Positions 1 to 35,108 of a stretch of DNA of 35,108 nucleotides are shown in pieces (the first letter of the stretch is position 1; every line of letters starts with the position of its first letter). The stretch covers positions 1 through 35,108 of the forward strand of contig JAJDOA010000138.1 of assembly GCA_022340405.1 (NCBI GenBank), given 5' to 3'. The position numbers and the translations under genes were made by a program. The stretch comes from Desulfobacteraceae bacterium (GTDB lineage: Bacteria; Desulfobacterota; Desulfobacteria; Desulfobacterales; JAJDOA01). The notes beneath the pieces are model-generated. The model was given only the letters and a program-made list of their open reading frames with translations. It was not told the origin of the DNA and ran no database searches.

Positions 1-10
1 CTTGTCTTTC

Positions 11-81
11 GTAGGGGCGGGGTTTATCCCCGCCCGTTCGGGGTAAGTGATCCCACCAGTGGGAGGGGATAAACCCCTCCC
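11..81. repeat. Inverted pair of GC-rich hairpins (REP/BIME-like), copy 1
   Basis: Two perfect hairpins face each other. The first has GGGCGGGG (15-22) and CCCCGCCC (28-35) around a TTTAT loop. The second has GGGAGGGG (61-68) and CCCCTCCC (74-81) around ATAAA. Read on the opposite strand, the second hairpin is the first with one C-G pair changed to A-T, so the two are inverted, compensated versions of one unit separated by 25 nt. This resembles bacterial REP/BIME elements. No transposase gene is visible here. Confidence 0.75.
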
Positions 82-137
82 CTACCGATCGATTGGGAAG
101 CCATATCGGAAACGGAACAGAATTCTGACAATCGCTA

Positions 138-194
138 TATCCCCGCCCATCCGGAGGATGTGGTAGCACCAACGGGAGGGGATAAACCCCTCCC
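138..194. repeat. REP/BIME-like pair, copy 2 with truncated left unit
   Basis: The right hairpin (GGGAGGGG 174-181, loop ATAAA, CCCCTCCC 187-194) is identical to that of the first pair. The left unit keeps only its right arm (CCCCGCCC at 141-148) and has lost the left arm. The spacer between units is again 25 nt. The pair looks like a tandem, partly eroded duplicate of the 11-81 pair. I see no gene in 1-679. Confidence 0.65.
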
Positions 195-436
195 TCACAT
201 TTCTAGCGAAAGGGTGCTGGAAAAAAAGAGGTAAGGGTACGATCTCCCCGTGGAAAATACAGGGGGAAGGCGACGGGCTGCGCCGTGTCGGCGCAAAGGC
301 GGCAGCTATGGGTTACGAGGGATTAGCACACTCGAAAAAGGGGTGCGCTGTCCACGGTTCTAAATGTTGTGTCCCGGATCTTTCTTCAGAAAACATAGCC
401 CCAGCAAAGCCTCCAGGCCACGACCGAGACGGACCA

Positions 437-610
437 AATCCGAATATCGAAATCCGAAACAAATCCAAAGCACGAATGATGTAATGACCCAAACGGATGA
501 CAGTAAATTAGATGATAAAAATCAAATAGGGGAATTCCATGGTTTGGAATATTCGAATTTCGGTCATTCAATATTGTTTCGAATTTCGATATTCGAATTT
601 CGTGCTTTGC
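437..610. repeat. AT-rich inverted-repeat element
   Basis: This segment is much more AT-rich than its surroundings. Its 22-nt arms at 441-462 and 574-595 are reverse complements with one mismatch. An 11-nt perfect inverted repeat (CAAAGCACGAA, 466-476 and 599-609) and a 7-nt one (AATGACC, 483-489 and 562-568) also occur. The motif TTCGAATTTCG appears three times on the right side. The order of the 22-nt and 11-nt arms is the same on both sides, so they cannot all pair in one simple hairpin. Short open frames crossing it are compositional and I do not call them genes. It is probably a dispersed non-coding repeat; similar spurious frames are familiar from Desulfobacterota and Planctomycetes genomes, which is recall and was not checked. 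Confidence 0.6.
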
Positions 611-679
611 CGATCGAATCCTTAGGATCGAACCAAACAAAGGCCGTTTCTTTTTTCCCGTAATTTGTGGGACAAGATA

Positions 680-2536
680 CTATGCATCCAGGGCTTTTCG
701 TACCTTCTGCGCCAACTCGCGGATATCCACGGGTTTTCTCAGAACGTCCCGGATACCGTCCGACTTGAGCATCTCGTTCTTTAGGTCTCCAGCGTACGCC
801 GAATAGACGATGACCCGCACGGACGGCTTGACATCCAACATCATCGCCGCCAGGCGGTCGCCCCGCATGCCCGGAAGGCTCCAGTCCGTGATTACCAGAT
901 CCAGCTCGCCGGATTGCTTGCGATACAACTCCAGCGCGTCTTCGGCATTGGCGGAGGTGACGACGGTGTAGCCCAGATGGTTGAGCATCTTCTCCACGGC
1001 CAGCATCACCAGGTGTTCGTCCTCGACCAGCAGGATGCTTTCGGTGCCCGTCGGAAGCCCTTGGTAGGCGTCCGCGTCAACGCGCCGTTCGAACTCCACC
1101 GAGGGCAAAAGCAGGTGCACGGTCGTTCCCTCACCGGGCTTGCTGTCCACCGATATGGCGCCGCCATGGCTTTGAACGACCCCTCGAACCAGAGGCAATC
1201 CGAGCCCGGTGCCCACCCCCCGGGCCTTGGTAGTGAAATAGGGCTCGAACATCTGCTTCATTACGTCGGCCTCGATGCCCCGGCCGTTGTCCTGGACGAT
1301 GAGTTCGATATAGATCCCCTGCTCGACGTCCTCGTGGCGGGGATCGTCTTCCACCACGGCAATCCGGTCAGTGGCGATGCGGATCGTCCCCCCGTGGTCG
1401 GGGACCGCGTCGGCGGCATTTTCCAACACATTCATCAACGCCTGGTGCAGCTGCGACGGATCGGCCATGAGCCACTGGCCGCGGGCTTTCAGATCGTGCT
1501 GGATGTCAATGGTCTTGGTCAGGCCCGCCTGAAACTGCTTGAGGCTCCGTGTCACCAGGTGGTTAATGCCGACCCGGATTTTTTTCTGATCGCGCTGCCT
1601 GCTGAAGGTATGGATCTGATCGACAAGATGGGTAGCCGTGTTGGTGGCGTTGATGATTTCCATCACATCCTTGCGGGCGGTCTCATCCTCGATGTCCAGA
1701 AAGAGGATCTCCGAAAAACCCAAAATGGCGTTCAACAGGTTCCGGAAATCATGGGACACGCCGGCGCTCAATTCCTCCAAAGCCCGATATTTTTCCGTCT
1801 CCACTTGCTGTTTGCGCAGCCGGTCGCTTTGATCGAGCCGGGCCTCCACTTGCTCGTACAAGCGTGCGTTGTGGACCGCACATGCAGCCTGGTCGGTGAA
1901 AAAGGATGTCAGCAGGGCGTCCTCCTCGGAAAATGCGGAGCCATCGGCCTTGTTGACCAACTCCAGCACACCGATACACCGGTCTTTCACCCGCAGCGGC
2001 GCGGCCAGCACCGACTGGACGGAAACGCCTTCGGGCCCATCCACGGCAGCATCGAAGCGGGCATCGCGTTCGACATCGGCGACAATCACCAGCACGTTGT
2101 TGTCGGCCGTCCAGCCGGCGATCCCCCTGCCGGGATCGTACCGTTCGCCCGCCAGGGCATGGTTTCCCTGCATGTCCGGTATGTACCCGTCCAGGTGTCC
2201 GGTCTCTTCGTCGACGAGAAACAGGCGGATCGCCTCGGGCCGGGTGACGGAAACCGCTTGATCCAAGATCACGGTAAGCACCTCGCTCAAGTGCAGGCTT
2301 TGGTGCACGCGTGAACACATTTTGACCAGAGAGGTAAAGGAGTCGCGTTTCAGGTGCAGGGATTGCTCGATGCCGCGCATGTGGTGCAAGAGCGCGCGAT
2401 CCAGCCGATCCTTCTCGAGGGTGCCGTGGGGCGCTTTGCCGAAAGCATCGTTGCCGCCTTGCTGGCCGGGCGGTGCCACCGGATCGGCTTTCGGCGGACT
2501 GTCAGCTCCAGTGAAAGCCGCCTTTATTTTTTTCAT
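680..2536 (-). CDS. Hybrid sensor histidine kinase (GAF-HisKA-HATPase-REC)
   Basis: This is a soluble hybrid histidine kinase of 618 residues from the chosen start. A GAF domain lies at about 70-225. The dimerisation/phosphoacceptor helix has SHDFRNLLNAILGF with His262 as the expected phosphorylated residue. The HATPase has an N box around NVLENAADAV, then DNGRGI and GTGLGLPLV. A C-terminal receiver runs from about 495 to the end, with LVEDEH as acidic pocket, Asp551 in LVITDW as phosphoacceptor and a conserved Lys in LRKP. No membrane segment is seen, so it should sense a cytoplasmic signal or ligand through GAF. I chose ATG 2536 because the upstream in-frame sequence (to 2785) does not look like protein. 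Its ribosome site is weak: a GAGGAG lies too far from the ATG but suits a TTG at 2548, 12 nt further up. The partner response regulator is not in the window. Confidence 0.9.
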   Translation of the reverse strand: MKKIKAAFTGADSPPKADPVAPPGQQGGNDAFGKAPHGTLEKDRLDRALLHHMRGIEQSLHLKRDSFTSLVKMCSRVHQSLHLSEVLTVILDQAVSVTRPEAIRLFLVDEETGHLDGYIPDMQGNHALAGERYDPGRGIAGWTADNNVLVIVADVERDARFDAAVDGPEGVSVQSVLAAPLRVKDRCIGVLELVNKADGSAFSEEDALLTSFFTDQAACAVHNARLYEQVEARLDQSDRLRKQQVETEKYRALEELSAGVSHDFRNLLNAILGFSEILFLDIEDETARKDVMEIINATNTATHLVDQIHTFSRQRDQKKIRVGINHLVTRSLKQFQAGLTKTIDIQHDLKARGQWLMADPSQLHQALMNVLENAADAVPDHGGTIRIATDRIAVVEDDPRHEDVEQGIYIELIVQDNGRGIEADVMKQMFEPYFTTKARGVGTGLGLPLVRGVVQSHGGAISVDSKPGEGTTVHLLLPSVEFERRVDADAYQGLPTGTESILLVEDEHLVMLAVEKMLNHLGYTVVTSANAEDALELYRKQSGELDLVITDWSLPGMRGDRLAAMMLDVKPSVRVIVYSAYAGDLKNEMLKSDGIRDVLRKPVDIRELAQKVRKALDA

Positions 2537-2742
2537 GATATTTGTCAAGGTTATGGGCTGCTCCTCAGCCTTCAATGCCAAGCTGCGGGCCGTGTTTATA
2601 GCGGGAGATGCGCCTGTCCACATCCTATCCAGTTGAAGCCCAATGCACAAGAATCGATATTCGTCATAACCGGAGTGCCGAGCCAGACGCTTGCCGTGCG
2701 GAACATTTTTTTCGGCGCAGCCGCATGCCGTGCTTGCTCGCC

Positions 2743-2769
2743 CCCGATCCGCCTGGCGGCAGGATCGGG
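2743..2769. other. Hairpin in the leader of the hybrid kinase gene
   Basis: CCCGATCC (2743-2750) pairs perfectly with GGATCGGG (2762-2769), with further GCC/GGC pairing inside. It lies between the predicted minus-strand promoter and the chosen kinase start, so it would be in a leader of about 270 nt. There is no T-run after it on the minus strand, so it is not a standard terminator. The rest of 2537-2919 shows only the promoter region described separately. Confidence 0.4.
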
Positions 2770-2795
2770 CAAAGCAGGGCATCAAGGAGACGGAG

Positions 2796-2845
2796 GGTAA
2801 CAGAGATCAGATAATATTATACCACTGTTACCATCGAAAAAGCAA
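2796..2845 (-). promoter_or_regulatory. Putative sigma-70 promoter with flanking inverted repeat
   Basis: On the minus strand, TTGCTT (2845-2840), an 18-nt spacer and a perfect TATAAT (2821-2816) form a good vegetative promoter reading toward the hybrid kinase gene. A perfect 8-nt inverted repeat, GGTAACAG (2796-2803) and CTGTTACC (2825-2832), brackets the -10 element with 21 nt between arms. That position suits a repressor operator. The regulator is unknown. Confidence 0.5.
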
Positions 2846-2919
2846 CGTTTATACGCGATCCCGCCGCCCCGGTGCCCGGGCTTTCCACTTCGCACCAGCA
2901 TACGGCGGGGAATGCGAGT

Positions 2920-3663
2920 TCATTCGTCTCCGAATCGAGAACAATACTCCGAATGGGATCCACAGCGGCATATCGCGTCGCAGTCTTTCATGATCGCATC
3001 CGCTGCGGGCTTTCCCAGCTTGGAGACCAGCATCGCCTCCGTCCTTTTCAGCGTCTCCAGATCCACGGCGGTGTTCAGGTAATGGAAAATCCCGGGGGAA
3101 AGGGAAAAGTCGGTTTTGTGGCGGACCACCAGAATCCGATAGGCCAGCATCGCCCTGTCGAAAACCCGTGTCGTGCCGAAACCCATTACCCTGCGTAAAA
3201 TGGCCTCTACACATCCCGCCTCGAGGACCTCCTCGTCTTCCCAGCCCCACATCACGGCGTTGACATCGAAATCGATGGCTGAAAGAAGGGCAGCCGGTGT
3301 CGGATCCAGCCGGAACTTATCGATGATCACGAACCGGGACAACAACCCGATGTCGAACGAATAAGGCGAAAGGCCGGACAGCCACCTTACGCCCCCGAGT
3401 TCCGTAGCCCGCAACTCGCCCTCCAGGTCCAGTCCGGCTAGCCGAAATTCCGGATCGATATTCTCGATGAACAAATCGATGTCTTCGGTAAGGGGGGATT
3501 CGCCGTGGATGGCTTCAATCAATGCGTTTCGGAGTGCACCGCCGATGATCCATAGCCTGGCTCCATGGGGAATGATGGCCTTCAGTTCCTCGATGGGAAG
3601 CCGAATGTCCTCTTCCATCAAAAACGCCTTTACGGTGCCTGCCGGATCGGGAAAGCGCGACAT
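2920..3663 (-). CDS. Nucleotidyltransferase-fold protein (PcnB/Cca-head-like)
   Basis: This 247-residue protein resembles the catalytic head of class II poly(A) polymerase/CCA-adding enzymes. IIGGALRNAL (Gly41-Gly42) is the nucleotide-binding loop and EDIDLFI (Asp61, Asp63) the metal-binding pair of the polymerase-beta superfamily. After residue 100 the usual neck and body domains are not obvious, and it is much shorter than a full Cca or PcnB (about 400 or more residues). The C-terminus has a cysteine cluster (CDAICRC, then a Cys near the end) that could bind a metal. It may be a single-domain nucleotidyltransferase acting on RNA, a protein or a small molecule; the substrate cannot be read from sequence. 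It ends 25 nt upstream of the TPR gene's stop side on the same strand and may share its transcript. Confidence 0.7.
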   Translation of the reverse strand: MSRFPDPAGTVKAFLMEEDIRLPIEELKAIIPHGARLWIIGGALRNALIEAIHGESPLTEDIDLFIENIDPEFRLAGLDLEGELRATELGGVRWLSGLSPYSFDIGLLSRFVIIDKFRLDPTPAALLSAIDFDVNAVMWGWEDEEVLEAGCVEAILRRVMGFGTTRVFDRAMLAYRILVVRHKTDFSLSPGIFHYLNTAVDLETLKRTEAMLVSKLGKPAADAIMKDCDAICRCGSHSEYCSRFGDE

Positions 3664-3687
3664 GATTTCACCAGAGCAGTTCTCATT

Positions 3688-5310
3688 TTACCGTCTCCCC
3701 GTCTGGCCAGGCCGCTTGCGGGGCTTCAGTGCGGGACGCCGGGTGGATGAAAGCGTCCGTTTGGAGGGGGATCCGGTGCGCATGGAACCGAGAAAGCCGA
3801 TCAGAAACGCCGCGAAAGCGGCCAAGAAGAAGATCGCGGGCCAGAACTGACCGTTCGACTTCGGGCGGGATTTCTTTTCCCGCTGGCCCGGGGCGCTCTT
3901 TTCCCTGCTTGACGACAGCAATCGCTTCACCTTGCGGGCAATGGTGTCCAGCAGATTGTCTCTTCGCGGCGGGCGGCTGGCCCGGGCCTTGCGAGGCGGG
4001 GCTTTTGGGGGTGCGGCGGCCCGGGCCGGCGGTTGTTTGGCCGGCTTCTGCAGTTCCCCCTGCAGTCGCGCCAGCAGATCCTTGCGGCTTTTCATGGGAG
4101 CCGAATTTGGGCCGTGCCTTTCGGTCAGAATGGCGAAAGCACGGCGGTAGAGCGCTTCGGCTTCCTCGAGCCTGCCCTGCCGCATGAAGAGATATCCGAG
4201 GTCCTCCATGGCCAACGCCGTTTCATCGGCCTCGGGTCCGTGGGCACTGCGGCGAATGTCCAAGGCGCCGCGGTACAGGCGTTCTGCGGTCTTTTCATCC
4301 CCCTTTTCGAGGTAGCACCGGGCTTGGAGGGCGATGGCTTCCGCTACGCTGGGATGGTTGTCGCCGAATTTCTCCCGGGCGCTTTGTCCGGCTTCCACGG
4401 CGGCTACGAGGGCTTCGGCGGTCTTCCCCTGCCGGATCAGAAGGCGAATTGCGGCGATCTCCTCGTCCCATCCGGGCGGTTGGGAAGCCTCCGGTCCGGA
4501 GATCGGCGAAGAAACGAGCACCTCCGGCGCAGGGGCGGTTTTTGCGTCCGATTGCCGGGTCTTCAGGTTTGCGATGGTTCTCTCCAGGGCCACCACCCGA
4601 TTGTGTCCGGACGGATATTGTCGTTTCCAGACGCCCAAGGCCTGTTCGTACATGGCCAGGGCGTCGGCGTACCGCCCCTGATCCCTGTACATCCGGGCCA
4701 GGAACATGGACGACTCCGCGACGTAGTTGTGGTCTTCGCCGAACGCCTTTTTCCGGATCGCAAGCGCCCGCAGGCCCAGCGCCTCTGCCGACACGAAATT
4801 CTTTCGGCGCTGGTCGATATAGGCCAGGCTCGTCAGGATCGTTGCTGCGCCCGCGTCGTCCGGGCCGCGGGTTTTTTCGATGATGCCCAGGGCTTCGCGG
4901 TACAGGGGCACCGCCTTGTCGAAATCCTGGAGGTTGGCATGGCTTCCGGCAAGGGTCTGGATGTAGAAGGCGGTCCTCGCATCGGCCGACCCGTATGTTT
5001 TGCGGGCCACTTCCAGGGCTTGGCGGGCGTATTCCAGCGCCGCCTCGCGATCCCGGTTCCAGGCGTGGATGTTGGCGATCCGGCTCAGGGTGGAGGCGGC
5101 CTGGGGGCTGGAAGCCCCGAAGCGATCCCGAGCGATGGCAAGCGCCTCGCCAGCCGCCTTCAGGGCCTGTTCGTATTGTTTCTCCTTCTGGAAGGCGATG
5201 GCTTCGTCGATCTTTTTCTTCCACGGATCCGCGGCGGCAGCGGGGTTTGCCTGTGCGCAGAAAAGCAGCAGAGAGAAAACGATTGCAAGGACACCGCCGA
5301 TGGATTTCAC
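3688..5310 (-). CDS. Exported tetratricopeptide-repeat protein, C-terminally anchored
   Basis: This is a 540-residue protein with an N-terminal signal sequence (hydrophobic GGVLAIVFSLLLFCA, likely cleaved near PAAAA-D). Two blocks of kinesin-light-chain-type TPR repeats follow, at about 30-240 and 285-410, recognisable by repeats such as AIAxxxFG, ExLYRxAL and GxxAxAxxxY. A basic Pro/Ala/Lys-rich stretch then leads to one membrane helix (WPAIFFLAAFAAFLIGFLG) and a basic tail. It is probably a periplasmic scaffold for protein-protein contacts held at the inner membrane. GTG 5310 is preferred over GTG 5328 because a TTGGAG ribosome site lies just ahead of it. No enzymatic motif is seen and the partner is unknown. 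Confidence 0.8.
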   Translation of the reverse strand: MKSIGGVLAIVFSLLLFCAQANPAAAADPWKKKIDEAIAFQKEKQYEQALKAAGEALAIARDRFGASSPQAASTLSRIANIHAWNRDREAALEYARQALEVARKTYGSADARTAFYIQTLAGSHANLQDFDKAVPLYREALGIIEKTRGPDDAGAATILTSLAYIDQRRKNFVSAEALGLRALAIRKKAFGEDHNYVAESSMFLARMYRDQGRYADALAMYEQALGVWKRQYPSGHNRVVALERTIANLKTRQSDAKTAPAPEVLVSSPISGPEASQPPGWDEEIAAIRLLIRQGKTAEALVAAVEAGQSAREKFGDNHPSVAEAIALQARCYLEKGDEKTAERLYRGALDIRRSAHGPEADETALAMEDLGYLFMRQGRLEEAEALYRRAFAILTERHGPNSAPMKSRKDLLARLQGELQKPAKQPPARAAAPPKAPPRKARASRPPRRDNLLDTIARKVKRLLSSSREKSAPGQREKKSRPKSNGQFWPAIFFLAAFAAFLIGFLGSMRTGSPSKRTLSSTRRPALKPRKRPGQTGRR

Positions 5311-5520
5311 GGTCCGTCTCCAAACCACGCGGTGGGTGGGAAAAATGAACGGTCAGCCACGGTCTTCGGAGGAAGGGTTGATGCCCTTTCGTTTCGTCAA
5401 GCGCCTGCCAGCCTCCTGTACCGCCGCTTACTGAAACGGCCGGACTCACACCCGCCCCTGCGAAAAGAAGAGGCACGGAACGTTGCGCATACCCCTTACG
5501 AATCATTGCCGTGAAGTGCA

Positions 5521-5549
5521 ATTATAGCGAGGAAGGATGCTTCCGACAA
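5521..5549 (-). promoter_or_regulatory. Putative sigma-70 promoter for the TPR gene
   Basis: On the minus strand TTGTCG (5549-5544) is followed by a 17-nt spacer and a perfect TATAAT (5526-5521). It points to the TPR gene, leaving a leader of about 200 nt. The same 5311-5670 gap holds no other clear signal, and I could not find a convincing plus-strand promoter for the gene at 5671. Confidence 0.5.
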
Positions 5550-5670
5550 GCGCGGAAGACCGATACATACGGTTTTTATTTCCAGCTGCCCGGCGGTGAA
5601 AGCCGCAAAGCATGGGGTTGATTGCCGGAAAGCGTTCGTTCTACCATGGAGAACCGGAAGGGAGACGGCA

Positions 5671-6381
5671 ATGGGATATCTGCTGCTGGAAGGAGGCGCC
5701 GAGTTCGGTGGTGAAATGGCCGCAGCGGACCGGAGGGCCCTGGATCTGGCCGGCGGCGACGAAGCCCCCGTGGACATCGTTCCGGCCGCGGCAGCGCCGG
5801 ACGGAAACCATGAAAGGGCAGGCCGGCGCGGTGTGATGTGGTTTCAGGGCCTCGGGGCCCGGAAGGTGGTCAGCCGACCGCTGATCGACGAGGCCTCGGC
5901 CCGCCGGCCCGAGATCGCCGATGCCCTGTGCCGCTCCCGGCTTGTGTACCTTTTGGGTGGCTTTCCGGCCCACCTGGCCGCTTCCCTGCTGGACACCCCC
6001 TGTCAGGACAGCATGCTGTCGGTCGTGAAAACCGGCGGCGTGGTCGGCGGCAGCAGCGCCGGCGCCATGGTGCTGTGCGACACTTTCTACGATCCGAAGA
6101 CCGACCGTCTCCGAAAAGGCCTCGGCCTGTTGTCGGGCGCCGTCATCATCCCCCATCACGACACGTACGGGAGCCGGTGGGTGGGCCGTCTGCGGGACAT
6201 GCTGCCCGACGTCCTCCTCCTCGGAATCGACGAGGAAACCGGTTTGATCAACGACGCCCCCGGCGGCGGCTGGACCGTCTACGGCAAAGGTGGTGCGACG
6301 CTGCACGGACGATCGCAACGCCGGTGCTACGCGGCCGGCAAGCGGATCCCCGGAGACAAGTTGCAGATGCCGGTCGGCTGA
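5671..6381 (+). CDS. Cyanophycinase-like type 1 glutamine amidotransferase-fold protein (S51)
   Basis: This 236-residue protein is of the peptidase S51/cyanophycinase type. VYLLGGFPAHLA is the family GG(N/D)Q-like loop. GGSSAGAM carries the nucleophile Ser129 in its tight turn. IIPHHDTYGSRW and LGIDEETGLI match the downstream His and IDE-type motifs. In this family the serine cleaves beta-aspartyl or related isopeptide bonds, but many members have unknown substrates. The start ATG 5671 has a GGGAGA ribosome site at good spacing; an upstream in-frame start at 5596 does not. It is the first gene of a nine-gene plus-strand run and is 155 nt from a second, larger S51-fold protein, so the two may process related substrates. 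A biosynthetic or degradative role for the cluster product is inference. Confidence 0.8.
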   Translation: MGYLLLEGGAEFGGEMAAADRRALDLAGGDEAPVDIVPAAAAPDGNHERAGRRGVMWFQGLGARKVVSRPLIDEASARRPEIADALCRSRLVYLLGGFPAHLAASLLDTPCQDSMLSVVKTGGVVGGSSAGAMVLCDTFYDPKTDRLRKGLGLLSGAVIIPHHDTYGSRWVGRLRDMLPDVLLLGIDEETGLINDAPGGGWTVYGKGGATLHGRSQRRCYAAGKRIPGDKLQMPVG

Positions 6382-6496
6382 CATAGAGTATATGGGCCCG
6401 AATGGAAAAACCATGTTGGAAGTGGGACGGCACTGCAACGCGATCCGCTGACGATAACGGGGGCCTTCCCGTACCAACAAGAACCCTGCCCAATTT

Positions 6497-6515
6497 CGCC
6501 CTCCACCGGAGGGCG
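6497..6515 (+). promoter_or_regulatory. Hairpin just upstream of the second S51 gene
   Basis: CGCCCTCC (6497-6504) pairs perfectly with GGAGGGCG (6508-6515) across an ACC loop. It ends 21 nt before the ATG at 6537. It has no T-run on either strand, so it may shape translation initiation or mRNA stability rather than terminate. The 6382-6536 gap holds no other clear signal. Confidence 0.35.
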
Positions 6516-6536
6516 GTTGATGGAGCGCTGTCGACC

Positions 6537-7802
6537 ATGGGAATCATCGCTCTGATGGGATCGGGAGAGCTGACCGCCACCATGGTGGAGGTCCACAAAT
6601 CGCTGCTTTCGCGGCTGCCCGCCAAGGCCGAGGCCTCCTTTCTCGACACGCCCGCAGGATTCCAGCTCAATGCAGGCCAGATCGCCGCGAACGCGGTCGA
6701 CTACTTTCGCAGCCGTGTGGGCCATCCCATGCAGACCGCTTCCTACCCTTGCCGGGAGTCCATTTCGGAACTGGATGCCGCCGTTGCCTTCCAGCGGCTC
6801 CGGGATTCGGATTTTGTGCTGATGGGGCCGGGAAGCCCCACCTACACCGTGGACCAGCTTCGCGGATCCCCCATTCCGCAGATCCTCGCAGAGCGCGTCC
6901 GGGACGGCGGCTGCCTCGTTGCGGCCAGCGCCGCCGCACTGACGGTGGGTCGCTTCACACTGCCGGTATATGAGATCTACAAGGTCGGACAGCCGCTGCA
7001 CTGGGTGCCGGGACTGGACCTGCTGGGCGAGTTCGGGTTGGACCTGGTGGTCGTCCCCCACTGGAACAACGCGGAGGGGGGGACCCACGACACGAGCCGG
7101 TGCTTCATGGGAAAGTCCCGGTTCGAGAAGCTCACGGCGATGCTGGAGGAGCCGGTGCCGGTGCTGGGTATCGACGAGCACACCGCCTGCATCATCGATC
7201 TGGCCTCCGGAACCTTTGCCGTACGGGGCATCGGCAGCGCCCGTCTCCAGCAGCGGCAGGGCGCCCGGGTCTTTTCCGCGGGAGAGGACTATCCGGTGGA
7301 GGTCCTCCGGGGCGGCGAAACAACTTCCGGCAGCTTCGAACACGCCGACACCCCTTTCCCTCCGGCCGTGCCCTCGGACGCGGAGGGGGAAGAAGAAGAC
7401 TTCTGGCGCAGGGTCCATGCCAGGCAGGCCCAGTTCCAAGAAGGGCTTTCGGAGGGGGACGTGACAAGATCCGCCCAGGCCCTGCTGGAGCTGGACCGGA
7501 TGTTGTGGAAGGCGCAGGCCGATCTGGAAAATCCGGACATCATCGCCCAGGCCCGGGACCTGTTCCGCGAGCTGCTGGTGCTGGTGGGCACCCAGTGCCG
7601 GCCGACGCTGCCGAACCTGCAGCGGGCGCTGGCGCCGCTGGTCGATGACCTGCTGGCCTCGCGGCAGCGGTTCCGGAAAGACGGGTATTGGGATGCGGCC
7701 GATGCGATCCGGAATGCGTTGGCCCGGGTCGGCGTGGTCGTGGAGGACACCCCACGGGGGCCTCGCTGGCGCCTCGAACCGGAAGCGGAGGACAATCCAT
7801 GA
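6537..7802 (+). CDS. S51/amidotransferase-like protein with cysteinyl-tRNA-synthetase-like C-terminal domain
   Basis: This is a 421-residue two-part protein. Residues 1-245 are an S51/class I amidotransferase-type domain: MGSGEL start, LMGPGSPTYT loop, VAASAAALTVG turn with Ser131 in the nucleophile position, VPHWNNAEGG, and LGIDEHTACI. Residues from about 290 to the end are helical and finish with DAIRNALARVGVVVEDTP followed by RGPRWRL. This closely matches the very C-terminal segment of CysS (AD-IRd-L...GI-lEDtp.Gt.Wr). The CysS catalytic domain (HIGH/KMSKS) is absent, so this is not a ligase by itself. Its stop overlaps the next start (ATGA at 7799), indicating translational coupling. ATG 6537 is chosen because homology begins there. 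The role is unknown; a tRNA- or cysteine-linked function is speculation from the tail. Confidence 0.8.
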   Translation: MGIIALMGSGELTATMVEVHKSLLSRLPAKAEASFLDTPAGFQLNAGQIAANAVDYFRSRVGHPMQTASYPCRESISELDAAVAFQRLRDSDFVLMGPGSPTYTVDQLRGSPIPQILAERVRDGGCLVAASAAALTVGRFTLPVYEIYKVGQPLHWVPGLDLLGEFGLDLVVVPHWNNAEGGTHDTSRCFMGKSRFEKLTAMLEEPVPVLGIDEHTACIIDLASGTFAVRGIGSARLQQRQGARVFSAGEDYPVEVLRGGETTSGSFEHADTPFPPAVPSDAEGEEEDFWRRVHARQAQFQEGLSEGDVTRSAQALLELDRMLWKAQADLENPDIIAQARDLFRELLVLVGTQCRPTLPNLQRALAPLVDDLLASRQRFRKDGYWDAADAIRNALARVGVVVEDTPRGPRWRLEPEAEDNP

Positions 7803-9457
7803 TCTCCCATCCCGATTTGAACGTTCTCGTCGTGTCGGAAGCCGGCAGGGAGCAGGGCTTTCCGTGGCCCGGCTTCGGCGGTGACATGGCCCACTTGCAC
7901 GTTTCACGGGAAGCCTCCATACCGGACGATCTGACCGCATATCACGCTGTCGTCACTGCAGCGGGGATGGTGCGGCCTGGGAAGGCCGAACGGCTGCTGC
8001 AATTTGTCCACGCGGGCGGGGCGTGGCTTGCCATGAGCGGCCTGCAGGAAGATCCGCTGCCCGACGCTTTCGGCGCACAACCCGAGGGCGTCGGTCCTCG
8101 GGCCGAGCTGCGGGTGCTCTTGCAAAACGCCCACGATCCCCTTGCCGTGCGCCTGCCGGATGCGGTATACGTTGCGGGCCGTTACCACCCCCTACAGAGC
8201 GTCGCTCCCGACGCCGAAACCGTGCTCTACGCCGACTGGCATTACGGCCACAGTCCCGTATTCATCACCCGTTCCCACGGGGCCGGACACCTGGCTTGCA
8301 CGACGCTGCAGGATTTTTCCGCCAACATGCTCCGGCAGGTGATCCACCGGCTGCTGCGCCGGTGGCGGGGCTCGGCCCCGTCCCCCGAAACCAGGCTGGG
8401 CGTGGGCATCCTGGGCTATGCGCCGTCCATTGGGCAGGTACACGGCCTGGCGGCCGAGCGCACACCGGGGCTTCGCATCGCGGCCGCCTGCGATCTGAAC
8501 GCCCAGCGGCTCGCCCAGGCAGCGAAGGATTTTCCCGGCATCGCAACCTACGACCATTCCGCAAGGCTCGCCGAAGACCCGGACGTAGACTTGGTGATCG
8601 TGGCGACGGCGCCCGATACGCACGCCCGGCTGTCCGTGGAGATGATGGACGCAGGAAAGCATGTTCTCTGCGAAAAGCCCCTGGCACTCAACCGCCGGGA
8701 GACCGACGCCATGCAGGAAACGGCGGAGCGGCGAAAGGTCCACCTGAGCTGCCATCAAAACCGCCGGTTCGATCCCGACTTTCGCGCCATCCGCGACTGC
8801 GTGGCCGGCGGCCGAATCGGTGAACTGTTCTATCTGGAGACCTTCGTGGGTCAATACCACCACCCCTGCGGCTACTGGCACTCCCACGCTCCGGTCTGCG
8901 GCGGCACCGCCTACGACTGGGGTGCCCACTATCTGGACTGGATCGTGGGGCTGATGCCGCATTCCGTAACGTCCGTGGTCGGCACCCGACACAAGCGAGT
9001 GTGGCATGACGTCACCAACGCGGATCAGGAGCGCATTCAGATCCGATTCGCCGACGGCCGGGAGGCGGAGTTCCTCCACTCGGACATCGCCGCGGCCCGC
9101 AAGCCCAAGTGGTACCTTCTCGGCACCCGCGGTGCCATCGTGGGCGCCTGGAGGGACGTAACCGCGGTGGACGTCGATCCGGTGCACTACTTCGAGCAGA
9201 CCGATATCCCCGCAACGGAAATGATGCCCGACATCACCCTGTATCACCGGCGCGACTCGGGAGATCTGGAGCAAATCCGGCCGGCCGAGCCGGAGAGGGA
9301 TCCGCTGGCCTTCCATCGAAACCTGGCCGACCACCTGCTGTGGGGCGAACCGCTGGCCGCCCCCCTGGCCGATTCAGTCAAGGTGGTGGCGTTGCTGGAG
9401 GCGGCCTCCCGCTCCATGGCAAACGGGGGAAGTGTGGAGGTGCTCGATGGCCGATAA
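7799..9457 (+). CDS. ThuA-like domain fused to Gfo/Idh/MocA oxidoreductase
   Basis: This 552-residue protein has two modules. Residues 1 to about 195 look like a ThuA/trehalose-utilisation glutamine-amidotransferase-like fold (NVLVVSEAG, LLQFVHAGGAWLAMSG, PVFITRSHGAGHLACTTL). From about 200 a Gfo/Idh/MocA dehydrogenase follows: LGVGILGYAPSIGQVHG as Rossmann loop, DVDLVIVATAPDTHA, GKHVLCEKPLAL with the family EKP lysine, and GGTAYDWGAHYLDWI with the Asp/His of the active site. Such enzymes oxidise or epimerise sugars and inositols using NAD(P). The start overlaps the previous stop by 4 nt and its end overlaps the next gene by 11 nt, so it is part of a tightly coupled operon. Substrate is unassigned; inositol or a GlcNAc-inositol derivative is plausible from the neighbours. 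Confidence 0.85.
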   Translation: MISHPDLNVLVVSEAGREQGFPWPGFGGDMAHLHVSREASIPDDLTAYHAVVTAAGMVRPGKAERLLQFVHAGGAWLAMSGLQEDPLPDAFGAQPEGVGPRAELRVLLQNAHDPLAVRLPDAVYVAGRYHPLQSVAPDAETVLYADWHYGHSPVFITRSHGAGHLACTTLQDFSANMLRQVIHRLLRRWRGSAPSPETRLGVGILGYAPSIGQVHGLAAERTPGLRIAAACDLNAQRLAQAAKDFPGIATYDHSARLAEDPDVDLVIVATAPDTHARLSVEMMDAGKHVLCEKPLALNRRETDAMQETAERRKVHLSCHQNRRFDPDFRAIRDCVAGGRIGELFYLETFVGQYHHPCGYWHSHAPVCGGTAYDWGAHYLDWIVGLMPHSVTSVVGTRHKRVWHDVTNADQERIQIRFADGREAEFLHSDIAAARKPKWYLLGTRGAIVGAWRDVTAVDVDPVHYFEQTDIPATEMMPDITLYHRRDSGDLEQIRPAEPERDPLAFHRNLADHLLWGEPLAAPLADSVKVVALLEAASRSMANGGSVEVLDGR

Positions 9458-10490
9458 GCTGCGCTGGGGCATCCTGGGCAATGCCACCATCGGGCGCAAG
9501 TGCGTGATGCCGGCCATCCGCAAATCGACCAACGGGAAGATCCGGGCCCTGGGCACGCGACGGCCCGATGCAGCCGGGGAGATTGCGAAACAAAACCGGA
9601 TCGAGCGCGTCTACGGCGACTACGAATCCGTCCTCCGGGACCCGGAGGTGGAAGCGGTCTACATCCCCCTGCCCAATCACCTCCACCGGCCCTGGACACT
9701 GAAGGCCCTTGCCGCCGGAAAGCATGTGCTGTGTGAAAAACCGCTTGGCTGCAGTGCCGAACAAGCCCGGGAAATGGCCGCTGCGGCCCGCGGCAGCGGG
9801 CTTGTCCTGATGGAAGCGCTGATGTACCGGTTTCACCCCCGCACCCGACGGGTTAAGGGACTGATCGGCGAGGGAGCCGTCGGCACTCCGCGGCTGGTCC
9901 GGGCCGCCTTCTGTTTTTCCATGGCACCGGAGCTGCTGGAAAGCGGCGACAACTGCCGCCTACAGCCGAAAATGGGCGGCGGCGCACTGCTGGACGTGGG
10001 AAGCTATGCGGTAAGCGTCGCACGATGGTTTTTGGAGGCGGAGCCCGCGGCCGTTCAGGCCCAGGCCGTATACCGTGGCAAGACCGAGGTGGACATTCAC
10101 CTGGTGGGAACCCTGCGCTTTCCCGGGGGCGCCTTGGCGACCGTGGAGGCCAGTTTCTGTGCGGGCCTACAGCAGTCCTACACGGTGGTCGGCTCCGGCG
10201 GTGCCGTCGAACTGCCCCACGACGCCTTCATCCCCTGGGAGAAGGATGCCGCCGTCATGGTACGGGGAAAGGATGAGGAAACCGGAAAGACCCTTGTTGT
10301 ACCCGGTGCCGACGAGTACCGGCTGATGGTGGAGCACTTCGCCGACCGGGTGCGCACCGGAAAAGCCCCCACCGTGTCGGTCGAAGACAGCATCGGCAAC
10401 CTGGTGGCGCTGGACGCGATGGCCGAGGCGGCCCGGACCGGCCGAACCGTTTTCATCTCCCAGGAGGATCCGTCATCACGAAAACCCTGA
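9447..10490 (+). CDS. Gfo/Idh/MocA family oxidoreductase
   Basis: This 347-residue protein has the complete family layout. The N-terminal Rossmann fold starts LRWGILGNATIGRK. Then come EAVYIPLPNHLH, GKHVLCEKPLGCS with the catalytic-lysine EKP motif, and a C-terminal alpha/beta domain with KMGGGALLDVGSYAVSVARW. It is expected to be an NAD(P)-dependent dehydrogenase or related enzyme of a sugar or cyclitol. The start ATG 9447 has GGAGG six bases upstream, inside the end of the preceding gene, which it overlaps by 11 nt. It is a separate enzyme from the ThuA fusion just before it, and the pair may act sequentially on one substrate. The exact reaction cannot be read from sequence. Confidence 0.9.
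   Translation: MADKLRWGILGNATIGRKCVMPAIRKSTNGKIRALGTRRPDAAGEIAKQNRIERVYGDYESVLRDPEVEAVYIPLPNHLHRPWTLKALAAGKHVLCEKPLGCSAEQAREMAAAARGSGLVLMEALMYRFHPRTRRVKGLIGEGAVGTPRLVRAAFCFSMAPELLESGDNCRLQPKMGGGALLDVGSYAVSVARWFLEAEPAAVQAQAVYRGKTEVDIHLVGTLRFPGGALATVEASFCAGLQQSYTVVGSGGAVELPHDAFIPWEKDAAVMVRGKDEETGKTLVVPGADEYRLMVEHFADRVRTGKAPTVSVEDSIGNLVALDAMAEAARTGRTVFISQEDPSSRKP
10463..10477 (+). promoter_or_regulatory. Strong ribosome site lacking an ordinary start codon
   Basis: AGGAGG (10462-10467) ends seven bases before ATC (10475), which is in frame with the acyltransferase gene. No ATG, GTG or TTG occurs at suitable distance. It lies inside the 3' end of the preceding gene. Either the acyltransferase begins at a rare ATC codon and has 12 extra N-terminal residues, or the match is chance and TTG 10511 or GTG 10523 is used. 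Confidence 0.4.
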
Positions 10491-10510
10491 CCGAGCCCCG
10501 GAAGCCGCCT

Positions 10511-11488
10511 TTGGATGTCCGGGTGACGCCCGTTACCATGTCCGACCTGCCCGGACTCCGCTTCCCCGGCGACCAGCCCTGGCCGCAGCGGAACCCATTT
10601 GTAACGCCGGCCTGGCTGACGGCATGGTGGACTTACTTCGGCCGGAATCACAGACCGTTGATTCTGCGAGTGGACGTGAGGGGCCGCATGGCCGGCGTGG
10701 CGCCGCTGATGGTTCAAAACGGAACGGCCCGGTTCATGGGCTCGGAGGATCTGTGCGACCATGGCGACTTTCCGTCGAATCCCTTCCACCGGGAGGTATT
10801 TTTTTCGGCCCTGCTGCGGCACCTGAAAGACATGGGGGTCCACCGTCTGATGTTGGCATCGGTGCGACCGGATTCCGCCGTTCTTCGGTGGATCGTGCCG
10901 GCCGCACATGCCGCCGGATGTCGTGTGTCGGTGCTTCCGAAGGGCGTCTCCATGGAAATGGGCCTGCCCGCAAGCTGGGAAGCGTACCTCGGGGCATTGG
11001 AGGGCAAGCAACGGCACGAGGTGCGGCGGAAACTGCGCCGGGCGTCCGAAGCCGGCCGAATGACCCTTCGTACGGTTCAACATGCGGCAGAGGCCTCCGC
11101 CGGGATGGACGGCTTTCTGCGGTTGTTCCGCCGGAGCCGTCCGGACAAGCGGCGGTTTTTGACGCCCGAACGGGAAGCCTTTTTCCGTGCACTGGCCGAC
11201 GAACTGTCCCGGGCGGGCATGCTTCGGCTGAACCTGATCGAAATCGACAACCGCCCGGCTGCGGCCACCTTCTGCGTCCATCTCGGAAATACGACCTATC
11301 TGTACAACAGCGGTTTCGACCCCGTGTTTCGGGACATCTCCATCGGCATTGTCAGCAAACTGATGAGCATCCGGGAAAGCATTGAAAACGGTTTCGAAGT
11401 CTATGATTTTTTGAACGGAACCGAGCGTTACAAATACCGGCTGGGGGGAAAAGAGGTGTCGCTGTCCAGTTGCGTCGTGGAGTGGTGA
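10511..11488 (+). CDS. GNAT/FemAB-type (BioF2-like) acyltransferase
   Basis: This protein of about 325 residues has the double-GNAT look of the CelD/BioF2-like Acetyltransf_6 family. The N-terminal half includes WLTAWWTYFG and a strand run ending in GVAPLMVQ. A central basic helix carries GKQRHEVRRKLRRA. The C-terminal GNAT part has RLNLIEIDNRPAAATFCVHLGNTTYLYNSGFDP and FEVYDFLNGTERYKYRLG, spread over roughly residues 235-310. Members transfer acyl or aminoacyl groups to amines, commonly on cell-surface sugars or small molecules. In this operon an amine made by the PIG-L deacetylase is a reasonable acceptor, which is inference. The start is uncertain: TTG 10511 is annotated, GTG 10523 is possible, and an ATC at 10475 has the best ribosome site. 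It precedes the glycosyltransferase by 109 nt. Confidence 0.8.
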   Translation: MDVRVTPVTMSDLPGLRFPGDQPWPQRNPFVTPAWLTAWWTYFGRNHRPLILRVDVRGRMAGVAPLMVQNGTARFMGSEDLCDHGDFPSNPFHREVFFSALLRHLKDMGVHRLMLASVRPDSAVLRWIVPAAHAAGCRVSVLPKGVSMEMGLPASWEAYLGALEGKQRHEVRRKLRRASEAGRMTLRTVQHAAEASAGMDGFLRLFRRSRPDKRRFLTPEREAFFRALADELSRAGMLRLNLIEIDNRPAAATFCVHLGNTTYLYNSGFDPVFRDISIGIVSKLMSIRESIENGFEVYDFLNGTERYKYRLGGKEVSLSSCVVEW

Positions 11489-11597
11489 ACCTCCACCCTT
11501 GCATGATCGTAACAGGAAAACCAAACATCCGCCCCAGCGTCGTTCTGGCCAATACGATGGAACCGACTTCGGTGCCTGACAAAAAGGATCCTGCACC

Positions 11598-12848
11598 ATG
11601 TCCCTTCGCATCGCCATGCTGAGCATCCACTCCAGTCCGTTGGGCCGGATGGGGACCCGCGACACCGGAGGGATGAGCGTGTACCTGCAGGAGCTGGCCC
11701 GCGAAATGGGAAGCCGGGGTCATTTTGTGGACATCTTCACCCGGGCCACTGCGAAAGAAACGGAGCCGGTCGTGAAACCCTTCCCCAACGTGCGCGTCGT
11801 CTCTTTGCACGTCCGCGGGGCGGAGAAGGCCCCCAAAACGGCGCTCTACGATCATGCGGAGGCGTTTGCGGCGGCCATGACCGACTTTTGCCGGGAGACG
11901 GCCATCGAGTACGACCTGATCCACAGCAACTACTGGCTGTCCGGCGTGGTCGGCAGCCGGTTCGCAATGCTGCACCCCTGCCCCCATTTCATTACCTTTC
12001 ACACCCTGGGCGCCGCCAAAATGACCTCGCGCAGCGGCCACACGGAAGACAGCCGCCGTGTCGACGTGGAGGCCGAGCTGGCGGCACGATGCGACGGGGT
12101 CATCGCCCCCACCGCGGCAGAACGCCTCCGGCTGATTTCGCTCTGCGGGGCAAGGTCAGAGACCATCCATGTCGTTCCCTGCGGCGTGAACCTGAAACGG
12201 TTCGCACCCGATGCAGGCGATGATGCCCCTGCCGAAGAGCTTCGAAAGGATCCGGGGCGGGCGGTGCTGCTCGGTGTGGGGCGCTTCGATCCCATGAAGG
12301 GCATTCAGCGGCTATTGGCCGGTGTCGCCTGCTTGAATGCCGCGGGCGCAGCCGTGGATCTGGTCCTCGTCGGCGGCGACGGCCCCGGCAGCCCGGAGCA
12401 CCGCCGTGTACGCCGGCAGGTCCGGGGCCTGGGAATGGACGAGCGGGTCCGAATCGTCGGCTCCGTCGATCATCGCAAGATGCCCAGCTACTACAGGGGT
12501 GCAGATGCCGTGGGGGTCGCCTCCCGGTACGAGAGTTTCGGCCTGGTCGTTCTGGAGGCCCTGGCCTGTGGCACGCCGGTGGTCTCCACGCCGGTGGGCG
12601 TTGCGCCGGAAGTGATCCGGCCCGGTGTGAACGGGTATTTGGCCGCCGCCGGAGATGCAGAAAGCCTTGCACAGACCATCGCGCGCACCCTGCGGTTAGC
12701 CCGGGAGCGAGATCCTCTGCAGATCCACGCCACCGTTTCCGAATTCGACTGGTCCCGGGTGGCGTCCCTGCTGTTGGATGCCTATCGTAAAAGCATTGAC
12801 CCAACACACCGCCATAAAATGGGAAAGCATCGTGAGCCAGCCATTTGA
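11598..12848 (+). CDS. GT4 glycosyltransferase, MshA-like (inositol-phosphate GlcNAc-transferase type)
   Basis: This is a 416-residue GT-B retaining glycosyltransferase of family GT4. The N-terminus (MLSIHSSPLG, DTGGMSVYLQELA) matches MshA/sucrose-phosphate-synthase-like enzymes. Lys80, Tyr112 (HSNYWLSG), Thr136 (FHTLGAAK) and Arg153/154 align with the residues reported to hold the phosphate of inositol phosphate in actinobacterial MshA. The nucleotide-sugar site has GVGRFDPMKG (Arg229, Lys234) and YESFGLVVLEALACGTPVV (Glu312, Glu320). The likely reaction is transfer of GlcNAc from UDP-GlcNAc to inositol 3-phosphate; the acceptor is supported by the adjacent inositol-3-phosphate synthase gene, the donor is inferred from MshA. 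ATG 11598 has an AGGA site. Its 3' end overlaps the deacetylase start by 17 nt. Confidence 0.85.
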   Translation: MSLRIAMLSIHSSPLGRMGTRDTGGMSVYLQELAREMGSRGHFVDIFTRATAKETEPVVKPFPNVRVVSLHVRGAEKAPKTALYDHAEAFAAAMTDFCRETAIEYDLIHSNYWLSGVVGSRFAMLHPCPHFITFHTLGAAKMTSRSGHTEDSRRVDVEAELAARCDGVIAPTAAERLRLISLCGARSETIHVVPCGVNLKRFAPDAGDDAPAEELRKDPGRAVLLGVGRFDPMKGIQRLLAGVACLNAAGAAVDLVLVGGDGPGSPEHRRVRRQVRGLGMDERVRIVGSVDHRKMPSYYRGADAVGVASRYESFGLVVLEALACGTPVVSTPVGVAPEVIRPGVNGYLAAAGDAESLAQTIARTLRLARERDPLQIHATVSEFDWSRVASLLLDAYRKSIDPTHRHKMGKHREPAI

Positions 12849-13527
12849 CATCATGGTCGTCGTCGCCCATCCGGACGATGCCGAGTTCGGAGCCGCCGGC
12901 ACCGTGGCCCGCTGGACGGCGGATGGCAAATCTGTCATCTACGTGGTGTGCACCAACGGCGACAAGGGAACCACCGACCGCCGCCTGGCTCCGGACGAAC
13001 TCTCCCGGATACGGATGGCGGAGCAACGGGAGGCGGCCCATCGGATCGGCGTCGGGGAGGTGACCTTTCTGGGAATGCCGGACCAGCAGCTGGAGGAAAC
13101 GTCGGAGTTCCGCGAAACGATCGTTCGCCTGATCCGGACGCACCGCCCCGACATCGTGATCACCTCCGATCCCTACCGCCGGTATCTGTGGCACCGGGAC
13201 CACCGCATCGTCGGACAGGTGGTGGCAGACGCAATGTTTCCGTATGCCCGGGACCACATGGCCTATCCGGAGATGTTGGCCGAAGGCCTGGAGCCCCACA
13301 AGGTGAAAGAAGCCCTCTTTTTCGGTGCGGAGGAAATCAACCACCGCATCGACATTTCGGAAACCTTCCCCGACAAGCTGGCCGCGCTGCAATGCCACGA
13401 AAGCCAAGTCCGGGAACTGAACGTGGAAGATCTGGAAAACTGGCTGCGACAGCGCTGCCGTAAAGCGGCCGAAGGCACGCCGTACATGCTGGCAGAGGCG
13501 TTTTACCGGGTTCAAATGCCCGATTGA
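12832..13527 (+). CDS. PIG-L (LmbE) family N-acetylglucosaminide deacetylase, MshB-like
   Basis: This 231-residue zinc-dependent deacetylase has VVAHPDDAEFG at its N-terminus (His13, Asp15, Asp16) and a downstream HRDHR (His124), together the metal and catalytic site of the PIG-L/MshB/BshB family. TNGDKGT and REAAHRIGVGEVTFLGMPD are also family hallmarks. These enzymes remove the acetyl group from GlcNAc linked to inositol (MshB, PIG-L) or malate (BshB). Here the neighbouring glycosyltransferase and inositol-3-phosphate synthase favour GlcNAc-inositol. The GTG start at 12832 is preferred since it brings the motif to the canonical distance from the N-terminus; it overlaps the transferase gene by 17 nt. 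The upstream in-frame sequence from 12778 is antisense-free but is coding in another frame. Confidence 0.85.
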   Translation: MSQPFDIMVVVAHPDDAEFGAAGTVARWTADGKSVIYVVCTNGDKGTTDRRLAPDELSRIRMAEQREAAHRIGVGEVTFLGMPDQQLEETSEFRETIVRLIRTHRPDIVITSDPYRRYLWHRDHRIVGQVVADAMFPYARDHMAYPEMLAEGLEPHKVKEALFFGAEEINHRIDISETFPDKLAALQCHESQVRELNVEDLENWLRQRCRKAAEGTPYMLAEAFYRVQMPD

Positions 13528-13546
13528 AAGCGAACAGGCTACAACC

Positions 13547-14686
13547 ATGGAGAAGATTCGCATCGCCGTCGTGGGTGTGGGCAATTGCGTCAGTGCCTTG
13601 CTGCAGGGCATCCACTACTATGATGGGCAGGACGCCGGAACGGAAGCCACCGGGTTGATGTCACCGGAAATGGGCGGATACGGGCCATCGGATATTCTCG
13701 TTGCCACCGCCTACGACATCGACCGCCGCAAGGTCGACCTGGACGTCAGCCAGGCCGTTTTCCAGCCCCCCAACTGCACCACGGTATTCAACCCGGACCT
13801 GCCGCTGACCGGAGCCACCGTGAAGATGGGGGCAGTGCTGGACGGTGTGGCCGCTCACATGCGCGAACACGACCCCCGGCGCAGTTTCGACCCCGCCTCC
13901 CGGCCGGACGCCACCCACGAGGAGGTGATTTGCGATCTGCGGCGGAGCCGGGCGGAGGTGCTGGTGAATTTTCTGCCGGTGGGCGCCGAGGAAGCCACCG
14001 CATTCTATGTCCGTTGCGCCCTGGAGGCGGGCGTTGGGGTGGTCAACGGCATCCCGGTGTTCATCGCCAGCGATCCCGAATGGGCCGGCCGCTTTGCCGC
14101 CCGCGGGCTGCCGCTGATCGGCGACGATGTGAAATCCCAGATGGGGGCCACCATCGTCCACCGCACGTTGACGGACCTGTTCCGCCGCAGGGGAGTCGCC
14201 CTGGAGCGCACCTATCAGCTCAACACCGGCGGCAATACCGATTTTCTCAACATGCTGGACCGCAGCCGGCTCATATCGAAAAAGCGGTCCAAGACCGAAG
14301 CCGTCCAATCGGTTGCCGCCCGCCGCCTGGACGCCGCCGACATTCACATCGGCCCCAGCGACTACGTACCCTGGCAGCGGGACAACAAAGTGGGCTTCAT
14401 CCGGATGGAGGGGAAAATCTTCGGAAACGTGCCCATGCATCTGGAGATGCGGTTGTCCGTGGAGGACTCGCCCAACTCCGCCGGAGTGGTGATTGATGCG
14501 ATCCGCTGCGCCCGCCTGGCGATGGACCGCGGCCAGGGCGGGGTGCTGGAGGGTCCCTCGGCCTATTTTTGCAAGCACCCGCCGCGGCAGTACACCGACG
14601 ACGAGGCCTATCGTCTGGTGCAGGAATTCATCCAAGCCCCGACGCTGAACCCACAGGGGAAAACGAAGCAGACGGGCTGTCCATGA
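13547..14686 (+). CDS. ino1: Inositol-3-phosphate synthase
   Basis: This 379-residue protein converts glucose 6-phosphate to 1D-myo-inositol 3-phosphate by an internal NAD-dependent redox cycle. VVGVGNCVSALLQG is the NAD loop. LVNFLPVGAEEAT, GIPVFIASDPEWA, GDDVKSQMGATIVHRTL, NTGGNTDFLNM and EDSPNSAGVVIDAIRCARLA are signature blocks of the prokaryotic (actinobacterial/archaeal-type) enzyme, and the length agrees. ATG 13547 follows the deacetylase stop by 19 nt. The gene overlaps the phosphatase gene by 4 nt (ATGA). In Desulfobacterota such enzymes may feed inositol phospholipid or compatible-solute synthesis. Its place between an MshA-like transferase with PIG-L deacetylase and a phosphatase suggests it supplies the acceptor for a glycosyl-inositol product. 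Confidence 0.93.
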   Translation: MEKIRIAVVGVGNCVSALLQGIHYYDGQDAGTEATGLMSPEMGGYGPSDILVATAYDIDRRKVDLDVSQAVFQPPNCTTVFNPDLPLTGATVKMGAVLDGVAAHMREHDPRRSFDPASRPDATHEEVICDLRRSRAEVLVNFLPVGAEEATAFYVRCALEAGVGVVNGIPVFIASDPEWAGRFAARGLPLIGDDVKSQMGATIVHRTLTDLFRRRGVALERTYQLNTGGNTDFLNMLDRSRLISKKRSKTEAVQSVAARRLDAADIHIGPSDYVPWQRDNKVGFIRMEGKIFGNVPMHLEMRLSVEDSPNSAGVVIDAIRCARLAMDRGQGGVLEGPSAYFCKHPPRQYTDDEAYRLVQEFIQAPTLNPQGKTKQTGCP

Positions 14687-15288
14687 TCCGTGCAATCCTC
14701 TTCGACTTCGGCCGGGTTGTCTCCGCCCCCAAACCCCCATCGCTCTTCCGCCGATACGAGGTGGAGCTGGGCCTTTCCCCCGACACCATCAACACGGTCA
14801 TGTTCGATTCGCCCTACTGGCAGGATGCCCTGGTGGGGAAAACGGACATGGACGGCTACTGGCATGCCATCGGTCCGGCGCTGGGCCTGCACACACCGCA
14901 GGCGGTGGCGGACTTCCGGAAGCGCTATTACGCAGACGAGCGGATCAACGCCGGCGTTGTCCGGATGCTCCGCAAATTGTCGGGCACCCATTTGCTTGCG
15001 ATTCTCTCCAACCATCCCCCGGGGCTTCGGCAGTGGCTGGCCGACTGGGACATCGAAGGGTTGTTCGAGGTGGTTTTCTGCTCCGGCGACGAGGGCATCG
15101 CCAAGCCCGATTCCTGGGCATTCCGTGAAACCCTGCGGCGGCTGAACCTTGCGTCCCCCCGGGAGGCGGTGTTCGTCGACGACACCGAGGCACACGTGGC
15201 GGCGGCCCGAGAGCTGGGGATCCACGCCGTTCATTACACCACCACCGATGCCCTTGGGCGGGAGTTGGAAGCGCTCGGGTGTTGGTGA
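14683..15288 (+). CDS. HAD-superfamily phosphatase
   Basis: This 201-residue haloacid-dehalogenase-type hydrolase has motif I ILFDFGRVV (nucleophile Asp8), motif II LLAILSNHPPG, the lysine motif DEGIAKPDSWAF, and motif IV AVFVDDTEAHVAAA. The second motif I Asp is a Gly (DFG), as in the YihX-like HAD group, whose members dephosphorylate sugar phosphates. A helical cap lies between about residues 15 and 95. Its start overlaps the inositol-3-phosphate synthase stop by 4 nt, so the two are likely co-translated. An obvious candidate substrate is the phosphate left on a GlcNAc-inositol-phosphate intermediate (the unassigned MshA2 step of mycothiol synthesis) or inositol phosphate itself. That is inference from context. 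Confidence 0.82.
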   Translation: MIRAILFDFGRVVSAPKPPSLFRRYEVELGLSPDTINTVMFDSPYWQDALVGKTDMDGYWHAIGPALGLHTPQAVADFRKRYYADERINAGVVRMLRKLSGTHLLAILSNHPPGLRQWLADWDIEGLFEVVFCSGDEGIAKPDSWAFRETLRRLNLASPREAVFVDDTEAHVAAARELGIHAVHYTTTDALGRELEALGCW

Positions 15289-15325
15289 CGGAACCAACCC
15301 AACGAACACAGGGAAGCCGTAACCG

Positions 15326-15351
15326 CTGAAACCCGCCGTTCGGGTTTTCAG
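15326..15351. terminator. Weak hairpin between convergent genes
   Basis: CTGAAACCCG (15326-15335) pairs with CGGGTTTTCAG (15341-15351) around CCGTT, leaving one bulged base. It sits between the HAD phosphatase stop and the stop of the opposing AI-2E-type permease. The T-run lies inside the stem and none follows it, so termination is possible but not assured. Confidence 0.35.
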
Positions 15352-16397
15352 GTAAGATGCTCTTTGAAGGTCTGGCCGTAGATGTCCCAGATGGTGACAA
15401 ACAGCGCCGCGATAATGGGGCCGATGATGAAGCCGATGATGCCGAACAGGCTGATGCCCCCCAGTGTGCCGAAGAAGATGAACAGCTCGTGCATCTGGGT
15501 ATCCTTTCCCACCATGAGCGGCCGGAGCAGGTTGTCCACGCTGCCCACCACCAGGCCGCAGAAAATCAGTAGGCCGACGGCCTTCAGGATATGCCCCATC
15601 GCGGCCAGTATGACCACCGCCGGCAGCCAGATCAGCGCCGACCCCACCGCCGGAATGATGGACAACACGGTCATCACCGTTCCCCAGAACACGGACCCGT
15701 CGATGCCCGCCACCCAGAAGGCCAGCCCGGCCGCCCCTCCCTGGATGACCCCGATAACCAGCGTCCCCTTCAACGTGGCTCGGGTGACCGAGGTGAACCG
15801 CTCCAGCAGGCGGCTCTCGTCTTTGTCGGTGAGCGGCAGGTAGTAAAGGATTTTTTCCAGCACCAGGGAGCCGTCCTTCAAGAAATAGAACATCGTGTAG
15901 AGAAAAACGAAGAAAAGGAAAATGAAACCGATGGTGGCCTTGGTGAAGTCGGATATGTTGTCCAACAGGAAGGAGCTCATCTTGCCCACCAACTCCCCCG
16001 CCTTGCGAAAGATCACTTCGCGGTGCGCTTCGATGTGCTCGAAAAAAGGGATCTTCTCGAAAAGCTCCTGGAAGTAGGAGGGCTCCTGCATTCGTTGGGA
16101 AATCCACGGACCCACCTGATTGCTGATCGCGATGGCCTGGGCAGCCGTGATGCTCAGCAGCAGAAACAGCGGCAGGATGACAATCAGGCAGATCACCACC
16201 AGGGTGGTCAGCGACGCCAGGTTGCGCCGGCCCCGGAACCAGCCAACGAAGCGCCGGTACAGAGGTTGGAACAGGGCCGAAAAGATCCCGGCCAGGAAAA
16301 TCGCCATCAGGAAATGCTGGATCATCGAAACGAAGAGCGCCGAGATCACCGCCACGAGGATCAGCAGTGTCGTTTTGCTCCAACCGAACTGGCCCAT
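15348..16397 (-). CDS. AI-2E family transporter (PF01594 type permease)
   Basis: This 349-residue integral membrane protein has the typical layout: two N-terminal helices (LLILVAVISALFVSMI, FLMAIFLAGIFSALF) with a cytoplasmic PLYRRF loop, two more around residues 60-95, a long amphipathic stretch (about 100-150), and a C-terminal group of helices. The family blocks VIQGGAAGLAFWVAGI, WGTVMTVLSIIPAVGSALIW and FFGTLGGISLFGIIGFIIGPIIAALF are all present. Family members include exporters of AI-2-like signals and Na+(Li+)/H+ antiporters, so the substrate is open. ATG 16397 has an AAGGGG ribosome site. It stands alone, convergent with the inositol operon, and is 109 nt downstream of the histidine phosphatase gene on the same strand. 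Confidence 0.88.
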   Translation of the reverse strand: MGQFGWSKTTLLILVAVISALFVSMIQHFLMAIFLAGIFSALFQPLYRRFVGWFRGRRNLASLTTLVVICLIVILPLFLLLSITAAQAIAISNQVGPWISQRMQEPSYFQELFEKIPFFEHIEAHREVIFRKAGELVGKMSSFLLDNISDFTKATIGFIFLFFVFLYTMFYFLKDGSLVLEKILYYLPLTDKDESRLLERFTSVTRATLKGTLVIGVIQGGAAGLAFWVAGIDGSVFWGTVMTVLSIIPAVGSALIWLPAVVILAAMGHILKAVGLLIFCGLVVGSVDNLLRPLMVGKDTQMHELFIFFGTLGGISLFGIIGFIIGPIIAALFVTIWDIYGQTFKEHLT

Positions 16398-16506
16398 GGA
16401 ACGCCCCTTTTCGGAACGGTGTAAGAAAGATGGAACCGCAGCAGATTCGCAGTTTTCATAGCAGATCCATCATGGCCCTGCAATTTTTCCCCCTCCCCGT
16501 TCTCCT

Positions 16507-17169
16507 TCACCCAAGGCCGGGATAGTACCCCACCCCGTCCAGATGGGCCACGTCTCCCCAGCTGCGGATGACCCAGCGGGCGGTGCCGTAGAAGACACCG
16601 TGGGTGACCACGCTCAGGCTGGCGTTGGTGGTGACGAAACACCGCGGCCGGGACAGGGGAATGTCTGCGACATAGCGAAACAGACTGTCGAGCACCCCTC
16701 CGTGAAGAACCACCACGATGGTCGTACCCGATCTGCTTGCAAGGCAGTCGTCGAAGAACGCGGCGTTTCGCCGGTAATGCTCCCGATGGCTTTCCCCCCC
16801 GGGGATGGCAAAATCCGGATCGTTGGTCATCCACTGCTTCAGTAGGCCCGGGTGGTGCTGTTCGACTTCGGCAAGGGTCATCCCCTCCAGGATACCGAAG
16901 TTCCTCTCCCGCAGACGGGCGTCGGTATGAACGGCATGTCCGGTGGCCTCGACGATGAGGGCCGCCGACTGCCTGGCGCGGCCCAGATCGCTGCTGATCA
17001 ACGTGTCGAAGTCGACATCTCGGAGACGGCGGGCCAGCTCTCGGATCTGCTGCCGGCCCGTTTCGGTCAGAGGGCTGTCCCCATGGCCCTGGACACGGTC
17101 TTGGATGTTCCAGGTCGTTTCACCGTGACGAACGGCCATCAGCGTGGTCTGTCGGATCGTATCCGCCAT
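16507..17169 (-). CDS. Histidine phosphatase family protein (phosphoglycerate-mutase-like)
   Basis: This 220-residue protein has the RHG motif in LMAVRHGETTWN (catalytic His), the phosphate-binding Arg in SSDLGRARQSA, the acid in LRERNFGILEGMT, and the second catalytic His in VVVLHGGVLDSLFRY. The layout matches cofactor-dependent PGM-like phosphatases (GpmB/CobC/PhoE type). A metabolic mutase role is less likely than a broad phosphatase for this subgroup. The ATG at 17169 has an AAAGGAAGG ribosome site; a longer in-frame start at 17199 lacks one. It is divergent from the flavin reductase-like gene across a G-rich intergenic stretch. The substrate is unknown. Confidence 0.88.
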   Translation of the reverse strand: MADTIRQTTLMAVRHGETTWNIQDRVQGHGDSPLTETGRQQIRELARRLRDVDFDTLISSDLGRARQSAALIVEATGHAVHTDARLRERNFGILEGMTLAEVEQHHPGLLKQWMTNDPDFAIPGGESHREHYRRNAAFFDDCLASRSGTTIVVVLHGGVLDSLFRYVADIPLSRPRCFVTTNASLSVVTHGVFYGTARWVIRSWGDVAHLDGVGYYPGLG

Positions 17170-17274
17170 TTCCTTCCTTTCCCCTCTCGAGCGTTTCAAG
17201 AAAACCTATCCTATCGGGGCGAAGGTTTCAACGCCGATGCGTTGGATGGGGGGGATTGGCATGGTTCGTTGGTT

Positions 17275-17319
17275 GGGTCCGGCTGGTTGGGCTCTGTGGG
17301 CTGGGTTGGGTTGGAAGGG
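17275..17319 (+). other. G-run cluster with G-quadruplex potential
   Basis: Six GGG runs occur on the plus strand at 17275-77, 17289-91, 17298-300, 17303-05, 17308-10 and 17317-19. The last five are separated by loops of 6, 2, 2 and 6 nt, and the first by 11 nt. This fits the usual G-quadruplex pattern. It lies in the 230-nt gap between divergent genes, about 80 nt before the ATG at 17399, so it may be in the promoter or 5' leader of the flavin reductase-like gene. Confidence 0.5.
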
Positions 17320-17398
17320 CAGGTCTGATACAGTGGGGTTCACATGCGGATTCGATCCTCTGCCATCTTACATTTCAAACGAATGGAGGGAACCAAAA

Positions 17399-17965
17399 AT
17401 GAAGCGATCCTTTGGGGCGAAGACCATGATTTTCCCGACGCCGGTGTGGTGCGTGGGCACCTACGACGCCGACGGCAAAGCCAACGTGATGACCATCGCA
17501 TGGGGCGGCATCTGCTGCTCCAAACCGCCATGTGTGACGGTGTCCCTGCGGAAAGCCACCTACACCTTCGACTGCCTCCTTCATCGGAAGGCCTTTACGC
17601 TGAGCGTCCCATCGGATCGGTACGCCAAGGAAGCCGACTATTTCGGGATGGCTTCCGGCCGCAATACGGACAAGTTCGCCGACACCGGGCTGACGGCGGC
17701 CCGTTCGGAAACGGTGGACGCTCCCTACGTGGCGGAATTTCCCATGGTGCTGGCGTGCCGACTGATTCACCACCACGAAATCGGTCTGCACACGCACTTT
17801 GTCGGAGAAATCGCGGACGTGATGGTGGACGAGGAAGCGCTGAACGAGGAGGGGCAGCCGGACATCGAAAAAATCCGCCCCGTGGTGTTCAGCCCGGAGG
17901 TGAGAAGCTATCACGGCATCGGCAGCTTCATCGGCAAGGCGTTCTCCATCGGCAAATCCATCTAG
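17399..17965 (+). CDS. Flavin reductase-like (FMN-binding split barrel) protein
   Basis: This 188-residue protein of the flavoredoxin/flavin-reductase-like group has the N-terminal block TMIFPTPVWCVGTYDADGK, the FMN-contact region NVMTIAWGGICCSKPPCVTVSL, then RKATYT and FTLSVPSDRYAKEADYFG. Family members bind FMN and act as flavoredoxin-like electron carriers or as reductases, and they are common in sulfate reducers. Cys residues around 40-50 could be redox-active. ATG 17399 has GGAGGG eight bases upstream; longer in-frame starts (to 17144) run into unlikely low-complexity sequence. It is followed at once by a structured repeat element that fills the gap to the opposing SpoIIE phosphatase gene. 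Confidence 0.85.
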   Translation: MKRSFGAKTMIFPTPVWCVGTYDADGKANVMTIAWGGICCSKPPCVTVSLRKATYTFDCLLHRKAFTLSVPSDRYAKEADYFGMASGRNTDKFADTGLTAARSETVDAPYVAEFPMVLACRLIHHHEIGLHTHFVGEIADVMVDEEALNEEGQPDIEKIRPVVFSPEVRSYHGIGSFIGKAFSIGKSI

Positions 17966-17966
17966 T

Positions 17967-18104
17967 GGCTGTTTCTACATTCGGATTTTGGTTCAAGGTC
18001 GAGGAGGATCCGAGTTTTCAGCCGCAGGAATACGGCCGTATTTCGAGGACTGGAAACGAGGACGCGACGCCGAGATGGGGCCAAAAGACAATGTCGAAAC
18101 AGCC
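17967..18104 (+). repeat. Structured dispersed element, copy A
   Basis: This 138-nt non-coding element has 15-nt inverted arms: GGCTGTTTCTACATT (17967-17981) and AATGTCGAAACAGCC (18090-18104), with 14 of 15 pairs. The 108-nt core contains an inner stem TTTTGG/CCAAAA (17986-17991 and 18081-18086), an 8-bp stem GTTTTCAG/CTGGAAAC (18014-18021 and 18050-18057) and an apical AATAC/GTATT stem (18029-18033 and 18038-18042). A second copy at 22948-23093, in opposite orientation, has a core about 91% identical and different but still complementary arms. It starts one base after the stop of the flavin reductase-like gene and ends one base before the stop of the converging phosphatase gene. It has no coding capacity. 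A bidirectional terminator, structured RNA or folded-DNA mobile element are the options. Confidence 0.85.
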
Positions 18105-18105
18105 C

Positions 18106-19749
18106 CTATCCGATGCGGACCACGACGGCGGTAATGTCGTCGTCCTCCTTGCGGCCGTCGGCATGGCGCCGAACCGCGGCGAAAAGGGCGTCCAGCAGGG
18201 TGCCGGCGTCGCGGGTGCCGTGCCGCCGGAGAATCTCCAGAACGCTTTCTTTTCCGAACATGCGGCCTCTGCGGTCCTCCGCCTCCCAGACACCGTCGGT
18301 GGTCAGCAGGATCACCGTACCGTTGCGCACGGATAGCGTTTCGTTTTCCGGATACCGGGCATCTGCCTCGATTCCCAGGGCGATGCCCGGCCCCATGAGC
18401 TCGGAAACCGCCTCCCGTTCCGGATCGTAGACGAATGCAGGCAGGTGACCGGCCCGAACCCAGTGAAGCTCACCCCGGCGCGGGTCGATGTCCAGGAAAA
18501 ACAGCGTGACGAACTGGCCGGAGTCCCCCACATTGATGGCGAGGTTGCGGTTGAGGTCCTCGATGATGTGTCGCGCAGGGCCGGCGGCGGTCAGTCTCTG
18601 GCGAAGCGCTGAGCGTACCGCCGCCATGAGCAGCGCGGAAGGGATGCCGTGGCCGGAGACATCGCCGACGGCCACAGCCACTTTTTCCGCGCCCTTTTCC
18701 CCATAGAGCAGGTAGTCGTAGTAGTCCCCCCCGGTCTCGTCGCAGTAAAAACTGCGGCCGCGGATTTCGACCCCGGCCACGGCCAGGGTTTCCTGGGGAA
18801 GCAGACGCTGCTGGATCTCCCGGGCGAGAAGCAGCGAGTGGCGCATCCGCTCCCTCTCGGCCAGACCCGCGGTCATCTCGTTGATGGTGTCCCCGGTGAA
18901 GCCGATTTCGTCGTTGGAGGTCACGCGGATCTTCTGGTCGAAACGGCCCTTTTTGACGGACTGCAGGGTGTGGAGAATCTCCCCGAACGGTTCCGTAAGA
19001 TTCCGGCCCACCAACAGGGTGAGCAGGATACCGGTGACGATGAAGATGACGGCGTGCACCGTCACCGCCTGGCCCGTAACGGTCAACGCGGCATAGGAAT
19101 CGGAGACGGAGTTGTTCACCCGCCAGAGCATCGTCATGATGTAGGCGAGGGGTACGACGTTGATGGCCATCATCAGCACCAGCAGACGCGTGCGGATCCG
19201 GATGCGCATGGTGCGCGGAACTTGGCTGAGGCCGCCGTCGGGGAAAAAATGCGGCACCAAGTGCTCCTGAAGCACGTGCTCCAGAAAAAAGAAGGCCAGG
19301 GCCACGGTGATCAGCCCGTTGCCCAATGCAAGGGTCAGCGACCGGTGCACCCAGTACACGCCGCTGCTGTAGACCAGGTGCAGCACGGGATAGAACACCG
19401 CGGCCAAAAGCCACATGAGCATATCGGCGCCCATCAGGAAGAAGGGTTCGTTGAGCAGGCGGCGGCGGGCCTGGGCCAGACGGTCTGGTGATACGGCCTG
19501 GTTCTGGAATTTCCGGTTGAGAACCTCTCGGATGGGGGCCTCGTAGATGAGGGTGGCAATGATGGCGGTGCCGAAGGCAAAAGCCATGAACAGGCTGTCG
19601 TAGAGGAAAAACGGCCAACCGATGTCGCTGAAATCGGAGACCTCCACGGCCACCATGATGGCGTTGATGAAGTTGGCACCGATGGTGTTGGCCAGCACGT
19701 TGGCGGCGAGCATCTCGTTTTTCAGCAGAAACAACGCTTTGCGGTCCAT
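18106..19749 (-). CDS. Membrane-bound PP2C/SpoIIE-type serine phosphatase with HAMP
   Basis: This 547-residue protein has a membrane N-terminal half with about six hydrophobic helices (among them FLYDSLFMAFAFGTAIIATLI, MLMWLLAAVFYPVLHLVY, LLVLMMAINVVPLAYIMTML and AVIFIVTGILLTLLVG). A HAMP linker follows (RNLTEPFGEILHTL ... NDEIGFTGDTINEMT), then the SpoIIE/PP2C domain from about 335. The manganese-binding acidic motifs are intact: CDETGGDYYDY, VAVGDVSGHGIPSALLM, TTDGVWEAED and DDDITAVVVRIG. It probably dephosphorylates an anti-anti-sigma-like partner or other Ser/Thr-phosphorylated protein in response to a membrane cue; the partner is not in the window. M at 19749 is chosen for a GAGG site 8 nt upstream; ATG 19782 is an alternative. 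It is divergent from the TerB-like gene. Confidence 0.9.
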   Translation of the reverse strand: MDRKALFLLKNEMLAANVLANTIGANFINAIMVAVEVSDFSDIGWPFFLYDSLFMAFAFGTAIIATLIYEAPIREVLNRKFQNQAVSPDRLAQARRRLLNEPFFLMGADMLMWLLAAVFYPVLHLVYSSGVYWVHRSLTLALGNGLITVALAFFFLEHVLQEHLVPHFFPDGGLSQVPRTMRIRIRTRLLVLMMAINVVPLAYIMTMLWRVNNSVSDSYAALTVTGQAVTVHAVIFIVTGILLTLLVGRNLTEPFGEILHTLQSVKKGRFDQKIRVTSNDEIGFTGDTINEMTAGLAERERMRHSLLLAREIQQRLLPQETLAVAGVEIRGRSFYCDETGGDYYDYLLYGEKGAEKVAVAVGDVSGHGIPSALLMAAVRSALRQRLTAAGPARHIIEDLNRNLAINVGDSGQFVTLFFLDIDPRRGELHWVRAGHLPAFVYDPEREAVSELMGPGIALGIEADARYPENETLSVRNGTVILLTTDGVWEAEDRRGRMFGKESVLEILRRHGTRDAGTLLDALFAAVRRHADGRKEDDDITAVVVRIG

Positions 19750-19956
19750 GGTGACGGCCTCGGCTTGGGGATGTCCGAACATCCTACCACGATCTGGGCA
19801 GAATACAACCGAGGCTCCGGTTCATGCGGCAGACGCCTCCCGGCCCGCTTCCACATAGACGCGGATTGTCAACGGGGCCTCGTTTTGCTACAAACCCGAC
19901 AGAACCCAGTGAGACGGCCCTATGGAAGCTTTTTCATCCGAGGAGATGCCCGCATC

Positions 19957-20373
19957 ATGCACATCAACTTTGTCGACATCGACGACCCGGACTTCGATCC
20001 GGAGCTGTACCTGAGGCTGCTGGTGGCGGTGGCCAAGTCCGACCCGGACAACGGTCCACCCGAATACGCGTACGTCCAGGAACAGGCCCATCGATTGGGC
20101 TTGGACCTGGTGCCCTACTGGAACGAGACGAGCAAGCGCTTTTTGTTGGACACAGGGGTCCGGGCATCCCGCCTGACCGCACTGATCGTCATCAAGGACT
20201 GCATCATGCTGGCCACCCTCGACGGGCATTTCTCCCTTGGTGAGAAGGAGACCGTCTACAAGACCGCCGAACGGTTGGATCTGCCCCGCTCGAGCGTGGA
20301 CCGCCTGATGGAATGGCTGGAACGCTACCGCAAGCTAACGGCGGACTGGCAGCGTCTGGTGGATGACCGATAG
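19957..20373 (+). CDS. TerB-like small acidic protein
   Basis: This 138-residue, largely helical protein ends with a helix pair typical of the TerB fold: IMLATLDGHFSLGEKETVYKTA followed by ERLDLPRSSVDRLMEWLERY, where the DG(H/x)F-x-x-x-E element is the usual acidic metal-binding turn. The N-terminal half (DIDDPDFDPELYLRLLVAVAKSD) is acidic and unrecognised. TerB domains are found in tellurite-resistance and membrane-stress contexts, but no ter genes accompany it. A GAGGAG precedes ATG 19957 by about 12 nt. It lies 12 nt ahead of the CaCA-type exchanger gene on the same strand and probably forms an operon with it. Function is unassigned. Confidence 0.65.
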   Translation: MHINFVDIDDPDFDPELYLRLLVAVAKSDPDNGPPEYAYVQEQAHRLGLDLVPYWNETSKRFLLDTGVRASRLTALIVIKDCIMLATLDGHFSLGEKETVYKTAERLDLPRSSVDRLMEWLERYRKLTADWQRLVDDR

Positions 20374-20385
20374 GTCGCAGCGCAG

Positions 20386-21408
20386 ATGAACGCAGCCGCC
20401 GCCCGGTCGCAGGTTCTTAGTGTATCCGATCACCTGGACGCCTTGACTCCCTGGAGCTACCTGGCCCTGTTCCTGGCTGCCTCGGCGCTGATGATCTGGC
20501 GCCTGGGGGCGCTGGAGCGCAGGGGTTTCGAGGGAACGGTGCTGGGCACGCTGATCATGCCCTACTGCTCGGGGCTTTCCAATCTCATCTTCGCCTACGT
20601 GCTGGGCAGGAGCGGCGGCAGTGGTTCCCTGGTGCTGGAAAACTGCCTGGTCAACAACGTCACAAACGCTACCCTTCTCCTCGGCCTGCCCGCACTGATC
20701 TGGCCGCTGTCCATTCTTGCAGGAAAGAAACCGTCCGGTGCAGGCCGCCCGGGCTCCCGGGAGACGACTGCCCGAATCCACCGCCTGTCGCTGCTGCTCA
20801 CCGTGCTGGCGATGCTTTTCTTCACCGGCGTGCTCTGGGCGCTGGCACGCGATGGCGTCCTGGATTTTGCCGACGGCCTCGTTCTGGTGGGCGTCTTCCT
20901 TTTCTGGCAGATCTTTCACGTCTTCGACGTCCTCAAGGAAAACGTTCGCCGCAACCGCCGCATGTCGTGGTTCGTGCCGCTGGAGTTGGTCGTGATCCTC
21001 GCCTCCGGCTACGGCGTGTTCGAGAGCGTCGACCGCCTGGTGGCCTGGATTCCGCGCACCGGTTCGGGATGGCTGGTATTCGACAACCTCGGCTGGCTGA
21101 CCGGGCTGCTCATGGTGATCCCCAACGCCCTTCTCGCCTTTTACTACGCCTGGCAGCGGCGTCCGGACGTGGTGTATTCTTCCCAGATCGGCGACGGCCA
21201 CATCTGCATCCCCATGGCCGTGGGCCTCTTCGCCCTCTTTTCACCCATCCGCATCGTCCCCTATCTCCAACAGGGCGTCACCGTTCTCATCGGAGCCGGG
21301 GTAGCGCATCTTTTCTTCGTAGGCGTGTGGGGAAGCCTTCCCCGGTGGGCGGGGGCGGGTCTGAGCCTGTCCTATTTCGTTTTTTTGTACGCCGGCCTGA
21401 TCCGCTGA
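20386..21408 (+). CDS. Divergent Na+/Ca2+-exchanger-family (CaCA) membrane protein
   Basis: This 340-residue protein with about ten membrane helices resembles CaCA exchangers (YrbG/CAX-like) through two internally related alpha repeats. The first has GTLIMPYCSGLSNLIF and LENCLVNNVTNATLLLGLPALI. The second has GLLMVIPNALLAFYYAW and SSQIGDGHICIPMAVGLFALF. Canonical repeats carry an acidic residue in the GTSLPE-type motif that coordinates Ca2+. Here those positions are not acidic (MPY and IPN), so ion selectivity or activity may differ. A basic cytoplasmic loop lies at about residue 115-135. ATG 20386 has only a weak ribosome site, consistent with coupling to the TerB-like gene 12 nt upstream. 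Confidence 0.7.
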   Translation: MNAAAARSQVLSVSDHLDALTPWSYLALFLAASALMIWRLGALERRGFEGTVLGTLIMPYCSGLSNLIFAYVLGRSGGSGSLVLENCLVNNVTNATLLLGLPALIWPLSILAGKKPSGAGRPGSRETTARIHRLSLLLTVLAMLFFTGVLWALARDGVLDFADGLVLVGVFLFWQIFHVFDVLKENVRRNRRMSWFVPLELVVILASGYGVFESVDRLVAWIPRTGSGWLVFDNLGWLTGLLMVIPNALLAFYYAWQRRPDVVYSSQIGDGHICIPMAVGLFALFSPIRIVPYLQQGVTVLIGAGVAHLFFVGVWGSLPRWAGAGLSLSYFVFLYAGLIR

Positions 21409-21433
21409 AGTGGGCAAGGCGAGGAATACGGAG

Positions 21434-22042
21434 TCAGGTTCGGGATTCTTCCTGGGCAATCTGCTCCAGGCTTCGCCCGGTGAGCACGGAATCGGGCTGG
21501 GTGCTCACCGGACTGCGACGGGCGTCGGCTTCCGAGTCCTTCATTTTGATCAAGAGCCAGTTGCGGTCTCCGGCGCCGCCGGGCCCAGTGCGGACCAGCG
21601 CGTAACCGCCGGTGAGTTTTTCCCCCTCCAGCCAAACCGTCACGTGTCCGTCGATCAGGCATTTGCGGATGGGAACCTCTTCTCCGTTGGCGTCTTCCTT
21701 TAGATTTCGATAACTGCCGGTGTCCCATACGAGCACGGTTCCGCCGCCGTATTGGCCTTCGGGAATGACGCCTTCGAAATCGGCGTATTCCAGCGGATGG
21801 TCCTCGGTGGCAACGGCCAGTCGCTTTTGGCGCGGATCGGTGGAAGGCCCCTTGGGCACGGCCCAGGACTTCAGCACCCCCTCCGCTTCCAGTCGAAAGT
21901 CGTAGTGCATCGCCCGGGCATCATGTTTTTGAATCACGAAAACGGGCTTATCTCCCGGCTTTCGACCGCCGCCATTGGGTTCGCCGGTGCGGCGGAAATC
22001 TCTTTTTGCCTGGTAGTCCCGAAGCCGGTGGTTTTCGGACAT
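21434..22042 (-). CDS. Stand-alone LigD-type 3'-phosphoesterase
   Basis: This 202-residue protein matches the N-terminal phosphoesterase (PE) domain of DNA ligase D. QKHDARAMHYDFRLE supplies His40, His46, Asp48 and Arg50; TEDHPLEYADFEG supplies His82 and Tyr86; then GVIPEGQYGGGTV. These align with the catalytic residues of Pseudomonas LigD PE at a constant offset of two. The domain trims 3'-phosphate and 3'-ribonucleotide ends to 3'-OH, as in non-homologous end joining. Here it is a separate gene with no ligase, primase or Ku nearby. The N-terminal 30 residues are basic and flexible and could contact DNA. It is 99 nt downstream of the DUF2889 gene's end region on the same strand. Confidence 0.9.
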   Translation of the reverse strand: MSENHRLRDYQAKRDFRRTGEPNGGGRKPGDKPVFVIQKHDARAMHYDFRLEAEGVLKSWAVPKGPSTDPRQKRLAVATEDHPLEYADFEGVIPEGQYGGGTVLVWDTGSYRNLKEDANGEEVPIRKCLIDGHVTVWLEGEKLTGGYALVRTGPGGAGDRNWLLIKMKDSEADARRSPVSTQPDSVLTGRSLEQIAQEESRT

Positions 22043-22141
22043 GGCGTCTCTCCTCGCCCTTGCGGGTCCAAGATGAACAATCGGCGCATCGACCGCATCA
22101 GTTCACCATCGTTGGAGTTCAAAGTCAAATTTCGCAGCTTC

Positions 22142-22690
22142 TTAAGCGCCTTTCGAGCGGAAACGGGCCGCCAGGGCGCCGTCCTTCCGCCAGACCCGGC
22201 AGGAATCGACAAGATAACGGTCCAACAGATCCTCCGACGGCTCGACCGGCTTCTCCCCCTGCATGCGGTGGACCCAGAAACCCTGGACCACGGCCGGTGC
22301 CATGGCCAGCACCAGGGCGGTCAGGTGCGTGCACCCGTTGACGCCGCCGATGGCGCGCCGCACCCTGCCGGAAAACCCCGGCTGGATTTTCATGCCCTCC
22401 AGCCGGCGAATGCTGTCCACAGTGGCGGGGCACTCGGAGTGCGGCGCCTGATGAACGACGGCCTCGGCTTCTTCCACGGTGAGGGATTTCACGTTCACCC
22501 GCAGGCGAACGACCATGTGGTGCACCGTGTGGGGATCTCGCCGTTCACCGGACACGGCGGTGTAGGGTATTCGCCGTTCCTCCCGGAGTTCCCCCTCCAC
22601 GAGAAGGTGACGGCTGCCGCACTCGGAGGTGGTGATGCGGATGTCTCTGCCGTGAATCGTTCGGTTTTCCGCTTCCGGACAAGACTTCAT
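22142..22690 (-). CDS. DUF2889 domain protein
   Basis: This 182-residue protein is dominated by a DUF2889 domain: VHHMVVRLRVNVKSLTVEEAEA, CPATVDSIRRLEGMKI, then GFSGRVRRAIGGVNGCTHL followed by ALVLAMAPAVVQGFW. Conserved Cys and His residues (CPAT, NGCTHL) suggest a metal or redox role, but no function is established for the family as far as I know. ATG 22690 has a GGGAGG about 12 nt upstream; in-frame sequence further up overlaps the small preceding gene and is not protein-like. It follows the 61-residue gene by 25 nt, so the two are likely co-transcribed. Confidence 0.75.
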   Translation of the reverse strand: MKSCPEAENRTIHGRDIRITTSECGSRHLLVEGELREERRIPYTAVSGERRDPHTVHHMVVRLRVNVKSLTVEEAEAVVHQAPHSECPATVDSIRRLEGMKIQPGFSGRVRRAIGGVNGCTHLTALVLAMAPAVVQGFWVHRMQGEKPVEPSEDLLDRYLVDSCRVWRKDGALAARFRSKGA

Positions 22691-22715
22691 TTCGATCGTT
22701 CCCTCCCTCGACCTA

Positions 22716-22901
22716 TCAGGACGCTTTCGGATCGACGCGGTAGCTGCCGTCGAGGCGTTTCCACATCTCGTCGTAGCGTCGCTGCAAAACGGCAAGCGCC
22801 TCGTGAAAGGCCGCCTCGGTGAGTTGTCCACGTCTGCGGCGCAGCTCCAGATAGGCTTTTTCGTTGTCGAACCAACGGTCCGGGTCGAAGTTGTAGGTCA
22901 T
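22716..22901 (-). CDS. Small hypothetical helical protein (61 aa)
   Basis: This 61-residue, charged and helical protein starts MTYNFDPDRWFDNEKAYLEL and has a basic RRRRGQLTE turn, then a long amphipathic helix (FHEALAVLQRRYDEMWKRL). I do not recognise a family. The ATG has AAGG 7 nt upstream. Its reading frame ends 25 nt before the DUF2889 gene, which suggests a two-gene operon. Its upstream side faces the structured repeat copy B (22948-23093), 46 nt away, so that element could lie within its promoter or leader. Confidence 0.6.
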   Translation of the reverse strand: MTYNFDPDRWFDNEKAYLELRRRRGQLTEAAFHEALAVLQRRYDEMWKRLDGSYRVDPKAS

Positions 22902-22947
22902 AAGAGGCCTTCTTTCCCTGCAGGGGATGCAGCCTGCTGGAATCGAT

Positions 22948-23093
22948 TAGAGGCCATCTCAAAATTGTCTTTTCGCCCCATCTCGGTGTCGGGTCCTCGT
23001 TTCCAGTCCTCGAAATACTCCAGTATCCCTGCGGCTGAAAACTCGGATCCTCCTTGACCTTGAACGAAAATCCTAATTTTGAGATGGCCTCTA
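22948..23093 (-). repeat. Structured dispersed element, copy B
   Basis: The 146-nt copy has perfect 19-nt inverted arms: TAGAGGCCATCTCAAAATT (22948-22966) and its exact complement at 23075-23093. The 108-nt core (22967-23074) read on the minus strand differs from copy A at about 10 positions. Core stems are kept: TTTTCG/CGAAAA replaces TTTTGG/CCAAAA, the GTTTTCAG/CTGGAAAC stem is unchanged, and GATAC/GTATT replaces AATAC/GTATT. It lies in the divergent gap between the 61-residue gene (minus) and the Fe-S/HTH gene (plus), unlike copy A, which lies between converging genes. Confidence 0.85.
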
Positions 23094-23329
23094 GCAGCAA
23101 TCTCATCTCAGGCCGCCCCCGATGATGTCAACAGATTATCATCGATATTCCCATCCACGTAAATGGGCATGGTGGAATGGGATCGCGGGACGGTTGCAAT
23201 GTGCCGGCGTCTGCGGTAGGAAATAGCCCTTTTGACAGGGGATCGGCGGCCCGAGAAGAGAACCCCCCTTCCCCCCGGAATTTGTATACCACTGCCGTTG
23301 CATTGCCCGTCCAAACAAAGGTGTGCGTC
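23094..23329. other. Upstream region of the Fe-S/HTH gene
   Basis: No gene is seen. A perfect 7-nt inverted repeat, CGATGAT (23120-23126) and ATCATCG (23138-23144), could be an operator. A TTGACA-like hexamer occurs at 23235-23240 but no convincing -10 follows at the right distance. Short frames here are not supported. Confidence 0.3.
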
Positions 23330-24466
23330 ATGCCGTCCTGGAACGAAGCCCTGTACCGAAAACTGGCCGATCACCTCGACAGCCTGCCCGGCGGATTTCC
23401 GCCGACGAAAAGCGGCGTCGAACTGCGCATCCTTCGCCGTCTGTTTTCCCCGGAACAGGCGGAGCTTGCACCGTTTCTAACCCTGATTCCCGAGGAGCAC
23501 CGGGTCATCGCTCGCCGGTCCGGACTTTCCGCCGGGGAAGCCTCCCGAAGGCTGGAGGAGATGGCCGCAGAGGGGCTCGTTTTCCGCATCGCTCGGGGCC
23601 GACGGCCGCCCCTTTACATGGCGGCGCAGTATGTCATCGGTATCTGGGAATACCACGTAAACGATCTGGATCCGGAGTTGATCCGGGACATGAACGAATA
23701 CATCCCCACCCTTTTCGAGGCGGGGGTGTGGGAAAAAGCCCCGCAGCTTCGAACCGTACCGGTGCGCACCAGCATTCAGTCCCGTCCCGAGGTCCTCGCC
23801 TACGAAAATGTGGAAGAGCTGGTTGCCCGGCAGAAAAAATTCCATGTGGCACCCTGTATCTGCAGGAGGGAACACCGCATGGCCGGTGGCGGGTGCGACC
23901 GGCCGGAGGAGGCCTGTCTCATTTTCGGCCTGGGGGCCGACTATTACCGGCATCGGGGTGTCGGCAGGCCCATCGATCTGCAGGAAACCCTCGACATCCT
24001 GAAAAAGGCCGAGGAAACCGGTCTGGTGCTGCAGCCCAGCAACGCGCAGAAGATCGTCAACATCTGCTGCTGCTGCAGCTGCTGCTGCCAGGTGCTCAAA
24101 AACGTCCGGCGGTATCCCCGGCCAGCGGAGCTGATCGCCTCGCCGTTTTCCGTTTCCGCGGACAGCGGCACGTGCAAAGGGTGCAAGCTTTGTCTGGAGC
24201 GGTGCCCGATGGAGGCCCTGTCGGTAACGGAAAAAACCGTGAGCGTGGACAGAGGCCGCTGCATCGGTTGCGGGCTCTGCGTGTCCACCTGTCCCACCGG
24301 ATCGCTTTCCCTGCAGCGGCGACCGGATCATCAACAGCCAAAGGTTCCCCGAAACATGGTGGAATCCACCATACGCCTGGGTCGGACCCGGGGCAAGCTC
24401 GGTGCCGCGGAGCTGGTGAAAATGCAGCTCAAATCCAAGGTGGACCGATTTCTGGTATCACGATAG
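23330..24466 (+). CDS. Winged-helix/iron-sulfur protein with poly-cysteine motif and two 4Fe-4S clusters
   Basis: This 378-residue protein starts with a winged-helix-like region (about 50-95, ARRSGLSAGEASRRLEEMAA and a wing). A cysteine-rich middle has CICRREH (Cys176, Cys178) plus Cys189 and Cys196. The block NICCCCSCCC (Cys246-249 and 251-253) follows, and then two ferredoxin-type clusters: CKGCKLCLERCP (282, 285, 288, 292) and CIGCGLCVSTCP (311, 314, 317, 321). This architecture is known in anaerobic Desulfobacterota-type 4Fe-4S proteins, whose role is uncertain. It could be a redox-sensing regulator or an electron-transfer partner. ATG 23330 has AAAGG eight bases upstream. It stands alone, with a convergent DnaJ-like gene after it. 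Confidence 0.85.
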   Translation: MPSWNEALYRKLADHLDSLPGGFPPTKSGVELRILRRLFSPEQAELAPFLTLIPEEHRVIARRSGLSAGEASRRLEEMAAEGLVFRIARGRRPPLYMAAQYVIGIWEYHVNDLDPELIRDMNEYIPTLFEAGVWEKAPQLRTVPVRTSIQSRPEVLAYENVEELVARQKKFHVAPCICRREHRMAGGGCDRPEEACLIFGLGADYYRHRGVGRPIDLQETLDILKKAEETGLVLQPSNAQKIVNICCCCSCCCQVLKNVRRYPRPAELIASPFSVSADSGTCKGCKLCLERCPMEALSVTEKTVSVDRGRCIGCGLCVSTCPTGSLSLQRRPDHQQPKVPRNMVESTIRLGRTRGKLGAAELVKMQLKSKVDRFLVSR

Positions 24467-24552
24467 CGCCGCCGAGAATGCGACACCGGACATGGAGGCT
24501 TCCGGGTTTGTGTCGGGAAAGGGCTTGGAGAAGGAAATGACAGGCGATGGGA

Positions 24553-25125
24553 TCAGGCGGCGCCCGCGTTCCGCTTCCACTTCCGATAGGCGGCCAGTTC
24601 CGTCTGCAGCGAGTTGATCACGGTGGCCAACACCGCCACATCATCAAAGAATCCTACGATGGGGAGCATGTCGGGGATGAAATCCATCGGCATGACAAAA
24701 TACAGCAGTCCGCCGGCGATCATCGTCAGGGAAACGGGATGGAGGCGATAGTTTCCGTTTACTGCATCGACGAACAAATGGTAGAGTTCGCGGGTACTTT
24801 CCACCATCTGCCCCAGCACCGGGGAAGCCTTCCGCAGTATGCGCAAAAAGGTGCTTTCCTCCAGGCCGTTCTTCACGCTGCTCGATCGGGCATACCGCAG
24901 GATCCGGTCGTATTGCTTGCGGCGCACGGGGTCCTTCAGAACGGAATACGCGGCGTTGAGGATCTTGGTCATCTCCTCGGCCTCCCGGAGCCGGTGCGCG
25001 TTTCGATCCGGATGCCATATCTTGATCTTCCCGCGGTAGGCCAGCCGAATTTGCTCGAAATCGGCCTGCGGTTCCACCCCCAGCAGCTCATAGTAGTCTT
25101 GCATTTGTCTCGTTCCGAGCGTCAT
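24553..25125 (-). CDS. DnaJ-domain protein with DUF1232 (YkvA-like) C-terminus
   Basis: This 190-residue protein has an N-terminal J domain (DYYELLGVEPQADFEQIRLAY, with the HPD triad at 38-40 in WHPDRN) that would stimulate a DnaK-type ATPase. The C-terminal half has a DUF1232/YkvA hydrophobic segment (LYFVMPMDFIPDMLPIVGFFDDVAVL) and a short basic tail. The fusion suggests Hsp70 recruitment to a membrane or membrane-associated client. No G/F or zinc-finger region is present, so it is not a full DnaJ. The start at 25125 has an AGGA site eight bases upstream; ATG 25104 is also possible. The gene is convergent with the Fe-S/HTH gene, 86 nt apart. Confidence 0.85.
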   Translation of the reverse strand: MTLGTRQMQDYYELLGVEPQADFEQIRLAYRGKIKIWHPDRNAHRLREAEEMTKILNAAYSVLKDPVRRKQYDRILRYARSSSVKNGLEESTFLRILRKASPVLGQMVESTRELYHLFVDAVNGNYRLHPVSLTMIAGGLLYFVMPMDFIPDMLPIVGFFDDVAVLATVINSLQTELAAYRKWKRNAGAA

Positions 25126-25216
25126 TGGTTTCGATCCTGAGGCGGCGTACGGCCGGCAGAGCAACCGAATCTATCTCTTTCAATCTATACGCAAGACATC
25201 CCGTATGCAAAATCTT

Positions 25217-25256
25217 GTTGCCCGCCGCGGTGAAACCCTTCCGCGCCGGCGGCAAC
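25217..25256 (-). terminator. Hairpin terminator after the thioesterase gene
   Basis: Reading the minus strand, GTTGCCGCCGGCGCGG (25256-25241) pairs with CCGCGGCGGGCAAC (25230-25217), with small offsets inside the stem. It is followed by AAGATTTTG. It lies directly after the stop of the PaaI-type thioesterase gene and before the DnaJ-like gene, so it should end the former transcript. Confidence 0.55.
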
Positions 25257-25261
25257 CGTGT

Positions 25262-25834
25262 CTATGGGTTTCCACCTCCGACGGAGTCGGAGGGTTCCTG
25301 CAAAAATCGCTCGAAGTTGGCCACGATGGACTCTTCGATGATGCCCAGCCGCCGCGCCACTTTCGGCGTCAGCAACGCGAAAGTGCCCTCGGCCGTGGCG
25401 CAGATCCGCCCGCGATCGTCCACGATCCGCGCGCAAAGCACACCCTCCCGATCATTGTTCAATTGACGAACAATCCCCTCGGCCCGGATTTCTCTCTCCG
25501 TGTACAGGGGCCGCTTGAAATCCACGCGGATGGATTTGGTGAGAATCAGCCGGCGGATCAAATGGTGGGCGGTCCAGCTCATGACCTCGTCCAGAACGGT
25601 GGTGACGATGCCGCCGTGCGCCACCGAACGCCACCCGCACAGCGGTGCCGGGATTTTCAGCCAGGATACGACGACGGTGCCGTCGGTGTAAAACGACATC
25701 CGCAGCCCCACCGGATTGTCCGGGCCGCAGGCGAAACATCCCCGGTCCGAGTCGAAATTTTCGATGCGCCTCAGCCGCGCGCGATCCAGGGCCTCTGCCG
25801 GTTCTTCATGGAAAAAACGTTGATTTCGATCCAC
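25262..25834 (-). CDS. PaaI-type hotdog thioesterase
   Basis: This 190-residue protein has the N-terminal CFACGPDNPVGLRM block (33-46) of the 4HBT/PaaI group, then GWRSVAHGGIVTTVLDEVMSW with the hotdog helix, and KSIRVDFKRPLYTEREIRAEG for the beta-sheet. These enzymes hydrolyse acyl-CoA or aryl-CoA thioesters. The substrate is not readable. The likely start is GTG 25834 (VDRNQRFF); a much longer open frame upstream is antisense to the MATE gene and is not used. The C-terminal 30 residues extend beyond the core fold. It is divergent from the MATE transporter gene across a 270-nt gap where I see no strong signal. Confidence 0.85.
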   Translation of the reverse strand: MDRNQRFFHEEPAEALDRARLRRIENFDSDRGCFACGPDNPVGLRMSFYTDGTVVVSWLKIPAPLCGWRSVAHGGIVTTVLDEVMSWTAHHLIRRLILTKSIRVDFKRPLYTEREIRAEGIVRQLNNDREGVLCARIVDDRGRICATAEGTFALLTPKVARRLGIIEESIVANFERFLQEPSDSVGGGNP

Positions 25835-26104
25835 GGATACCGCCGATCTCAGGGGTAACGATAGGTTGGGTGCGAATTCCGGGGATTCCGCCGCTGCGGG
25901 ATTCACCCCTCGTCCTTCCAACAGGACATCCGACACCGAACATCGGGCAGCACCATACCCCCGAACGTCCGTCTTGTCGAGGGTGCGGACAGGGGGTTCG
26001 ATGGGCCGGGCCCTGGCCTTTCCGAAACAGGTGTGGTATCGGCCCGTGGAGTGCGGCGGCGGGCCGCCATTGACGAAAGAGACGCGGGAGTCGAACGGAC
26101 GATC

Positions 26105-27526
26105 ATGACCGCCATCGACGATCATCGATACCAGCCGGGGTACCGGACGATCCTTGACGTCAGCGCCCCGCTGATGGCCTCCACCGCCTCGGTCATGGTC
26201 ATGGAGTTCACCGACAGGGTGTTTCTGGCCAACCACTCGGTGGAAGCCATTTCCGCCGCACTGCCCGCCGGCATCACCGCCTTCTTGTTCATCGCCTTCT
26301 TTGCCGGTATCGTCGGCTACGGCTCGGTTTTCGTGGCGCAGTATGCGGGGGCAGGACGGCACGGAGATGTCGGCCCCATCCTCTGGCAGGCGCTCTGGCT
26401 GGCCTTGGCTGCGGGGCTCGCCACATCGCTCATCGCCCTTGCCGGTGAACCGCTGTTTTCCCTTGCCGGGCATCCGGAACCGGTGAGACAGCTGGAGGCC
26501 GTGTATTTTTCCACACTGATGCAGGGTGCCGGCATCCATGTGGCCGGTGCGGCCTTGGCCGGTTTTTTCACGGGTCTGGGGATCACCCGTCCGGTGATGA
26601 TGTTTCATGCCGTCGGGGCAATGGTAAACATCCCGCTGGATTATGCCGTGATCAATGGCGTGGGGCCCTTTCCAGTGATGGGCATCCATGGGGCGGCCCT
26701 GGCAACGGTGGTGTCCTGGTCGGTGGTGACCGGGTTGCTGTCGGTTTTCGTAATGAGCCGGGAGCACGACCGTCGATATGCCGTCCGCCGTGTCGTCTGG
26801 CCGGACCGGTCAAGCATGGGCCGCCTGCTGCGATACGGGGTTCCCAGTTCGCTGCAGTTGACGATGGACATTTTGGCCTTCGCGTATTTTTCACTGATGG
26901 TGGGTCGGATCGGCCGCTTGGAACTGGCCGTGACCAACATCGTATTCTCCATCAACGCACTGGCGTTCATGCCCATGCTGGGCCTTTCCGTAGGCACCAG
27001 CACACTGGTGGGGCAGTGCATGGGAAACCGGCGCCCCGGGGACGCGGAGGAAGTGACGCGAAAGTCCCGTCACATGGCCTTTGTCTACCTGGCGGCCGTC
27101 GCCGTGTTGTATCTCGGATTTCCGGGGCCGCTCATCGACCTGTTTCGACCCCGCAACCTGCCTCCGCAGGCCTACGCGGCAATGCGTCAGGAGGGTATTC
27201 TCCTGCTGTGGATGGTCACGGTCTACATCTTTTTCGACGCCCAGTACATGGTCTACGTTGGCACGCTCAAAGGGGCCGGCGACACACGATTTATCATGCA
27301 GGCCGTCAGCGGTCTTTCCGTCTTCGTGATGGGGGTTCCGCTGTACGTGTTGGTGGAGATTCTGGATGCCGGATTGATGGCGGCATGGGCTTGTGTGATC
27401 CTCTACATCTTCAGCCTCTTCGCCGTCTCCTGGGGTCGGTTCCGGCACGGCAGATGGCGCCGGATACGCATGATCGATGAAATGCCGCCGGCAGCCCGCC
27501 TGCCGGCCGGTTCAAAGGGCTCCTGA
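26105..27526 (+). CDS. MATE family multidrug/Na+ antiporter
   Basis: This 473-residue transporter has twelve hydrophobic helices in two related halves. The first half opens YRTILDVSAPLMASTASVMV with FTDRVFLANHSVEAISAALP, the family D-x-x-x-v-g-motif region. The second opens LLRYGVPSSLQLTMDILAF with NIVFSINALAFMPMLGLSVG and TSTLVGQCMGN. Proline, Asp and Glu positions typical of NorM-like proteins are retained. The likely role is Na+- or H+-coupled efflux of cationic drugs or metabolites. The start ATG 26105 is chosen as homology begins soon after; 26033 is a longer option. Its stop is only 2 nt from the stop of pspC on the other strand. Confidence 0.9.
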   Translation: MTAIDDHRYQPGYRTILDVSAPLMASTASVMVMEFTDRVFLANHSVEAISAALPAGITAFLFIAFFAGIVGYGSVFVAQYAGAGRHGDVGPILWQALWLALAAGLATSLIALAGEPLFSLAGHPEPVRQLEAVYFSTLMQGAGIHVAGAALAGFFTGLGITRPVMMFHAVGAMVNIPLDYAVINGVGPFPVMGIHGAALATVVSWSVVTGLLSVFVMSREHDRRYAVRRVVWPDRSSMGRLLRYGVPSSLQLTMDILAFAYFSLMVGRIGRLELAVTNIVFSINALAFMPMLGLSVGTSTLVGQCMGNRRPGDAEEVTRKSRHMAFVYLAAVAVLYLGFPGPLIDLFRPRNLPPQAYAAMRQEGILLLWMVTVYIFFDAQYMVYVGTLKGAGDTRFIMQAVSGLSVFVMGVPLYVLVEILDAGLMAAWACVILYIFSLFAVSWGRFRHGRWRRIRMIDEMPPAARLPAGSKGS

Positions 27527-27528
27527 CC

Positions 27529-27906
27529 CTATCCGCTGCTCATTCTCGATTCCCAGTCGTATTCCCGGGAGGTCACCCGATCCTCCATGCGGCGGATGCG
27601 GCGGTCCAGGTTCTCGTAGCGGCGCCGCAGCTGGCGTGCGGTTCGGCGCCGCGAGTCCATGTAGGTGTCGTAAAAATCCTGTTCGTCCTGGTTTGCAAAG
27701 GAACGCAACGGTTCGGGCTTCATCATCAGGGCGGCGATGAGGTAGATTCCCACCGCGGGCCAGAGCCCGGAAAGAAGCAGCACCATCACCGCGATGAAGC
27801 GGACCCAGAACACGCTGAAGTCGAAATATCGGGCCAGTCCCTTGCAGACGCCCAGAATGGCGCCGCTGCGGGAGCGGTAGAGCCCGCGTCGTTGGCTATA
27901 GCTCAT
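27529..27906 (-). CDS. pspC: Phage shock protein C
   Basis: This 125-residue inner-membrane protein has the PspC-domain start RRGLYRSRSGAILGVCKGLARYF, then the hydrophobic segments VFWVRFIAVMVLLLSGLWPAVGIYLIAALMM. A C-terminal basic helix (RRTARQLRRRYENLDRRIRRME) forms a coiled-coil-like tail for contacts with PspA/PspB. PspC and PspB sense membrane stress and sequester PspA away from PspF. The start codon overlaps the pspB stop (ATGA at 27903-27906). It ends 2 nt from the converging MATE gene, so there is no room for a conventional terminator between them. Confidence 0.93.
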   Translation of the reverse strand: MSYSQRRGLYRSRSGAILGVCKGLARYFDFSVFWVRFIAVMVLLLSGLWPAVGIYLIAALMMKPEPLRSFANQDEQDFYDTYMDSRRRTARQLRRRYENLDRRIRRMEDRVTSREYDWESRMSSG

Positions 27907-28154
27907 CGATCGCCTTCCTTTCCTTTCCGGTCCATCAGGATGGTCTCCAGCGCTTCCACCCGCTGCTCGAGCCGCGACAGGCCGTGGAAAATTTCCTGAA
28001 TCATGCGCGCCTCCTCGGCCTCCGCGTTCCGGTCTGCGCGGAAGCCGCCACCATGCCGCATCCGTATGGCCATAAGGATGGTTCCCGCGATGATCCCCAG
28101 GATCAGTACAACCGAACCGAACACGATGGCGACGACGAATACCGGTGTGGACAT
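27903..28154 (-). CDS. pspB: Phage shock protein B
   Basis: This 83-residue protein has one N-terminal membrane helix (VFVVAIVFGSVVLILGIIAG) and a C-terminal amphipathic coil (EEARMIQEIFHGLSRLEQRVEALETIL), the PspB layout. ATG 28154 has GGAG about 10 nt upstream; a TTG 15 nt earlier is less likely. It couples to pspC by a 4-nt overlap and follows pspA by 47 nt. It acts with PspC as the membrane sensor of the Psp response. Confidence 0.9.
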   Translation of the reverse strand: MSTPVFVVAIVFGSVVLILGIIAGTILMAIRMRHGGGFRADRNAEAEEARMIQEIFHGLSRLEQRVEALETILMDRKGKEGDR

Positions 28155-28201
28155 GAGCGTTGACTCCAATGGATCGTGAATAGGGTGGAAAAGGCCCGGG
28201 G

Positions 28202-28876
28202 CTATTCGGTCGTTTCGCCGCGGTCACGGGCGGCGGACTTCATCGCCTCCAGCTCCTTTTCAATATCATCGTCTTCGAGTTTGTCAAATTCCTCTTCCAG
28301 CGTCGGGCGCCTCCCGTAGTTCACCAGGTCCGCCTCGGCCTCCATGCGCTCGATGCGGCTTTCCATTTCCTCGAACTTGGCAATGGTTTCGTAGCTGTCC
28401 ATCTTTCGGATCTCTTCCTGGGCTTTCCGGCTCCGCTGGGCGCGTAGATGCCGCTGGACCAGGACCCGCTGCTTTTCCCGGGCGCTCGCCAGTTTTTCTT
28501 CCAGCTGTCGGATGTCGTCCTGGTACTGCTCCACCAGTACGGCGAGATTCTCCTGCTCGATCTCCATCCCCTCCACGGCTTGGGTGAACCTGCGTTTTTC
28601 CAGCAGCGCCTCCCGCGCGAGCTCATCGCGGCCCTTGTCCACGGCCAGCCGCGCGCGTTGCTCCCATTTTTCCTCGTGGGATCGGGCGTCTTCCAGCCCT
28701 CGCTGAACCTTTTTCCGGTTGGCCATCACCGTGGCACAGGATGCCTTCAGCTCGATGAGGGTGTCTTCCATCTCACGGATCATCAGCTTGATGAGCTTCT
28801 CCGGGTCTTCGGCCCGATCCAGCATTGCATTGATGTTGGATCCGATGATGTCGCGAAATCGGGTGAAAATTCCCAT
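28202..28876 (-). CDS. pspA: Phage shock protein A
   Basis: This 224-residue coiled-coil protein of the PspA/IM30 family starts MGIFTRFRDIIGSNINAMLD with RAEDPEKLIKLMIREMEDTL. Long helices follow to about 190, then an acidic tail (DKLEDDDIEKELEAMK). It binds PspF to hold it inactive and, on membrane damage, oligomerises on the inner leaflet to preserve the proton-motive force. The ATG at 28876 has GGAGG five bases upstream, better than ATG 28882. A sigma-54 promoter lies 48-63 nt upstream and is expected to be driven by PspF from the divergent gene. Confidence 0.95.
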   Translation of the reverse strand: MGIFTRFRDIIGSNINAMLDRAEDPEKLIKLMIREMEDTLIELKASCATVMANRKKVQRGLEDARSHEEKWEQRARLAVDKGRDELAREALLEKRRFTQAVEGMEIEQENLAVLVEQYQDDIRQLEEKLASAREKQRVLVQRHLRAQRSRKAQEEIRKMDSYETIAKFEEMESRIERMEAEADLVNYGRRPTLEEEFDKLEDDDIEKELEAMKSAARDRGETTE

Positions 28877-28923
28877 GATCATCCTCCATGACTACCGACG
28901 GGTTGATGTTGCCATTACGGCAG

Positions 28924-28939
28924 AGCAGATTTCGTGCCA
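28924..28939 (-). promoter_or_regulatory. Sigma-54 promoter of pspABC
   Basis: On the minus strand TGGCACGAAATCTGCT (28939-28924) matches TGGCACG-N4-TTGCA/T with the required GG/GC spacing and one mismatch in the -12 element. Transcription would start near 28913, 37 nt before pspA. PspF, encoded divergently, is the expected activator. Confidence 0.85.
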
Positions 28940-28988
28940 CAACGGCGTTCGGCTGCAAGCCTTTGATTTCACATGAATCCTTCGGGTA

Positions 28989-29021
28989 TTGACGTGTCAT
29001 GTCGATTCGGTTAAATTAACC
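28989..29021 (+). promoter_or_regulatory. Putative pspF promoter and inverted repeat
   Basis: TTGACG (28989-28994), a 17-nt spacer and TAAATT (29012-29017) form a plausible sigma-70 promoter reading into pspF. The -10 lies within a perfect inverted repeat, GGTTAA-A-TTAACC (29009-29021). This is 70-100 nt upstream of the pspA -12/-24 element, where PspF would be expected to bind and both activate pspA and repress its own gene, as known in E. coli. Confidence 0.5.
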
Positions 29022-29061
29022 ATAAATTAGTTTTTTCAGCTTATTTACGGTATAAAATGCC

Positions 29062-30117
29062 ATGAAATACCTCACTTCCATAGGGAATCCGAGTTCTGGA
29101 TCGGAAAGCCGCAGTATGGAAGCTTTGGGGCAATCCGAGGCCTTCCTGGATTTTCAGGATCGGTTGTCCCGGGTGGCACGGGTGGATCGTCCGGTTCTGC
29201 TGGTGGGGGAGCGGGGCACCGGCAAGGAGCTGGCCGCGGTTCGCATGCACTATCTGTCCCTCCGCTGGAAGGGGCCGATGGTGACATTGAACTGCGCCGC
29301 CCTGCAGCCCTCTCTGATGGAGGCCGAACTGTTCGGTCACGAACGGGGAGCCTTCACCGGTGCGGTGGCCCGTCGGACGGGCCGGTTCGAGACGGCCGAC
29401 GGCGGCACGCTGTTTTTGGACGAAATCGGCAACACCCCGCTGGAGGTGCAGGAAAAAATTTTGCGGGTGGTGGAATACGGCAGCTTCGAACGGGTCGGGA
29501 GCACCCGGCCCGTATGGGTGGACGTGCGCATCGTCGCTGCCACCAATGCGGACCTTGTGAAGCAGGCACGAAAGGGGCGGTTCAAGCGGGATCTGTTGGA
29601 CCGGTTGTCTTTCGAGGTGCTGTTTCTGCCCCCGCTGCGCGAACGGGTCGGTGATGTGCAGCTGCTGGCCGAGCATTTCGCACGCCGAATGGCCCTGGAG
29701 CTGCGCCGGGAGGAGCCGCCTCTGTTTACGGCAGACACCGTGGCCGAACTGGAAAGGTATGACTGGCCGGGGAACGTCCGGGAGCTGAAAAATGTGGTGG
29801 AACGGGCCGTCTGTCGATCAGAGGGTCCGCTGATCCGGGAGGTGGAGATCGATCCCTTCGGCTACCCTTATGGCAAGCGCCCGCAAAAAGAGACACCGCA
29901 AGAGCCGGAGGGGCCAGAGGCCCTTTCACCGAAAAACGGCCTACCGGACTGGAGAACCCTACCCCTCAAGGAAGCGATACAGGAGCTGGAAATTCGACGA
30001 ATTCAGGATGCCCTGAAAGCTGCCCGCTTCAACCAAAAACAAGCCGCCGAGATGCTGGGTCTGACCTATCACCAGTTCCGCGGCCTGTACCGAAAATACG
30101 CGGACGCAATCAAGTGA
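29062..30117 (+). CDS. pspF: Psp operon transcriptional activator (sigma-54 enhancer-binding protein)
   Basis: This protein of up to 351 residues consists of an AAA+ domain with no receiver or other sensory domain, followed by a Fis-type HTH, as in PspF. Walker A is GERGTGKE (49-56), the sigma-54 contact loop GAFTGA (96-101), Walker B GGTLFLDE (114-121), then the arginine-finger region and WPGNVRELKNVVERAV. The C-terminal QKQAAEMLGLTYHQFRGLYRK is the DNA-binding helix pair. It drives the pspABC sigma-54 promoter and is held in check by PspA. ATG 29062 has no clear ribosome site; ATG 29116 (MEALGQSEAF) starts where E. coli PspF homology begins and has GGAAAG upstream, so it may be the true start. 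Confidence 0.93.
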   Translation: MKYLTSIGNPSSGSESRSMEALGQSEAFLDFQDRLSRVARVDRPVLLVGERGTGKELAAVRMHYLSLRWKGPMVTLNCAALQPSLMEAELFGHERGAFTGAVARRTGRFETADGGTLFLDEIGNTPLEVQEKILRVVEYGSFERVGSTRPVWVDVRIVAATNADLVKQARKGRFKRDLLDRLSFEVLFLPPLRERVGDVQLLAEHFARRMALELRREEPPLFTADTVAELERYDWPGNVRELKNVVERAVCRSEGPLIREVEIDPFGYPYGKRPQKETPQEPEGPEALSPKNGLPDWRTLPLKEAIQELEIRRIQDALKAARFNQKQAAEMLGLTYHQFRGLYRKYADAIK

Positions 30118-30138
30118 GCGTGGGGATCCGCTTTTTTT
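30100..30138 (+). terminator. Putative pspF terminator
   Basis: GCGGACGC (30100-30107) can pair with GCG (30118-30120) and TCCGC (30127-30131) with a bulge, and seven T residues follow. It overlaps the last codons of pspF. Confidence 0.4.
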
Positions 30139-30218
30139 GCATCGGATTTCGCGGGTTTCGCGGATTTTTTCCTTGATGGGGTCTCGGCTGTGGAGGGTGG
30201 ATCGGAAAGACCGCACCC

Positions 30219-30271
30219 TCGACAACCCTGACGTTCGGGTTATGTTATGGGTGTCGGAGAAAACCGACACC
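30219..30271 (+). promoter_or_regulatory. Promoter-like signal and 5' leader hairpin of the hexacysteine peptide gene
   Basis: TCGACA (30219-30224) and TGTTAT (30243-30248) are 18 nt apart and resemble a sigma-70 promoter. They are followed at once by a perfect 8-bp hairpin, GGTGTCGG (30250-30257) and CCGACACC (30264-30271), around AGAAAA. A transcript would begin with or near this hairpin, which could stabilise the mRNA. The GGGAGG ribosome site lies 28 nt further on. Confidence 0.45.
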
Positions 30272-30312
30272 GAACATCAACACCGAAAACGACCCCAAGG
30301 GAGGTTTTCGAA

Positions 30313-30489
30313 ATGGAACACAGAAAAGATCAGCAGGAGGATTCCCGTCGGGAAGAATCCCGAGCCCGCAGCACCGGCAACGTGATGGACTCCTATCTGC
30401 GCGACCCCTGGGCCTGCTACGAGGACGATGACAGTTTCTGCGGCACCGAGGAGGTGGCGGAAGACGAGTGTTGCTGCTGCTGCTGTTAG
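30313..30489 (+). CDS. Small acidic peptide with C-terminal hexacysteine
   Basis: This 58-residue product has a basic/acidic N-terminal part (MEHRKDQQEDSRREESRARS), a middle with two further Cys (WACYEDDDSFCGTEE) and an acidic stretch ending in six consecutive cysteines at the very C-terminus (codons TGT, four TGC, TGT, stop). A strong GGGAGG site lies ahead of ATG 30313 and a textbook terminator follows, so it appears to be a real monocistronic gene. No signal peptide is seen. I know of no family. The tail could bind metal or thiolate clusters or serve as a thiol substrate or precursor for modification. Slippage within the TGC run may create length variants. Confidence 0.65.
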   Translation: MEHRKDQQEDSRREESRARSTGNVMDSYLRDPWACYEDDDSFCGTEEVAEDECCCCCC

Positions 30490-30526
30490 GCTGCTCGGCG
30501 GCAGGTAAGACACCGAGACGGGACCG

Positions 30527-30554
30527 GGCCGGGTGCGCTGCACCCGGCCTTTTC
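30527..30554 (+). terminator. Rho-independent terminator after the hexacysteine peptide gene
   Basis: GGCCGGGTGC (30527-30536) and GCACCCGGCC (30540-30549) form a perfect 10-bp stem with a GCT loop, followed by TTTTC. It lies 38 nt after the stop of the peptide gene. Confidence 0.85.
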
Positions 30555-30651
30555 AATTGGCGGCGCCTTTGATAAAGTGCTGCATTCACCGCGAGGCGGC
30601 CATGGCTGCAACGATTCCCGTTTTCCGCAACAACGGAGAAAGGTCCAGAGT

Positions 30652-31143
30652 GTGGAAGAAAACAAACTGGTCCCTGTCCTGCGCGACGGTATAAACTTGG
30701 TCAAAGTGATGCTTTTCAAACGCCTGAAAGACCGCTGTTCCAAGCAATACCCGGAGCGCGGGCAGGAGGACATCCAGCGACTGAGCGGAGCGGTAATCAA
30801 CGAACTGTTCGGCACCGCGAACGAGCGAGAGCCCTTCGCCTCTTTCCTGGAAGAAAACCGCGCCGCGGTGGAGGCCGAAATTCGTGCCATCCCCGCGGCC
30901 TTCGACACCTTTCGCATTGCCCTCACGGACGCTTTGCGAATGCAGTTTCTGTGCGACAGCCACGAAGGCGTGGACAGCAGCGCCATCCTTTCCCGGGCCG
31001 ATGCGATGGGCATCCTGATCATGGACCGGGAGGTTCCCCTTCCCAAAACTTTTCTGAATCTGATTCGAACCCTGGCCGTTGCCGACGGAATCCTGTCCCC
31101 TGAAGCCCTGGCCATCAACGAGGATCTGGATACGGAAGCGTGA
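30652..31143 (+). CDS. Conserved-looking protein of unknown function (163 aa)
   Basis: This is a mixed-charge, probably soluble and helical protein of 163 residues. I do not recognise a family. It has a basic N-terminal stretch (LFKRLKDRCSKQYPERG), an FGTANEREPF turn and a C-terminal segment (RTLAVADGILSPEALAINED). The GTG at 30652 has AAAGG eight bases upstream; the upstream GTG 30577 lacks a site and its product start is not protein-like. Its stop overlaps the GTG of the L-2-hydroxyglutarate oxidase gene by 4 nt, so the two are translationally coupled. Confidence 0.6.
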   Translation: MEENKLVPVLRDGINLVKVMLFKRLKDRCSKQYPERGQEDIQRLSGAVINELFGTANEREPFASFLEENRAAVEAEIRAIPAAFDTFRIALTDALRMQFLCDSHEGVDSSAILSRADAMGILIMDREVPLPKTFLNLIRTLAVADGILSPEALAINEDLDTEA

Positions 31144-32342
31144 CCACCTTTGATATGGCCATCGTCGGCGGCGGCATCGTAGGGGTTTGCACCGCCTGGC
31201 AGATGAAAAAGCGATTTTCGGATGCGGCCGTGGTCCTGATGGAAAAGGAGCCCTATCCGGCAGGACACCAGACGGGCCACAACTCGGGAGTGATTCACGC
31301 AGGCGTCTATTACCAGCCGGGTAGCCTGAAGGCGGAGTTCTGCAAACGCGGTGCTGAAGCGACGCTTCGTTTCTGCCGGGATCACAACCTGCCGGTGGAA
31401 CAATGCGGCAAACTGCTGGTGGCCACCGATGAGCTGGAATACCGGCGGATGGAGGCGCTGGAGAAACGCTGCGAGCAAAACGACATTGTCGTGAGGCGGA
31501 TGGATGCGTCGGCGCTTCGCCGGATGGAACCGAACATCATCGGTCGGGGCGCCCTGTACGTGCCGGCGACCGGCATCACGGACTACCGCCGCATCACCGG
31601 CAAAATGGCCGATCTCTTCGCTGCCCTGGGGGGGAAGATTCGCACCGGATGTGAGGTCGTCGGCATCGAGGAAACCGGCTCGGACGTCCGTGTCCGAACC
31701 CGTTCGGACACCATCCAGGCCCGCTATCTGGTGGCCTGTGCCGGACTGCAAGCCGACCGCGTCGCGAAGAGTACCGGTATCGAAATCGATTTTCAAATCA
31801 TCCCGTTTCGAGGAGAGTACTACCGGCTTTCCGGTCGTCTCAACGACCTCGTTCGGCACCTGATCTATCCGATTCCGGATCCCGATCTCCCCTTCCTGGG
31901 GGTTCATCTCACCCGGATGATCGACGGATCGGTGACCGTCGGACCCAATGCCGTACTCGGCTGGAAGCGGGAAGGCTATGGCGGGATCAACGTGAGCGGC
32001 AAAGACATCGCCGACATGCTCACTTTTCCTGGATTCTGGAGGGTGATTGCGGAAAACCTGGGATCGGGGATTTCGGAGATGAGGGACTCCCTGTTCAAGA
32101 CCGGCTACCTGCGTCGAATCCGCAGGTACTGCCCCGGGATTGGCCTGCGCAATCTACTGCCCTATCCCGCCGGTATCCGGGCCCAGGCCGTTCAACGGGA
32201 CGGGACGCTGGTACACGACTTCCTCTTTGCCGAGAGCGACCGCACCTTCCATGTCTGCAACGCACCGTCACCGGCTGCGACATCGGCCATTCCCATCAGC
32301 GAGCACCTCTGCGACCTCGTCTCCGACAGATTCGACCTGTGA
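31140..32342 (+). CDS. lhgO: L-2-hydroxyglutarate oxidase
   Basis: This 400-residue FAD-dependent oxidoreductase belongs to the DAO family. MAIVGGGIVGVCTAWQM is the FAD-binding GxGxxG, HQTGHNSGVIHAGVYYQPGSLKAEFC is the LhgO/YgaF signature, and later blocks include VVGIEETG, ACAGLQADRVA, FRGEYYRL and PNAVLGWKREGYG. It oxidises L-2-hydroxyglutarate to 2-oxoglutarate, passing electrons to the membrane pool. The GTG start overlaps the preceding gene by 4 nt. No csiD or gab gene is near, so it is probably a repair enzyme for L-2HG formed by promiscuous dehydrogenases rather than part of glutarate catabolism; this is inference. Confidence 0.92.
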   Translation: MTTFDMAIVGGGIVGVCTAWQMKKRFSDAAVVLMEKEPYPAGHQTGHNSGVIHAGVYYQPGSLKAEFCKRGAEATLRFCRDHNLPVEQCGKLLVATDELEYRRMEALEKRCEQNDIVVRRMDASALRRMEPNIIGRGALYVPATGITDYRRITGKMADLFAALGGKIRTGCEVVGIEETGSDVRVRTRSDTIQARYLVACAGLQADRVAKSTGIEIDFQIIPFRGEYYRLSGRLNDLVRHLIYPIPDPDLPFLGVHLTRMIDGSVTVGPNAVLGWKREGYGGINVSGKDIADMLTFPGFWRVIAENLGSGISEMRDSLFKTGYLRRIRRYCPGIGLRNLLPYPAGIRAQAVQRDGTLVHDFLFAESDRTFHVCNAPSPAATSAIPISEHLCDLVSDRFDL

Positions 32343-32431
32343 TAACCGTCGGTCCATCCGGAAAATGCTTTCGCTTGAAGAAATCGACCCGTTTTGAGAT
32401 ACCCTACAGGGAACGCTTTTCGGAGAGGGCC

Positions 32432-33067
32432 ATGAGCCGATACCTTCTTCTCATTCTGTTTTGGACCGCATGGTGCACACTGCACAGCGCCCTGATCGCA
32501 CCGTCGGTCATGGATCGGATTCACAGGCGGTTTCCGCACGGATTCCGGTTTTATCGCATTTTCTTCAATACCGTGGCCCTGGCGACCCTGGTTCCGGTCC
32601 TTGTCTACGCCTTTTCCCTCAGGGGGCCGATTCTCTTTGCCTGGCAGGGGCCGTGGCGGGTTCTTCAACTCCTCCTGGCGGGCTGCGCCTTGTGGCTTTT
32701 CGCCGCCGGATCCCACCGCTACGACTTTTTTCAGTTTCTCGGGCTCCGGCAGCTCCGTAGTGAAACCAGTTGCGGTATGCTCACCGAAGACTGCTCGCTG
32801 GACACCAGCGGCGTGTTGTCCCTGGTCCGCCACCCCTGGTACACCGGGGGCATCCTGATCATCTGGGTCCGCCCCCTGGATTTGACAGCAATCCTGACCA
32901 ACATCGCCCTCACCGGATATTTCATTGTGGGGGCACACTTGGAGGAGCGGAAGCTGAGACTGCAATTCGGAGGGGAATACGCGGCGTATCAGCGCCGGGT
33001 GTCGATGTTTTTCCCCATCCGGTGGGCAAGAGACCGGTGGTTGGGCGGCCGATCCCGCTCTAGGTGA
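32432..33067 (+). CDS. ICMT/NnrU-like membrane methyltransferase family protein
   Basis: This 211-residue protein has five or so hydrophobic helices. The family signature is LVRHPWYTGGILIIW followed by LEERKLRLQFGGEYAAYQRRVSMFFP, the RHPxY ... EExxL..xfGxeYxxYxxxV pattern of isoprenylcysteine carboxyl methyltransferases and related phospholipid or thiol methyltransferases. The substrate is unknown; methanethiol-type MddA enzymes fall in the same superfamily. ATG 32432 has GGAGAGGG close upstream. It is 90 nt after the lhgO stop and convergent with the kinase-BON gene. Confidence 0.8.
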   Translation: MSRYLLLILFWTAWCTLHSALIAPSVMDRIHRRFPHGFRFYRIFFNTVALATLVPVLVYAFSLRGPILFAWQGPWRVLQLLLAGCALWLFAAGSHRYDFFQFLGLRQLRSETSCGMLTEDCSLDTSGVLSLVRHPWYTGGILIIWVRPLDLTAILTNIALTGYFIVGAHLEERKLRLQFGGEYAAYQRRVSMFFPIRWARDRWLGGRSRSR

Positions 33068-33099
33068 TCCCGCCCGGGCGGACGCCGGACGAAATCTCT

Positions 33100-33909
33100 T
33101 CACTCCCCGATGCCGGACCTGATGAAAATCTGATCGTTCAGGCTCTTCACCCCCGGAATTGCCGAAACGGCCTCCCTGCAGTCTTCCACGGTATTGCGGG
33201 CATAGGCGACGCCTTCCAGGTGGACGACACCTCCTTTCACCGAAAGATGATCCCAATGCAACCCCGGGATTTCCATGATGACCGACTCCACCTCCAGGGT
33301 CAGCAGAAGATCGTCCAGTTTTTCCCGCGCACGGGCGGAACCTTCCGACACCTTACGGACCCCAAGGGCCGTAACGATCATGTCGGCCGCCGTTTCCACC
33401 GGGATCGCTCGGGTGTTCAGCACCAAGTCGTATAGGGCTTCCTCGTCCCAATTGATCCCGAAAAAGGAGCGGATATATCCGGCGGAGTCCTGGTCGCTGC
33501 TCCGTAGAATCGAAGCGGTCTTTTTCTCGTCCCAACGGTTGCGGTCCATGAGGCGACGGATCCGATCCTCTTCGGGGGCGATGATGCGGACATGCAGGAC
33601 GTTGGGAAGATCCTTCAGCAGAAACTGCCCCCCCCGGCCGACGATCACGACGCGGTCCTTTCTGGCAAAATCGTAGATGACGGTCTTGATCAGAAGAAGG
33701 AACCGATCCCTCTGGTAGGAAAAGGATTGCCAGAACGAGGGTTTTCTCTCGTCGTATTTTTCGATCGCCTCGGCTGGAAAACCGCGCCCTGAAAGCGCTT
33801 CGCTGATCTTCTGCTTGTCGATGGTTTCGTAGCGGGTTCGGTAGGCGACCTCTTCGGCGACCTGGTTGCCGAAGCTGCCCATTTGCCTGGAAATGGTAAC
33901 GATAGCCAT
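33100..33909 (-). CDS. Cytidylate-kinase-like protein fused to a BON domain
   Basis: This 269-residue protein has two parts. Residues 1 to about 190 resemble the AAK6/cytidylate-kinase-like family: ITISRQMGSFGNQVAEEVAYRT as modified P-loop, VIVGRGGQFLL, HVRIIAPEEDRIRRLM and the GYIRSFFGINWDEEALYDLVLNT segment. Residues from about 200 form a BON-type domain (LEVESVIMEIPGLHWDHLSVKGGVVHLEGVA and VSAIPGVKSLNDQI, in order). BON domains bind lipid or other ligands, so the fusion may couple nucleotide binding to an envelope or small-molecule signal. ATG 33909 has GGAGG eight bases upstream; further upstream is the decayed monooxygenase gene, not coding for this protein. Confidence 0.85.
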   Translation of the reverse strand: MAIVTISRQMGSFGNQVAEEVAYRTRYETIDKQKISEALSGRGFPAEAIEKYDERKPSFWQSFSYQRDRFLLLIKTVIYDFARKDRVVIVGRGGQFLLKDLPNVLHVRIIAPEEDRIRRLMDRNRWDEKKTASILRSSDQDSAGYIRSFFGINWDEEALYDLVLNTRAIPVETAADMIVTALGVRKVSEGSARAREKLDDLLLTLEVESVIMEIPGLHWDHLSVKGGVVHLEGVAYARNTVEDCREAVSAIPGVKSLNDQIFIRSGIGE

Positions 33910-34024
33910 TGCGAGCCTCCTCCCCTGTTGCATCATTTCCTGAAAGAGCGGCGGACTGCAGTGCATGGGGCCGCCTCCCGGCCGCGGGCAGGCGGGAGCC
34001 CGCATCGCCATCGGGCTGGTCAGC

Positions 34025-34321
34025 AGGGTATCCTTCTTCGTTGCGGTTCCAGGTGAGGGCAGCTTTCGAAAGAATCCGGTCTCGAAACCGGTTGTCACAT
34101 TCGATGAAGTGCGGCGTCTGCAGGTGGGCCTTGAAGGCCGGCGAATCGGTGCAGATTTCGTAGAGAAAGAAGCGCGTTCGACCCTGGGGATCGAATCAGA
34201 CATCGAACGGGTGGCCGTCCGTTTCCCGCATCAGCGAATGGCGCGCCTGAGCCTGCACGGCTGCGGCGAACTGTTCCGCATACGCTTATTTTACAACAAA
34301 AGCCGCGGTGACGGCAAGCAA
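34025..34321 (-). pseudogene. Antibiotic-biosynthesis-monooxygenase-family pseudogene with two in-frame stops
   Basis: On the minus strand a reading frame beginning at TTG 34321 (GGGAGG seven bases upstream) encodes LAVTAAFVVK, then TAA (34288-34286), then AYAEQFAAAVQAQARHSL, then HPFDV, TGA (34198-34196), and FDPQGRTRFFLYEICTDS with PAFKAHLQTPHF. These segments in order match the ABM fold (VT...FVVKPxhaexF, FDVcxDP, FLYEvYxdxxAFxxHlxTpHF). The first stop falls at the usual VKP proline and the second at a position that is often Cys. No terminal stop ends the frame before the neighbouring gene, so the right boundary is approximate. It is probably a dead gene; the region 33910-34444 contains nothing else. 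Confidence 0.7.
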
Positions 34322-34444
34322 TGGATTTCACCTCCCTGGTTTATATCTCGACGGCGGGAGATCCGACCTTCCGAGATCCCCGATCAAATCCACCGGGTCG
34401 CCCCGGCGGCAGGTCTGAAAGCGGGATGGATGGGCAACCGTTTT

Positions 34445-35080
34445 CTATCCGGAGGCATACCGTTTTCGAAGCTCCGCAATCTGTTCGGGCCCGAGCGTGC
34501 GATAGTCGCCGCCTTTCACCAGGAAAAACACCCGGGCTGTCTCCTCGAGCTCCTCGGCGGCGTATACAGCATCCACCAAATCCTTCCCGGCCACAACGGT
34601 TCCATGATGGGCCATCAACACGGCCCGGTGAGAGCCGCATTTTTCTTCCACGGCCGCCGCCAGGCGACGGCTGCCCGGCGGATGAAAAGCAACCAGGGGA
34701 AGACGACCGATGCTCATGACGAAATAGGCCATCAAGGGCGGCAGCAGGTCCTCCGGATCCAGGCCCTTCAGGCAGGACAGGGCAACGGCGTACGGGGAAT
34801 GCAGGTGAACGACGGCCCGATCTTCCGGCCTTGCCCGATATACCCCCATGTGGAGAACCGCCTCTGTGGACGGCGGGTCCCCCGTCAGATGATTTCCCTC
34901 CGGATCCAGTTTCGCGATCCGGTCCGGATCCAGCCTTCCGAGACAGGAACGGGTTGGCGTCACCAGCATGCCGTCGTCCAGCTTGACACTGATATTGCCG
35001 GATCCCCCCGAGGTGTATCCCCTGTCGAAAAGAGATTTTCCGTGAACTGCGATCCATTCTCGCAAATCGGTCTCTTCCAT
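34445..35080 (-). CDS. otnC: Class II aldolase family protein, probable 3-oxo-tetronate 4-phosphate decarboxylase
   Basis: This 211-residue protein of the class II aldolase/adducin fold has DRGYTSGGSGNISVK, then TPTRSCLGRLDP, a metal site made by Glu73, His92 and His94 (VHLHSPYAVALSCL) and His159 (MAHHGTVVAG), and a C-terminal EELEETARVFFLV with LGPEQIAELRKRY. The SCLG-LDP, ALSCL-GLD and EQIAELR blocks resemble YgbL/OtnC more than fuculose-phosphate aldolase. OtnC decarboxylates 3-oxo-tetronate 4-phosphate in sugar-acid catabolism. The start ATG 35080 has GGAG eight bases upstream. Partner genes of an otn pathway may lie beyond the window's right edge. Confidence 0.75.
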   Translation of the reverse strand: MEETDLREWIAVHGKSLFDRGYTSGGSGNISVKLDDGMLVTPTRSCLGRLDPDRIAKLDPEGNHLTGDPPSTEAVLHMGVYRARPEDRAVVHLHSPYAVALSCLKGLDPEDLLPPLMAYFVMSIGRLPLVAFHPPGSRRLAAAVEEKCGSHRAVLMAHHGTVVAGKDLVDAVYAAEELEETARVFFLVKGGDYRTLGPEQIAELRKRYASG

Positions 35081-35108
35081 GGCAGCATCTCCAATGCTTT
35101 GTCGAAAA

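Follow-up and report, generated by a model that had tools for sequence, protein, structure and literature searches.

A MITE-like repeat family of Desulfobacterota with one conserved core and many types of end

The stretch of DNA analysed here (the window; 35,108 nucleotides, contig JAJDOA010000138.1 of a Desulfobacteraceae draft genome) carries two copies of a 142-bp repeat, copy A at 17965–18106 on the + strand and copy B at 22950–23091 on the − strand, each with TA on both flanks. The TA that forms the target of copy A is that of the TAG stop codon of a flavin-reductase-like gene (ORF 17144–17965). Both copies consist of a 108-nt core between two arms of 17 nt, and their parts are as follows.

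17963–17964, + strand: left TA of copy A, a putative 2-bp target duplication
17965–17981, + strand: left arm of copy A, an inverted repeat of type T1, GTGGCTGTTTCTACATT (T1 family consensus GGGGCTGTTTCTA(A/C)ATT)
17982–18089, + strand: core of copy A, 108 nt, with a conserved predicted single-strand fold; + is the folding strand
18090–18106, + strand: right arm of copy A, pairing with the left arm at 15 of 17 positions
18107–18108, + strand: right TA of copy A
23092–23093, − strand: TA 5' of copy B
23075–23091, − strand: 5' arm of copy B, an inverted repeat of type T2, GAGGCCATCTCAAAATT (T2 consensus GAAGCCATCTCAAAATT), related to the ends of IS5-family elements
22967–23074, − strand: core of copy B, 108 nt, with 10 differences from that of copy A
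22950–22966, − strand: 3' arm of copy B, pairing with the 5' arm at 17 of 17 positions
22948–22949, − strand: TA 3' of copy B

The first-pass annotation of this DNA had located both copies to within 2 bases, its range for copy A being 2 short at each end and its range for copy B taking in the flanking TAs. It was right that the two share a core (exactly 10 differences over 108 nt) and that their arms are less alike yet complementary, since the arms are identical between the copies at just 11 of 17 positions and self-complementary within each. At arm positions 6, 7, 9 and 14 both partners have changed between copies A and B with pairing kept; these are the four pairs previously listed as 4, 5, 7 and 12, a count that began two bases further in. 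The co-varying inner pair reported within the core (TTTTGG/CCAAAA to TTTTCG/CGAAAA) is also real.

A search of the host draft genome (4.0 Mb, 375 contigs) with a 29-base core pattern, allowing up to 3 mismatches, returned 152 matches, and the reversed control pattern returned 0. Among 58 genomes from other families of the same order, a DNA search found the core in 21. Scanning public genomes with a pattern gave at least 110 stretches, mostly titled Desulfobacterales, Desulfobacteraceae or Deltaproteobacteria; a few of the matches listed were draft genomes titled Sandaracinaceae or Oscillospiraceae. An exact pattern, which was too strict, gave 0 matches in genome contigs. A covariance model built from 30 diverse copies, the kind of search that the first-pass annotation had proposed, matched 78 of 297 genomes across the phylum Desulfobacterota, or about a quarter of those sampled, in 60 of 199 genera. 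Complete or near-complete genomes contained up to 124 matches (124, 123 and 48 in G250, G271 and G338, respectively), and at least 150 were found in G008. Rfam gave 0 matches at the gathering score in the window and, for eight loci, none at the element at E up to 1. The two copies in the window belong to a MITE-like family that extends far beyond them.

On the strand considered in the first-pass annotation, the predicted RNA folds of copies A and B had energies of −63.7 kcal/mol (shuffled mean −41, z −6.2) and −71.7 kcal/mol (z −9.6), respectively; folds of the opposite strand were weaker (−44.4 and −56.1 kcal/mol), and the better-folding strand was identical in all four copies tested. These folds and the abundance of the core in the host genome are not the work of chance. 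The inner part of about 105 nt is a single homologous core, predicted to form a long, imperfect hairpin whose internal loops, and whose wobbles on one strand, are conserved. RNAalifold predicted 31 pairs from 30 copies, with two-sided changes in 18 of them. The conserved unpaired motifs were CCGCAG facing GAGGA around the apical hairpin and GTTCAAGGTCAAGG facing GACGCAGAGATTGGGC. Among 100 representatives at no more than 90% identity, alignment columns 31–123 were U-G in 68, columns 32–122 U-G in 77 and columns 67–84 G-U in 93; these conserved wobbles are strand-specific, because they would be A-C mismatches on the other strand. Over all core mismatches, G-T outnumbered A-C by 340 to 72, an excess that became modest outside the three fixed wobbles (102 versus 72).

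A covariation test on the larger alignment, also suggested earlier, found 15 of 41 proposed pairs in the core alone to be significant (E<0.05) against a tree-based null, in a home-made approximation of R-scape. The null placed parsimony changes randomly on the branches of a FastTree tree, and pairs were scored by a G-test with average-product correction. Four pairs were significant without using the structure, all within helices, and controls in which one strand was slid by 2 or 3 columns gave 0 significant pairs. For structural reasons, the gap in the shorter-stem class was manually shifted from column 100 to column 103, which touches only pairs in columns 47–52/99–104. Pairs 36–116 and 37–115 were added after the first test, and 37–115 is significant without the pair list. 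The first test, with arms included, had little power and gave 3 pairs. Taken together, the covariation, the conserved internal loops and the wobbles kept on one strand point to a core under selection for a single-strand fold, as RNA or as single-stranded DNA. The selected fold proposed in the first-pass annotation is thereby borne out for the core, on grounds other than the arms from which it had been argued.

Several variants of the core were also observed. The 4-nt apical loop (window 18035–18038; alignment columns 73–78) is highly variable among near-identical copies in the host genome, with variants including TGCC, GGCC, TGGT, TTGC, CCGG and GTCC. In L290 (1949–2139) and the G338 copies (L343–L371), a related core has apparently exchanged its internal-loop strands around the apical hairpin, with CGGAGGCGTA...TACGCCGCACAAG in place of CCGCAGGAATAC...GTATTTCGAGG and the outer motifs unchanged. 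At three loci of the host genome (L042, L056 and L057), the core is interrupted by small inserted hairpins such as TCCGCCTC..GGCGGA, once two side by side.

The arms gave a different picture. They form at least eight sequence families, each recurring unchanged in different genomes; families beyond those listed here also occur.

T1: GGGGCTGTTTCTAAATT
T2: GAAGCCATCTCAAAA
T3: CGGAACAGAATTCTGACAATCGC
T4: GAGACCTTTGAAAAATG, 5-bp target duplication
T5: AGTGTCCATCCATAAATG, 4-bp target duplication
T7: GAGCCACTTTCAAAACG, 4-bp target duplication
T8: AGTGTCCGAACGAAAACT, 4-bp target duplication
T9: GGGTGTCTTGAAAAATT

Identical flanks of 5 bp were found in 11 of 25 T4 copies, where 0.7 were expected from swapped partners. 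Identical 4-bp flanks occurred in 14 of 19 T7 copies (1.0 expected in the same way), 10 of 14 T8 copies (1.9) and 8 of 13 T5 copies (1.4). Most T1 and T2 copies have TA at both ends. In the host genome, 37 of 57 T2 copies have TA on both sides; another 8 lack it on both, and 5 of these 8 are flanked by identical dinucleotides (GA, GA, CC, TG and AA), which is direct evidence that T2 ends carry a 2-bp target duplication. For T1, TA at both ends is alone no proof, and the duplication is putative. Duplications of 2, 4 and 5 bp according to arm family suggest that several types of transposase move the same core. The first-pass annotation had described arms varying under a pairing constraint; we found instead terminal inverted repeats of fixed, recurring sequence with target-site duplications, exchanged as whole end types. 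Arm mismatches showed no excess of G-T over A-C (148 versus 134), as in duplex inverted repeats, whereas a single-strand fold would favour G-T. That annotation had also set a MITE with target-site duplications and conserved ends against significant covariation as opposite outcomes. Both were found, since the element is a MITE and a covarying fold at once.

The element, at 142 bp and in many copies, does not code for a transposase. A candidate source of one set of ends lies at locus L151, in a genome of the same order, where a 942-bp IS5-family insertion sequence (DUF4096 and DDE_Tnp_1 in two frames; NCBIfam IS5_3) ends in TA-GAAGCTGTTTCAAAACC and TA-GAAGCCATTTCAAAACC (TA-GAAGC..TTTCAAAACC), which are T2-like arms. 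No insertion sequence with T1, T3, T4, T5, T7, T8 or T9 ends was found, and a cognate was found for T2-like ends only. Searches of the host draft genome for DDE_Tnp_1, DDE_3 and DUF772, and of G008 for DDE_Tnp_1 and DUF772, returned no gene of any of these, so the movers are not in evidence there. G222 carries the element at one locus, flanked by a 4-bp duplication; in two other species of that genus (G269 and G358) the locus is collinear, too short for the element and without a core match, a comparison of a single locus, drawn at the level of collinearity and length rather than base by base at the junction. Pairs of T8-type ends also enclose short DNA without a core (L227, 27–97; L209, 6055–6294), which indicates that the ends exist apart from the core.

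IS200/IS605-type elements and REPINs make no target duplication and have no terminal inverted repeats, and their subterminal hairpins are cut by a Y1 transposase. The terminal inverted repeats and target duplications of the present element argue against either identity. Locus L338, which at first suggested an autonomous element bounded by two cores, proved to hold separate copies, one of them interrupted beside a transposase fragment. There, at 1405–1974, a copy without its 3' arm runs straight into the fragment, which is ISAs1-like (family assigned by eye).

Between the host T1 and T2 consensus sequences, the two arms are identical at 10 and 11 of 17 positions and the cores at 105 of 108, and on this comparison the covariation of the arms reflects mainly end-swapping. 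Mapped on a tree built from 52 cores, end type changes at least 17 times (the minimum possible is 6), although weak branches leave the exact number uncertain. Hybrid copies combine a T3 left arm with a T1 right arm (L096, L098, L133 and L145), T1 with T3 (L123), T2 with T1 (L110 and L056) and T3 with T2 (L030, L093 and L108). Judging from its sequence, L030 looks like a nested intermediate, in which a T2 element sits within a T3 palindrome and has lost one T2 arm. In the host genome, a second palindromic repeat, CGGAACAGAATTCTGACAATCGC-TATA-GCGATTG..., takes the element at its centre and is a source of T3 ends (L029, L030, L035, L093, L096 and L132).

We consider the element to be probably a non-autonomous DNA transposon (MITE) built of two modules, namely exchangeable ends and one homologous folded core. 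Transposases supplied in trans by different insertion sequences would bind to the pair of identical ends and mobilise the element. By nesting and recombination between elements, the core would acquire new ends and in this way outlive any one transposase. It would be retained, we suggest with less certainty, because of its single-strand folding; as the folding molecule, read-through RNA is slightly more likely than single-stranded DNA exposed during replication, and the conserved loops are a putative binding site for a host factor. Tentatively, the core may further be a selfish structured nucleic acid that has repeatedly taken over the ends of unrelated transposases, with a fold that aids its spread or tolerance, so that the lasting unit would be the core and not the ends.

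That the core acts as folded single-stranded DNA in replication or transposition, as a hairpin on one template strand with RNA irrelevant, is a possibility that we regard as somewhat doubtful. DNA tolerates G-T pairs too, and in the complete genome G250 (C1, 2.75 Mb; samples L372–L391) the strand on which the element lies goes with the replichore. From 0.02 to 1.44 Mb, 66 copies were on the − strand and 8 on the + strand; beyond, 37 were on the + strand and 6 on the − strand. Outside the first 20 kb, 103 of 117 copies follow the replichore, the GC skew changes sign at ~1.2 Mb, and the bias holds also where most coding sequence is on the other strand. The well-folding strand in G250 is then mostly the leading-strand template. 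Against this, no replichore bias was found in G000, G008, G271 or G066 (adjacent pairs concordant/discordant 8/7, 37/29, 10/9 and 3/3, respectively), nor clearly in G338, and local GC skew gave no signal with respect to element strand. A general replication-orientation bias was therefore rejected, the effect being strong in G250 only. DDE transposons, moreover, act on duplex DNA as their substrate.

Covariation of the hairpin could also arise by template switching between the halves of a quasi-palindrome, with no selection on the fold. The outermost arm bases in G338 vary from copy to copy and usually match within a copy, as if homogenised, and arm variants of host T2 copies match between left and right in 28 of 57 cases versus 13.1 after shuffling; template switching may help to homogenise the arms. 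As an account of the core it is unlikely, because the wobbles and internal-loop mismatches that it should remove persist phylum-wide. Slightly less credible still is an ordinary MITE in which the core, inherited together with the ends, is a neutral passenger and owes its similarity to recent spread. The inverted repeats, target duplications, high copy number and intergenic sites are all MITE-like, but the core can be recognised in 60 genera despite turnover of the ends, the opposite of what a neutral interior predicts, and the covariation is significant and the loops conserved. We therefore disfavour an ordinary MITE with a neutral core.

Elements are mostly intergenic, and by simple ORF calls the upstream gene ran in the sense of the element in 56 of 119 cases and the downstream gene in 54 of 119; between genes of the same direction, the element was sense in 32 and antisense in 41. 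Its orientation to genes is random, which argues against a cis-acting RNA selected for the host and makes it most likely that selection favours survival or spread of the element itself rather than regulation of neighbouring genes. A host-serving cis-regulatory RNA or terminator spread by transposition is accordingly very improbable and was rejected as the main explanation: some copies have a T-run after the arm, as at L068 (genome G049), where the arms of one copy continue into an intrinsic-terminator-like T-run (GGCGTTGCAT...ATGCAACGCCTTTTTTT), and copies lie close to gene 3' ends, but there is no orientation preference with respect to genes and the element is absent at one locus in sister species.

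The closest known kinds of element are MITEs and, within them, ERIC- and NEMIS-like palindromes, from which the two-module element differs in its inverted modularity, with one interior and many ends. ERIC and NEMIS/Correia elements are ~130–150 bp long, imperfect palindromes over nearly their full length, with a TA duplication, intergenic sites and hundreds of copies. Compared by description, they share with the present family its size, imperfect palindrome, TA (as in T1 and T2), intergenic location and many copies; they are set apart, again by description, in that each has one set of ends and narrow hosts, whereas here there are many end types, a whole phylum and loops supported by covariation. 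RU-1 is cited alongside them (PMC2759123, PMC2229807). MITEs of IS5-family and other DDE insertion sequences (review PMC10969869; Coxiella QMITEs, PMC5896051) are likewise short, non-coding and of high copy number, with terminal inverted repeats and target duplications, and they too form a stable stem-loop if written as RNA and are likely mobilised in trans. Ordinary MITEs are defined by their ends, whereas this family is defined by one interior, with ends of at least eight families and three duplication lengths. TIMEs, the Tn3-derived miniature elements (PMC4133298), are also non-autonomous but show the opposite modularity, constant ends with varied cores. Several Geobacter genomes, of the same phylum, contain multicopy dispersed sequence families, some of them palindrome-based (PMC2700814, PMC2996986). 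The relevant passages of these two papers give no structure, ends or mobility, and on a comparison by description the Geobacter families may overlap the present one, part of which may have been listed earlier without structure or mobility. A literature search drawing largely on papers outside subscription found no such element described in Desulfobacterota.

MITEs are usually classified by their ends and expected to disappear along with their transposase. What small transposon leftovers have in common is normally their ends and not their middles; here the reverse holds. A core conserved over a phylum while its ends switch, with duplications of 2, 4 and 5 bp, would represent a non-autonomous element with a longer life than its movers. 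The family adds a structured, covariation-supported element that is absent from Rfam and reaches >100 copies in several genomes, and it makes testable the question of what selection maintains in the interior of such an element.
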